The notes under the pieces are model-generated. The model ran no database searches. It worked only from the letters and a program-made list of their open reading frames with translations, and was not told where the DNA came from. The translations under genes were made by a program, and so were the position numbers. Below, in pieces: positions 1 through 64,000 of a stretch of 64,000 bases of DNA; within the stretch, counting starts at the first letter, position 1, and the number at the start of each line of letters is the position of its first letter. Origin of the DNA: Peltaster fructicola. Its lineage: Eukaryota; Ascomycota; Dothideomycetes. The DNA is taken from positions 2,480,001 to 2,544,000 of the forward strand of contig CP051143.1 in assembly GCA_001592805.2 (NCBI GenBank), given 5' to 3'.

Positions 1-1053
1 ACTTCATAGCAAAGTTGTCAGGAATATGCGGGATTTGAGGAAGTAGCGGTGCAAGTTTCGAGTCTGGCGGGAGGATGGCTACGTCGACTTGTGAGACCTT
101 GAACGAGTCCGACGCTGTGTCGGAGCTGGGTCGCTGAGTCGCAGATGGCAGCTTGAGACTCAGCGCCGACGAAATCAATGCTGACTTCGTTGTGCTCGTC
201 AACGGAGGGATCGAGGTGGACTTTCGAATGCTGCTCAATGTGGTGATGGCAGAAGACTTAGTGACAGGCGTGACACCAATGGTTGAGCCGTCAGAAGCTA
301 GAAGAATCGGACTTCCAGAGACAATCATGCAAGACTGGCTGTTCGGATAGCTGTGCGCAGGGTTGCATGCAAATGGTGTGCCTGTCACAGTGGCAGCAGC
401 AGTCGTTGTAGCAGCTCTACCGACTAATCGTGGTCGAAGAGCTGGGACGACATGAGTGCCATAGTCGACATGCATATCCTCGTTGACATCTCGTAGTGAC
501 CTAGCCTCAGCTCTTAGGGACAGAGATAGACTCTGCTGATCGGTTGACAGGTAAGAGGTGCTGGTGAAGGTCAGCTAGCATTCTCCTAGCAGTCCATATA
601 CCCACTCATAGGCTTGGTGAAATCCTTTTGGTGCACAATTCCCATGTGATGTGATAATGGTGAACATATCCAGGCCTGACCATGCATTCTTAGCCTTGTC
701 GAAGCCGTCAGCACTGTGAAAGGTGACTGTCATCACACCTTCTCGGCAACTCAGGTCGGTCAGATGACTGTAATGGTCTTCGAGCACGATTGTCGGCAGA
801 TGTGGCTCTAAGGTGACACGAGCAGCAGCAGCATTTGGATTCGAGCTGTCATACGAGTCGTCTGCAGGCTGTAAGTGATGTCTCATCCTCTAGCGTATCA
901 CCTACCATCTGCGAAAAGCAGAACGTGACCGTCTCGAGTCGGCACAAAGTCTGGAGCCCGTCGCTCAAGCATTGTCCGTTTCTGAGCCGCGCCCAGTGAG
1001 AGTGCATGCACAGCAAGTGCATGACATAGCAGGACTCGCAGTGATCGATGCAT
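1..1053 (-). CDS. Secreted DUF7029-type surface protein, truncated by the window edge
   Basis: Three exons can be built: 1053-906, 861-606 and 560 to beyond base 1. The 44-bp and 45-bp GT..AG introns keep one open frame of 321 residues. Residues 1-24 form a signal peptide (LRVLLCHALAVHALSLGAA). The next 130 residues resemble the fungal DUF7029 module, with a 'LPTIVLEDHYSHLTDLSC' start and a 'DVNEDMHVDYG' end. A Ser/Thr-rich tail follows and runs off the window. Proteins of this type are predicted to be secreted or wall-anchored, often with a second C-terminal domain; no biochemical function is known to me. The family call rests on remembered pattern and is moderately sure. The 3' end is missing. 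Confidence 0.7.
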
Positions 1054-1855
1054 CTTTGCCGTGAGTTCCAGTGTAACACAGGTTGAGCAGGGTAGCCTAG
1101 TCACGCCTGAGGACGGCGTAGGGCTTCATATACTATGCTCTGGTCTTGTGTCTGTGTAGACCATGCAGACTTCTTGCCCTGAGGCGTCCCATTGCACATA
1201 GGCGAAAGTGCATCCTACTGGCACAGCAGCACATCTTTGCCAGCTTCAGCGAGCTGAGACACCACAGCCTCGAGGTCATTGAGCGAATCTGTCAAACACG
1301 GATGCATCTGATCCTTAGACCGCCGCACTCATGCCGAACCCACAGAGATCTGCAGAGCAAGCGCGAACTCATACCAGCAGGGCCATGAGGCTATTCGAGG
1401 CAATCTCCATCTGCAAAGGCTAGCGATGAGGCTCTGGAAATCGCCTCCGAAAATGTGGTGCGACGGAAGGCTGAGGATGAAGCGTATGCGCCGGTGTGCA
1501 AGCCACATCACACTTCAAAGGATCAGCTCACAAAACTGCATGTTCAAACAGCGCAACACCGCGAGCAGACGCAGTTGGAATCGAGAACGATCATGGCTGT
1601 GGTGCAGCAGTATGTGGACGGCTCAAATCGTAGGTTCGTGGGCAGGGGAAGTCGATGAAGTGATGGAGGACAAGAAAGAAGCAGTTCGGATACATAGCGC
1701 ACGGACCGCTCCGGGCTATATTAAGAAACGACCGCAGTCATGCCAGATTGTTCCCACGATCCCATCCCAGTCGCTTAACACATGGCTCTTATGCAGGCAT
1801 CGCTTCAAGGTATCACGGCGCGAAGTCCTGACTCTTCTCGTTGCTGTTGAATCCC
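1054..1855. other. Gap with ambiguous coding-like stretches
   Basis: No gene can be called with confidence. About 1390-1640 on the plus strand reads as a hydrophilic open frame. About 1150-1310 on the minus strand also shows short open stretches in two frames. The two compete, and neither has a clear start or splice structure. The region also contains the promoter of the DUF7029 gene and the 3' side of MET17. Confidence 0.4.
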
Positions 1856-3369
<1,514 letters not shown>

Positions 3370-3817
3370 GTTAGAAGATCGTTCCGTGTGTGAAGTGATG
3401 GGTAAGAGGTGCGAACAAGAGGAAGAACCAACCTGCCGGGAGCAAAGTTTTGTACCTGTCGCTGTGGACGACCGGCTACAAAGATCGACGACTTGCGATT
3501 CGTAGTCGAGAATGGCGCCTTCATGATAGCCCCGCTGCTATCCTCAGACGAGGCAGTATTGTCATTGTAACTCGTACCCCGCCAGATGAGCACAGTCTCA
3601 GCCAAGAGCAATTTACTGCGAATGTGTATGGGATGTGAGCACGTCATCCTGGTAGTTTTGAGATACTTGCCTAATTAGTCGTAGCGTAGGGGTCCTTGGT
3701 ACTCCATGTGCTTTGAGATTGCCTGTCACACATTGAAGCTTGTCTTCTGTCGCTTTACAACTATGCAATTTTATCTCAGGCATATGATCTATCAAATACG
3801 AAACAGTCTCCGTCGTC
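3370..3817. other. Intergenic, MET17 upstream region
   Basis: Lies between the start of MET17 and the stop of the GH43 gene, both on the minus strand. It should contain the MET17 promoter and leader. No gene or repeat is seen. Confidence 0.6.
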
Positions 3818-5035
3818 TCAGGCGATGCCAACTTTGTAGTTTGGCAGCCAGTTGAGATGACCAGTATGCAAGACTCGAGTCGACGCAGAAGTGTCAGCAT
3901 CGGCATGGAAAACCATGTTGGCACCGAGCAGAGTAATGTCTGCACCTCCCGGTGCGTAGAGCTTGGTACCATCGGCTGCAACAGCTCCTGTTGCCAGGAG
4001 ATCTGCTCTCGGGTTGTTCCATGGTCCTTTGATGCCGTTGGTACTGTAAGTGTAGCTGACCTTGTAGGTTGAGTCGACTGTGAATTGTTAGCAAAGTTGA
4101 CGAATCACATCTTGGTACGTACAAGTGCTTCCACGAGAGTAGAACATGAAGTGTGTCTTGCCATCGTTCGACATCACAAGGGCAGGGGCTTCAATGTTAT
4201 ATCCATCATCGGCGCCGGCGTTGTCGAAGAGGAACAGAGGCCACTCGCTACCCTTGTCAAGAGTGTAGCCATCGACCTTGCCTTGCGAGTTCTTGCCGAG
4301 TTTAGCGAGGTAGAGAGGCGTCTTATGGCAGTTTGCCGAGTTTTGCTTGTCGCCGCATGTCCTTGGGCCATCGAGCTTGTAGGCGACATACCAGGAGCCA
4401 TCGGAGTCTCTGAAGATGGTAGGATCGATCTGACCACCGGCATCTTCCCGGCATCCTCCTGGCATACCCTCTACGATGAACCATGGTGCGGAAGAGCCAT
4501 CAGTGTAAGGTCCCGCGACGTTGTCTCGACTTCTGGCGAGACCTAGACAGTGTACGTCTTTGCTGTTGATGGTAGCTCTGCCAGCGTAGTACATAGCAAA
4601 GCTGTCATCGTAGTCTGTAAGGCGAGCGACATCTGGTGCCCAGACCTCGTTGGTGACCCATGGTGGCAGGCTAGGAAATGCATCTGACTGAACGTACTTC
4701 CACTCTGACGGCTTGGAGAAGTCTGGGTTATCGGCTAGTTGCACATGCTTCCCATTACCATTTGTAGCAAATGCCCAGCTCTCTCCATTGACCTGAATGA
4801 TAGAAGGATCCGCGAAGTTCATGCCACTATACTGTGGTTAGTACCATATGCTCTCCAATGGGAAGGTGACGCACTTCAAGAGAGCACCCGAGACAGCTCT
4901 TCTCTGGTTGCCATGCTCAGATGCATTCACTTGAGGATCTGGTATCAAGAAAGCGATCTTCTCAGCCTGAGCGGTTGTTGACAGCAGCAACGATGTGCCA
5001 AGCAGGAGTAACGCTGATCTTGTGCTAGAAGCCAT
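3818..5035 (-). CDS. Secreted glycoside hydrolase family 43
   Basis: Exons 5035-4875, 4826-4123 and 4077-3818 (introns 48 and 45 bp) give a 374-residue protein in frame throughout. Residues 1-23 are a signal peptide (SALLLLGTSLLLSTTAQA). The three GH43 acids are visible: the Asp of 'MNFADPSIIQ' (general base), the Asp of 'GGQIDPTIFRD' (pKa modulator) and the Glu of 'YNIEAPALV' (general acid). GH43 enzymes cleave arabinose or xylose linkages in plant hemicellulose and pectin; the subfamily and substrate cannot be told from the sequence alone. It is expected to act outside the cell on plant polysaccharide. Fold call is firm, substrate open. Confidence 0.9.
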
Positions 5036-5717
5036 TGTGTGATTTCTTGTAGGTGAGAAGTAGTGAGCGAAGTCATCGAGGAAGATCACTTCTTATGTGT
5101 GACCGCTGGTCCGCACCGGATGTTGGTTTCATGTTGTTCTATTCCTGACGACGGGGTAGCGATCCTTCAATGCACGACCCTGACGATGGAATCCTCAAAT
5201 GACACGCCACGCATTGGTCTGCAGGATCCTGCTGGGCTGATCCTTCGGACTCTGCCGTTACGGTAATCCGAATTGTTGTTGCTCGCTCAAGTTGACCATG
5301 CTTGAGCATTTTTGGTAGATGTAGCTAATTCTGCGCAAGGCCAGCTGACGATCAAACAGCATCGCCTCTCGTCTGGTGTATTGAGTTTGTCAATGCGCAG
5401 TACCAGTAAGTATAGGCTTCCTTATATGAACCCGATGTCACAACAGCGACTGCACAGATGTCACGAAGGCAATCGCGCGTCAGACGGCATCATCAGAGCT
5501 AGCGTACATGTGCGCTGAGTTCCTCAGCAAGTAAGCGATCTACCGTGATGATAATTATGTCAAATCAATGGAAGACGAGAGGGTTCCTGAAAGTGTCACC
5601 AAGGGCTCAACTGCCTGAGGCTCTTCACGAGTGCGGAATCTGCGCGCACTGGTTATAATATGAGCCTACACTTTGTGGTTGCAAGACTGGCTTCAGTCTC
5701 TCGATAATGCCATCATT
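5036..5717. other. Intergenic, GH43 upstream region
   Basis: Divergent gap between the GH43 start and the next plus-strand gene. No further gene, RNA or repeat is recognised. Carbon-regulated sites would be expected here, but I could not point to a convincing one. Confidence 0.5.
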
Positions 5718-6872
5718 ATGCTACCTCCGATAATCGAAGACTACGTCGTCGCCAAGAACGCCCTTGCAGCGTCTCTATCGAGAGATGGGCGGAAAAACGA
5801 TCATGCTGAACTATCATACCGCGATGTGGACGACATTTTCTATACACTCCTCAGCGTGCTGAATACGTGTACAGAGTCGCTCGTAAAGGTACGGCAGTAT
5901 ACGAAAGACGCAATGGGGCTTTCTGACACCAGGTAGCGAAGCAGTGACCTCGTCGTTAGGTTCATTCTACCACATCCTTCACGAGCTCTGGCGTTCGCCC
6001 AGTATTTGTGCACAGCTGCAAGGTGTTGTTCGCCCGGCGGCGGAATCGATGATCCCAGTCTACATGTGCCTAAGCCACCTCTTCCGATGGACAGGCGGCA
6101 TCATGCCTTCCTGCTCACCTGCAACGTGTTAGGCATCGCCATGTTACGAATCAGAAACGATCCTCGCCACAGTTCGGTCTACCATGTCGATGATCTCTCG
6201 TTAGACTATCTGAAAGGCGCCCTGCAAAGACTGGCGCGTCTAGCAGTATGCAGTGATGGTATGCCATCGCAGCCCGCAGCAAGAATCTACGAGTCAGTCG
6301 TCCACCGCGTAGATTGCTTCGAGAGGAAGAAGATTCTGTCTGGCACAGATGCAACAGAGCTAAGAGCCAAGCTCGAAACTGCACGCCGACAACCTTTCGC
6401 CGACATGCTATCTGATCTGGCAAAAGATGAATCTCGGATGGCTTCGCATTCACAGGTGCGCCATATGGAATCGTCGCAGTGGACAGTGCCGGAGAGGCAC
6501 ACTCTACCAGGTGATCCCAACCCACCTTGGCATGAACTCCCAGCTGGGAATGGCCTTCACTTGCGAAGGATCGCGCGTCAACGAGGCGCCTTCAAATCTG
6601 GTGCTTTGCCCTCGGGCGGCTTCATGCTGTTGAATCGTGGACGGAAAGCAAGCGAAGCTGTGCAAAAAGACGTCAAAGACATGCTCGAGGAAGCCAAACG
6701 CTGCTTTGACACGTACACCAATGTCAACGAGGTCGAGGATATCGACGCTCTCGGCAATCTAGTGTGGAAGAAGGAGACTGGACGAAGAAGGCGTACTCAT
6801 TATGGTCACTCGTATGAGAACATCGAGGCCAAGCGTGATCAGCAGGGACAACGCAACGAGCGCGCATACTAG
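5718..6872 (+). CDS. Unrecognised protein, probably frame-disrupted
   Basis: Two coding-like blocks share one frame: 5718-5936 (helical, 'YRDVDDIFYTLLSVLNTCTE') and about 6023-6869 ('VYHVDDLSLDYLKGALQRLA', basic C-terminus). Between them, 5937-6090 reads best in another frame ('LGSFYHILHELWRS', 'MIPVYMCLSHLFRW'). A splice from 5932 (AG/GTAGCG) to 6023 would join the two outer blocks with a 90-bp intron but would discard the middle frame. A splice to 6003 keeps the middle frame but then meets a stop. Either the gene has two small indels or the model is incomplete. No domain is recognised. The first ATG in the open frame is at 5718; a start further upstream cannot be excluded. Confidence 0.4.
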
Positions 6873-7131
6873 CTTGAATGCTCCTGTCTCAGCAGGTATG
6901 ATTTGCTGGAGATCCTCTGGTCACCGTCGACGCACCTTGCGAGAGAGTCTTGCGTGTTTAGACCTCAATAATCATGCGTCTCGGGTGGTTGGTAGGCCAT
7001 CTCGGACGACGACACGCTTTTGTTCAATGTTTTCCGCCTTATACCCAAACGCCTCGCTAATAGAGCTTAGCTGCCCTTCGCAGAGCAATGCAACGCAATG
7101 TAAATCAGTCCCACTTTTGCTCCTATCCTCA

Positions 7132-7920
7132 CTATACGGTGCCGTTCATGTTCATTTTGACATCTTCTTCGCCAGCAAGCACTTGAGTTTCTACTCTCTC
7201 GTCCACAGCGCCTCCAGGAGTCCAAGCCACCAGTCTACCATCTTCGTCTTCGAACTCCCATCTAAACCTGCTCATATAGTGTGGTATAGCGCTCAGCTGT
7301 GGTCCATAGCGGTTGGGGTTGTCGTACAGCTCGAACAGCGGAACAGCCAGAAGTTTCATATTTTTGGGCACACTGAGTACTCGCGAACGTGGTAGCTGTA
7401 TGAGATACAATTTCTTGCACTCCTTCGGACGTGTGCAGTGCGGTGGTAGATATGGGTACATGAAGGTCTCGAAGTTTGGTCGGTACCACTGCGCGAGCGT
7501 GGAATGAATGTTCCAGTCTTGAGGATCCGTGTTGGCAGACAAAGAGCCCACCGGTGCCAGGCGTTCGTTCAGCCTTGTCTTGAAGCCTTCAATCTCTTCG
7601 ACGTCATGGGCGAGGTAGTCTCCAGGGAGCTTGAAGAACGCATTGGCGATCTGCAGCATTAGGACATGTGGATGGTTGTGTTCGTGGCAGATTAGGATGC
7701 CCTCGCATGTCCTCCTCATGCCATGCTGCTCGTAGTATTCTTCCAATCTCTTGAGTCTTGCATTGACAGACGGGTCCTCCTCCGGCTGCACTTCCTTGAC
7801 TCCGAATGTGTAGTTGCTCAGAGGGTAGAGTCTAACGGTGTCCTGCTGTCGCTCGTCGAAGGGTAGTATGGAAGGCGGAGGGATCGATGAAATTGCAGCA
7901 GAGAGCGGGACAGCAGACAT
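7132..7920 (-). CDS. Cleavage factor Im 25 kDa subunit (NUDT21/CPSF5 family)
   Basis: A single exon encodes 262 residues. It matches the RNA-binding Nudix-fold subunit of cleavage factor Im, which recognises UGUA near poly(A) sites and helps choose the 3' end of pre-mRNA in the nucleus. Visible family blocks are 'YPLSNYTFGVKE', 'GMRRTCEGILICHEH', 'FFKLPGDYLAHDVEEIEGFK', 'STLAQWYRPNFETFMYPYLP' and 'PKECKKLYLIQLP'. As in the human protein, the Nudix box lacks the full set of catalytic glutamates, so it should bind rather than hydrolyse. The ATG at 7920 gives a short Ser/Pro-rich leader before the core. The C-terminal extension of about 35 residues is typical of fungal copies. Confidence 0.92.
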   Translation of the reverse strand: MSAVPLSAAISSIPPPSILPFDERQQDTVRLYPLSNYTFGVKEVQPEEDPSVNARLKRLEEYYEQHGMRRTCEGILICHEHNHPHVLMLQIANAFFKLPGDYLAHDVEEIEGFKTRLNERLAPVGSLSANTDPQDWNIHSTLAQWYRPNFETFMYPYLPPHCTRPKECKKLYLIQLPRSRVLSVPKNMKLLAVPLFELYDNPNRYGPQLSAIPHYMSRFRWEFEDEDGRLVAWTPGGAVDERVETQVLAGEEDVKMNMNGTV

Positions 7921-8558
7921 GATGCCTCAAAAGAGTGTGACGTAGATGTCGAGATCACAAGTCGTTCAGTCCAGTGCAGGAATGGTAATCGTGTCGAGTG
8001 TGGTACTGCTTGGCTTGGTGGTATGTCTATAATCCTGCTCGTTGTATACGCTGCTGTGGTAAGAGCGTGCAAATTGTCAAGCCTGGCTGTATGATTGTCG
8101 CGTGAAGTAGAGAAAGGAATGTCGAGGCTTAGTGGAGCGTCAGATGTTGAAGTATTCGCATGAGAATGCCTGTCTGGCGTGTTGAAGCTTGGAGGTCGAA
8201 GTCACCTTGCGGCTTCGAAAAGCGATGCTCCCTCTTCATGATGCGCATGACTTACTCTCTCATTTGGTACTGCGCAGATCATCTGCCATCGCAAGAGCAG
8301 ACGTGTTGTTTTCGGTGCTTAACCTCAAGCGTACCACAAGTCTGCAAAGCACTTGTACGCAGACAATATGGGCGGGAGGGCAGATGGGCACACATGCATG
8401 GCGAAGTGGACATCCTCGACAATCAGCTAGAGCTCCATGATGCCGTCATTGAGCTCACGACTCCATTGTGAAGACCACTCAGACTAATCCATTGTGATCG
8501 TCCGACTCTATTCCACACGTACGTTTGTGAAACTCATATCGTTCAGAAGCATCACATC
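7921..8558. other. Divergent intergenic region
   Basis: Lies between the divergent starts of the CFIm25 and alpha-glucosidase genes, so it carries both promoters. No other gene or repeat is recognised. Confidence 0.6.
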
Positions 8559-10658
8559 ATGTCGTCGAATCACAATGACAGCAAGTGGTGGAAAGAGGCT
8601 GTCGTCTACCAGGTAGATGTGCTTGACATGATATGCACACATCGATACTGATTGCATCCGAGATCTATCCTGCATCGTTCCTTTCGACAGGGAGTGGCAG
8701 TGAACCAGGCTGGGGAGATATCAAAGGCATCACGTCGAAGCTTGACTATCTGAAGCACTTGGGAGGTCAGTGTTCAACCACATGCTCCGCCTTGACAATT
8801 CACACTCGACAGTCGACATCGTCTGGCTTTCCCCGATCTATCGGTCTCCTCAATATGACATGGGATACGATATTGTGAGTATGCTGCGTCACAAGCTCAA
8901 CTCTCTGATCATCTAGTCCGACTACGAAGATATCGATCCCAGATATGGAACACTAGAAGATGTGGACGAGCTCATAGCTGAACTGAAACGGCGAGATATG
9001 AAGCTAATGGTAGGCCTACCGAGCGCCTGCTGCGGCGTTGCCTAACAACGACAGATGGATCTTGTTGTCAACCATACCTCGCATGAGCATGCTTGGTTCA
9101 AGGACTCCAGTTCTAGCAAATCGTCCAAGAAGAGAGATTGGTATCACTGGCAGCCTGCCAAGTACGACAACGATGGCAATCGTCAGCCTCCAAACAACTG
9201 GGCGAGAATCCTCGGCGAGAAGGATAGCGCATGGACATGGGACGAACAGACGGGCGAATACTTCCTAAGCCTCTTCACGGCCGAACAACCAGATCTGAAC
9301 TGGGAGAACCCTGATGTGCGAGCTGCCGTGCACGGCGTGCTTAGATTTTGGCTCGAGAGAGGCGCAAGTGGCTTTCGGATGGATGTTATCAATCACATCT
9401 CCAAGGTCCCAGGTTATCCAGACGCGCCTGTTAATGATCCCTCCAGCAAATACCAGTCAGGCTGGATGCACTATTGCAACGGCCCAAAACTTCATGAATA
9501 CCTGCAGGCCATCAATACTGAAGTTCTCAGCAAGTACGACACCATCACAGTTGGAGAAATGCCGTTTGTTCGAGACGGTAAGGAGATCATACAGGCAGTG
9601 GGGGCCAACAATAAAGAGCTCAACATGATCTTCATCTTCGAGATTGTTGACATAGACAATGAGGTTGGCAGCTTCAGACTGACCTTGCGACACTGGGAGC
9701 CCAGCGAGATCAGGACGATCATGAGCAAATGGCAGAAGTTCATGATCGAGAATGATGGGTGGAACAGTCTATTCATTGAGAATCATGGTAAGTGCTCCTA
9801 CCAATGCTGGCTGTACTGACTACCGCTAGACAACCCTCGATCTGTCTCTCGTTATTGCGACGATTCAGACACATATCGTGAGCTCGGATCGAAGCTGCTA
9901 TGTCTCATGATGACGACTCTTTCTGGCACGCTCTATATCTACCAAGGACAGGAGCTAGGCATGCGCAATGCTCCGCTTGATTGGCAGCCATCAGAGTACA
10001 AGGACTGCGAGAGCATCAATTATTTCGACAAAGTATGTGCTTTTTGTTGGCCCTGGCTGACTACTAACTCCTGCAGATGAAAGCTCTAAACGGTGAGAAG
10101 ATTAGCGATCTCGATCTTGCTCGCAATGTGCTCCAACGCAAAGCACGCGACCATTCTCGAACACCCGTTCAATGGAATGCCGGTCCCAATGCTGGATTCT
10201 GCGCTGCAGACGTGAAGCCATGGATGCGAATCATGGATGATTACAAGGAAGTCAACGCCGAGACACAAGCTAAGACGAAACGACCGAACGACTTGACGGT
10301 ACTGCAATTCTGGAAGCGTGGCATCGAGAACAGAAAGAAACACAAGGACACTCTTGTGTATGGATCGTTCGAATTGCTTGACGAGGAGCATAGCACTGTA
10401 TTTGCCTACCGTAGAGCCAGTGCCGAGGAGGTCTTCGTGGTCATCCTCAACTTCTACGGCAGACATACTGTTTGGGAGATACCGGAGCATTGTACAGTTG
10501 ATAGCTGGGTGGCTGGTAATTATACTGCTGGCAAGCCTGAGAAGCCAGTGTCTGGCAAGATTGCACTTCGTCCGTGGGAAGGCTTGATCGGTGAGTGGAG
10601 ATGCACACTGCGTTAGCTGTTTACTGATCATGATCGTTCAGGCATTGCCAGCCCATAA
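8559..10658 (+). CDS. Intracellular GH13 alpha-glucosidase, isomaltase type
   Basis: Eight exons: 8559-8612, 8663-8765, 8813-8874, 8917-9009, 9055-9787, 9830-10032, 10077-10590 and 10642-10658. They splice to 592 residues with every junction in frame. The GH13 core is clear: 'YQIYPASF', 'DLVVNHTSHEHAWF', nucleophile Asp in 'GFRMDVINH', acid/base Glu in 'TVGEMPFVR', third Asp in 'ENHDNPRSVSRY'. There is no signal peptide. Val directly after the nucleophile marks isomaltase/oligo-1,6-glucosidase specificity in this family, while maltases have Ala or Thr, so I infer action on alpha-1,6 glucosidic bonds. The last exon adds only five residues. Introns are 39-51 bp and crowd the first 500 bp. Confidence 0.93.
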
Positions 10659-11354
10659 TCTGTGGTGCGAGACTGATGAGGAAGGTGGTGCACACTCGAG
10701 TGTCGTGTGTATGTGGCATAACCGAGAATTTCAGCATCCTCAGGTCTTACAGCGCTACCTTCAAGGGCAGGCATTGTAGCCTCATGGCCGTCGTGGCTAT
10801 AGTCTTATCCTGGGCCGGCGGACCTGCATCTCCTGTGGTTACCGTGTGGTAATGACCGTGCAGGGTGATAGCAGATGGCGTCTAGGGTCAGATACCGATA
10901 CAACATATGCGCCGCATCGTTGAGACAGCCGCCAGGCACATTGTGTTTGACGAGTAGTTGAGCTAGACCTGAGAGAGGATGTTTCAATGGGTGGTGTGCC
11001 TTGCATGACGACGTCGCACAGGCCACACGAGCTTGGAAAGCTTGGGCCCACAAGTAAACAAACGTGTGATCCTCAAGACCACAAAGATCACACTCGACCT
11101 TCAAGACCAGTATCGAGTTGTACGACAGTCTCATAAGCGTACAAAGGTCGTCATATATCTTCACAAACGCTCATCAATTGATCAATCATCGTTCCGGCAT
11201 TGCTTGCGCTCGAGATACGCTCGTTTACAACACCAATTCCGCATAGCAACCACTTCGGCACATACATTCTAACGCTTATCCAAGCTCAAACGCATGCAAT
11301 ACAACAACATATGGGCAGCTGCTGAGACCACTTGTCGTACTACAATCTTCGGAG
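10659..11354. other. Intergenic region
   Basis: Between the alpha-glucosidase stop and the CYK3 start. Open frames on both strands are short and have no family likeness. Nothing else is recognised. Confidence 0.5.
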
Positions 11355-14300
11355 ATGGGCGCGCCCACGGATTTGCCCACAAGATTTCCTTGCTGGTGCA
11401 GAGCGACCTACAGCTGGGGCGGCGAAAACAAGAAAGATCTTGGCTTTATCGAGGGCGACTTGATCGAGGCGCTGAACGCAGGCGACGGGTTATGGTGGGT
11501 TGGCAGGTTGCGACGAGACCCTCGAGCAATAGGATCTTTCCCATCGAACTTCGTCAAAGTGCTGGACGAGTCCTTCCAGCCCGCGCCTAACAGTCGCAAT
11601 GCTTCCCTCGCAACACTCCACCCAGGCAGATCAGTCCTACGAAGCAGAAGAGCGTGTTCCGGAAACCATTCCAGGCTTATGAGGTTACTGGACAGAGAGG
11701 TTCGTTGGATGGCGACCGCGAAGGTACACCGGACAGCGACAAGGAGAAGGCGAAAAAGGAAGAGCAAGTTCAGACCGTACTCGAGCATGAAGACTGCGCA
11801 GGCGCCGACTGGCAGTGCGAAGAAGGCCAACAATAGTCCACTGAAGCCAGTCGATAATGGATTTAGGGTACCATCGCCACCACCGAGAGGAGGACACAGA
11901 TCTATGGCTGAAGCCGCGAGCCCTCAGCCTGGCGCAAAAGCCCGAGTATCTCGACAAGCATCGATTGATGATAGAGCAGCGATAGCTCAACAAGACTCGT
12001 TCGATATTAGAGCACCAACATCTGGACATGGCTCTTTCGATACCAGAGCACCTTCGTCTCGACAAGTGTCGTATGATGACAGGGCACAGATATCTCGACA
12101 AGCATCGATCGATGATAGACATTGGCAGCAAGATGGCTACCGGCATCAGAGCCAGCAAGTTTACGAACAGCCACCACACCAGCGCTACCATCATCGCGCT
12201 CCTCCCTCGACCCCATGCTCAGCACTATCACCAACGTGCTCCTTCTGCTCAACCACACAGTCGTGTGCCCTCCCCAGCGCCGGAACGCTCCCCTTCGCCT
12301 TTGCCTAGCAGCTTCCATGATGGATCTGCATATCCACAACTGATGAGCAGGACGCCCTCGCCAAATCCGATTCAACAGCATCGCACAGCTTCACCAATGC
12401 TCTACGATGATGGTGTTGACCCGGAGTCACCGCCACCACCACCGCCGCCAGCACATCGAGTGATCTACCAACAGAGCCGTGCTCCGTCGCCGCAGCCATA
12501 CCAACAAGGCTCAAGGACGCCCATTCCTCCATCTCCGGGCGGGAGCCACATGACTCCGTCCCCTCTCAGAGATGCAATGAACGATGTCATGACGTCGCTA
12601 CACGATATGAGCACATACACATCACCGTTGCCGGCTCCTACAGCTAGCAACGTGTGGTCACCAGATGAGTTTGAGCTTGTACGGACACAGTCTCGCAATG
12701 AGCACTACGAGCGGCATACACATCATACGGATGAGCAACGAGCAGTGTCAGCATCACGAGACAACTTGCCGAAGCTCGACGATTATGTCCAACGTATGGA
12801 CAATCAGCTGCAGCGACGTCAATCTCAGCGGACAGGTGACCGGCTCCAGCGTCGCAAGTCTCAGCATATGGATGAGCAAGCTCCAATTGTGCCACTCAAG
12901 GGTAGTCAGTACGCTCACTCGCGTTCAGGGCCACGGCCGCCGACCTCTGACAGCCATTCGAGCCAAGAGTCATACACAACAGACACACGTACACAGGAGA
13001 TTCTTCGTCACCGCAAGTCAGCATTTGAGTTGCGAAGCAACGATAGACTCAGCCGTACATATACTACCAAGACGAACGCCACCAACTCGACAGAATCATC
13101 TTCCACAACACAGAGCAGCAATAGTACGCAACTGACAAGCAGGAGTGTCATGTCTGGCCATTCAGCTGGAGGGTTTAGTGCTACCAGCGCAGGCAGTCTA
13201 GCTAGAAGAAAGTTTGGCCTAGGCAGTCAGAAAGGACACAGACCGATCAGTCTGTTCGATACCAAATCTACCGGTGATCTAAGAGGCAATGCTCAGAATA
13301 CAGCACCGAGCGACAGTGGTTCTGGCCCGAGCTATCACGAGTCACACAGCAGCAATGTCCAATCTCAGGAACGCTCTGCTTGGAACGGGCATTCGACAGA
13401 GAGTGCTGGTATATTTGGTGGTCTCGGCACTCCTAAGCACAAGAGAAGTGGTTTCTTCCGCAAGATGATCGAAAGTGCGAAGACAACAGCCAAGACTGGT
13501 GCAGCTAATGCACGCGCAACTGTGTCGAGTGCAAGTCGGCCAAGCAGTCGTGCTGGTAGTGTCAGTCCTACAAAGAGTCTTTTGGCGGCAGCCGAGAACC
13601 CACAGGCTTCGGCAATGCCGTCGCATCGAGACCAGCTTCCAGTGCAGGTGGTGCTGCTCGAGACATGGGCCTTAGCAACGGCAATGAATGGATGCAAGTG
13701 CGTAGAGACGTCAACCGCTCCAACACACTCAGTCGTAAAGAACGAGAGGAACGAGTCGAGCGTGCTGAAATGCTTGATCTAACGCCGTTCCGCCCGATCG
13801 AGCTGCTCCATGAACAAGCAGAAGGTGATGAGAGTCTTGATGGCTTCGCTGTCACTGATCCGACAGACTTCAACACACCTAATCTTGCTCTTGTGGACAA
13901 AAGCACACGATTCATTAGTTCGATTCCGCCAGCAGTGAACGCGGCTGCCCTTGCTCAGAACTATCTCTGCAGACCACACCGTACAGACGTGCAGAAGCTC
14001 CGAGCGATCTTCACCTGGGTTGCGGAGCGCATCACGTGGGAAGAAGACTACGATGATCAGCCTGATCCTAGAAGGGTCATACAGTCCAAGCGTGGCTGCA
14101 GCAAAGAGATTGCTGCTCTTGTAAGAGATATGTGTTCTGCTGTTGGACTGCATGCTGAGCTTGTACGCGGCTTCCTCAAGGCGCCCGGCGAAACACCAGA
14201 TCCAGATGGCATTGCTCGAGGCAACCACTGGTGGAATGCTTTGATTGTCGACGGCGAGTGGCGAATCATGGATGCGGCTTTGGCTTCACCTTCACACCCA

Positions 14301-15389
14301 AGACGAGGCGACTTCAGTGGAGCCAGTGTACAAGTGGCTGAGAGCTGGTATTTCTTAGCCAGGCCGATGGAGGTCTGCTACACGCATATACCACTTCTGC
14401 CAGAGCAGCAGCATATCGTGCCGGCGGTCCAGCATGAAGTTCTTACTGGACTGCCATGTGCTTGCCCAACATACTTTCGCCATTCCCTTGAGCTGGCAGA
14501 CTTCGATACCAGCATACTGCATCTTGACGGTCTAGAGATGGCTCACTTGCATGTCTTCGTGCCAGAGGATGTTGAGTGCATTGCAGAGACAGAGGCACGG
14601 ACGTTCGCTCGAGACAATGACGGCGATCTGTTTGAATCTGGCGATATCATCACTACGCGAGCACTATCGCAGCCAGAATGGATCGCAGGTCGTAAGCGCT
14701 TCACTATCAAGGCTCTACTACCACCCGAGGCGAGCGACAGCACTTTGAAAGTCTACGCTGGCAAACGTGGACTCATGCACTCCGTCAAGGACAACCCGCA
14801 CAGCCTGGCCTTTGCCCTGCCGTTGACGCACAGTGGTCAGAACCCACCATACGAGTTCTTCACTCGTCATCCTACACCACATGCGCAACGACACGATTTG
14901 TACATCATGCAGCCACAATGTGCGAAGCTGGTCATGAACAATACATTTGTATTTGCAGTGCGTCAGCACCCATCGGCCCTGTCTCGCTTTACGCCAGACA
15001 CATGGGGCTCATCTGCCTCTGGCAACGGGCGACCCGGAACTCCATCAGATCCGTACGCAAGACCTGGTAGCGCTATGAGCATGAGGTCAACCACATCGAT
15101 GATGCAATCTGTATCTGGAAGCCAGGTCTCGGATTCGTCATCGAGTTCCGGCATGACCAACGCACAGTTGAAGCCTGCCAAGCTCGCGATCCAGACACCT
15201 AGTCAGAAGATCATTCGTTTGACACGAAAGATGGACGGCCGAGGAGGTGACACTGGTGATGGCGCAAACGGTCTCACTACCGTATGGGAGACTGTAGTCA
15301 AGATTAGCGAGCGCGGTACCTGGCGAGGTCTTGTGCTTGCTGACAGGAGTGCTCGTTGGTGCGTGTTCGCTGAGTGGGAGTGTGTATGA
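11355..15389 (+). CDS. CYK3: Cytokinesis protein 3 (SH3 + inactive transglutaminase-like), frame-disrupted
   Basis: The N-terminus is an SH3 domain (about residues 10-70: 'CWCRATYSWGGENKKDLGF', 'WWVGRLRRD', 'GSFPSNFVKVLDE'). A long disordered Ser/Pro/Gln-rich middle follows. The C-terminal half has a transglutaminase-like core ('SKRGCSKEIAALVRDM', 'RGNHWWNALIVDGEWRIMDA') and ends 'RSARWCVFAEWECV'. CYK3 acts at the contractile ring and septum. No introns are seen, yet the conserved protein is spread over different frames: SH3 in one, about 11624-11760 in a second, 11780-12190 back in the first, 12200-13595 in a third, and 13605-15389 in the first again. No splice pair explains the changes. The open quality of each block suggests recent or artefactual indels. 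Confidence 0.88.
11943..12122 (+). repeat. Five tandem 36-bp coding repeats in CYK3
   Basis: Five consecutive 36-bp units encode imperfect 12-residue repeats of the form R-x-S-R-Q-A-S-[IFY]-D-D-R-A. Units start at 11943, 11979, 12015, 12051 and 12087. The outer units are the most alike. They lie in the disordered linker between the SH3 and transglutaminase-like parts. Confidence 0.85.
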
Positions 15390-15413
15390 GACGGCTAGAA
15401 GTCCCTCTTTGCA

Positions 15414-16727
15414 TCAGAGAGCGTCCATCGCTGCTCTTGTACTCAAGGTCTCGTTCTTGTTGCCCAAACGGCTCACTTGCAAGAACGTGTCTGTACCATA
15501 ACCCTCTAATGAATGTACTTCTAAGCTTCCCGCCCAGTATTCGGCACAGATCCTGCTGATAGGCAATCCCATGCCGAACTTTGCGTCCGGTGATCGAGAC
15601 GAGAGTAGTTCGAGATCACTTCCAGATTTACGAGTGGAGCTTGTAGCATGTGGTTGTGCTTCTCCGTGTGTCGCAGCGGCCACTTCAGGAGTCTGCGCAA
15701 GGTTACGCAGCCGTCGAGTTGGTTTCGTACACTTTGCAAATGACCAAAGGTTAGGCAGTGCTTCTACTGGTACGCCGCCACCTCGGTCTGAGACTCGGAT
15801 GATGACATGCTGAGCAGCCTCGCAGATCAGAACCTCAATCGGTGGGGGCTGACTGCTAGAACCATGCTCGAGAGCTACCGCTTCGATACTGTTTCGCAAC
15901 AACTCGCTGATGATGTACTCGAGGTGTGCTGGGATGTACGGAAATGTGGTCTCCAAATGGCCCGATAGTTTGACCTCCGGTATGGATTTGTCTGGCCGAT
16001 AGTAGGTTGCGAAGCGCCGTCGTGCTGCCGCCGCACACTCATTGATGATCTCAGCAGCATTGCATTTGAGAAAAATCTCGCCGATGAAGTCGTCTGCAGG
16101 ATCAATATGTTGTGTCTTTACGGCATTTGGGAAGTGCCACGGCTCATGAAATGTCTCGGTCAGAGCTAGGTGCTGTTCCGCGATCACATTGCGAGAGATA
16201 CGGCTTCTCAGCATGGTCGTCATTAGCTGGTCGCACACTGCGATTGGCACGCTGTCCTGGATCTCAATGATCGCCTTCGCCAGGTTGTAGATGACGGATA
16301 GATGCTCACTGAGCGAAGTCTTGACCAGTTTGCAGAACGCATCGTTTTCCTGCAGTGTCCGAATCTCTGAGACTTTACGCAGTCTGTCAAAGGCGGCATA
16401 GTAGACCTCATAGACGTGTTTGATGTGCTGGTTCGTCAAGGCAGAGTAGGGCAGCGTCTGCATGTTCCGGAGACGATGTGCGATTCGTGTTGGCAACTCA
16501 AGGCGGACGTAGTTGGCGCTGCTCAGCAATCGAGCCTCACTCAAGGTCCTACCAAAGACTGTCAGTTGTCGAAGTGATACAGGTCGTGCTTCTCGGTCGA
16601 CCCATTCGTCGAGAGCAGATGATGGTCGCCACGGAGGAGGAGCAGCTGAGGCATGGCTGCCACGAAGCTGGACGAATGGCCGACAAGAATTGCGAGCTCG
16701 TGGTCGTGCTCCACGAGCGATCCACAT
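15414..16727 (-). CDS. Mitochondrial pyruvate/branched-chain 2-oxoacid dehydrogenase kinase
   Basis: A single exon encodes 437 residues. It phosphorylates the E1alpha subunit of a mitochondrial 2-oxoacid dehydrogenase and so inhibits it. The N-terminus is Arg/Ser-rich and acid-poor, as expected of a mitochondrial presequence. The four-helix bundle includes 'RISRNVIAEQHLALTETF'. The GHKL ATPase part has an N-box 'ISELLRNSIEA', G1 box 'VSDRGGGVP' and G2 box 'FGMGLPISR'. A 45-residue Ser/Thr-rich insert sits between G1 and G2, as in fungal PKP-type kinases. Whether it targets PDH or the branched-chain complex cannot be told. Its stop lies only 24 bp from the CYK3 stop, so the 3' UTRs of this convergent pair must overlap. 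Confidence 0.9.
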   Translation of the reverse strand: MWIARGARPRARNSCRPFVQLRGSHASAAPPPWRPSSALDEWVDREARPVSLRQLTVFGRTLSEARLLSSANYVRLELPTRIAHRLRNMQTLPYSALTNQHIKHVYEVYYAAFDRLRKVSEIRTLQENDAFCKLVKTSLSEHLSVIYNLAKAIIEIQDSVPIAVCDQLMTTMLRSRISRNVIAEQHLALTETFHEPWHFPNAVKTQHIDPADDFIGEIFLKCNAAEIINECAAAARRRFATYYRPDKSIPEVKLSGHLETTFPYIPAHLEYIISELLRNSIEAVALEHGSSSQPPPIEVLICEAAQHVIIRVSDRGGGVPVEALPNLWSFAKCTKPTRRLRNLAQTPEVAAATHGEAQPHATSSTRKSGSDLELLSSRSPDAKFGMGLPISRICAEYWAGSLEVHSLEGYGTDTFLQVSRLGNKNETLSTRAAMDAL

Positions 16728-17393
16728 GGCCAGAGAATGTAGAGCTGCTTCAGACTCAGCAGCACGTGATATGTGTTCAGTCTACCATGTTGACGAGCTC
16801 GCTAACAATGGTTGTTTGCGAATGTGGGCAGTGAAATAGTGCTCAGAATATTATCAGACATCGGCATACCGATGTGGTCAGTGCCTGAAGGAGATTTGTC
16901 TGCGCCTCGTGTGGGGCAAAAGCAGGCGCGTGTCAAGGCTGTAATGGCTTTCTTCACTTTGGAGGCCGTCTTCAGACACTGCAGGATAAGGCACACCACT
17001 GTCAGCAATTACCAACCGCCTGGAAGCGTCCATCCAGTATTGAAGCCGGGACACACTCAGCAAGAATGAAGCATCGCCCGGTCACTGCCACCGATTGATT
17101 GCTCTGTTTGCACGAGATCGATCATTTCATGACGTTTTCGCGAACTGTGGCTCATCCACCATTCATCTGCCACTTTCCGAGTCTGTGGAAGCAAGCAAAG
17201 AATATCTCCAAACACTCCGCAACTACTTTGCTGCTGCTTCAAAACATAGCCTCTCACACATCATTTTGATGCGCAGGCGGAGCCACGACCCTGCACACAC
17301 CCACAAGCAGTCTCTTCACACCTGTTTGTAAGAGCTGCAGCCTACAACACACGACGACGTCCCCGGCCGCGAGCTGACCGTTGTCTAGCAAAG
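16728..17393. other. Divergent intergenic region
   Basis: Between the divergent starts of the dehydrogenase kinase and USP7; holds both promoters. No other feature is recognised. Confidence 0.6.
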
Positions 17394-20300
17394 ATGGATC
17401 AGGTAAGCACATTTCTTGAATGCAAAGTCAGGCAAGGCTGATCAATATGGATGTAGCTTGGAAGCGACATGCTTCTCGATTCAGACTACGATGAGAAGCG
17501 CCTGACACCGCAAGATCCGGACGACAATGTTGCCATCATATCGCCCGATGATGGTGATAGCATGGCGGAAGACACAGAGCCTCTCACAGACCCGCCACTA
17601 CCTTCCGCCGAAGATCACGAAGCTATGAAAGCTCGATTCATGCCAGAACTTCCGGACCAAGAGATAGAAGCTGAAGCCGTTTTACATGGGACATCACAAA
17701 TTGGCGGACACAGCCTAAAAGACACACGGTCCGGTGTTCCAGTGTGCAGGACACCCTGGCGTGTACTGTTCTTCCCTGCTGGCAATGCTGCAGCAGAGAG
17801 TGTTTCTTTCTACCTGGAACAGGGCTTTGGTGACGAGAAACCAGCAGACGACTGGTATGCTTGCGCGCAGTTCATGCTCGTGCTTCACAACTCCTCTGAT
17901 CCGTCTATCTACATACACCATGAAGCGAATCACAGGTTCACGGCTGATGAGGGCGACTGGGGTTTCACCAGATTCGCCGACAAGAATCGCATATTTGCAA
18001 CCAAGTTCGACGGTCACGACCGACCACTGATTGAGAATGACACTGCCAAGATGACAGCATACGTGCGGGTACTCAAGGACCCAACTGGTGTACTTTGGCA
18101 CAACTTTGTCAACTATGACAGCAAGAAGGAGACTGGCATGGTTGGTCTGCGCAACCAGGGTGCAACATGTTACCTCAATTCTCTACTGCAATCCCTATAT
18201 CTGACAGGTGCCTTCCGCAAGGCTGTTTACCAGATACCCACCGAGAGCGAACAGGATCGCGCAAACTCGAATTCAGCATATGCATTGCAAAGACTGTTCT
18301 ATCGTTTGCAGGCAGATCAGGCTGCCGTTTCTACCCAGGAGCTGACACACTCATTTGGGTGGGAGAGTCGACAGATTTTCGAACAGCAGGATGTGCAAGA
18401 GTTGTCCCGAATACTGATGGAGAAGCTGGAGACGCGCATGAAGGGTACGGATGCCGAAAATGCCCTACCGAACATGTTTGTGGGCAAGATGAAGACCTAC
18501 CTTCGATGCATTAACGTTGAGTACGAGTCTAGCAGGACGGAGGACTTCTGGGACCTGCAGCTGAACGTGTCTGGCTGCAAGAGTCTAGACGACAGCTTTC
18601 GCGACTACATCCAGGTCGAGACTCTCGAGGGTGACAACAAGTATGCTGCAGAGGGCTTTGGTTTGCAAGACGCAAAGAAGGGCGTCATCTTCGAAGCCTT
18701 TCCAAACGTGCTACACCTACAACTGAAACGATTTGAATACGACTTCCAACGAGATGCTATGATGAAGGTCAACGATCGATACGAATTTCCTGAAGTCTGG
18801 GATGCCGCACCATATCTGGACGAGACGGCTGACAAGTCGGAGTCTTACGTCTACCATCTGCATGGTGTTCTGGTTCACTCTGGCGATCTGAATGCTGGCC
18901 ACTACTATGCTTTCTTGAAACCTAACAAGACAGGCGACTTCTTCCGCTTTGATGATGACCGCGTTACTCGTGCTACCAAGCGAGAGGCTATCGACGACAA
19001 CTTCGGTGGTGACTACACTGCTGCTGGCATCACGGCAGGTCGTGGCCAGAACCCGTATACGAGACAGTGGTCGACGAAGCGAAGCAACAATGCGTACATG
19101 TTGGTGTACATCCGTGAGAGCAAGCTCGATCAGATTCTGCCTGCAGATGATCAGATGCAGCCTCCAGCACATCTACCGACCAAGATACAGGAAGAGCGAC
19201 TGCTTGCAGAGAAGCGACGAAAGGAGCGCGAAGAGGCTCATCTATACATGAACGTCTATGTTGCATCAGAGACAAATTTTCAAGCGTACACGAGTACAGA
19301 TCTCATACCATGGCAGAACGATCCCGAGACCGATCCAGCCGCCCCAAAGATATATCGATTACTGAGGAGTATGGTCGTTGCGGACTTCACTGCATATATT
19401 GCAGAGGCATGGGGTAAGGAGAAAGATCTCATCAGGCCATGGATCATGGTCAACCGACAGAACACGACAGTACGACCTGACCACCCCCTTACATGGCCGG
19501 ACATGACATTGCAAGAAGCGGCCGACAAATTCTCCACTCGCAATAGTGGTTTCAGGATCTTCATGGAAGAGACGAAGCGAGACGACGATGGCAAGCCTAT
19601 CTGGCCATACGATGACGCCAATTCTGTTCCATCGAGCCCAGCTGTCAATGGCAACGTCAACGGCCTGACACAGCAACCAAAGCCGATCATGATCTTCTTG
19701 AAGTACTTCGACGTTGAGCGCCAACTGCTGAAGGGAGTTGGTCATGTGTACATGCTGCCCTCTGACAAAGTGCAGGACCTGGCGCCACAGATTCTCAACA
19801 TCATGGGCTGGGAAGCTGGAGTGCCGCTGGAGTTGTACGAAGAGATCAAGCAGACCTACGTGGAGCAGATGAAGCCTAAGAGCACTCTGACTGTCTCCGA
19901 GATTCAAGACGGTGACATCGTCTGCTTTCAGCGACATCTTACAGAGAACGAGAGCACAGCCATCAAGCAGACAACGCCAGCCGCTCAGCTCAACGCCAAA
20001 GATTACTACGACTTCCTTGTCAACAGAATCTTCGTGCTTTTCACACCCAAGGTGTCGCCACCAGCCAATCTGACAGTCCGCCAGGAAGGAGACGAGAAGT
20101 TCACAGTCGCCTTGAGCAAGAAAGACTCTTATGAAGTGCTTGCAACTAAGGTCGCCGAGCACTTGTCGACTGTTTCGGACGCATCGATTGATGCAAGCCA
20201 TCTTCGCTTCACGACTGTCAATATCCAGTCTGGTAAGCCGAGAGCGGTTGTGCGACCACAAGCTGCAACGACCGTCGCTACGATACTGCTTGGCAATGGT

Positions 20301-21072
20301 GGCTACGGATATGGTTATGCTCCAGCCCAGGCACCAGATTCGTTGTATTTTGAAGTCTTGGAGATGAGTCTGAAGGATCTGGAGCAACGTAAGACAGTCC
20401 GCATCACGTGGCTCACAGAAGGTGTCACGAAGGAAGAGCAAGTCGACATCCTTGTGCCGAAGCAGGGCACCTTCAAGGACGTCTTGCAAGGCCTTGGCAA
20501 GAAGCTGTCGCTTCCTGACGAAGCACTGGAGCAGGTGCGCTTCTATGAGGTCCACAGCGGCAAGATCTATAAGATACTGCAGCTTGGGCAGTCAGTGCTG
20601 GCGCTGAACGAGTTCATGACCATCTATGCCGAGCGAGTGCCGGAAGAGGAGAGAGCTGTCAGCAAGGACATCATTGAGATCGACTCTGCGGACGAGCCAA
20701 CTAAGGAACGGCTGTCGTGCGCTTTCCACTTTGAGAAGGAGCCTAGCAAGCACCACAGCGTGCCGTTCTTGTTTCTTGTCAAGGAGGGCGAAGTCTTCAG
20801 AGACACCAAGGAGCGGCTGTCGAAGCGAACTGGTCTCAAGGGCAAGTTCTGGGAAAAGATCCGCTTTGCTGTCGTCAAAGGCGGTCAAAGCTACTCGAGA
20901 CCTGTATGGATCGAGGATGGTAAGTGATTCTCTGCGATACTCGTGGCGAGGCTAACAAAATGCAGATGATATACTATCAGAAAAGCTCGGCGCAGATGAT
21001 CATCTTGGTCTTGAGCATCCTAACCGCAACAAGAGCAACTGGGTCAAGTACGAGAGCCTGAACATTCGATGA
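17394..21072 (+). CDS. Ubiquitin C-terminal hydrolase, USP7/HAUSP type
   Basis: Exons 17394-17402 (only ATG GAT CAG), 17457-20919 and 20966-21072 splice to 1192 residues. Order of parts: acidic N-terminus; MATH/TRAF-like domain (about 70-200, ending 'NHRFTADEGDWGFTRFADK'); USP catalytic domain with Cys box 'GLRNQGATCYLNSLLQ' and His box 'HSGDLNAGHYYAFLKP'; then the long USP7-type ubiquitin-like tail. It removes ubiquitin from proteins; yeast relatives are UBP15 and fission-yeast Ubp21/22. The start of the MATH domain is abnormal. At 17684-17716 a second frame reads 'TWDITNWR', at 17720-17757 a third reads 'KTHGPVFQCAGHP', and the main frame resumes at 'WRVLFFP'. Three one-base losses would explain this while leaving the gene open. 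Confidence 0.93.
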
Positions 21073-21348
21073 TGCTGGCATGGGTACGATTTACACGGTG
21101 TATGAGATAAGATGCTTAGGTTCGAAGTATGCCTGATCTGACTGGCATATGAATGTGAGATCTGCAACCCGATCCCGATCGTGTCAGATCACGAAGCTTT
21201 ACGGTAGAACGACATGCGATATGACGGTAGATGTTATCATCGCATCTGAGGGACAAACTCATGCATTCATGCGAAGCTGTATTCGTGTCATAAAGCAGTG
21301 AGCAGACGTCACGCATCTTAGGGCATTGTATTACAGAGCTCCAGATGA

Positions 21349-22479
21349 TCACTCCAGACCATCGAGCAGACCTTTCTCCTTGGCGTGGATCTCTTCAGCA
21401 GCTTTCCTCCACACACGCAGTCGGGCATCTTCATCGTGGTTGTGTGGCATATTTGGCTGCTCCCATATCCTGTTAAACCAGCGACCACCGCCCTTTCCAC
21501 CAAATTCACCAACACCTTGCGTTGCAGGATCTGGACCAGCTTCAAGACTCGTGGCGACATGCCGAATGCAATAGCTGCCTTGCTCGGTGTTGATGGCGAG
21601 AAGGCTGGCCAGCCACTGCAAGAATGCTCGGGCCAGCATCGCAACGACTGCGAATGGTCCCTTGCCCACGTCGAACGTCCATATGCCGGAGTTCACGTAG
21701 CCGGGATGCACGCCATTGATTGTGATGTGCTTGTAGCCTGGCTTGCTTGAGCGGAGTAGTCGCTGGTTCATCTCTGTGAGCCAGACCTGGAAGTATAGCT
21801 TATTGTTGGCGTAGAAATCGACACCTTTGCAGCCTGTGCCGTCCCAGTTGAGTAGGTTGTACTTGCCCAGGAAGGTGAAGCAGGAGGTCGTGCAGACCAC
21901 ACGAGGCTCTTTCGCCTTGGCTAGAGATGGGAGGAGTCGTAGCGTTAAGAGCACGTGGGAGATGAAGTTGACCTGATGCACAAACTCGAGACCGTCCTCT
22001 GTCATCAAGACCTTGCCAAGACCGCCAGGGTTGCCTCCAGTGCCGGCGTTGTTGCAGAGAACGTCAAGTGGACGCCCAGTCTCGAGCCATCGCGAGGCGA
22101 ACGCGTCGACGGAGGCCAGCTTCGACATGTCGATCTTCCACCACTCGATCGTGGACTTCTCGTAACCGCGAGCCTGTGCTTCTTGCCTGAGCAGCTTTAC
22201 GACCACTTCAGGATGTGTCTCGTGTGGAGGAGGATCTCGGCAGGCGATGATGAGGTTGGCGCCGCATTGCGCGAAAAACTTGGCTGCTTGAGAGCCTATA
22301 CCGTTGTTACCGCCTGAGATGATGATCCATTTGCCGGAGAGGTTCTTGATAGGCACGTCCTTCTCACTCAGAGTGGTGGAGTTCTCGTTCAGATACGCGT
22401 AGTACTTCGTCCAGGTCCAATGAGGCTCCTTGAAGGACAGCGGTGCATCGTAGGGGATGCTACTTAAGTCCTTGACCAT
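21349..22479 (-). CDS. Short-chain dehydrogenase/reductase (retinol dehydrogenase-like)
   Basis: A single exon encodes 376 residues. The Rossmann cofactor loop is 'IISGGNNGIGSQAAKFF', followed by 'LDVLCNNAGTGG' (NNAG motif), catalytic Ser in 'VCTTSCFTF', and Tyr/Lys in 'YANNKLY' (YxxxK). An N-terminal stretch of about 45 residues precedes the fold, and the C-terminus carries a hydrophobic helix near residues 278-292 ('VVAMLARAFLQWLASLL'), so membrane association is possible. Fungal SDRs of this class resemble RDH12/WWOX-type enzymes; the substrate is unknown. It is convergent with USP7, with a 276-bp gap between the stops. Confidence 0.9.
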   Translation of the reverse strand: MVKDLSSIPYDAPLSFKEPHWTWTKYYAYLNENSTTLSEKDVPIKNLSGKWIIISGGNNGIGSQAAKFFAQCGANLIIACRDPPPHETHPEVVVKLLRQEAQARGYEKSTIEWWKIDMSKLASVDAFASRWLETGRPLDVLCNNAGTGGNPGGLGKVLMTEDGLEFVHQVNFISHVLLTLRLLPSLAKAKEPRVVCTTSCFTFLGKYNLLNWDGTGCKGVDFYANNKLYFQVWLTEMNQRLLRSSKPGYKHITINGVHPGYVNSGIWTFDVGKGPFAVVAMLARAFLQWLASLLAINTEQGSYCIRHVATSLEAGPDPATQGVGEFGGKGGGRWFNRIWEQPNMPHNHDEDARLRVWRKAAEEIHAKEKGLLDGLE

Positions 22480-23309
22480 TTTGTAAGCTGTGGGATGTGG
22501 CTACAGTCCGTTGCGAGACTGTGCTTGGCTGCAAGGAACTCTATATATCAGGCATCCAGTATGGGAGCGCAACGAGAGCTCCTTCTCCAGCCGAGGCATC
22601 GCAAGTGCGGAAGCAGTGTGTTGATTTCCGCGTCAACAGCTGGCTTGTCATTCTTCTCGACAACAAAGCACGATGCTCGATGGATCTTCTCGTGTCTCGG
22701 TGATGAGCTAAGGACGGCCGTATGGAGTCCTCTGTACTCTGCGTACGTACTCGGCCTTGGGAACGCGATGATCGTCGCAGCACAAATGAAGGAGCTAGTC
22801 AAGATCTAACTTTCGCAGGAACAACGAGCTCTGCAGACGTGTCCGGTATGAGACACGTACGGTGTGTCCGCAAATGTCGCAGAACGCGTCCCGGATAGCT
22901 CGACAACATGCTCAGAAGGCTGACGAGACCGTCCGACTGACGTTGCGTGTAAGGATGGCTGTCCTGCATCCCAGGCCACAGACACCAAGGATCGCCGTGA
23001 ATGGCGGCGCGCCTCAGCAAGTCAACCTGTGGCCGCTCGATACACCACAAGGTTACAGCACTGGCGCTGGACCTGCACGCTGGTGGCTTTTCTCGCCCAT
23101 TGATCCTACTTCCACAAATGATTGGACACTACGCAACGAAATGTGAGTCCTGCGCCTCCGCCTCTTGTAAACGCTCCTGGTCACAAGGTAGGAGGAGTAC
23201 TTGTCTGCGACGATAAATTCACTTACGATGTCGTTCTGCATTGTCTTCGATTATTGTACATACATCTTCTTGTCTTCGCTTGAGACTTTCCACCTGGACA
23301 GTCGCTTAG
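22480..23309. other. Divergent intergenic region
   Basis: Holds the promoters of the short-chain dehydrogenase and the S28 peptidase. Short open frames show no family likeness or splice structure. No repeat is seen. Confidence 0.55.
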
Positions 23310-25175
23310 ATGCGCTCTTTTGCCCTCGCGTTCTTGTTCTCATCCTCATCAGCATTCTTCGGCCAAGCATACAGCTTCACAGATAGCCCGGCACTACACT
23401 TTCGCAATGGTGTCATCAGGCCAGCCTCGCCGAGCCTTCACTCGAGACAGCCATCGACACAGACGCTGCAGATACCCATTGACCATTCGAACAATGGTAG
23501 CAATACGTTTTCAAACAGATTTTGGGTCAACTCTACCTACTACAAATCCGGAGCACCAGTCTTCTTCATGGATGTCGGCGAGGCGACTGCTAGCGATGAC
23601 CTCATCCAATCGTGTCTGATGGAGGCATATGATCCATCTGCTGTTATGCAGCTTGCTCGCAAGTACAATGGTCTTGCAATCATGATGGAGCATCGCTTCT
23701 ACGGAGAGTCTCTGCCTTTTCCGATTGACAAGATTACTGGTCTTGCACCTGCTGGCTACGATGCGTATCGATACCTCACCATTGAGCAAGCTCTCGAGGA
23801 TGTGGTCTATCTCGCACAGCACTTCCAGCCCGAAGGTCTCAATTCGTCCTGGACGAAGCTGCACCCATCACAGACGCCATGGGTCTTCCTAGGTGGCTCA
23901 TATCCCGGCAACCGCGCAGCCTGGCTACGCATCCGCAATCCGGACATCATTTACGCAAGCTGGGCGTCGAGTGCCCCAGTAGAGACCGTTGTAGACATGT
24001 CGACATACTACACTCAGGTCTACTCAGACATGACTGCCAATTGTTCCGCAGACATGGCGGCTGCTTCGAGCTATCTGACTGACGTCCTCACTAATGGCTC
24101 GGCAAAAGACAGAGCTATCGTCACAGTCATGTCTAACCTTGCACAGGCGCCGAGCAACATATCGCAGTATCTTGGCATGGACGACGTCACGATACAGACT
24201 GCGTTTGAAGGCGCCAACACCACAGACTTCGGAGTAGCATACAATCTCGCGAACTTCATCGGAGATGGTTTGCAGAGCTTCGGCTTCACGGAGGCGCTGC
24301 TGCCATTCTGCACACTTGTGGAAGAATTCGATGCGGCTGAGGTCAGCAACAGCTCTATCTCTAGCATCATCGACACGACCTTCAACAATCCTTTCGATTT
24401 AAGACCTACACCTCAGGGCATTGCCGCGAACCACGGTCGGCAAGCAGCATTCCTCGCACTCATGTTTGGCATCTATGCTCAATCAGCGGCGATAGGGAAT
24501 GAACCCTCCTACCCAGATTCACATGCGATGGCCGACGCCAATTCCTGGACATGGCAGACCTGTCTTGACTTTGGCTACTTCCAGGTTGCCAACACTTCAT
24601 CTCCGAACAACCTACTGTCGAGCTTCATCAATGTCACCAGCTGGCACGACGAGCTATGTGTTTCGAACTTTCCTTACCCCCAGCTACCATCAAGTCCTAA
24701 TGCGCAGACCATCGTTGACAAGTATGGAGGCTGGAATATGAACCCGAGCCACGTCATGTTCACGGATGGCCTGAAAGATCCCTGGCACACGCTGAGTGTG
24801 CAGTCCAACTCGACGGAGATCGGGGCGCCCAATCGTACGACGACTCAGACAGTACCGGACTGTGGCAAGGCTGCCAATGGTAACGATGTCTTTGGTCTGA
24901 CATACCCAGACGCCTACCATGCCAGTGACCTAAGTGGCGGGACTGCTGAGTTCGAGCAAGGACTCGCACTGTTCGAGAAGGCACTCGATAAGTGGCTGCC
25001 GTGCTTTCAGAAGCATAGCGTCACAAGTAACACTACGTCGAGTACGACGCCTACCAGTACTGGTAGTGCACCAGGTGTGGCTTCGACTTCAGCGGTGAGT
25101 GGTGCTGCTGCTATGTCGAGGCATTCCCAGCTGGTCGGCATGGCGATGCTAATGGCCGTGATGGTCATAATGTAG
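23310..25175 (+). CDS. Secreted, probably GPI-anchored serine peptidase, family S28
   Basis: A single exon encodes 621 residues. Residues 1-22 are a signal peptide. The S28 (prolyl carboxypeptidase/thymus serine peptidase) triad is visible: Ser in 'VFLGGSYPGNRAAW', Asp in 'FTDGLKDPWHTLS', His in 'YPDAYHASDL'. The family usually has GGSYGG or GGSYAG, so the Pro here is a variation. 'MMEHRFYGESLP' is the other hallmark block. Many N-glycosylation sequons are present. A Ser/Thr-rich stalk and a hydrophobic end ('LVGMAMLMAVMVIM') indicate a GPI signal. Relatives cleave after proline and many act in acidic surroundings. Confidence 0.92.
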   Translation: MRSFALAFLFSSSSAFFGQAYSFTDSPALHFRNGVIRPASPSLHSRQPSTQTLQIPIDHSNNGSNTFSNRFWVNSTYYKSGAPVFFMDVGEATASDDLIQSCLMEAYDPSAVMQLARKYNGLAIMMEHRFYGESLPFPIDKITGLAPAGYDAYRYLTIEQALEDVVYLAQHFQPEGLNSSWTKLHPSQTPWVFLGGSYPGNRAAWLRIRNPDIIYASWASSAPVETVVDMSTYYTQVYSDMTANCSADMAAASSYLTDVLTNGSAKDRAIVTVMSNLAQAPSNISQYLGMDDVTIQTAFEGANTTDFGVAYNLANFIGDGLQSFGFTEALLPFCTLVEEFDAAEVSNSSISSIIDTTFNNPFDLRPTPQGIAANHGRQAAFLALMFGIYAQSAAIGNEPSYPDSHAMADANSWTWQTCLDFGYFQVANTSSPNNLLSSFINVTSWHDELCVSNFPYPQLPSSPNAQTIVDKYGGWNMNPSHVMFTDGLKDPWHTLSVQSNSTEIGAPNRTTTQTVPDCGKAANGNDVFGLTYPDAYHASDLSGGTAEFEQGLALFEKALDKWLPCFQKHSVTSNTTSSTTPTSTGSAPGVASTSAVSGAAAMSRHSQLVGMAMLMAVMVIM

Positions 25176-25855
25176 AACGCTGTGATGGCTATAATGTAGA
25201 TGACTGTATACTACGGCAAAGAGCTGATTGCGTGCAGTGTGCCATGGTCACTGTTGATTTCTTGGTAGATTCGTCCCGTCTACTGAGACGAGCTAAGTCT
25301 GTAAAGCGACATGCCGGCCACGATTGATGTTCGCCAAGCTACCAGTGACGTATTAAGTATAGTACGATTTGCTCCTGGTCTGTGCTCAACCTCGTCCTCT
25401 ACGACGAAATCCTCTTCCGACGAGATTTCGTTTGCACGACCTGGTCACGTCGATCTATCGACCCTACTTACATTGCGCAGAGCTTGCTGACAGGCAGGTA
25501 GATTCACTCTCGATGCGACCTTGACGAAAAAGGGCCCATATCGGACATGCGTCTACTGCCCAGCGCCTCCTCATCACCAATAGCTGTAGACATGGAGACA
25601 TACAGGTAGAGTATACTTTCGTACATTCCTTGTCCTGCATGCGCGAATGGCACATCCTTGACTCGACAGATGGGGAGAGCAACGAGCTGTGCGGTCAGCC
25701 ACTGAACATATCTCACTTGCTGTACGGCAGATTAGACCGACATCTCCCCTGCTGTACGGTAAATTAGGTTGACCTACGTTTCTCACTGTACAGCAATTTA
25801 GACTGATCTATGCTAGACATATAATGCAGGCGAAACTGCCTTCCTGAACAGCACA
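25176..25855. other. Intergenic region upstream of the dynamin-like gene
   Basis: No gene is recognised. Its last 150 bp hold three imperfect tandem copies of a 32-37-bp unit (listed separately) and a TATAAT at 25820-25825, close to the dynamin start. Confidence 0.55.
25711..25811 (+). repeat. Three imperfect tandem repeats in the dynamin-gene promoter
   Basis: Units at about 25711-25742, 25743-25779 and 25780-25811 share TCTCxCTG(CTG)TACGGCAxATTAG-like cores. The third copy is the most diverged. They end 44 bp before the start codon of the dynamin-like gene, so they lie in its promoter or leader. Confidence 0.6.
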
Positions 25856-28286
25856 ATGGCGCCCGTTGATCTTCAGTCCCGAGAGCACAGAGATTTAATC
25901 GACATCATCGACAACCTACGCCTTCATGGTGTCAATAAGTATGTCGACTTGCCTGAGATCATCGTCTGTGGTGATCAGTCCTCCGGCAAGAGTTCCGTTC
26001 TCGAGGCGGTGTCTCGTATAAGCTTCCCAGCCAAGGATAACCTCTGTACACGCTTCCCTACAGAGCTCATCCTTCGTCGAGACGCTGTCACCTCTCTGAA
26101 GCTCGGGATAATTCCTGCCACCGATCGGTCACACGAAGAGCGTGATCGACTCTCGTCACTGCAACTCGATGTCAACAATGAAACACTCGATATGGCTGCT
26201 GCTGTCGAGGCAGCCAAGCACGCAATGGGAATCTCGGAAGCGAAAGTCTTCAGCAAGGATGTTCTTCGTGTCGAGCTCAGCGGGCCAACTCAGCCGAATC
26301 TTACCATTGTCGATATCCCAGGCATCTTTCGCGCTGGTAGTGTGGAGCAGTCTATAGAGGACGCAAACACCGTCAAAGAGATGGTACGTGAGTATATGAG
26401 CAGACCGCGAAGCATCATACTGGCCGTGGTATCCGCCAAAAGCGACTTCTCCTTGCAAGACATCACTGAGCTGGCGAAAGAGCTTGATCCAGACGGATCG
26501 AGGACACTTGGCATCATTACGAAGCCTGACACACTTGACGCTGGTTCAGATAGCGAACGGTTCTTCGTCGAATTGGCCCAGAACAAGAATGTCGTACTAC
26601 GGCTTGGATGGCATGTACTGGTCAACCGAAGCTTCAAGACGAGGGACAACACATCCGATCAGAGAGACAGAAATGAAGCTCGGTTCCTCAGCTCCGGAGC
26701 ATGGTCGCAGCTTGCAGATCGGCTCAAAGGTGTGACATCGTTACTCTCTCGGCTGAGCATCGTCTCAAGAGACCAGATTCTGCAGCATCTACCAGAACTT
26801 CTGTCCGACGTCGAAGAGGGTGTCACTGAGTGCTATGCGATTCGAAAGCGGCTTGGCTCATCACGTGAGACTCCCGAGGAACATCGCCGCTATTTGCTGC
26901 AAATCAGCCAAGACTTCTCGGCATTGATGAGATCTGCTGCCGATGGCATATACACTACTGAGTTCTTTGGCAACGCAATGACTGATATAGGCTACAAGAA
27001 GCGACTTCGAGCAGTGGTGCAGAACAGCCTCTCTTCCTTTGCAGAAGAGATGAGGTTGCGTGGGCAACAACGTATTGTTGACAGCGATGAGGTAGACGTC
27101 AGCCAACGCGGGCATGTCTCTCGGAAAACATACGTCAACGAGGTCAAGATACTCATGACTAGAAGCAGAGGTCGTGAGCTGCCAGGCACCTTCAGTCCAA
27201 TGCTTGTGGGCGAACTGTTTGCTGCACAATGCAAGCCATGGGAGGGCATTGCCAGGGGTGTCAGTCAAGACATTCTTGCAGCGGTGCACTGTACGATCAA
27301 GCTGATCCTGGAGTATGTGGCAGTCGACGATACTGCTAGAGAGATCCTCGCAGTTGTCCACAAAGGAGTTGCGCGGTGTAAAGAGATGCTGGATGCGAAG
27401 ATCACTGAATTGCTCCACCCACATCTTCACGGTCACCCCATCACTTACAATCACTATCTGACGGACAATGTGCAGAAGGCACAGTCCTCTCGGCAGCGAA
27501 AGCAGTTTGAGCGCAGCTTCATGAAAGTCTTGGACCTGACTGATCTCAAAGCCGAACATCACTGCCATATGACAACTCCTTCAAAGATCCTCGACCAGTT
27601 GCAGCAAAAGACAGAGGTCAATATGGAGCGATATGCAAGCGAGCTCGCTGTGGACTACATGGAGGCATACTACAAGGTGAGTGTACAATACCAACTTGTG
27701 GCTGCACTAGCAGACTAATCAGGCAGGTCGCCATGAAGAAGTTCGTTGATGATGTCAGCACACTCGCCATCGAAGAGTGCTTGATGAGAGAATTGTCTCG
27801 TTTATTTGATCCTCAGATCGTGTTCATGCTGAAGGAGGAAGAGCTACTGCAACTGACATCAGAATCAAGAGATACTCGAGATGAGAGAGTACGATGCTCG
27901 GAAAAGCTTACTGCTCTCGAGTCTGCACGGACGGAGCTTCGGCGTCTTGATCGCTACCGACCGGAAATGAGCAGAAATGGTATGTCAACATCGAACCTCA
28001 CGCTGAAAGCACTATCTGACTATCGATAGGCGTGCGCTCTGAGCAATCTGAGGAAGACGATGTGGTAGCGACTGGCATCGACAACGACAATGCGAATTTG
28101 CTCGCGGAGACCTCTACGAGCAATGCTCATGCTAAAGAGCCCAGGCCGGAGATAGCAGCAATGGCTGATGCAGGACCTCCGACCGGCGAGGACCATGATA
28201 TCTTCGGTTTCGTTACAGATACCAAGCCCCCAAAGCGAAAGAAGAAAGCGACGCCTACTTTTGCCGTCCGTGATGATGAAATTTAG
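25856..28286 (+). CDS. Mx/dynamin-like large GTPase
   Basis: Exons 25856-27676, 27727-27979 and 28030-28286 (introns 50 bp each) give 776 residues. The GTPase domain has G1 'VVCGDQSSGKSS'-type loop (here IIVCGDQSSGKSS), G2 Thr in 'LCTRFPTEL', G3 'IVDIPG' (usually DLPG) and G4 'ITKPD'. The stalk follows, and 'YYKVAMKKFVDDVSTLAIEE' begins the GED-like end. There is no PH or proline-rich domain, so it belongs to the Mx-like group common and multiplied in filamentous ascomycetes. A Lys-rich tail ('PPKRKKK') is present. Mx proteins are antiviral GTPases in animals; the role of fungal copies is not established. It is the first of four genes on this strand that end in a deaminase-like gene. Confidence 0.9.
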
Positions 28287-28505
28287 GAGCAACAGTGCAC
28301 TTTCGAGGATCACGTGTGGTCAAGACACAGTGGTGGTCTTCAGTGCAAGAGGCTTGATCTTGGACTAGCTACAAGTACAACCCGGTGCTGTGTCGACCTG
28401 TGTGGGAAGAAATTACGTCGTCCATCCAATGATTTGCAGACCGGAGCTATCCTTATCAATACGACTGAGATAGGCACGAGCTTAGTGTTGCACAAAGGGA
28501 TACGG

Positions 28506-29582
28506 ATGGAACACTCGGCAGGTCCTGTCTGGCTATATGAGCACCCTTCTCCTGCCGCACACTATCGCTGGCTCTTGCAACATCTTCTTTGGCAGGATAT
28601 TCACACTCTCCTCGTGATGGCTTCACGTCGGCGAGCTAAGTCACAGGACCCAGAACGTGCTGCGGTACGAATGTTCACATTACGGCTTGCGCATCGTCGC
28701 TGATACGTGTCTAGCGAGCTAAGAAGCTGGACGTGCTGCTGGAGAAGATTCGCAATGAGTTTCAAAAGGACGCACAATTGCTCCCTTACTCAAAGTTTTC
28801 GAGGATCAAACTCAAGGACGAGAACAGCACAGCCCGCCTCAAGAAGTTTGACTCGTATGCTCCAGACAAGGATACAGTTCAACAGCTGTCCCAGAAGAAA
28901 GATGAGCTGATGGCTAATCCTGCAAAGTTCCTGCCGCATGGAACTGACAGGGCAAATGGTCCGATGAGCTTCGCTCTCAGCATCTGGCAGGATACACGAA
29001 GCGACGTAACCTAGTCGCGTATCCGGTCGACGACACTGTGCCTCACACTGGCACAGTATACAAAGGCTTTCGGGAGAGAAGGCCATGCTGCTGTTAGCCT
29101 ACTCAGAGAGCAAGCTGCGAGTGAGAAGCTCGCTGCGAAAGACATTGAGCGACTTGTGCAGTGCTACCGGGATGCACACCACAAGTTTGGTCATCTAGAG
29201 TCTCGCTTCGGAGAGGGTGTATGTTTGGTGCTAGGCACTTCCCTGAAGATCTCCTAGTGAGTTCCACATTCCTCGGCGACTCTCACTGACACCGACTAGT
29301 TGGAATAAGCTATTGGGCAAGGATTCGTCGTCAGCTCGTAGCATCCTCGAGCACCTCGACACTACCGGACTCAGGGAGCTTGGTGAGGAGTATGCCACCC
29401 TCAGACGTACATTGGTCAACTGGCAGGTCGCGTTTATGCTGGAGAGATGCAAAGCTTGCACGGCCGCTGGTTATGCTCAAGCAGAGTTGACTGATGAGAG
29501 TGCTGGAGACATTGACACTAGTGTCCACAGTCCTCACACTATCGACTTGAACGAGTTCCTGGTCTCAGGAGTATTCGAGTAA
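28506..29582 (+). CDS. Unrecognised helical protein next to the dynamin-like gene
   Basis: Four exons can be spliced in frame: 28506-28664, 28715-29005, 29057-29256 and 29300-29582, giving 310 residues. The second intron (GTAACC donor) is 51 bp and removes an in-frame stop. The third uses a GTGAGT donor that splits the next stop codon. The protein is rich in Lys, Glu and Leu and should be mostly alpha-helical ('KKLDVLLEKIRNEFQKDAQL'). A motif 'HYRWLLQHL' at residues 19-27 recurs in the next gene. No known domain is recognised. Open sequence continues at about 29569-29752 in another frame, so the 3' end may be longer. Confidence 0.55.
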
Positions 29583-30195
29583 GAGGCCTCTTTTGGATCG
29601 CCATTTTCGTTATGTACGGTATGCACTGGAGCTTAGAACCGATACTCGTCTTGTGTCTCCATCTTGCTATCTTCGTGCAAGCAAGGCGAAGTGGACGCTT
29701 GTTCCCAGCTCTCGCAAGCCATATATTGAGCAAAGATGTCTCTGACCGTTACCACACTGCAGGTTACACCAGTAGATGTAAGGTCAGCTCGTTGTTGTTC
29801 CGAGAGACGTTGTGTGCCACCTTAGAGATAAGTAGCACGACTGCCGTTCTGCGCAGACTAAAAAGCCGTACGGCACGTCTTCAGAGGTCGCTTCTGATTG
29901 GTCGCTCGTCACCATCGGCCGGAACGTCATGCCAACAACATCTAGAATAGCTTCATCGCCTTGCTTCACTATCTTTACAGTTGTGCCGATCCATCGACTA
30001 GCTACATCACTCGTATACGGAGCTCTGAGATCGATATGAGCTGGCAGTCGCACTGTAGCACACAGCAAGGGATCGACGAGCACAGCACTCGGACACCCTC
30101 GCTCAAGATGACGATGACCGCGACGAATGCTGTGCCTCTGATGGAGACCTCGTCTATAAGAGATGGAATCATGCTCGGGGAAAGAGACAACACTC
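29583..30195. other. Gap inside the accessory block
   Basis: The first 170 bp stay open in a plus frame ('RYALELRTDTRLVSPS') and may be a further exon of the preceding gene. A minus-strand open stretch lies at about 29790-30090. Neither has a clear gene model. Confidence 0.35.
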
Positions 30196-31081
30196 ATGGA
30201 CTCAACAATGTCGAGCAACAGCGCAGAGCAGATATCTGTTTCAGAAGACTATGCTATGGAAGAAGGCGACTTAGCCATTGAGACTAGCCTCGAGCATTCC
30301 ACAACCTCGAGCTTGGATTACTCTTTTCAGCACTATCGCTGGCTTGGGCTCAGGCATCTGAAGCGCGAGATCGCAGAGATGATTATGCCTGCCTTACGAG
30401 AGGACGGGACTCAGGATCCCGCAGTAGGTCCCGTGGCGTTCGGGCTTCAATCACCCAGCTGAACAATTGCAGAGCCTTGCGTATCAACGTCTTGCGAACT
30501 TCTCGTATTGTCGAGCATATCGAGCAGTCCGTTCTGCCTTAACACAATACCTTCCTGACACTCTCATGCCAGCACATCCGGGCAACAGCAAGCATATACT
30601 CCTCACCGCAATCGGTATGATCGAGATGGCCCAAGATCCCGATGCTAAGCGCACGCTGTCCGATATCCTACAGGATCATGCCAGTACAGAGTTGACTCCT
30701 GACTCCATGATCTCGTCAGTCGGCACGGGTGAAAAGACTCGTTACCGAACTAATTCTCGTCTAACGGCATCATCATCATCGTCATCGTCAAGGACAGCTG
30801 CACCTGAATCTACGAGAGTGACTGCTGCAGATGCGAGAACCACTTCACCTGCTATCGAGGAGAAGTTGCCTCTTTACAGGGCGAAACTGCAGCAGCTCGA
30901 GACCCAAGGTGGCGGGAGAGTCAGCTTTGAAGAAGCGGTCAACGTCAGTCTGAACCCACATCAGTGGCAGACATCCATGCGGTACAACGACAAGAGATGG
31001 ACAGCCACGGCTTCTTCTATCAAACGGGCACAGCATATGATATGCAAGGACATTTGTAATGCCATGCAGATCTGGTTTTGA
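30196..31081 (+). CDS. Unrecognised protein with poly-Ser linker
   Basis: Exons 30196-30423 and 30473-31081 give 278 residues. The 49-bp intron has a GTAGGT donor, a GCTGAAC branch and a TTGCAG acceptor. The N-terminal part is acidic and contains 'HYRWLGLRHLKREIAEMIM', resembling the motif in the gene before it. The middle is a helical block ('LAYQRLANFSYCRAYRAVRS'). An uninterrupted serine run (TCA/TCG codons, about 30769-30792) links to a basic C-terminal block. No domain is recognised. Its position between a dynamin-like and a deaminase-like gene is the only hint to function. Confidence 0.6.
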
Positions 31082-31245
31082 ACGCAGACTTTCCGAAAGG
31101 CTCATCTACACATTGTAGTGTTTGCTTTCCTGTCACACCGACAGCACGATATAGCCCGTCCTGAGTCGTATAGCAGTACTAAAACTGTCAATCAGTATTA
31201 GGAGAGCTCTATTTGTCTCCTTTCTGTCAGCACCAGATCCTCAAC

Positions 31246-32607
31246 ATGCCAGCCCAAGACGACTCCTTGTACCTGACTATGGCTATTCTCAACATTCTAT
31301 GTTACCGTCAAGCACCTGATCGTCCTGAACGGAAGGGATGGCATCTGTTCATTGATCAGTTGTGTCACATGTGTGATCACGAAAGCGATGCCAAGTCGGT
31401 CTGCTGTAATGCTGGAGTAAAGAAGGAGGGAGCTCTTGTCCTGCTGTTTGCCACACGAGCCAAGGATCCGGACGAGTCTGTCCAGCACCTACAATGGCTA
31501 CTGTCCGTCCTACGTCCAGTTTCGGGAATGTCAAGTGACAGAAGGCTAAAATTGCTCCGGGAGATACAAGACAAGTGCCTAGCGCGCAGTACCGAGAGGA
31601 TAAGCAATTACAAGGACAACCTGAGGAAGAGGATCTCACGAACCTCAGAGGTGACACCAGCTGATCCAGGTAAGCTATACCGTTCATGAGATGCAAAGGC
31701 TTAGTCTTGGTCAGAGTTGACAGACGATCTCTCGACATGCTTGGACCAGAAGCAGACAAATACAGAACTGTGCCAGTGGGCTTACGACTTCAAAGAAACA
31801 GCGCTCGGTCAGCGATTGAGCAGTCACTGTGCCCAAAGTGTGCACGCTCAGCCCTGGCTCGAAGTCCAGCACTACATTGGAAGACTAAGATCATGGCATC
31901 GAGCTGCACGTATTCTTGTCAATCTTTCTGCGCGGCTTGGCAACCTGCTCAACGACATCACTGTCGCACTGATACCACTTCCAACACTGCCGCTAGGAAA
32001 AGGGTCGAGGAAGGATCCGCCCGCAAGTCCACCAGACCTTGGTAGCACACTTGAGATGATATGCCAAGGTCTGTCTGTCGAGCAGGTCAAGCAGAAGCTT
32101 CGACAAGCACTCACAGAACACAAGGAGAGTGAGCAAAAGTTAGACCTCGAAAGCCTGATCAACAAGATCTTTAAGCGGCGTGCAACCACTTACGATGTGC
32201 ATCCTGAAGTGGCCATGGCAGACTACATCCAGCGTCATGGTCTCAGATTCTTGGATAGGTACCGTTATATTGGTTGCAGCAAGCCCTCGTGTTATTGCTG
32301 CTCTTTGTACTTACGAGAGCACCCTTTACGCCTAGCCACAAGGCCCAGTCACAACAGGGTTTGGATGAGATGGTGCTATCCATTGTGCCCAGAGGACCAG
32401 AACGAAGATGAGAGGAGGCGTTGGGATATCCAACGTCTACGATTCGGCCGGAAGATGGCAGCTGAAACGAAGAGATGCCTCTTGCGTGAAGGTCGAGCAC
32501 GAGGATGGCTGCGTGACTCAACTACAGGTCGGACCGTTGGCAGTACGCTGCTGGAGGGATTGCTATTGACTGAGCTCGGTGACCTACGCATAAATGCCGA
32601 ACGCTGA
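31246..32607 (+). CDS. OTT_1508-like deaminase-fold protein
   Basis: Exons 31246-31669 and 31715-32607 (intron 45 bp) give 438 residues. The C-terminal third matches the OTT_1508-like branch of the nucleotide/nucleic-acid deaminase fold: 'YDVHPEVAMADYI' (the zinc His and proton-shuttling Glu), then 'YIGCSKPSCYCCSLYLREHP' with the metal cysteines, then 'RPSHNRVWMRWCYPLCPED'. The usual motif is HAE; here it is HPE. The N-terminal block 'EGALVLLFATRAKDPDESVQ' is also seen in fungal members. Comparative genomics predicts members of the wider fold to act on nucleic acids or in immunity and conflict systems; no fungal substrate is known. It is the last gene of the accessory block. Confidence 0.8.
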
Positions 32608-33853
32608 ACACCGGATGTTCTAGATTGCAGTGCTGAGGCTGATATGACCTCTTACAGTAATCAGTGACCTCATCGTACGAGGAGTATGGCTACCAGTGCG
32701 AAGGTGTGAGCACCACTGTCTGATATAGCAGTATATGTCGGGTAGCGCCAATGTTCATCCAAGATACATATGGCGCCGTTGACCACCGACGACCGTGTGA
32801 TGGCACAGCCTGCTTGGCCGCCAGAAGCCGTTACATGCCATGGAAGCACCGAGTTCGATGTCGAGTACGAGTTGCAGCAGATTTGGTGAGTTGTCTGGCG
32901 AGGTAGTCTAGCCTGAGTCAATCAAAGCGTGTCGCAAAACCTCCAGGTCGGCGATCGCTGTCGCTGAGTGACTGTGGTCTGCAAGATCGCGACTACTCTC
33001 GAGTCGATAATCAGCCGTGCTACGCTTTGTATGGTGCAACAAGAGAATGCTTGTCCTGAGGGTGTAAAAGCGCAAGTGATGAGCGTGCTCCAATGAGCCC
33101 AGATAATGCATGTGTTTATAGGGCAATGATTCGCGAATGACGTACCGTTGTAATCGGTAGCACTTGCCCAGAGCCGATAGGGGCTGTAGCTCCACACAAA
33201 TTCAGCGTGGATGCAGTTTGTCTCATGTGGTCTTATGATGGATCCAACATAACAGCTCCTTCGTAGCAGCCAGACCTTGGGTAGAGTTTCTGCCCCCTCG
33301 GATGGCAACTGTACCAACAGCACATCTTCAATGCTGATCCTGGCCTTGGCTCAGACACCTTCATTGTGCTTGGCATAAGCATACAACTGTCGACCAACAG
33401 GACAGCATACGTTTCGTGTCTCTTATCCTGGGTCCACGCATGTTGCTCTGTGTAGCATACGCCAGCAAGAGACTCAAGGTTGAGGATGTGGAGGCTGATT
33501 GTCCAACTGCCCATATACACAGGATCATGCTCAGCGACGACAACACCTAGGTAGCATCGCTGAGCTATGCTCCCAACAGAATGGCTACCTCCTGGGCAAT
33601 ACATATAAGTGTGTGATAATTTCCAGACATCTCCCTCCAGACATAATCACGACAGCCACATCATTCAAGCAACGATCCTAGGAGCAGGCTCCTATCTTCT
33701 TCCTCACCTCTTCCATTGTCCTACCACCTGCTAAGACACACGTCTCTCTTGTCAGACCCGCCACCCAGATCACGTTCATCCCTAGATTCACCTTTTTTAG
33801 CCATTCTTGAAAGCAGCTAACCTTACACAACTCGATACATCAAAGCCGTCATC
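32608..33853. other. Large gap with one weak minus-strand gene candidate
   Basis: Contains the promoter of the secreted precursor gene at its right side. About 32922-33604 may encode a protein on the minus strand (listed separately). Nothing else is recognised. Confidence 0.4.
32922..33604 (-). CDS. Possible hypothetical gene, frame uncertain
   Basis: An ATG at 33604 opens a frame reading 'SWTISLHILNLESLAGVCYT'. Near 33350 the better coding frame changes ('ISIEDVLLVQLPSEGAE') and runs to a GTACGT donor at 33145. A 90-bp intron ending CCTCAG at 33056 joins an exon to 32922 ('AFSCCTIQSVARLIIDSRVV'). A one-base indel near 33350 would be needed for a single protein. No domain is recognised, and chance open reading remains possible. 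Confidence 0.25.
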
Positions 33854-35224
33854 ATGATTCACATCACGCAGCTTCTCATCGCACCGGTCCTTGCTGCAGT
33901 GGTCTCTGCTGCACCAATGATCCCAACGGGTTTGCTGAATGGTATAGCTCAGCCGGAAGTCCCAGGCCACGCTCTACCAAGCCACCTGAGTGGTGCGAGC
34001 CCGGGTGTGGAGCCTCAGCAACATCCGCATCAATCGCACGAGATGAGCGGAGCGCCGATTCAAGCCCGTGATGCTATTATGCCGGACAACTACTTTTCGC
34101 ATGACCGCAATACGGGACCAGCTGTCCCAAATCGAAAGCCTTGCACGGGCACCAAATGCTGGAGCGACATTCTCAAGATGCCACCAATAGGAGCATCAGT
34201 TCAAGCCCGTGGTGCTCTAATCACCCCGGTTCTCCCAACTGGCAAGTCTTGCAAGGGAATCCGTTGCTGGGTAAGCGGCCCAACAATCACGGGAGTGCCA
34301 GCTCAGGCTCGTGATGCTGGCCGCGTGGATCCTGGACGCTTCAATCGCTTCAATCTGCACTTAGAGGATCTCTGGCACCAGAAACAAATCAACCCCAATG
34401 CACTAAAGCTTTCTCGTGATTCCTCGTCCACTCTGGAGGCTCCCGACCTCAACAAAGCGTTCGGCATCCCAGCAGACCTTCAACAGAATGACGACGTTCG
34501 CCGAATCGACGCTCGTGATGCTATGTACGTCAGCATACTCTGTTCCATGATGGGTCCCAGCCGCACTGGTTGCCCACAACCAAACAGGAATCCCTTCATC
34601 GGAATTGCTCGCGACGCAGGCCCAGAGCGCACGGAGGAAATCGAGAAATCGGCACAAATCACCAAGCGAGATGCTTCAGAACCAGAAGTATCAGACGCCG
34701 ACTTGAAGGCTCTCGAGGATGCTCTGAAGCAGTTCGACCAAGCAGATAACAGCAAGGTTCAAGCCCGTGACGCTGCATCGCTCAAGTTCGTCCCGTCATG
34801 TAAAGGTATAAACTGCGACGATGGTCCATTCAATCCGTACAAGAACTACAACAAGCTCAACGCTCGAGAGCCGGTGTTCTTCCTCATCCCGCTGATCAAG
34901 AAAATCTTTGGCAAGAGAGACCCTGAAGCAACAGGAGCCGATATGTCAGCTGCCATGAACCAGATGATGGCCGCTCAACAACAAGAGATGGCCATGCAAC
35001 AGCAGATGTCCAAATTGCAACAGGATGCCGCCAACGCACACAGAGTAGCAGGACTACAAGTTGCTTCGCGAGACGCTGGAACATCCGGAGCTGCTATGAG
35101 TGCTGCCATGAACCAGATGGCGGCCGCTCAAGCACAGCAGATGGCCATGTCACAGCAAATGGCCAAGTTACAGAACGCCGCCGCTGCTGCAAACAGGGGA
35201 GCTGCTCTCAAGGTCGCTGCTTGA
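33854..35224 (+). CDS. Secreted multi-peptide precursor with Arg-(X-Ala/X-Pro) processing-like sites
   Basis: A single exon encodes 456 residues. Residues 1-19 are a signal peptide. Arg followed by a dipeptide ending in Ala or Pro recurs along the chain: QARDA (70-74), QARGA (118-121), QARDA (151-155), ARDA (220-223, 252-255), KRDA (271-274), QARDA (303-307), AREP (338-340), KRDP (354-357), SRDA (405-408), NRGA (447-450). This is the layout of precursors cut after basic residues by a Kex2-like protease and then trimmed by a Ste13-like dipeptidyl aminopeptidase, as for yeast alpha-factor. Segments between the sites include three C-x-G-x-x-C motifs, a cationic hydrophobic 15-mer (341-355) and two Met/Gln/Ala-rich repeats at the end. 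The pheromone core W-C-x-x-x-G-Q is absent. Function unknown; processing is inference. Confidence 0.8.
   Translation: MIHITQLLIAPVLAAVVSAAPMIPTGLLNGIAQPEVPGHALPSHLSGASPGVEPQQHPHQSHEMSGAPIQARDAIMPDNYFSHDRNTGPAVPNRKPCTGTKCWSDILKMPPIGASVQARGALITPVLPTGKSCKGIRCWVSGPTITGVPAQARDAGRVDPGRFNRFNLHLEDLWHQKQINPNALKLSRDSSSTLEAPDLNKAFGIPADLQQNDDVRRIDARDAMYVSILCSMMGPSRTGCPQPNRNPFIGIARDAGPERTEEIEKSAQITKRDASEPEVSDADLKALEDALKQFDQADNSKVQARDAASLKFVPSCKGINCDDGPFNPYKNYNKLNAREPVFFLIPLIKKIFGKRDPEATGADMSAAMNQMMAAQQQEMAMQQQMSKLQQDAANAHRVAGLQVASRDAGTSGAAMSAAMNQMAAAQAQQMAMSQQMAKLQNAAAAANRGAALKVAA
34934..35221 (+). repeat. Two tandem Met/Gln/Ala-rich coding repeats
   Basis: The C-terminal region of the secreted precursor consists of two copies of a 45-48-residue unit (residues 361-408 and 412-456). 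Each begins GA-x-MSAAMNQM and continues through a Gln/Met run, 'QQM.KLQ' and an Ala-rich end. Copies differ mainly by Gln/Ala exchanges. Confidence 0.8.
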
Positions 35225-35582
35225 ATGCCCTCAACGCAAACCTTGTCCAGGGCATGAAGAGCTTAGAACGGAACATGTGTGGTGCGTTGAGGATGCCTCG
35301 AAGGGTCCAAGTCGAGCTCTATCGGTCACTGAACCTGTGTTTTAGGAGGCATATCAAAAGGAATGTGTATAGCAATTCATAGCAGCAAATGATATGATTT
35401 CTTTTCACAAGATGCGCAAGATTGCTCCATCGAGTGGTATACTTCCGGCTTCTGTTGCACATTTTCTGCAGCACCAAGTCGTCCTGAAGGTTGAGTCAGC
35501 AAGCACGTTGGAAGGCTTCTGCGCTGATCTTGATGTCACTGACCGCAATTATCGACATCGTAGGATTTCGCACATAGTCAAG
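35225..35582. other. Intergenic region
   Basis: Contains the 3' UTR of the precursor gene and the promoter of the nitrilase gene. Nothing else is recognised. Confidence 0.6.
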
Positions 35583-36563
35583 ATGGTTCTCGCAGTAAGT
35601 ATATTCAGTGAAGGTGCGCACCTCATCCCTTCATACTGACACACCATGTCAGGCAGTGGGACAGATCACATCCACCGCCTCCATGGCCCACAATCTAACC
35701 CAGTGTCGCATTGTGATACAACGAGCTGTTGAGGCTGGTGCAAAGGTTCGTGAGGTCTATATGCCATGCCACAGGCTCACTGCAATAGGCACTCTTTCTC
35801 CCCGAAGCCAGCGACTACATCGGCGGATCTCCTGACGAGACCATCTCGTTATGCAAGCCAGCATCGAAGTCACCTTTCCTCGTAGGACTCCAACAAGATG
35901 CTCTAAAGCACTCACTGCCAATATCTGTTGGTGTTCACGAACCGAGTGACGACCCGGCAAGCAACCGCATCAAGAATACACTTTTATGGATCAATGAGAA
36001 AGGCGAGATTACTCAAAGATACCAGAAGCTACACATGTTCGACCTCGAGATCAAGGACGGACCGGTGATGAAAGAGAGTAACGTCATCGAGCCCGGCCGA
36101 GCAATACTGCCTCCGTTCGACTCACCCATCGGCAAGATTGGTGCCACAATATGTTTCGACCTTCGTTTCCCGGAGTTCTCACTTGCATTGAAGCGGCAGA
36201 ACGCCGAGGTGATCCTCTATCCGTCTGCTTTTACTCCTCATACCGGCAAGGCACACTGGCTGCCATTGTTACAAGCTCGAGCAATCGAGACAGAGGCCTA
36301 TGTCATCGCTGCAGCGCAGGTCGGTCCGCACAATGCAAAGCGCACCAGCTATGGTCATAGCATTGTTATTGACCCTTGGGGTGAAGTGGTCGCAGAGCTT
36401 GGAGGCGAGAAGAAGGACGAACCAGAGATTATCTTGGCTGATATCGATCTTGAGAAAGTCAAGAAGACTCGTAGAGAGATGCCTTTGTTGAGGCGGACGT
36501 GAGTTTGGTATATCGTCTGGAGCATTGCTGACCATGGACAGAGATGTGTATTCGGAGGTCTAA
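35583..36563 (+). CDS. NIT2: Omega-amidase/nitrilase-superfamily hydrolase NIT2
   Basis: Exons 35583-35594 (four codons), 35653-35745, 35789-36498 and 36542-36563 give 278 residues. The Glu-Lys-Cys triad of the carbon-nitrogen hydrolase fold is present: Glu in 'ALFLPEASDYIGG', Lys in 'RYQKLHMFDLEI', Cys in 'ATICFDLRFPE'. NIT2 proteins hydrolyse deaminated glutathione or alpha-ketoglutaramate, a metabolite-repair step in cytosol and mitochondria. The short first exon follows from the in-frame splice to 'AVGQITSTASMAHN', the usual fungal start. Its TAA overlaps the stop codon of the convergent dihydroorotate dehydrogenase gene by two bases. NIT2 versus NIT1-type activity is inferred from resemblance only. 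Confidence 0.9.
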
Positions 36564-37547
36564 GACAAGATCCTCTGGAAGACATTAATGCCCTGTACAC
36601 CGAGAGCTGTGCCAACAGCTACGACCTTTGCACCAACGCTTCTCATCCTATCGAAGCCCGCACTGTCGTACACACCGCCTACGCCGACGATGTCGATATG
36701 TTCCAGCGAGTCGTGCTTATTCAGCATGTCTCTGATCGTCTTGACGTTGCCCAGAGCAAGAGGGTGCAGTGGAGGACCAGCCATGCCGCCTATACCGGTT
36801 CCCGATGCTGAAGATATGGCAGGTGTGTCAGCCTCGATGATCAAGCTTGAGCCCAATGTGTTCGTTGAGGTTATGAAGTCGATTGTTGAGCTGTGCTTGA
36901 GGAGAGCGTTGATCAAAGCTCGATACTGATCGTGGTAGGTATACGGAGGCGTCTTGAGACCTATCGGAACACTGCCTTTCACCGGGCCCAGAGCTTGCAG
37001 GTATTCCAACAAAGAAGACTCAGAGTATGCAGGTGGAGGCTTGCCTGGGATGTTTGGGCAGGAGAGGTTGACTTCCATACATAATGGATTGTACAGATCT
37101 GCTTGTTTGCGAAGGATGAGTCTGTAGCATTCGGTGACCTCTTCGACACTTCCAGTGACAGAGATGATGCATGACTTGCGAATCTTGATGTCGTTCGTCA
37201 AGGGCGAGTTGGTGACGACTCTAGTGATGCTCTCGAGGTACTCTCTGCTATGTGTGAGTACTTGTGTTCATCGATAAGGACACTGACCTCAATGGAATCG
37301 GACTGTAGCCCAGTGTGTTGAGACTGCCTAGAGCTACGTCGGACTGCGAGCACACCTCGAGTGTGTTGCATGCGAAATAAGCATACTGGTGTATAGCATC
37401 ATCGTGCTTGAAGCCATTGAGCAGGCTGGTTCTCGTCGTGATAGCACCTGTAGATGGACAATCGAAAAGTGCTTGAAGGTCTAGTTCTGTGGTCGCCCAG
37501 GGGTTTGCAGAGTTGAGTAGTGGCGGATCAATCGATGGAAGACCCAT
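36560..37547 (-). CDS. Dihydroorotate dehydrogenase, class 1A (cytosolic, fumarate type)
   Basis: Exons 37547-37288 and 37247-36560 (40-bp intron) give 315 residues. The enzyme oxidises dihydroorotate to orotate in pyrimidine synthesis. Class 1A marks are the catalytic Cys in 'MEVNLSCPNIPGKP', Lys in 'PIGLKTPPY', 'STNTLGSSL', 'GIGGMAGPP' and the phosphate-binding 'VGVGGVYDSAGF'. There is no N-terminal mitochondrial helix or membrane segment as in class 2 enzymes. An in-frame ATG at 37634 would add 29 residues; 37547 fits the family length better. Class 1A copies in filamentous ascomycetes usually accompany a class 2 gene, so this may not be the main pyrimidine enzyme. Confidence 0.88.
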
Positions 37548-37740
37548 GACCAGTGTGCAAAAAGCGCGTCGCCTTGTACGCGTCGTTGTTGTCGAGCTGT
37601 GGTTCCTTCCTTGTTGAACTGCCTCCCGCGTCATCTTTCTAGAGCTCGACGTCTTGCAACAACATGCCTCTCACACTCTTTGACACCACTTTCTACACTC
37701 AATAAACTCATCAAAAGCCAGCTGGCGCATCGATTGCTGA

Positions 37741-38181
37741 TCACAAGAACACTCCTCGAGAGCTATAACATGTTCTGCTCCCACTCATTCGTCCACCGCC
37801 TGTCACTGGCTGTGGCCAACAAGCACGAAGCAAGACTTGTCCTACACGAGTCCTAGCACTCTCCTCCATCGTACCGCCTTCGTCGTCGATACGGGCATGC
37901 ATCCTATCGAGATACTGTGGTCGTTGAGCGTGTGGTAGCCACGTCGCCGTGAGAAGTTCTTTGGACAACCGAGGCAAGGCTGCCTTCGCTAGGGCTCCAC
38001 GGGCGCGATCCCTGATACCCTTCACCACTCCACGACTGCCTGTCAACGTTCTGAGACGCTCTGGATCCTCGGAAGGCCTCCCGGACCTCAACATGGCCGC
38101 CCGGACACCCACTGACTGGAGATCGTCAGGAATGATGTCAAATCTCTCCTTGAGGTCTGTTTGGTCGCTTCTGCCCCACAT
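37741..38181 (-). CDS. Small hypothetical protein
   Basis: A single open frame of 146 residues starts at an ATG only 4 bp from the tRNA-Ser gene, which lies on the other strand. It begins 'MWGRSDQTDLKERFDIIPDD', is rich in Arg and Leu and has no signal peptide or membrane segment. Codon choice looks coding in the first 110 residues and less so after, so a 3' intron is possible. I do not recognise the family. A plus-strand open frame overlaps it, so the call is tentative. Confidence 0.4.
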   Translation of the reverse strand: MWGRSDQTDLKERFDIIPDDLQSVGVRAAMLRSGRPSEDPERLRTLTGSRGVVKGIRDRARGALAKAALPRLSKELLTATWLPHAQRPQYLDRMHARIDDEGGTMEESARTRVGQVLLRACWPQPVTGGGRMSGSRTCYSSRGVFL

Positions 38182-38184
38182 GAA

Positions 38185-38265
38185 GGCGTTGTAGCAAAGT
38201 GGTTACTGCGAGTGACTAGAAATCACTTCCCTTCGGGGGCGTAGGTTCGAGTCCTGCCAACGTCG
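38185..38265 (+). tRNA. tRNA-Ser(AGA)
   Basis: An 81-nt class II tRNA without intron. The acceptor stem GGCGTTG (38185-38191) pairs with CAACGTC (38258-38264), with one G-T pair; G38265 is the discriminator. The anticodon stem AGTGA/TCACT encloses the loop CTAGAAA with anticodon AGA at 38218-38220. A long variable arm and the T arm GTAGG-TTCGAGT-CCTGC follow. The internal promoter is clear: A box TAGCAAAGTGG (38192-38202) and B box GGTTCGAGTCC (38244-38254). Confidence 0.95.
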
Positions 38266-38281
38266 TTTTGGGGTGTTTTTT
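38266..38281 (+). terminator. RNA polymerase III terminator
   Basis: TTTT at 38266-38269 follows the tRNA discriminator directly. A second run of six T at 38276-38281 is a backup stop. Confidence 0.85.
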
Positions 38282-38965
38282 GGCCTTCCTGGAGCCTTCT
38301 GATGGTTCAGACGGTCTTTTTGAGCCTCGAGGAGTCTCAGGAAACGAGATGGCGGCCAAAACGACCCATGGGAGCCCAAGAACGGCGTCGGAGAGTGTAC
38401 GACTGGATTCTGGGGAGGGCTTGACGACCGGAGCATCAGGCGACCATCGCCATATTTCTTTGGGGTAATATGAACGAGAATGGATGCTCGCACGATTGTC
38501 GAAGTGATTCGACGAACACAGGACGGTATTTGCGATGTGCGCCATGCATTGATAACGAGTGCGAGCCAGAGTTGACCACAACCGATGCAGCGATACACGA
38601 TGCGAACTGGGCGTTCGGTGGCAATTGCGAGGACAATATTCGCTGGGTAGACCGTTGGGCACCATGTTCTACATCGAGCGACAATGCTCCAGCAACGAAT
38701 GTCCGACGCGATCTCTACAGTGCAACAGACGATAGATTACGAGGACCACTCGGACGAGTGTCCAGGACCGTCGTGTGCGCCAGGAGATCTCGATTGATCT
38801 CCCGACTGTAAGTAATACCAACCAATACACAACGAAGAGCAGGGCACATCATGGTGAGATTATACAGTCAGCGCTGTCGCGATCTTACTTGCTGCTGACC
38901 AATATATCATATGTATTGCACCACTTCTTGCGTTGGCCGCGAGCTCTCGACAACATATCGAGGCT
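38282..38965. other. Intergenic region downstream of the tRNA
   Basis: No confident gene. A short plus frame at about 38690-38790 reads in a coding-like way ('QTIDYEDHSDECPGPSCAPG') but has no supported start or splice partner. Confidence 0.4.
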
Positions 38966-39913
38966 TCACTTCTCGTCCAATCCCCAAATCACAACAACGC
39001 CATCACCACCAGCACTAGCCCATTGCTTCCGCATTTGGTTCCATGCAACAGCAGCTACCACGTCCTTCTTCACATTGACACTTGCAGTCTGGTCCTGCTT
39101 GTGCCACAGTCGATGCTGTAGCTCACCCGACAGCACATCCCAGACGCAGACACTACCATTCTCGCTTCCAGCGATGACACTTGCGTCCGCCATGGCAAGA
39201 CACGAGCGTGTGCGATAGCTATCGTTCCTGAACTCTGCATGCTTGAAGGTCTGAAGACACTTGCCTGTGGGTCGATCCATGAGTCGCGCTGTGCTATCAA
39301 GAGTGGATGCGAGATATGAGTCTGCCGCTGTGGTCACAGCAACGCTCGTGACGCTTGAGCCTAGGGCGTCCACTTCAACACATCCTCTCGCCAGGTCATA
39401 GGTCCGTACACGGCCATCGATGCTGCCAGCGTAGATCTCGTGTTCGCGTACTGCTATCGAAGACACGCTGTCTTTCGCTTCGCTAAAGGTCATGATAGGC
39501 TTCTCTGATCGTGATTTGCAGTCCCAGATTTTGATTGTGCCGTCAAAGCTGCCTGTGACGATGACAGACTCGCCATCGCCGCCAAATGCACAAGCGTTGA
39601 CCTTGCCGGCATGTCCATTGAAGCGTCGTGTCGTTTGCGCAGTGGCCACATCCCAGAGGAAGACCGTCTTGTCACCTCCTACAGAGACGAAGCGAGCATT
39701 GTCGTCACTCACAGCTATATCGAGCACTTCGTAGCCATGAGCGCGATAAGATTGGATCAGTCTTTTAGATGCAGGATTCCAAAGGCGCACTGTACGGTCT
39801 TGACCTCCGCTGAGGACATATTGACCACTTCCGCCAGAGAAGGTCAGGGCATGAACTGGTCCAGTGTGATCGCTAAGTCGCGCGATGGCTGTCTGTGGAA
39901 AGCTCGCAGTCAT
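38966..39913 (-). CDS. WD40 protein, MORG1/WDR83 type
   Basis: A single exon encodes 315 residues forming about seven WD40 blades. Examples are 'GPVHALTFSGGSGQYVLSGG' with 'DRTVRLWNPA', 'GDKTVFLWDVATAQTTRRF' and 'SFDGTIKIWD'. The length, the start 'LSDHTGPVHALTFS' and the final 'WASAGGDGVVVIWGL' fit MORG1/WDR83, a scaffold for MAP-kinase modules that also occurs in spliceosomal complexes. It is divergent from COX19 with only 125 bp between the start codons. Confidence 0.88.
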   Translation of the reverse strand: MTASFPQTAIARLSDHTGPVHALTFSGGSGQYVLSGGQDRTVRLWNPASKRLIQSYRAHGYEVLDIAVSDDNARFVSVGGDKTVFLWDVATAQTTRRFNGHAGKVNACAFGGDGESVIVTGSFDGTIKIWDCKSRSEKPIMTFSEAKDSVSSIAVREHEIYAGSIDGRVRTYDLARGCVEVDALGSSVTSVAVTTAADSYLASTLDSTARLMDRPTGKCLQTFKHAEFRNDSYRTRSCLAMADASVIAGSENGSVCVWDVLSGELQHRLWHKQDQTASVNVKKDVVAAVAWNQMRKQWASAGGDGVVVIWGLDEK

Positions 39914-40038
39914 CTATTCATGTTGATGCTGATTGAGTGAGAGATTGTCCGTGAGCAAGGATGAGGGAAAGAGCGGAAGTCTTGGCGGCAGATGATCTTC
40001 GTTCTAAACCATCGAAGTCATGGCTTCATTCTTCAACT
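39914..40038. promoter_or_regulatory. Bidirectional promoter of MORG1 and COX19
   Basis: The 125 bp between two divergent start codons must hold both promoters and both 5' leaders, unless one transcript starts inside the other gene. No TATA element is obvious. Confidence 0.6.
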
Positions 40039-40326
40039 ATGTCTACCTTCGGCAGCCCTGGCGGCGCAACCAAGTTCTCGAAGCCAATTCCACCTCAAAG
40101 AGGTTCATTCCCACTCGATCACGATGCGGAGTGTCAGCCTTGGATGAAGAAGTATCTTGCTTGCATCAAGAGCAATCATGGTACACCTAGCGAGGAGTGC
40201 AGGGAGCTGAGCAAGAACTATTTGATATGTCGAATGGAGCACAACCTGATGGCGCCGGATACGATGAAGAACCTTGGCTTTCAAGAGCAGGAAGAAAAAG
40301 CACGCGCAGAGAGAAGCGGTAGTTGA
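40039..40326 (+). CDS. COX19: Cytochrome c oxidase assembly factor COX19
   Basis: A single exon encodes 95 residues. The twin CX9C hairpin is present: CQPWMKKYLAC and CRELSKNYLIC. With the start 'STFGSPGG' and 'PPQRGSFPLDHD', this is COX19, a Mia40 substrate of the mitochondrial intermembrane space needed for copper delivery to cytochrome oxidase. The frame opens 26 codons earlier, but the ATG at 40039 matches the family start. Confidence 0.95.
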   Translation: MSTFGSPGGATKFSKPIPPQRGSFPLDHDAECQPWMKKYLACIKSNHGTPSEECRELSKNYLICRMEHNLMAPDTMKNLGFQEQEEKARAERSGS

Positions 40327-41347
40327 AGAGGAAGGATAACGAGCGCCATCCGCTTCACTGTCCAATTGGCATCGCATCAAACAGCAGGCGGATGTCGTCA
40401 CTTGCAGACATCACCGGAGTGTACTCGTTGCACAACCGAGTCGTCATGTACCTAGTGTTGCAGATGGGCGTGTTGCAGACGGAGACATGTGAGACCTAGA
40501 ATAAACGGCCTCCGAGAGGCTTTCCAGCAGAGCGATACAGGCGGCTGAATCCATGCTCGAGGTCCTGCACACGATCTTTGCAATTCCCAGAGCAGCGATC
40601 TGACAGCAGCTCACCAGGAAACCGTTTCGATGAGTGGACAGGAAGGACATAAGCGGGAAGTTTGTACAGAAGTCCTTCAAGAGGTGGTTACGCCACAGTT
40701 AGCTGAGCATCTGTACCACAGGATCGATTGGCCACTCTTACACTTGATATCAGGCTGTCTTGCAGTGGCAGCCCGGAACGGCATGCACCCAGACTTCGGG
40801 TCTATCGATTTCAGCAGTGGACTCTCCTGACACAGCTCCTGGCGACATTGAAAGCAACAAGATATTGCACGGGCCATCGATGGACACACACCACCAAGAT
40901 ACCACGAACTACACAGCTCTTCCAGCTTGCAGTCATGTCTGCTCGATCGTGTATGGATTTGTACTATCTGCTGTATCATGAAGTACAGACCGCCGAAAGG
41001 ACGACTCGCAACATGAGCTGAGATCAGATTCAGATATCATATAGACAACCCGTCATGCAGTGCTCTCCCTCCAGAGCAGAACTCCTCCATACAAGCAAAT
41101 CTCATCTTTAGATATGACAATATGGTTGCTGAGCTGATGCAAGCAAGCCACATTAATTGATGCCCTTCCTAAAGTATCGAGCTCCTCCAAAAAAGTGACG
41201 CCGAAATGCCAATCTAATGCAATTGATGGGTATCGTGTTTGCGACTCGAGCAAATTAGGTGGTTTGTACTCTCTACCTCGATTTGAGTCGGTAGCGGCAC
41301 TGCTGGCATGCTTAGGAACGACGTCCGTACATGAGCATGTTGGGATC
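40327..41347. other. Intergenic region
   Basis: Convergent gap between COX19 and the bHLH gene. A 66-codon ATG frame at 40630-40830 looks mildly coding ('EVLQEVVTPQLAEHLYHRI') but has no family likeness. Nothing else is supported. Confidence 0.4.
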
Positions 41348-42994
41348 CTAGACCTCCATGTCATATTCGTCTTCTTCCTTCAGCTCTGGAGTGAAGGTGT
41401 CGTTCCATTGGAAGTTGTTCTGTGCTGCAGTGTTCCCATAGCCAGGGCTGACACTGTCGAAGCCAACGCCTTCGCCATGGATTGCATCACCTGCGACATT
41501 CGTGAAGCCTGGGACGCGCAGTCCAGTGCCTGGTGCTCGGGTATAACCATTGACCATGCCAGTGTTGGTGTGCTTGCCGAGGACTTCAGCAATCTCCGAG
41601 CTCATTCGCTTCTCATCCTCTGTCTGCTCGAAAGGCCACTGACCACCGAGCTGGCGCATGCGCTCTTTCAATTGCTCTTCTTGTCGCAGCTTGAGTTGGA
41701 GGTACCACATAAGATCGCGAGTCCAGGCGACAGAGCTGTTGAGTATGTCGCCCTTGTTTGGACCCTTATCCTTGTCCTCCATTGGCAGGCCTTGTGTTAT
41801 ATTGCCTGCTGTGGCTCGACGACCAGCAGCTGAGAGCAGGGAGGCATTTGGTGGTGAGATGCCAGATGCATTGGCGATTGATGGTGAAAGTGGTGCGTTG
41901 GTGGTGAGGTGCTTGCGGACCTTTTCATCTTCGAGTCGGTGCTGCGGTACAAGCGTGCCGAGATCGTGAATGCGTTCATTGATATTGTCTCGTCGCCGTC
42001 GCTCGACCATGTTGTGAGACTCGCGCCGACGTCGACGCTTAGCTTCTTGTGACTGCATTGCTGGAGGCGCGATACCTGGCTCCATCTTCGTCGGCAGAGA
42101 TGACGCTACTTTGTGGTGAGCGTTCTGATTGAGGACCTCAGAGATCTGTCGCTGCATGGCATGTCCATTTGCTGGAGATGGAAATGGTGAAGACTCATTC
42201 CAGCTGTGACCGCTTGGAGTGCCTTCCCAGTCACTGCCGCCCATGGAAGGACGCTGGCGGTGAACGATGCGTTGCATGCCAGGATGGAAGTCAGGCGTTT
42301 GGAGGTTCAGTCCGGGAGTTTTCGGCGTTGCAGTACCACGCTGGTCTTGCAGCTGAGGATGGAAGCCAGTTTGCTGTGGCAGACTTCGAGCATTTGCGAA
42401 TTGCTGCTGCTGCTGCTGAGGCATAGCGCGGAAGGAGGAATAGTCGAAGCCATGTGTGAATGGCGACTGAATTGGTGCGCCTTCAGGTGTATGCGAGAAG
42501 TGCTGAGCAGAATTGATTTGAGGGTTGTTCAGGAAGTTCTGCATGCCTCCGTTGAAGTCGAAATTGCCGCCTTGGTTGTCATTGATCTGAAGGTCGAGTA
42601 ACTCGTCGTCGGCGATGCCCGAGTTGCCCATGTTGAAGCTAGAAGACATGTTCTGGTTGAAGCCGCCATTCGAGAGGCTGGCTGGGTTGATGTTCATGTT
42701 GCCGATGTTCTGGTTCTGGTTGAATTGCATTGCTTGCTGGAGGTCGAAGTATTCGCTTGGTTCTGTTTTGATGAAAGGACTTCGGGCGCCTTCCATGGCG
42801 CAAGGGTTGTCTTCAAGCCGGTCGTCAAAGCCAAAGTCAATGGGCGAGTCGTGCTTGTCGAGGTCTATGACGAAGTCGGTGTCGATAGTAGTGTCTAGAG
42901 GAGGAAAACTAGTGAATCGTTCCTTTGGAGCTGAAGTGACGGGTCAGTGCCTCGTGTGACTCGACTGGCAAGGCAACTTACACAGTACCGTCAT
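41348..42994 (-). CDS. bHLH transcription factor (GlcD gamma-like)
   Basis: Exon 1 (42994-42982) encodes only 'MTVL' plus one base. A 51-bp intron leads to exon 2 (42930-41348), for 531 residues in all. This start restores an acidic N-terminus ('DTDFVIDLDKHDSPIDFGFD') that a start at 42796 would lose. The middle is Asn/Gln/Met-rich with a polyQ run. The basic region is 'RRRRRESHNMVERRRRDNIN' and helix 1 'ERIHDLGTLVPQHR'. The second helix comes after a long loop at 'NKGDILNSSVAWTRDLMWYL', followed by a leucine-rich coiled coil. The His-Glu-Arg pattern predicts E-box (CANNTG) binding. Aspergillus relatives are annotated GlcD gamma; the targets are unknown. Confidence 0.88.
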
Positions 42995-45462
42995 TACTTT
43001 TTATGGTAGATATCGGCGTGCGTGTTTGCTGATAGCCCAAATGAAGACTGTGCGTCTTTGTGTGTCCACTAACCCTGCCTGCTCTTATCTCCTCAGAGTC
43101 GAGTAGCTTACGTCCTGGTGGTATATGCGAATCGATTGCTGTAGGTAGTCTGAGTAGCAATACGTTGGGAAGGATGTCGAGTTGGGTAGGAGTATATGTG
43201 AAGGTCGAAGGTTACACAGCAGGAAAGCTGCCTTCTTAGAGGTGTGGCTCGCGTGGACGAGGCTTCACTGGAGGATGTGTTAGTCTATGACTGCAATTGC
43301 GAGGTCGCGCGGCGTGAATGGAGTTCAGGAAGCGGCCGCTATGAGGCATGCGAAGAGGGACATGACATCCGAAGGCCGCCGAGAAGACAAGCAAGTGCGC
43401 GAAACAGGTGATGTACTCACCTCTTGTCCTGGAGAGCCAGGACCTAAGGTGGCCTTGAAGGTCGAGGAAGATGGAAAGGTGGTCGTCTAGACGGAAGGCG
43501 GCAGTGCTTGGCTCCCGAAGCGGTGTGTGGGCGAGGGTCTCTTGGATCTCGCCGCGCAGCGTGCGCAGAACAGGATGCAAGATACCACACGCTCTTGTAG
43601 TAAACGAGCTGTGGTGGGTATGCGAGTCGTCAGTGCTCGCTTATGGCCGGCTGTCGTAGGAGGTCGGAATAGTATTTGCTTCTAGCTAGTGGGGGCTGCA
43701 GAAAGCACTTTCTCGTGGTGGTTTGTTGCGAGTCCCTTGTGGAGGTGACTGGGCGTCGATCACTTTGCGGGGTGGTGTTATTATGACTTGGAATTGAAGG
43801 GTGCCAGGTGCGACCTGTCTGTCAAGGGAGGTGTCTTTGTTCTGCAAGTGGCTGAGTCGAGATGGGCTTGTGAAGGGAGCCCAGGGATGGGATGGAGGAT
43901 GCGTATCGAGATTGTGTGTCTTAGGGTGGCGAAAATCGGCAACGGGTGTTTTGATACGCCGAGTGCTTATGACGCTGTTGGTTGTCCTAATCACTGCTGT
44001 GCAACTGTAGGAGTCTGTGGCGTTGTCGTCAGCATCAGGCATGAATCAAGACGGATGGGCTTTCTACCGATCAGAGCTCAGATCGTGACAAGGTGTGGCT
44101 GAGATAGCTGAGAGTCGATGTCGGTCGGTGATGTTGATGATGCTGATGAGACGAGAAGGTCAAGACCGGAGAGATCATGCTGCATTTATGTACACGCTGC
44201 CTACTCTCATGACTGGGAAGGAGGATATGATCGAGCCACACACCCACTTCTCCAAAGCTTGTGAAAGATGTATGAACCTTGCTCTCCCGGTAATCGCGCG
44301 GGCCTCGCAGTCTTGTTTGACATGAGAGATGTGGCGGCTGCCATATAGTCTCACTCTTTCAATCGACGCGTACACCAACCCACCAATGACTCACCAGAGC
44401 GAGGCAAGCAAAATGCTCAGTGTCGTCTTCTTTCATCCAACTCCTCGGGGCCTACCCGTACCAACTATATTTGGGCGATATCTGATCGACTGACAGCCTG
44501 CTCTGTGAGTGTCATCCTGAAACATTCGCACCAGCCCATCCCAACTGACCTTTCCACTTCTGTGCCACTCATCATGTCCTCATGCTGCTGCGTGCTCACT
44601 GGTCAGCTTGACCCAGAGGTCAGGTGATTGGATCACCGTTACTGCTGTCTCTGTAAACGCTTTGAAAGACCCAGCAGAGAATACACACTTGGGAAAGACA
44701 ACAGCACCTCCCAATCAATGATCATCGAGAAGCGACATGCTCATCGAAGGGGTCCACCCATGTCAAGTACCCATTGCAAGACAAGAGTGTGGCACCCAGG
44801 AATGAACAGTAGCTTCACTGTCATCCCACATCTTTGCGCAGTTCTCATCCAAGGCAGAAAGGGTGTCTTGCACATCTTTCACTTGCGCGCCCTAGCTTGT
44901 CACAAGTCCCAGCGAGAACACTCGCGCCCTTGTCTAGGAAGTGTGCTCGTCATCCAGGCCGGTCTTTGATAAGTGTGATGCACTCATGATGTCGACATGA
45001 GCGGCGCTAGCAAGCAGAAAGGTTCGGGCGACGGTGCCACAGTTATTAGTGAGTTTACCTGCAGCATGTACGATCTTGCAGGAAAGGAGATCATCCTGCA
45101 AGCGATACTTAGCTGCAGGAAATGTGTAGGACCCTTCTCGAGAAGCTAATGGCATCGGTGCGCGCTTTGCATCTTCCATTGTCTATAGGTCCCAAACATC
45201 ATCAATCTTCTCACCACCCATCAGCAGCACACACTTTCTCGTTCAGCATCGATCGATTTTACGACCCAATAACCGGACTTCCTTACTGCTGTCACCTGCT
45301 CGCCACTTTCACGACACCACCTCACAGCCCACACGGCTTGCGCATTACCCTTCTCCAGAACACCAGGCAGCACCTTTCCCTCAACGAACTAGCTTCTTGA
45401 GCCAGATCACCTCACAACTTGCGCCGCCATTTTCTCACGCACAAAGAATCACACGGCACAGC
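42995..45462. other. Longest gene-free stretch, upstream of bHLH and SFT2
   Basis: This 2.5-kb divergent gap holds the promoters and perhaps long leaders of the bHLH and SFT2 genes. Several short minus-strand open frames at about 43240-44040 could be upstream frames in a long bHLH leader. No protein family, RNA gene or repeat is recognised. Confidence 0.45.
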
Positions 45463-47083
45463 ATGGCTTCGTCGTTTCGAGACAGGATGAATGAGCTAGG
45501 ATGGTCACGAAGAGAAGAACCCGCGAATACCAACCCGGGAGATCGCGTGTGGAACACCATATCCAAGTACAATCCGTTCAGCAACGAGGGAAATGTGAGA
45601 CTTCCAACTACAGAAGGAGAGGCACCAGGCGCGCCTCTTCCTGCACGAACTCGACGCGAAGAGGAGGAGGGCTGGTTTGCATGTGAGTTCAAGATACACT
45701 TCCCTGTCCACTACCACACCTCCAACCAAGATGCACCGTCGACCATTACGCACGCCCGGCGTGGGATGTCAAGGCAAAGGGAACACTCCCGTCCTCTCGA
45801 AAGAGAAGATACGAGAAGGCTTGCGCAGGCTATGTGAGACATGAGGCTCTGGTCTACCTCGCGACTTAGCTTAACAGCATGAGTTGTGACCCGGACGCAG
45901 TTCCTGCGTGATGCACAGTCTTGCACACCTTTTTGAGGCCTATCTACATCATTCGGACAATATGCTTCCTTGGAAAGTCTATTGCTAATGCATCCGCACA
46001 GTGAGTCGATGGGATCGACTGCTCGTCTTTGGTGGCTTGAACATAGCTGCTGCTGTCCTGTTCATCATCTGCTTTACACTCTGGCCTTTCCTCGCTTTGC
46101 GGCCAGCCAAGTTCGCTATCTTGTACGTATCGTTCATCTCCTCCTTTCCCCGCTCTCCATTTGGCTCGACTGGTCGACGACTCGACATCCTTGTCTCGAC
46201 CTGGTGGGTGGCTATCAGCACGCACACGAGTCGAGCATGCGAGAGTCTCTTATCGACACTCGATGCACGCATCATTGAGCCTCGCAAATCATTGGTTACT
46301 AGAGTCCCATGCGCGCGGCGATTTTATGGTTCGCTAATGCATGGGAACGGCCCCGCGTGACTACAGACGCCTCATCCCGGCCGCTACTATCGACCAAGAG
46401 GATAGACGACAAGCACACCACTACAACATGTCTACTTCACGCAAGAACTTGTGTTTGAGTTCCGTCCTCGTATTCGTCCAAGGACAGACCCTTGTACCAG
46501 CACCGTTGATCACTTTAGCCTTCTGGCCTTCGAAACATTGGAGAGATCAAGAGATCAGTGCTGACAATTCCTAGATGGTCATTCGCGTCGGTTATGTTTC
46601 TGGCATCCTGGGCTGTGCTGATGGGACCTCTCGCCTATGGTAAGTCCAGCTTGCGACAAGCTCTCTATCGAGGTCGATCATTGCAGATGTCGTCAGGGAT
46701 TGTCATACATCCGACCCTGATTTCTAGTAGAGCTTGATACTGACCCATGCTTTTAGCACGCCATCTTCTCTCCGCAGAGAGACTTCCCTTCACAGCCACA
46801 TACTTGGGAAGTATCGGCCTAACACTGTATTTTGCAGTCGGGGTACGTTCTGGCCTATCTCACACGGCATGATCGCTGGTAGCGAGCCGTGTGGTTGAAG
46901 ACGACAACCTTGCTGACTTCCCGTTCACAGTTACAAAATCAGTTACTAACCTTGATATCCTCGATCGTGCAACTCGTGGCCTTAGTCTGGTATGCGGTCT
47001 CATACTTTCCTATGGGCTCCGCGGGTCTGCGTCTGGCTGCAAGCTTTGGAACCAGTCGCATTACGGCTTGGATGACTGGTTGA
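45463..47083 (+). CDS. SFT2: SFT2-family Golgi membrane protein
   Basis: Exons 45463-45682, 46002-46122, 46575-46639, 46757-46842 and 46931-47083 give 214 residues in frame. The hydrophilic N-terminus ends 'EEEEGWFALSRWDRLLVFGG'. Four membrane spans follow: 'LNIAAAVLFIICFTLWPFL', 'WSFASVMFLASWAVLMGPLA', 'YLGSIGLTLYFAVG' and 'LVALVWYAVSYFPMG'. It ends 'FGTSRITAWMTG', as in fungal SFT2. SFT2 works with GOT1 in endosome-to-Golgi vesicle fusion. Introns of 319, 452, 117 and 88 bp are far longer than the roughly 48 bp usual in this window. The joins are confirmed because the spliced protein matches the family without gaps. Confidence 0.92.
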
Positions 47084-47306
47084 TATGCATAGCTCGAGAT
47101 AGCGGTCAAAGACATGATCTGGCATTTGTTCTGCCGCATCCTTGTCATCTCGTGCGACGCTTCCGACTTTCTTGTTGTTGTGCACCTCCTGGTCTGGCTG
47201 TTGTGCTCCTCGTGGGCTGTCTCTTCTCTTTCGCTCCATCATATGATCATTCCAGATGATGGCATTGTGACGGTATGTGTCTGTACCGACGACTGCCTAC
47301 ACTGGT

Positions 47307-47396
47307 GCTCGTTCAGCGAGCGGCGACCACCTACACAGACGCTCATTCAGCGAGTGGCAACCACCTCCACAGACGCTCACTCAGTGACTGGCGCAC
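47307..47396. repeat. 34-bp tandem repeat crossing the end of the PPPDE gene
   Basis: Two full copies (47307-47340 and 47341-47374) and a shorter diverged third share GCTCxTTCAGCGAGxGGCxACCACCTxCACAGAC. The third copy includes the stop codon of the PPPDE gene. Confidence 0.8.
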
Positions 47397-48218
47397 GTTC
47401 AGCAACAGGTAAAGGTCGACCACTGCTATCTTCACTCGCTGCTACACGACGTTCATGCCGACGTTGACTGCTCATCATACCGGAACGCTCATCGTCGAGA
47501 TCATCGTCAGAATCGTCGACTTCATCGTTATCGCCCGCATCTAGCAGCTCACCATCTGCCGTCTCAGCATCTGGCGGTGTGACCCATTCCTTCGGAACCA
47601 TACACGGCAGAGCAACGCCGATACTGGCGGCACGATTGAGCCATGAAGGTGCCGGCTTCGAGGTCAGCGCTTGGCAGAGCGCAGATGTGAAGTGATTGCA
47701 GTTCTGGGTCAGTAGGTTGTAGGATGTTCCGAGAAACTGGTTAGAAACCTAAGGACAGGGATCAGCTATCTACGCCTTGCATGCACGACATCAGCAGATG
47801 CAGCATTAGTGAGCTTTCTTACCTCCTGTATGATATTCCCAAGCTCCTGGTCCGTTCTGAAGGCAAAGCCGTGGAGGATGTCGCAGCGATACCGTCCGCC
47901 GGGAGGCTCTTGTTTAGGCTGGGTCCAATACACGCCTGTCATGCCTCGTTGATTATGCCCGCCGTATGCATACTCGCGATCACGAATCACGACACCAGAG
48001 TGCAGCAATCCGGCTCCAAGGCCCCAGAGCACTGATGAGAGCTTGCCAGGCTAGGACGGTGGTCAGCGAGGGAGTCAGCAGAGCAACTTCACACATACCG
48101 GTAATAAGTCATATACGTTGATAATGACTTCGAGCTTCGGCGCTGCGAGGGATGATTGAGATCGTGCTGAGAGGGAGCTTTGTAGACGCGAATGGCCCGA
48201 CTTCTTCAATGACGGCAT
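47377..48218 (-). CDS. PPPDE (DeSI-like) thiol peptidase
   Basis: Exons 48218-48099, 48050-47823 and 47748-47377 (introns 48 and 74 bp) give 239 residues. The PPPDE fold is clear: 'EVIINVYDLLPPGKLSS', catalytic His in 'GAGLLHSGVVIRDREYAYGG', catalytic Cys in 'SYNLLTQNCNHFTSALCQAL'. Members are desumoylating or deubiquitinating isopeptidases of cytosol and nucleus. A disordered acidic C-terminal tail of about 60 residues (DDSDDDLDDE) follows the domain. The gene is convergent with SFT2 and ends inside a 34-bp tandem repeat, so its last residues may vary between strains. Confidence 0.92.
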
Positions 48219-48734
48219 ATCCAAGTATCAGGTCTGTGCGCTATGTGGTGTTGTGATGTTGTCCGTCAGTGTATGCTCTCGAAGCAGTGTCTCGCAGGCT
48301 AAGTACGATTTGTTGGTGATTGCATTGATTGTTCCGATTCGCTGATTGCTTGCATCCAAGCTTTGGCTGAGATTCAGGCAGCTGTGAGTGGGTGATACTC
48401 TCACTTTCGACATCAACGAATGCTCATGACAATACCTTTGTCTAACGTCCTGCTCTACGGGCAGGTTGCTAACTAGATGTGTCGTAGACAAGACTCAGGC
48501 AGTGTATAGATGTCGTACGGAGCAACATCTACTCTGGTGCAACGTTCGCGGCTCTGGAGACCGTTCCTCCCACCCGCGGATGACTGATCCTCACCTTACA
48601 CACCTGCCGCTCAAGACTACAGTCTGCTACAGACAGCGGTACAGCCTCATCGGTTCGATATCTCACAGTCTCATGCCATATGCGATCTGTTGTATGGCCA
48701 GTTCGAGCAGACTAAGAGAATGACCTAGACGATC
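48219..48734. other. Divergent intergenic region
   Basis: Carries the promoters of the PPPDE gene and the F-box-like gene. Nothing else is recognised. Confidence 0.55.
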
Positions 48735-49916
48735 ATGCAGATCTCCAGAGGTGGCACTGCAGATGGCTACTTGATCGCTGTCAAACCAACGAGAAGTACT
48801 TCACCTCACGAACCTCAACAGACAGTGCCACAGCAGAGCCCTGACGTGCTCGCTTCGAATGTCGAAGGCATCAACTTCTGTCCGAAGCACGAAGCCGTGG
48901 CGTTCAGTGGTGAACTCCAGGCAGACAATATCCTCAATGTCAGACCCAGCGATGACGAACAGCATATGCACCAAGCAACGAGAATGCAGGTGCTTGACAA
49001 CCGCCATGGTTTCGAGGATGTCAGCATCGGCAGCAAGGAAGCTCTTCTTAGCACGAGTAGCACTATCGCTCCCGACACACCTCACAAGGCTGAAGCTACC
49101 ATATCACCAAGCTCAGCACTACTAGATCTTCCTCGTGAGCTCAGAGACATGATCTACGCAGAGCTTGCTGTACACTACGCCGATCCCGATTCACTTAAAG
49201 CATTGCCAATACCGCATGGCTACCAATACAAAGGTCCGGCTCGTATAGAGTCCCTGCACACGATACGTGGCTCACGGCCTCCTGACGTCCCAGACACACG
49301 CATATACTTGACTTTACAACTAGTCTGCCGTCAGGTCAAGATTGAGATCGAAGAGTTCCGCGCAGGTATGAAGCACATGGACGCAGAGCTCGAGATCATA
49401 TGCAAAGCGCCTCAGATCTTCGTACCTTTGTGGACACGGCTCCCTCTACTGAGAGTGGGTGATCAGCTCATCAACATCAATGTCACCGTAAGACTCCGCA
49501 CATATGACCCTATCCACCACGGCGACTTTCTCTTGGACTTCATACATGCTCTGATCGAGCATCAACCAACATCTTGCAAATGGGAGCCCTGGGCGAGCTC
49601 CATAATGGAGCGTGTGCGAGCACGGGTTGGATTATTGAGGATCACGACGGTATGCGAAGACATGTACACACCAGACCAATACCTGGACAGAGTCATACAA
49701 TTCCAAGGAAGGGCACTTACGACGCAGAAGTCGTCCTTTCTAGAGGAGATTGGTGAAGTCGTGGACATCGACGGTCTTCGTATCAGCACTGACACTGAAC
49801 TCTTCGCTAGAAGACGTTACTGGTACAAGAAACGCGAAGGCAGTGACGCCCTAGCCTCTCGATGGTACAATTCAGAAGTGTCAACCGAACGACAAGCATG
49901 GGACATCTATGACTAG
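48735..49916 (+). CDS. F-box-like fungal protein
   Basis: A single exon encodes 393 residues. After a disordered N-terminus of about 130 residues comes 'SALLDLPRELRDMIYAELAV', the degenerate F-box-like start found in many fungal families, followed by 'LTLQLVCRQVKIEIEEF'. The rest has no recognised domain. Such proteins may act as SCF substrate receptors, but many are uncharacterised and may not bind Skp1. It is convergent with the aspartyl protease gene (190-bp gap). Confidence 0.7.
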   Translation: MQISRGGTADGYLIAVKPTRSTSPHEPQQTVPQQSPDVLASNVEGINFCPKHEAVAFSGELQADNILNVRPSDDEQHMHQATRMQVLDNRHGFEDVSIGSKEALLSTSSTIAPDTPHKAEATISPSSALLDLPRELRDMIYAELAVHYADPDSLKALPIPHGYQYKGPARIESLHTIRGSRPPDVPDTRIYLTLQLVCRQVKIEIEEFRAGMKHMDAELEIICKAPQIFVPLWTRLPLLRVGDQLININVTVRLRTYDPIHHGDFLLDFIHALIEHQPTSCKWEPWASSIMERVRARVGLLRITTVCEDMYTPDQYLDRVIQFQGRALTTQKSSFLEEIGEVVDIDGLRISTDTELFARRRYWYKKREGSDALASRWYNSEVSTERQAWDIYD

Positions 49917-50106
49917 ATGATGATTTGTACCCACAGCAGCATCAGTATAGGTCGAAGCATGGCTGATTCTGTTGATCTTACTTTACTAGCTTCAGGAAGC
50001 TCTTCATATATGTCATGATTATGTACGTTATGCTGTTCATTATGCAACACAAATCTTCTCTACATGCGACCGTGGTATAACGCTCAATATGCAAATGTAT
50101 GCCAGT

Positions 50107-51510
50107 CTACAGCATGGCGATCAGACCTGCACCAACTGCTCCGATCACAGCAGCACCATATGCAGCAGGCGTCGGTGCAGCACCACCAATAGTTGATGTG
50201 AGAGTGATCGTTCCTCCGTTGATGTTACCGACGCCACCGGCAGCATTCGTGGCGGTTGTCACAGGACTCGTGACTGCCGTTGCGCTCGGCACGCTCGTGT
50301 TGGTAATCTCAAGGACATTGCTGCTTGTGCTGTTGAAGTCCGTCTGGGCAAGCGATATCTCGTTGTTCTCCAGATCGTAGACGACATATGCTGAGCGTAG
50401 GAAGGTGTCGCCCAGGACGGCTGTGGAGCCATCTGCAGGGCTGATACCGAGGATGCAGACATTCTCTCTTCCATTGTAGCCGGCAACGATCACCATCTCG
50501 CTCAAGGCGACTCTGATGGTGGCGCCTGAGAAGGTGAAGTCCAGAGTGGTCGAGTTCTGCTGCTGACTGCAGTCGATGATGGCCAGTCCTTCCTCCTGGT
50601 CGTACTGAGCACCGAACATGGTGTAGGCTTGCTGCGCGAGGTTGTCTGGCAAGTACATCAGACTGCTGCCGGAGTCGAGCAATACAGCAATGGCTTGATT
50701 GCTGGCAATAGATCCAGTATTGCCATTGAAGCCAAGTGCGGTCAGGGCGATCAGGAACGCCGAATAGACACCGCTTGTCTTGATGATGGGCACAGTTTGA
50801 AGAGTGCCTTGGAATTTGTCGGTATCGACACCACCGAACAAGATCGAGCCTGTTGAGGCGTCAAGATCGTTCAGCCATAGACTGTAGGCATTGCTGTTGA
50901 TATAGCCCGACTGTACGAGATGCTGGGGAACATTGACATATGTTTTGTCGCCATTGTACCGCAATATAGCCTCGTTTGTCGTATATCCGATACCAAGAAT
51001 GCCCTCAGCTGAGCTCGAATAGTAGCCAATGCCAAGTTCCTGTCCAGTCAAGTTCGCACCTCCGAAACTGACAGTATCTGTCGCGTAGTCACCTGTGGAG
51101 CCGGAGCCGTCGGCGTATGTGATGTTGAACAAGCTGTTCACGTAGGAATATGTACTCGAACTGTTGGCACTGTATGTGCCAGAGACTGAACATTGGTTCC
51201 CTCGCGAGCTACAGAGGGTGCTCTTAGGCGTATTCACCCATAGATCGCTGCTTCCAGTGTCGATATGGAGGTTGAACGTTTGTGCGGGTGTGCCGATATA
51301 TGTGTTCATCAAGTAGAGTGTTTTTCTGTTGGTCAATGAAGCGGCGATTGTGCCAGCTCTCGGTCGTAGTCGTTCTGCGTCATTTGATGGTCGTTCTATC
51401 TGCGTCCGTCGTATGTCATGCTGTACCACTCGTGGCGCATCTCGGGGTGTCAGTAACGACAGCGCATTGGCGACACCAGCCAGCACAGCCACATTCCCAA
51501 TGAGCCGCAT
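50107..51510 (-). CDS. Secreted aspartyl protease (yapsin-like, GPI type)
   Basis: A single exon encodes 467 residues from the ATG at 51510. The frame opens further upstream, but only this start gives a signal peptide ('LIGNVAVLAGVANALS'). A propeptide follows. Both pepsin-type catalytic motifs are intact: 'HIDTGSSDLWVN' and 'VLLDSGSSLMYLP', with the flap at 'ITYADGSGSTGDYATD'. The C-terminus has a Ser/Thr/Asn-rich stalk and a hydrophobic end ('AAVIGAVGAGLIAML'), which predicts GPI anchoring. Yapsins act on wall proteins and surface precursors after basic residues. Confidence 0.92.
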   Translation of the reverse strand: MRLIGNVAVLAGVANALSLLTPRDAPRVVQHDIRRTQIERPSNDAERLRPRAGTIAASLTNRKTLYLMNTYIGTPAQTFNLHIDTGSSDLWVNTPKSTLCSSRGNQCSVSGTYSANSSSTYSYVNSLFNITYADGSGSTGDYATDTVSFGGANLTGQELGIGYYSSSAEGILGIGYTTNEAILRYNGDKTYVNVPQHLVQSGYINSNAYSLWLNDLDASTGSILFGGVDTDKFQGTLQTVPIIKTSGVYSAFLIALTALGFNGNTGSIASNQAIAVLLDSGSSLMYLPDNLAQQAYTMFGAQYDQEEGLAIIDCSQQQNSTTLDFTFSGATIRVALSEMVIVAGYNGRENVCILGISPADGSTAVLGDTFLRSAYVVYDLENNEISLAQTDFNSTSSNVLEITNTSVPSATAVTSPVTTATNAAGGVGNINGGTITLTSTIGGAAPTPAAYGAAVIGAVGAGLIAML

Positions 51511-52319
51511 CTTGAAGTGTGGTAATATGTGATTGCGAAAACGCTGATGCAAGTGAGGAATGAAGAATACGCAGATGATGCAAGACTGAAGAAGATGTAC
51601 AGTAGCGCAATGAGGATAGGAATATTCCACGAGGCGCAGTGACGCGGCCTGCTGAGGTCGATGTCGTATGCTAAAAGGTAGAAAATGGGTTTCCCGATGG
51701 CGCGTCATACGGCTCTTTCGGCAGAATTGAGGCGCTTGTCGTCCCAATCTCAAATCAGCTTTAGCTCGCAGATCCTCGAACACTGGCGGCATGTGTTCGT
51801 GCCATCACATGATCTGTTCGTCACTGATGATGCAGAAGAAGACACTGTGGTCTTGAAACGATCGTAGCGCGTAGGATGACGCCGCTACTGAGGATCTGAG
51901 AGCTTGTCGGATCGTTAATGCATGAGATGGCGGTAGTGAGATCGCCGCTCCTGCTGCGCTGCCGCCGCCGCAAGGACACACGACACGTAAACGCTTGCCA
52001 CCAAGGGTAGCTCAGGATCAACCAGGTGAGTCTCCGCCACGTTTGCACTCCGCAGCATGAGTAACCCACGATGGTGAGTCAATCTGGTACTTGATGCCAC
52101 GTAGTCATGACTGCAAGGCACAAGCGTGGTCGCCAAACGACACTTATAGCTGCAGATGGTTCGCCAGGAGTCCACGGATGGACTCTGCGCCATTTTGGGA
52201 CTCTCAGCACAGCCTCGCGACAACGAGATCCTTGATTTGGGCCCATTGTGGCATACACAGCTTCCTTTGGCTCAGTTGAAACAATAGCCACTATGTGCAC
52301 CCAAGGAATACCATACAGC
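51511..52319. other. Intergenic region
   Basis: Between the start of the aspartyl protease and the stop of the GH47 gene, both minus strand. No gene, RNA or repeat is recognised. Confidence 0.5.
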
Positions 52320-54131
52320 CTAACGGCCGGTCGGTCTCCGGAATGGGTGGGCCTCAGTGTTGAACACGTACTCATCCAAACTGATCAGATCTGGCTCGCT
52401 GAAGATGAGGTAGAAGTACTTCAAAGTCTCAGCCAGCCAGAAGCTCTCCATACTGTCGAATTGCTGCGACTCAATGCCTCCCTTGAGCTCATTCGGGAGA
52501 TGGGTCACGTCCAGCAAAGCAGCGTTGGCGAGTTTCGTGGTTGAGATGTCCATTATCGAAGTGTACATCTCCCAGGCCGTTTCCTGCAACGAGGCGTCTC
52601 CAGTCATTCTGTATAGGAGGAACACACTCTCGATTGCCTCTGGTCGAAGATGGTACTTGGTGTCTGTGTACTCTGTTATGCCATTCTGTAGCCGATGTGC
52701 AGCGATATGCTCATCGATATCTACACCTGCGTCGAGTCGTTTCTGTATATCATCACGCCAGAGCTGCTCGTTCCACTTGCAGGAGTCTTTGTCCTTGCAA
52801 GCAACCACGGCGAACTCCTCCGTCATCACACCAAGTGGACTGGATTTGTATGCCCAGATGCAGCCGTTGGTCAGCTTCTTGCCGATGTCGAAGTGCGAGG
52901 GATCGAAGAGCCTGCCACCAAGCTGAAACATGCCGCCCGTGAAGCATCCTAGGTGCTGTACAAGAGCAGTGAGCTCTGCGCTGGCATCCTTGACTCTGGC
53001 TGCACCGGAGAAAAGGATGTCGGCATTCTCTGGTGTCATTGGTCGGTAAAGGGTGTGCTTGATGGCTGTCGACATGGTCACGGCGTACAGCTTGTGGTAT
53101 ATAGGTTCAAGACCGCCGAGCAAGAGATGCATCTTTGGCAAGTATTCGAAGAACGAGTCTGCCATGCCATTGAGCGTGAACCAGTTGTCCTTGGTCACAT
53201 CAAGCTTGTCTTTAGCACCGATGGTGACTGGAAACATGCCCGGCAGAAGTGTGTTCTTCAGCTCTGCCGCAAAAAGAAGGCTGATGTTGTGAACAGCACT
53301 AAACCACTTGGGATCGCCAGTCAGTTGAGATAGCCTTGTGAACTCCATACTCAGCGAACCAATCTCAGCAAGCAGGATCTTCTGCGGTCCCCGTTGTGGT
53401 GCGTTCCGTGCAGCTTGCTCCCAGTCCCACCTTGTGATGGGAAGATGGTTGGGCGTGTCGAAGGGCTTGATCAACATCTCCCCGAACTCTCGAGCCTTGT
53501 TCAGTAGCTTCTTATTGCCGCTGAGGTCGTACGCTGCCAGGAGGCCTCCAAGGTGTCTGATGTTCGTCTCGAAAACGTTGACAGACTCGATCTTGATGGC
53601 GGAAGTGTCGATCTTGAGCACAGCCTTCGCGGCCTCCTCGAAATCACTTTTCAAGCCCATGATCCAGAGAGTGTCGAGATTGTCGACCAGTGTAGCTCCC
53701 CAGCCGCCAAACTTGTCGTTGACCTCACCACTGAGCGGTGAGAGCTCGTCATGCATCCATGCGTGAGTGCGGTATGCGTTCCAGCACCGAAGGAAGGTCT
53801 TCTTGACGGCATCTTGCCTCGTCTTGCGCGTGGTTGCGTGCTCTACGGTTTCAGGCCCGAAGTCGTGCTGAATCTTAGGCAGGTTGAGTGGCTTGCCGGA
53901 TGGTAATTGGAACAGCGATGACGCTGGGATGGGATAGTGAGTCTTCAAGGCGGTCCACTTGAACCTCTTCAGTGGTATTGCTGCTTCCTTCGGTGGTATG
54001 TCGCTGTCGCTGTATTGTGTCCTGCCAGAGCCTCCGATGCTAGATGGCTGCTCGATGAGTAACTTGCGAAGTATGAGGATGATTGCAGCAGAGAGGACGA
54101 AGTAGACGACGTAGCGCCGTATACTGAACAT
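52320..54131 (-). CDS. Class I alpha-1,2-mannosidase (GH47)
   Basis: A single exon encodes 603 residues. It is a type II membrane protein with one span near residues 7-22 ('YVVYFVLSAAIILILRKL') and a lumenal (alpha/alpha)7 GH47 domain. Hallmarks are 'WNAYRTHAWMHDELSPLSG', 'TLVDNLDTLWIMGLKSDF', 'LLAEIGSLSMEFTRLSQLTG', 'YHLRPEAIESVFLLYRMTGD' and the Ca-binding Thr near the end ('FNTEAHPF'). It trims alpha-1,2 mannose from N-glycans in the ER or Golgi; which of the two cannot be told here. Residues and length fit an active enzyme. Confidence 0.93.
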   Translation of the reverse strand: MFSIRRYVVYFVLSAAIILILRKLLIEQPSSIGGSGRTQYSDSDIPPKEAAIPLKRFKWTALKTHYPIPASSLFQLPSGKPLNLPKIQHDFGPETVEHATTRKTRQDAVKKTFLRCWNAYRTHAWMHDELSPLSGEVNDKFGGWGATLVDNLDTLWIMGLKSDFEEAAKAVLKIDTSAIKIESVNVFETNIRHLGGLLAAYDLSGNKKLLNKAREFGEMLIKPFDTPNHLPITRWDWEQAARNAPQRGPQKILLAEIGSLSMEFTRLSQLTGDPKWFSAVHNISLLFAAELKNTLLPGMFPVTIGAKDKLDVTKDNWFTLNGMADSFFEYLPKMHLLLGGLEPIYHKLYAVTMSTAIKHTLYRPMTPENADILFSGAARVKDASAELTALVQHLGCFTGGMFQLGGRLFDPSHFDIGKKLTNGCIWAYKSSPLGVMTEEFAVVACKDKDSCKWNEQLWRDDIQKRLDAGVDIDEHIAAHRLQNGITEYTDTKYHLRPEAIESVFLLYRMTGDASLQETAWEMYTSIMDISTTKLANAALLDVTHLPNELKGGIESQQFDSMESFWLAETLKYFYLIFSEPDLISLDEYVFNTEAHPFRRPTGR

Positions 54132-54753
54132 GATGCAAGAACGGCCGTTGTGGTTGAAGTCCAGTCAGAGCGATGTGAGGCGGCACACTCTGTGCCGTGA
54201 TGAAGAGACGACGAGGTATAATGATGCCTATTCACAGTCTCAGCAATAAAACGAGCTCGCAGGAGACGTCAGAAGCACAGAGGAGATGAGCGTTGACCTC
54301 CTCTCTCGCCCCTAACGCGAGCTATCCAAGCAGCGCATGTAGCTGTGTACGGAGGATGACTTGGCACTTGCACTTTCGATTTGCATACCGCTTCACATTT
54401 AGATAAGCGTGTGTACTTCAATATACAATCAGGACAAGCAATGAACGACAGCAATGACCTTCCTTTGTCAACTTGAGCGACTGTTGATACATTCTATCTA
54501 GGTATGAGTTGAGATATGACGACGCTGAGTATTGGTGGTTGCTGCTAATGCGAGCATGCCAAGACCTGGTGGCATTGTTCCATTGAGGATGCGTTCGAAG
54601 CTGTAGACATACGCTGGTAGCCATCCAGTGTAACTGAACTGATAAGCGTTACGCTGTGACTGATAAGTGGCATGTCTCCGACGATAAAAGGTTGAATCGA
54701 GCCGTGCATGCGTAGATCGCGATTCAGCGTAATTGTCCCGGCCAAGACTTGTT
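54132..54753. other. Intergenic region
   Basis: Upstream of the GH47 gene and downstream of the AIM9-like gene. Nothing is recognised. Confidence 0.5.
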
Positions 54754-56637
54754 CTACTGAGCATGGTATCGTGCGTTGTACGCTTGGCCTCTAAGGTCTA
54801 GCAGGGACCATGCAGCCTGCCGTTGTGCATGACCTCCATAGTCGAAAGGCCAAGACTTGTTCCATTCGGCACGATCGGCGGGTGTGGTTGCATAAAGGTC
54901 GATGAGCTGCTCTTTGAGATGGCTCAACACGGCTTTGGCTTCATCGTAGTGCTCAAACCGGACCCAGCCCTTGTCTGGAAAGATTGGACCAAGAGCTGCC
55001 CGCATCTCATCCATTAGTTCCATGCCACGCAATGATGCTTCGCCATCTGCCTTGATCTTGGTGATATCATCCTCTGATATGCCTAGTTCTGCAACCGTCA
55101 TGCCGAAGGGAATTTCACCAGACTGGATCAATTCCACGATACGAGCCAAGTAGAATCCCTCGCCTTCCACGAAAAGAGCGCTCCCAAGTCCGAGTAGAGC
55201 ATGATTCTCAGATTCCCGATACTTGAAAGCTTTCCAGAGAATCGGATATTTGGCCTCGACCCAGCGCTTATATGCCACAGTAAGAGCTTGGTTGAACAAT
55301 AGAGCAGAGGCCGCTTTGCGTTCCTCTAGTGATAGTTCATCGACATTATCTGGCAGCCTCGGCTCCTCCATACCCACAGCCTCTGGCCCGTCATGGTCGA
55401 GTATGTATGGTCGGCGAGCATGGACCATGAGCGGGATAACTTCTGTGCTCTGCCAGTCGATGATAGATGTTATCACTGTTGGGTCATCGGGATCCACGAA
55501 GATATTCTCCACGTGCAGATCATGGTGCCATGCTGTTGGCTGTGTAAGATCTCGGTCTGTTGGAATTAGTGCTCTGAAGAGCTTCAAGTACAAGTGCGCA
55601 GCCTTTGTCTTCTTCTGCCGTGTAGGCTGGTACAGACCAGGTCCGCAGATACATGAACGTGATTTCGGAAGCCTAGACACCTCTGCGATGCACCTGAGCT
55701 CTCGATGTCCGAGTGCGCCCAGGTATGCATCGAGCGTAGACCCTGCTTCCATTAGGCGCACGGCATGAACAAGTTAATCTTGCAGACTCACATGGTCCTC
55801 TGTCGAGTGCGACGGTATCGCGGCCATCATCGCACCATGAACGACCCACGATCGTACCCAGGGCGAAATCTCTGCCTTGGTGAGCAAAGGGTAAGCGTGC
55901 AGCAGACGGTGGTAAGTCTTTCTCAAAGTATATGCTCCCATAGCCTTCGTGCTTGAAGTCAGCCCAGGCTGAGCAGAACTTAAGCAGTGACTCGACCACC
56001 GCGAAACGAGCTTCCAGATCCATCTTCGGCCACAAAGTGTCCAACAGCACGCCTGGGGCCTTCTCCATGATGATGTATTCTGCCGCAACTGCTGTCTGAT
56101 CTGCTTGACTACACCATGTGTAAACCTTCGGAACTGGAATTGACAGTGTACGCATGAACTCCATAGTTGCTACTTCACTGGCTGTCGTGTAGTGCGCAAT
56201 GCCAGCGTTAGGATTTGGCAGTCTGGCGATGACTTCCTTGCCGTCATCCATCTTGAGGAGGAATGTCTTGTTGTGCATGCCATCGGGACATTTCTCGATT
56301 GCTATACAGCTGCGTGAGTGAACGGCAGAGGCCGCGGCCGACATCAACTCATCGACATTGAATGACAAATATCGAAATAGCATTGCAGTCGCCTCATCTT
56401 CGATGAATCTACCTTGCGTGTATCGATGGAAGTCTTCATGATCGTAGGATAATTTCTCTGTTGATGCATCAGCGGACTATACCAGTGATCTTGAGTGCAC
56501 GTTGATGACGCACGCTGATGTCTGGATGTCAACCGAATGTGCCTAGAGAAGCTGTATGGCAATGGATGTCTGACCATGCCTTGCCCGAAAGCTTGTGATG
56601 TACCTGCTTTCGCCCATGTTAGTAAGCGATGTATCAT
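54754..56637 (-). CDS. Aminoglycoside-phosphotransferase-fold kinase, AIM9-like
   Basis: Exons 56637-56604, 56457-55792 and 55742-54754 give 562 residues, typical of fungal AIM9-like proteins. The short first exon ('MIHRLLTWAKA', a possible mitochondrial presequence) joins 'EKLSYDHEDFHRYTQGRF', the normal start of this family. The kinase-like fold shows 'GKEVIARLPNPNAG', 'EYIIMEKAPGVLL', Brenner's motif 'WHHDLHVENIFVDP' and the metal Asp in 'SIIDWQSTEVIP'. AIM9 of yeast affects mitochondrial inheritance; the substrate is unknown. The first intron (146 bp) is the least certain junction, and a start inside exon 2 cannot be excluded. Confidence 0.85.
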
Positions 56638-57439
56638 CACGTAGAGCTTGTGAGGTCGCTGGAATCAGGCAACGACACGAGTTCAGCGAACAGTGGCACA
56701 ATGGATCCTTGTTATATCCGAGACAGGTTGAGTCGTATCAAGTGCAGGAGGAAAGGTTGATCCGCACGAGTTCCAAAAGGTTGCAGCGGTAGATCTCATA
56801 TGCTACACAGCCGTGGGATACTGTTTGGCTCAGGGCCCTTCGGCAATGAACAGAGCTCTAGTGTGTATAGACGGAACAGAGAAGAAGTTCAACTCATGCT
56901 CGAACGTGTTTCAGACTAGGATGAGATTCGAACACTCGCTCTGATGCTGGAGCAGGCGAGGGCTGCCAAGTTGGCTGCTGGAATGCCAGCGATGTGAAGA
57001 TTGAGCACGGGATATGTAAAATACCAAAGGGTACTGGACGGTAGAAGAAGAGCAGAACGAAGACAGGCCTTGGAGCATAAGGAGTCATGCGAATGCTGAG
57101 CATGGACCACATTCGTGTGCACTAATTCAGCTGTAGTTGCGGAACTCTTCCGACAAAGGTTAAATGCGTGGCTTGAACCTGAATAGCTTCATCTCGAAAT
57201 CGTCAATCTACCGAGCTTACACTCACTGTCCAAGTCCTCAAGCGATGCTCAATATGCAGGTGCATTTGTGACTTGACGCGGAATGAACGACAGTGATATC
57301 TCGCCCTCTGTTTCCCGTCTCTGCTCTTGACCGCGCTGGGCTTGCCGATGGTCATCTATGACCTCTCGAAAGTGTCGATAGCAGAGCACATGGTCTATGG
57401 GACGCATCTGGTCGAGAGCTGGATTGTGTCGGCGCAAAA
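56638..57439. other. Divergent intergenic region
   Basis: Holds the promoters of the AIM9-like and Nudix genes. Nothing else is recognised; a tRNA T-loop-like string near 56935 has no matching arms. Confidence 0.5.
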
Positions 57440-58021
57440 ATGATAGCTTCGAACGCGGCTGTTCAATCCGCGTTCCGAGTAGATGATAGTCTCCAAGGAT
57501 GGAACATATCTGCGAAAGAATGGCTGATGAAGCATCATAAGGCGAACGACATCGACGGCTTAGCCACAGCCATAGCAGTCTTCGACACACGGGGACGGCT
57601 TTTGATCGTACAGCGCGCCGCTCATGACTCGATGCCCAACAGGTGGGAGCTGCCAGGAGGTGCTGTCGACGACGACGATCCCACTATCCTTCACGGCGCA
57701 GCTCGAGAACTTTTCGAGGAAGCTGGATTGCTTGCTCAGAGCTTCACTCATGTGATACCTGCGGGACCACAAGTCGCGCCTGGGAATGTCTTCACCAACA
57801 GCACGAAGACCAAGAGGTGGTGTCAATTCGCATTCCATGCCACTGTTGAGGGGCTCAGAGTACAGCTGGACCCGAATGAGCATCAGGCATTCTTCTGGGC
57901 CATGGAGGACGAGATCCGAGCACAGCAGTCAGCAGAACAAGACCTGCCGATCACGAAAGAGGCAGTGCTTGCCATAATGATCGAGGCCTTCAGACTGAGA
58001 CGCACGGGTATGAAGGCGTGA
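57440..58021 (+). CDS. Nudix hydrolase
   Basis: A single exon encodes 193 residues. The Nudix domain spans about residues 40-180: 'GLATAIAVFDTRGRLLIVQR', 'RWELPGGAVDDDDPTILHGA' and the core 'ARELFEEAGL' with the metal-binding REUxEE glutamates. The first, outer Glu of the Nudix box is replaced by Pro (DDDDPTILH where relatives have an acidic residue). No signal peptide is present. Family members cleave nucleoside diphosphates linked to another moiety; the substrate is not predictable here. Confidence 0.88.
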   Translation: MIASNAAVQSAFRVDDSLQGWNISAKEWLMKHHKANDIDGLATAIAVFDTRGRLLIVQRAAHDSMPNRWELPGGAVDDDDPTILHGAARELFEEAGLLAQSFTHVIPAGPQVAPGNVFTNSTKTKRWCQFAFHATVEGLRVQLDPNEHQAFFWAMEDEIRAQQSAEQDLPITKEAVLAIMIEAFRLRRTGMKA

Positions 58022-58598
58022 AGTCGACAGCTCGTCCATGTAGTGCACACCACACTCTCGCACGATGTGTCGTCCGCCGCTGCTCCTCGGATGCCTGCAA
58101 AGTTCCCGGACTGCTCGGTGCGATGCTCGCCAGGCGTCGAGTTCATGGTGATCGATGCTTCTCCACTTGTCTTGCGAAGGCTGATTGTGTTGTTGAACAT
58201 TCCAACAATGACTGCCCAGCTTCCTGATCGGCAGTCTGCAGCGACTCCATCAGTGGGTTGTGCAGAGCGTGGAAACGAACGAAGAGAGCATTAGATCATG
58301 AGGTGAGTAGTCTCAAGTAGAGAGGAGGATGTCGAGACGACATTACGGAAATGATGGCGCCGGAATAGCCCATGCAGGCCCAGCACAAGCTGTGAGCAGC
58401 TCGAATGCGTCGTGCAGTGCCCTGTCGATAGATTGTGAGTCCATGCGCGCAGAGGAAAGCCCATGTAGAGTACATGTACATGTAGACATCACAATCGCGT
58501 TCATGACGCGTTGGCGATCCGCGTCCACTCCGCGTCGTCCAAAAAGTCTCTCACGAAACCACATGTCAATGTGAGACAGCACTTCATACATCCACATC
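58022..58598. other. Intergenic region
   Basis: Contains the RFC4 promoter. A 12-bp palindromic string (GTACATGTACAT) lies near 58470. Nothing else is recognised. Confidence 0.5.
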
Positions 58599-59750
58599 AT
58601 GGTTCGCGCTGAATCCTCGAAAGATGCAGAGAGCAATGGCACAAAAGCACAAAGCAATGGTACCGAGGGCAGCTATGAGCTTCCATGGTGAGCACAACCA
58701 AGACATGTCACAACACAAATTAACGGTGACCGCAGGGTCGAGAAATATCGACCGACCTTCCTCGACGATATCGTAGGGAACACTGAAACGATTGATCGTC
58801 TCAAGATCATTGCAAAAGATGGAAATATGCCACATCTGATCATCAGCGGCATGCCTGGTATCGGCAAGACTACCTCCATACTCTGTTTGGCACGACAGCT
58901 ATTGGGTGACGCCTACAAGGAGGCCGTGCTAGAGCTGAATGCATCTGACGAACGAGGCATCGATGTTGTACGCAACAGGATCAAGGGATTTGCTCAGAAG
59001 AAGGTCACACTCCCAGCAGGCAGACAGAAGATAGTTATCCTGGATGAGGCAGACAGCATGACCTCAGGCGCACAACAGGCACTGAGAAGAACGATGGAGA
59101 TTTACAGTGGTACGACTCGTTTTGCATTCGCTTGCAATCAGAGCAACAAGATCATCGAGCCACTGCAATCGAGATGCGCCATCCTACGCTACTCGAGACT
59201 CACAGATGGACAAGTGGTAAAGAGATTATATCAGATCTGCAAAGCGGAGAACGTCGAGTATGGCGACGATGGTATTGCGGCGTTGGTGTTCAGTGCCGAG
59301 GGAGACATGAGACAGGCTATCAACAACCTGCAAAGCACATCAGCAGGTTTCGGCTTTGTCAGTGGAGACAATGTCTTCAAGGTTGTGGACAGTCCACATC
59401 CTATCAAAGTCCAAGCAATGATCAAGAGCTGTCAGGAGCAGAAGATTGATGAAGCTCTGGACTCGTTGAAGGAGCTCTGGTACGTTCTAGAGCACTGCAG
59501 CTCGACAATGCTGACTATTTGCAGGAATCTCGGCTATTCGTCCCACGATATCATCAGCACCATGTTCAGAGTGACTAAGACACTGGACTCGTTGTCAGAG
59601 CACTCCAAGTTGGAGTTCATCCGGATCATCGGCTTCACTCATATGCGGATCCTTGAAGGCCTACAAACATACCTTCAACTGGCTGGCTGTGTCGCTAAGC
59701 TATGCAAGCTGAATATGAAACCCTCGCTCTTCGTGGCACCAAAGGGCTGA
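58599..59750 (+). CDS. RFC4: Replication factor C subunit 4
   Basis: Exons 58599-58687, 58736-59479 and 59525-59750 give 352 residues. The clamp-loader boxes are in order: '[17 protein letters not shown]' (RFC box II), Walker A '[11 protein letters not shown]', '[15 protein letters not shown]', Walker B '[10 protein letters not shown]', the SRC box '[10 protein letters not shown]' and sensor 2 '[11 protein letters not shown]'. '[19 protein letters not shown]' is specific for the RFC4 (human RFC2) subunit. It loads PCNA onto primed DNA. The second intron is 45 bp with no in-frame stop, so its retention would add 15 residues rather than end translation. Confidence 0.95.
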
Positions 59751-59912
59751 GCCATCAATGAGACGGCATTGAAATGACGAAGAAATGCATTTGGAGCTAT
59801 GAGCACTCCGGGTATATCGCTATAACAACAACGATGCATTGCAGAATCTAAGCATTGCAGGGCTGATCACGATGAATTTTCGTGAAAGGACGATCGCAGC
59901 AAAGCAGCGTGA

Positions 59913-61767
59913 TCACCGTGGCTGCACGAGGCGTCAGTGGAAGGTGATTTCAAGACACGGACAAACTTACCAAGGCATTGTAAGGACCAACAAGAGCCCT
60001 CTGTTTGCCTATCCAGCTTTTCGGCTCTTGCCTCCTCCTGCCTGACGACCCACTCTGTAATCTATTGCTCAGACTGTACCAAGCCGATGCCATGAGCTTG
60101 TTCTCACGCTGCAGCAACGTCATATCTGGCGTCAAGCCATCCTTCGGCTGCTTCGACATGAGATCAAGTTGTTTTCTGAGCTCGACCGTGCGTTCTTCAA
60201 GGTCCTCGATGTGATGAGAAGCCTTCTCTTTCTCGGCAGTCTCTTTGCGTTCTCGATCTTCGTATTCCGCGTTTCGCTGTGAAGCTTGCTTCAATCTGAC
60301 ATCAGCAGCCTGCAGCTGTTGCTCGAGCAGAGCCAGCTTCTCATTGAGGTTCTTGATCTCGTCGTCTTGGGGAGCTGCAGAGACGATTGGCACTTGCTCT
60401 GTTGCCTTCAGCTGTGCGTCGAGCTCTACGTCAGGAGACTTCACCTCGTGATCTGGCAGACTCTCGCCCGTCTTGCGTCGTAGTTCTTCCAAGGTCTCAT
60501 GGTCTCGCTCGTGTCGCTCCTTGGCAGCTTCAAGCTTCTGTGCAAGCACTCGGGCATCATGTTCAGCATGCTTTCGTATGGTTGTCAACTCGTTGATCTG
60601 GTACTCCTGATTTCTGATCAATCCCTGCTTCTCAATAATCTCCTTCTCAAGAGCGGCTTGCATTGACTTTAGGCGACCCATATCTTGCAGTCTCTCATTC
60701 GCCCGCTTGAGCTCTTCCCGCATTGTCGTCGCGACTCTCTCCTGTTCTTGTAGTGCTTGAATCTTCTTCTTAAGGTTGTCATTCGCCTTCGTTTTCTGGT
60801 TGAGCTCTTCGTTTTCCGAGCGTAGGAGCTGGAGGTCGTCGCGCAATTGCTGGGCCAAGACCGCATCCTGTTTGTGTCGGGATATTTGTCGCTCATATTG
60901 CTCCACAGCAGATCTGGACGATTGCAGTTGTGTCTCCAGATCTTCAATATATGATCGATCGTAGTCTGCCTGTTGCTGGAGCTTTCTCAGACCGTCGTCA
61001 CCAATGACTTTCTTGCCCTTGCCATTCATGTCGTCTCTAAAGGCATCGAATGCTTCCTGGAGCTTTTCCTTGTCCAGTCGAAGGTCAGATAACTGCTGTT
61101 GTGCGACCGCATAATTTGCCTGTAGCTTGTCGATAACAGCCTGCGACTGTAGAAGCTCTTCCTCTCGCTCAAGAAGCGGGTCTCTGAACAAGCCGACCTT
61201 GGTAGGAGAGCTATCGCCATTCGCTTCGAAGGATCCATCATGACCGACGGCACGATCGTCCTCCTCGAAGTTAGTGGCTGTCTCCTGCTCATACTCTTCT
61301 GCTTCATCCATGGCCCTCAACTCGCCCGCTATGATCATTGCTCTTTCCCTGCCGAGACTCATCAACTTTTGTGCCATCCTCTGATTGCTTTGTGGACTCG
61401 CCATGGCTGTACGGATGATAGCCATGATCAGCTTTTCGAGCTCCGCCGAGGAGTAATCGGCCGCAATAGCCTGGAGATCTGGCAGCAAAGTAGCCTGCTC
61501 CATGCCGTCGCAGACATCTCGGTAGTACGTTGAGACCTGCTTCTGCAAGTGCTTCAGGTTCTGCCATCGTCGAGTCCAATCGTCTGCAGGTGTGACGTCG
61601 GGCTCAGGAAGGGCGTCGGAGAAGTATTCGTCGTCCACTTCTCTCAGGATGTTCCACAGCTTCCTGCCATCGCTGAGATCTCTCCAGGACGGCGTGCCCT
61701 GAGTGTCAAAGGATGCTACCCATTCTAGCAGACTTTCACCGAGCACGCCAGCATCATTGATGTCCAT
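59913..61767 (-). CDS. HOOK-family dynein adaptor (HookA-like)
   Basis: The N-terminal Hook domain (residues 1-150: 'ESLLEWVASFDTQGTPSWRD', 'IIRTAMASPQSNQRMAQKLM') is followed by about 350 residues of coiled coil and a conserved end 'RENKLMASAWYSLSNRLQ' / 'PKSWIGKQRALVG'. In Aspergillus, HookA links early endosomes to dynein. Exon 1 is 61767-59971. A GTAAGT donor at 59970 and a CACTGAC branch with GTGCAG acceptor at 59922 suggest a 49-bp intron before a tiny last exon (59921-59913, Pro-Arg-stop). Without splicing the frame ends at 59950 after 605 residues. Either way the conserved domains are whole. Confidence 0.9.
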
Positions 61768-62226
61768 CGCAGTGTGTCAACGACAGGTGGAACTGTACAA
61801 GAGCTTGCACTGAACGCACTGTGTGCTCCAACATCGCACGTGCTCGTGTTGGGGAGGAGTGGAGGTTGTTGTTTCAGGCTGTCTTCGGTGCCTTTGACGC
61901 GTGATTGCCCGCGGTGAGTTTCCAGGGACAACTAGCCTGAGTTTCTCAGCTGCAGCTCTGGACTTCGCCGTATCGACCGTTCGAACAACAACTTGAACAC
62001 GATGAGTGCGTCGTATGCACAGCTTGAGTGAGTGACCTCAGCACTGCTTCAATGTATACTCCCAGCACTACGTATTTATACAAATCGTCGACTCATGCTA
62101 GAACGCTCAACAACAAACAGCAACCCAATAATATACAGTGAGCATCTCCAGCAACAATGCTCCAGGACACAACTATGCAATCTTCTCGACCTGGCCGTTG
62201 CTTCGTAACGCGATCTTTCGAACACC
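61768..62226. other. Intergenic region
   Basis: Upstream of the HOOK gene and downstream of the Myb gene. Nothing else is recognised. Confidence 0.5.
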
Positions 62227-63369
62227 TCACCGTCTGACAAGCTCTGCTGAAGTCACCACAGGCGGCAGACTATATCTCGAGCCAAGTGAAGATGTGATAT
62301 CGCCAAGTGGAGGCAAAGAAGGTGTTCTACCGTGCGGCATTGTGTGCATGACCGCATGTCCACCAGCAACCCTGTGTCGAGGTTCATCCGATGGCATGTT
62401 CCCAAGACTATCACGTCGCGGTGGTGTAGGTAGGAGTGGATGGCCGACGTGCGGTAAAGTGTGGTTGTGTGTCTGGATGTACGCAAGAGGAGGTGCTAAC
62501 GTTGTAGATGACGGCGATGTGCTGTTACGGTGGTCTGAAGCTGGACCATGACCGTTTGCCTGTCCTGCAAGATGAAAGACTGGCACATTGGCACGTTGTG
62601 CCATTTCGACCTCGCCAATCTGCCAATGCATTGCTTCAGCAGCTCGCCATGGCAGCTGCATCTCTTTTGCGATCTTTTCCCACATGTCTTTCTTGAATCT
62701 GCTACAAAGGTTAACTTCACTCTCGAGAGTGGCTGCGCCAACACACCTTTCATACAGTCGAGCAAGCTTGTTCTTTTTCTCCTCGTCCCACTCCGACCGC
62801 CGCTCAAGGTAATTCTGGAAGCGCAGACGGCAACTGATCGCACTCCGACCTGGAAGATGCTTCGATATGTCCTCCCACTTCATACCGTTACCTCGAAGTT
62901 CAATGATCGATGCATCCTCGTCAGCGGTCCATTTCGATTGTTTCTTCTTGGCTGGCGACTCTCCCGGATGTGGCCCTGCTACGCGCTTGTTGCTTGAACC
63001 GGCATGTAGCTCAACTTGAGCTGGTGCACCGCCGGGCGCGTAGTTCGAGTACATTGGTAGGTTGTGCGGAGCATTGACATGCTGGAAGGTTGCAGCAGGA
63101 CCAAGATATCCGGTGTTGGATCCTCTAACAGGTGGAGCAGGTGTCGATGTACTCGTCGATGGTGTTGTGACAAAGGCAGTTCCCGTACGATCTCGACTAT
63201 TGGCAGATGCTACCGAAGTGGTGCTGACATTGTCGGCAGGCGATGCGGACGAGCGTCGCTCGAGAAGCGATGTGATATCCAGTCTGTCGAGCTCTGGCCT
63301 TGCCAAAGCATACACAACGAAGAAGCTATGCTTATACTGTACTGTCGAAATGGCCTGCCCTTCACACAA
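62227..63369 (-). CDS. Myb-like DNA-binding regulator, 5' end unresolved
   Basis: The Myb/SANT repeat is 'KWTADEDASIIELRGNGMKW' then 'EDISKHLPGRSAISCRLRFQ', followed by a second helical block 'DMWEKIAKEMQLPWRAAEAM'. These proteins are nuclear DNA-binding regulators; the targets are unknown. A 48-bp intron (62746-62699, GTGTGT..TAGCAG) lies between 'KLARLYER' and 'FKKDMWEK'. It keeps the frame and has no stop, so it can be missed. Pro/Ser-rich flanks surround the domain. The open frame begins at 63369 without an ATG. The true first exon must lie upstream, with the acceptor probably at a CAG between 63275 and 63355. 62227 is the stop. Confidence 0.82.
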   Translation of the reverse strand: MCEGQAISTVQYKHSFFVVYALARPELDRLDITSLLERRSSASPADNVSTTSVASANSRDRTGTAFVTTPSTSTSTPAPPVRGSNTGYLGPAATFQHVNAPHNLPMYSNYAPGGAPAQVELHAGSSNKRVAGPHPGESPAKKKQSKWTADEDASIIELRGNGMKWEDISKHLPGRSAISCRLRFQNYLERRSEWDEEKKNKLARLYERCVGAATLESEVNLCSRFKKDMWEKIAKEMQLPWRAAEAMHWQIGEVEMAQRANVPVFHLAGQANGHGPASDHRNSTSPSSTTLAPPLAYIQTHNHTLPHVGHPLLPTPPRRDSLGNMPSDEPRHRVAGGHAVMHTMPHGRTPSLPPLGDITSSLGSRYSLPPVVTSAELVRR

Positions 63370-64000
63370 CTAGTCGACTCGGTCGGTTGAAATGTCGACA
63401 AGTATTGCAATACAGTCGAGTCCAGGACTATGGGCGAGTAATTTGTTCTCTAGGTCGACCTATGCAAGGCTGCGGTTGATTCGGAGCACAGTCCAACTCC
63501 CCGGTGTGCTGGCTCGTGCGGAATGGACGGTCTGTTGAGATCAGGCTGGCGATACGGCTAAGAATGCAAGAGAGAAGAGGAGATCAGTCGAAGAGAGAGA
63601 GTGTGTTGTATGTGATCACGAGAACAACGACGTCGGAAGTGAAGAGCTCTCTATACGATAACGACCGTCACTGGCACGGATGCGAAGAATAGCCACAAGT
63701 GAAACACAGATCGACCAGTGCTATTCACGAGCCACACAACTCATCGAACTGCGGGCACCTACCATGGGATCTATTACGAAGCTTGGTTCCTCTACTCGCT
63801 GGCGTACGAGTATCTAATGACAACAGCAAGGGATGAAACAGGCCACTCCCGACCTATCGCGGGAGGCTTGAGACCAGGTAAGGAAATGTAGCGACACATT
63901 CTATGCGTGGAGCACCGAGGCTGATGAGGCTAGAGGAATAGCGAACGATCAGATGGCTTGGGCGAAGGCCGCGCATTCCCTGATGCGTTAAGTTATATGC
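63370..64000. other. Upstream region of the Myb gene
   Basis: Should hold the first exon, leader and promoter of the Myb-like gene, but no ATG-to-donor exon can be chosen safely. No other feature is recognised. Confidence 0.4.

Follow-up and report, generated by a model that had tools for sequence, protein, structure and literature searches.

The gene that we call T probably specifies a secreted polyprotein, processed into a dozen or so different peptides, and would be a diverged representative of a precursor family with three or more members. T refers here to the protein of the open reading frame at 33854-35224 (+) of the window, the 64,000-nt stretch of DNA under analysis (C5:2480001-2544000), and its two paralogues are named A and B. 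The organism, Peltaster fructicola, is described as a plant-surface dweller with an 18.99 Mb genome in five chromosomes of 2.77 to 4.89 Mb, and this 19-Mb genome has been characterised as effector-poor (PMC7181583). The sequence that we searched comprises 18,987,130 bases in five contigs (C1 of 4,890,228 bases and C5 of 2,770,634 bases among them).

The T gene and its predicted cut sites

The reading frame of T, with an ATG start and a stop codon at the two ends given above, is a real coding gene by its codon use. The codon-bias index of T is 0.738, compared with at most 0.692 in 1,000 random synonymous versions, and the index lies at 0.70-0.79 across the 17 window frames of at least 350 aa, T included. 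The signal peptide proposed in the original prediction is supported by a hydrophobic run followed by VSA|AP, as judged by inspection and a home-made heuristic, and by likeness to the N-terminus of A, to which T is identical at 12 of the first 22 residues. No folded domain was apparent in T. The top match to Pfam (E 0.55) fell under its cut-off, the top match to PDB had an E of 0.76, and AlphaFold2, run on the single sequence with no alignment and hence weak evidence, gave a mean pLDDT of 40, with 363 of the 456 residues below 50 and two long helices, both within the final 100 residues. The predicted features of T are as follows, with residue numbers in brackets and the putative cut marked by a vertical bar.

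33854..35224, + strand: multi-peptide precursor gene, member T; 456 aa, single exon
33854..33910, + strand: predicted signal peptide (1-19); cleavage point placed by inspection, N-terminus resembling A
33911..34069, + strand: unit 0 (20-72), Pro/His-rich leader, ends IQAR|DA
34070..34210, + strand: unit 1 (73-119), cationic, CTGTKC, ends VQAR|GA
34211..34312, + strand: unit 2 (120-153), cationic, CKGIRC, ends AQAR|DA
34313..34417, + strand: unit 3 (154-188), cationic, ends KLSR|DS (weak site)
34418..34516, + strand: unit 4 (189-221), acidic, ends IDAR|DA
34517..34612, + strand: unit 5 (222-253), two Cys, ends GIAR|DA
34613..34669, + strand: unit 6 (254-272), short and acidic, ends ITKR|DA
34670..34768, + strand: unit 7 (273-305), acidic spacer homologous to the A/B spacers (hmm match 279-305), ends VQAR|DA
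34769..34867, + strand: unit 8 (306-338), CKGINC, ends LNAR|EP
34868..34918, + strand: unit 9 (339-355), hydrophobic and cationic (hmm match 347-355), ends FGKR|DP
34919..35071, + strand: unit 10 (356-406), Ala/Gln/Met-rich predicted helix, ends VASR|DA
35072..35221, + strand: unit 11 (407-456), diverged duplicate of unit 10; possible last cut NR|GA at 448

All 11 of the Arg-[DGE]-[AP] sites on which the original prediction was built are present (R72, 119, 153, 221, 253, 272, 305, 338, 355, 406 and 448), as is its one rule-breaker, the near-miss SR|DS at R188. These leave twelve unfitting Arg among the 24 that lie past the signal peptide. When the 437 post-signal residues of T were shuffled, the mean number of sites was 0.9 and the maximum six, with 0 of 20,000 shuffles reaching 11. 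In a set of 278 stop-to-stop frames (minimum length 150 aa) that contained T and came from the window and loci L002-L028 (302 kb of one genome, some loci overlapping), the runner-up count was three, found in two frames.

The residues preceding the Arg are a second, separately scored half of the T site. At P4, L, I, V, A or P (together 38% of T residues) occur at 9 of the 11 sites and at 1 of the 13 other Arg (one-sided Fisher p = 4e-4), and L, I or V alone at 7/11 and 1/13 (p = 0.006). P2 is Ala at seven sites, Lys at two, and Ser and Asn at one each; Ala is found there at none of the other 13 Arg (p = 1e-3), and A, K or S at 10/11 sites and 2/13 other Arg, where all of these residue sets were picked post hoc or from the literature and the duplicated sites in T are partly non-independent. 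The P2 residues listed for yeast Kex2 (K/R/T/P/E/I) were unenriched at T sites (2/11 versus 3/13 other Arg). Only two of the sites fitting the rule are K-R sites, and IDAR at R221 carries Asp at P3. Arg is followed by D or E at 10/24 positions in T, 14/23 in A (its terminal Arg excluded) and 33/43 in B, compared with 263/2472 in other frames of at least 300 aa. This upstream half of the site, together with the unit borders of the paralogues described below, argues for the earlier proposal of a secreted precursor that would be cut after Arg.

Three other apparent genes for secreted proteins also have a T-like site near the N-terminus: the kexin (KR|DA), the window's aspartyl protease (TPR|DA) and a protein of 270 aa (QTR|DP). 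They come from 14 frames listed in addition to T, out of 44 signal-like frames of which many are probably non-genes.

Most T unit cores are mutually dissimilar, and T contains no long tandem array. Units 10 and 11 are duplicates (dN 0.24, dS 1.09 over 42 codons), units 1, 2 and 8 are related and have CxGxxC in common, and weaker likeness was found for 2/5 and 5/6, all from 66 pairwise comparisons that are uncorrected. We considered the distribution of Cys pairs as proof of the unit borders and rejected it, as 0 or 2 Cys per unit were also found in 213 of 437 shifted cut sets. That internal duplication happened lends something to the idea that T is a secreted protein that stays uncut, its Arg sites being left over from ancient duplications, within the gene, of a QARDA-terminated unit. 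We regard this as quite improbable, however, because most unit cores are dissimilar and yet the site is retained on either side of the Arg while its codons have changed silently, the A and B repeats are likewise delimited by such sites, and no fold was predicted for T (weak evidence, again from a single sequence). Among the six ARDA/ARGA sites of T, pairwise codon differences number 25 silent and seven non-silent; since the differences are mostly silent, the site motif is no recent DNA copy.

Paralogues A and B and the family signature

Strict and relaxed protein searches of the P. fructicola genome with T gave no relative. A DNA pattern for [I/V]QARDA matched four places, versus two for a reversed control: two are in T, one is in a frame without visible likeness, and one is in A, which was recognised through its content, as the pattern count carries little weight. 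A genome search with A then gave B, and a search with B recovered A and nothing more. In no whole-genome search, whether T, A or B was the query, did T come out together with A or B, and further family members may therefore exist. Another DNA site pattern had 350 matches across the genome versus 328 for its reversed control; the one in-frame pair followed up from the first 100 of the 350 was set aside, since by eye its frame also holds WD40-like sequence.

C3:2850667-2852028 (L030:505-1866): paralogue A, 453 aa, single open frame, found via the site pattern
C2:4064664-4067933, - strand: paralogue B, 1089 aa, single open frame, found by genome search with A

The frames start with MIHITQLLIAPVL... 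(T), MVQIKQLILAPVL... (A) and MVQVKSFVVVPLL... (B). Codon bias climbs from T through A (0.765) to B (0.831), which exceeds all of the 17 long window frames, and the high value hints at strong expression of B.

Cutting at Arg before D or E (plus G-A and KR|A) resolves A for the greater part, and B in its second half, into alternating units, with the sites separating acidic spacers from hydrophobic, mostly cationic peptides. The original prediction had named conserved Arg sites in homologues as a test, and these two paralogues from the same genome do keep such sites at their unit borders. In A, FFGLLKQLFGLG or a near variant of it occurs four times, flanked by AR|DP and GRR|D, and is followed by a longer pair of hydrophobic units whose flanks are VQAR|D and KKSxR|D; each hydrophobic unit of A follows an acidic spacer with a core charge of -4 to -7. 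B has seven near-identical copies of [GN]FLDT[IL]KGIF[GST]KIFG between [AT]R|DA and KR, followed by five GWGSIISTGIS... copies, and acidic spacers are again present; a long N-terminal part without alternation and a four-Cys tail complete the protein. The 18 hydrophobic units of A and B have core charges of 0 to +3, and their helix moments are modest: those of seven typed A/B units were matched by 0.1-9% of shuffles (0.001-0.09), with four below 5%. As estimated from pN/pS, purifying selection acts between copies, and the hydrophobic units (0.19 for seven of B, 0.18 for four of A and 0.11 for two GWGSIIS units) are more conserved than the spacers (0.31-0.40 for eight B spacers in three equal-length groups).

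The borders of the hydrophobic units have a consistent polarity. In a set of 19 units of our own choosing (six from A, 12 from B and one from T; three B hydrophobic units at 243-387, monobasic on both sides, were excluded), the left border is monobasic, [L/I/V]-x-x-R, in 19/19, with Ala at P2 in 11 and Thr in eight. The right border is dibasic in 13/19, and the other six read KKSGR, KKSSR, KKQSR (three) and PKQQR. Over all Arg of A, L/I/V/A/P at P4 is found at 12/14 before D/E versus 2/9 elsewhere, whereas in B it is not commoner before D/E (19/33 versus 7/10), and the aliphatic P4 rule is thus not general across the family.

T itself keeps one spacer and one hydrophobic peptide in register with its cut sites, for which reason we assign it, from sequence likeness, to the same family as A and B, as a diverged member, which gives this genome three or more related multi-peptide precursors. 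A profile built from the A and B spacers (19 of 20) matches T 279-305 at 12.4 bits (0 of 2000 shuffled T as good), and the match stops exactly at the cut site VQAR. A profile of the hydrophobic units (the short ones, 11 of 18) matches T 347-355 at 7.9 bits, with 1 of 2000 shuffles as good. BLASTP, each a single comparison and weak, gave 37 bits for T versus A (E 9e-7) and 35 bits for T versus B (E 7e-6). These profile and BLASTP matches identify unit 7 as the putative spacer and unit 9 as the putative remaining hydrophobic peptide. Unit 9, EP-VFFLIPLIKKIFG-KR, aligns with the amphipathic A and B units over their C-terminal half and is bordered as the short units of these proteins are, by monobasic LNAR|EP on the left and dibasic FGKR on the right; its helix moment is unexceptional (reached by 16% of shuffles, 0.16). 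No counterpart in A or B was seen for any T unit other than 7 and 9.

Outside this genome, a protein database search with T returned T itself only, with no relative at E up to 10. The same search with a neighbouring secreted peptidase as control found 313 proteins including itself; among the best 120 of these, the top three relatives, on short contigs, were 54-66% identical and the best from a named fungus 45%. The many relatives found for the control indicate that fungi are well covered by the database, but the search has a word-based first step and is capped at ~8,000 candidates, and fast-evolving relatives can escape it. For B, 54 and 13 word-pattern stretches in prokaryote and viral contigs, respectively, gave none that was confirmed. 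A had only matches under the cut-off in Pfam, and PDB searches with A and with B had no match. The match of B 860-887 to MtrF, a methanogen subunit (25.3 bits for a cut-off of 22), was taken as chance, the region being a hydrophobic stretch. No description of the T/A/B family was found in the open-access literature, supplements aside, and Peltaster is absent from the main text of Umemura 2020 (PMC7329392).

Candidate processing enzymes

The genome contains one kexin match, which aligns with yeast kexin over residues 133-625 and keeps the Asp, His and Ser motifs that we take to be catalytic. There is also one DPPIV-type match, with an N-terminal membrane anchor by inspection, and 12 matches to S10 carboxypeptidases, some of which are parts of one gene. 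For the GKR end, no match to the amidating enzyme domain Cu2_monoox_C was found in this genome, but since control genomes also gave none, the absence carries no weight.

How well the T sites suit Kex2, the enzyme named in the original prediction, depends on the position. Fungal Kex2 is described as favouring Leu or another aliphatic residue at P4, with P2 variable and Asp at P3 unfavourable (PMC8528282), and in Kex2 sites with actual cleavage, D/E and A/V/L abound at P1'-P2' (PMC2515848). T agrees with these preferences at P4 and P1'-P2'. Ala, in contrast, is outside the top P2 residues given for yeast Kex2 in the part of PMC8528282 covered here, and the assignment of the enzyme is a presumption from such fits. 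Kex2 cutting at Ala-Arg sites is the weakest step of the proposal: because the kexin looks canonical near its active site, these sites could be cut slowly or never.

The main rival to our reading concerns the enzyme, and would have the same precursor logic but with the monobasic sites cut by another protease, such as a GPI-anchored aspartyl protease of yapsin type at the cell surface, leaving Kex2 the dibasic sites only. The poor fit of Ala at P2 to yeast Kex2 (PMC8528282) speaks for it, as does the tendency of the hydrophobic units to have a monobasic site at one border and a dibasic site at the other. So does the presence 15 kb from T of a candidapepsin-related aspartyl protease with a GPI-like tail (50110-51804, - strand), though this proximity is probably accidental, as the scanned genes between carry unrelated domains. 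The P4 and P1'-P2' preferences of T fit Kex2, moreover, and at 8/19 left borders the P2 residue is Thr, one of those listed for yeast Kex2; on balance we consider a second protease unlikely. The aspartyl protease is itself a secreted protein, and the resemblance of its tail to a GPI signal was judged by eye.

Returning to cutting by Kex2, the residues after the Arg allow more than one reading. The original prediction took the X-Ala/X-Pro pairs as substrates for Ste13. The pairs need not imply such trimming, since 8/14 R|D/E sites in A and 11/33 in B have no Ala or Pro next. Given the abundance of D/E and small residues at P1'-P2' of cut Kex2 sites, the D-A pair may be there for the endoprotease, and trimming by Ste13 would be optional.

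A signal peptide, Kex2-type sites and the short Cys-bearing units of T would also suit a precursor of cyclised RiPPs of the dikaritin type. Among 20 neighbouring ORFs scanned with Pfam (with T, 21 of the 42 frames picked in the neighbourhood), there was no match to UstYa (DUF3328) and no biosynthetic cluster was seen round T. The two UstYa matches in the genome are on C1 and C3, neither on the window contig, and the one on C3 lies 87 kb from A. A dikaritin precursor is thus extremely improbable.

Proposed mechanism and relation to known precursors

In the pathway that we propose, the signal peptide would route T to the ER, and the cutting would take place in the secretory pathway. Kex2 would cut after the Arg in aliphatic-x-[A/S/K]-R|[D/E/G]-[A/P], a site established statistically for which the enzyme is presumptive. 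A Kex1-like carboxypeptidase would strip the C-terminal basic residues, and a DPPIV-type peptidase may strip N-terminal X-Ala or X-Pro. The hydrophobic peptides would probably act on membranes, either those of rival microbes or those at the plant surface, and the acidic spacers would keep them harmless inside the cell; in T, units 7 and 9 (VFFLIPLIKKIFG) would be the surviving spacer/peptide pair. The other T units, several with a small CxGxxC loop, would be further secreted peptides. The antimicrobial or lytic action is assigned by resemblance, because of the charge, the hydrophobicity and the acidic-spacer arrangement of the units.

The peptides may instead remain with the fungus, if T is a secreted surface or structural protein, a repellent or adhesive like Rep1, whose processed peptides assemble on the hypha without attacking membranes. 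The fungus is described as surface-dwelling (PMC7181583), Rep1 peptides form amyloid-like fibrils (PMC8528282), and units 10 and 11 of T are long Ala/Gln/Met-rich predicted helices. However, hydrophobic and mostly cationic units paired with acidic spacers, as in A and B, look more like masked lytic peptides, and we give the surface function a low probability. Ustilago maydis Rep1 does resemble T, A and B by description, as a Kex2-cut secreted precursor of many amphipathic peptides (PMC8528282, PMC12153327).

Keeping to membrane-active peptides, a more specific possibility, which we advance tentatively and with some doubt, is a fungal polyprotein toxin family with a two-step cutting code, dibasic sites first and then monobasic [L/I/V]-x-[A/T]-R. 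Strong dibasic cuts would release a masked unit, an acidic spacer joined to a cationic helix and net negative (unit 463-509 of B, of 47 residues, has a net charge of -3). The monobasic site left of the helix would be cut later or extracellularly, freeing the active peptide, which a dipeptidyl peptidase would then trim. In T, the former repeats would have given way to a mixed set of different peptides. Prepromelittin and the precursors of frog-skin antimicrobial peptides likewise join an acidic propiece to a cationic amphipathic helix with a Gly-Lys-Arg end, and the maturation of melittin includes dipeptidyl trimming; these come from organisms unrelated to P. fructicola, and the likeness to T, A and B lies in the acidic-spacer arrangement.

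Among fungal precursors, the Kex2-processed repeat proteins (KEPs), as described in the covered parts of PMC6339444 (Le Marquer 2019) and PMC7329392 (Umemura 2020), share with T, A and B a signal peptide (in T by heuristic, inspection and likeness to the A N-terminus), units between Kex2-type sites and often X-Ala/X-Pro after the cut. We compared the three proteins with the KEP definitions via fragment length and visible repeats, without the published programs. Cutting at KR/RR gives four fragments for T (198, 55, 83 and 101 aa), five for A and 10 for B, in line with the at least four of Le Marquer. At least three similar repeats between dibasic sites, in contrast, are lacking in T, where the three KR/RR cuts leave fragments of unlike length, but appear to be present in A (three neighbouring fragments of 40, 44 and 49 aa) and B (six of 47-48 aa). 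T differs from KEPs further in its mostly monobasic sites and its dissimilar units, and all three proteins differ in the monobasic left border of their hydrophobic units, because of which a dibasic-only rule would report spacer and peptide as one product. As described, both KEP surveys used dibasic cuts only and required at least three similar repeats (PMC6339444, PMC7329392).

Two further systems bear on what is new about T. Ascomycete pheromone precursors of the alpha-factor type resemble T in having X-Ala/X-Pro directly after the Arg cut, the STE13 signature (PMC6339444); this occurs at 11 T sites, where it also fits the Kex2 P1'-P2' preference. They differ in that T has mostly a single dipeptide and no run, and units that are unlike one another; a repeated near-identical pheromone core is lacking in T, and no pheromone-like core was recognised by eye. 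Ece1 of Candida albicans is one secreted precursor of several peptides, one of them hydrophobic, amphipathic and ending in KR (PMC12153327), and thus, by description, yields different peptides from a single secreted protein as T would. Ece1 uses seven KR sites (PMC12153327), whereas the sites of T, A and B are mostly monobasic, and A and B each carry several copies of the presumed membrane-active peptide. Since Ece1 already gives different peptides from one fungal precursor, the earlier suggestion that differing peptides make T a new type of precursor does not hold; A and B are repeat precursors, and T is their diverged relative. What is new in T, with A and B compared within this genome, is a diversified, mostly monobasic member of a KEP-like lineage.

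Precursors like T would escape both KEP surveys, given their reliance on dibasic cuts and similar repeats as described in PMC6339444 and PMC7329392. If true, the two-step code suggests a safe route to lytic peptides in a fungus, and genomes described as effector-poor could be searched for further precursors with its rule, [L/I/V]-x-[A/T]-R ahead of D/E. T, A and B together may constitute a small arsenal of fungal peptides rather than one protein.

Paralogues of the precursor

The multi-peptide precursor of the window (T) has at least two paralogues in the same genome (G000; L, loci; C, contigs):

L030:505-1866 (G000:C3:2850667-2852028), + strand: paralogue A, 453 aa
L036:1165-4434 (G000:C2:4064664-4067933), - strand: paralogue B, 1089 aa

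In paralogue A, a Pro/Thr-rich leader precedes hydrophobic units (four short and two longer) that alternate with acidic spacers. Paralogue B repeats one cationic amphipathic peptide seven times in near-identical form and a second peptide five times, and it has a tail with four Cys. Its codon bias is the strongest among the three family members (T, A and B) and exceeds that of all 17 window frames of at least 350 aa.

A candidate protease and other features

50110-51804, - strand: secreted aspartyl protease, candidapepsin-related
48729-49913, + strand: open frame, 395 codons
31705-32604, + strand: OTT_1508-like deaminase domain, upstream of T
L028:4470-5282 (locus coordinates), - strand: signal-like, Cys-bearing protein, 270 aa

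The aspartyl protease, which may have a GPI tail, carries an LTPR↓DAP site (arrow, inferred cut after Arg) directly after its signal peptide and is a candidate for cutting monobasic sites.

The 270-aa protein bears an LQTR↓DP site; Pfam scans of this protein and of the 395-codon frame gave no match. GC skew is strong (0.248) at 42001-44000, a stretch adjoining and partly covering a helix-loop-helix gene.

Relatives of the S28 peptidase

23310-25172, + strand: secreted S28 peptidase

The top relatives of this peptidase lie on short contigs and share 54-66% identity with it, whereas the best named relative reaches 45%. Public data may therefore hold closer relatives of Peltaster fructicola.
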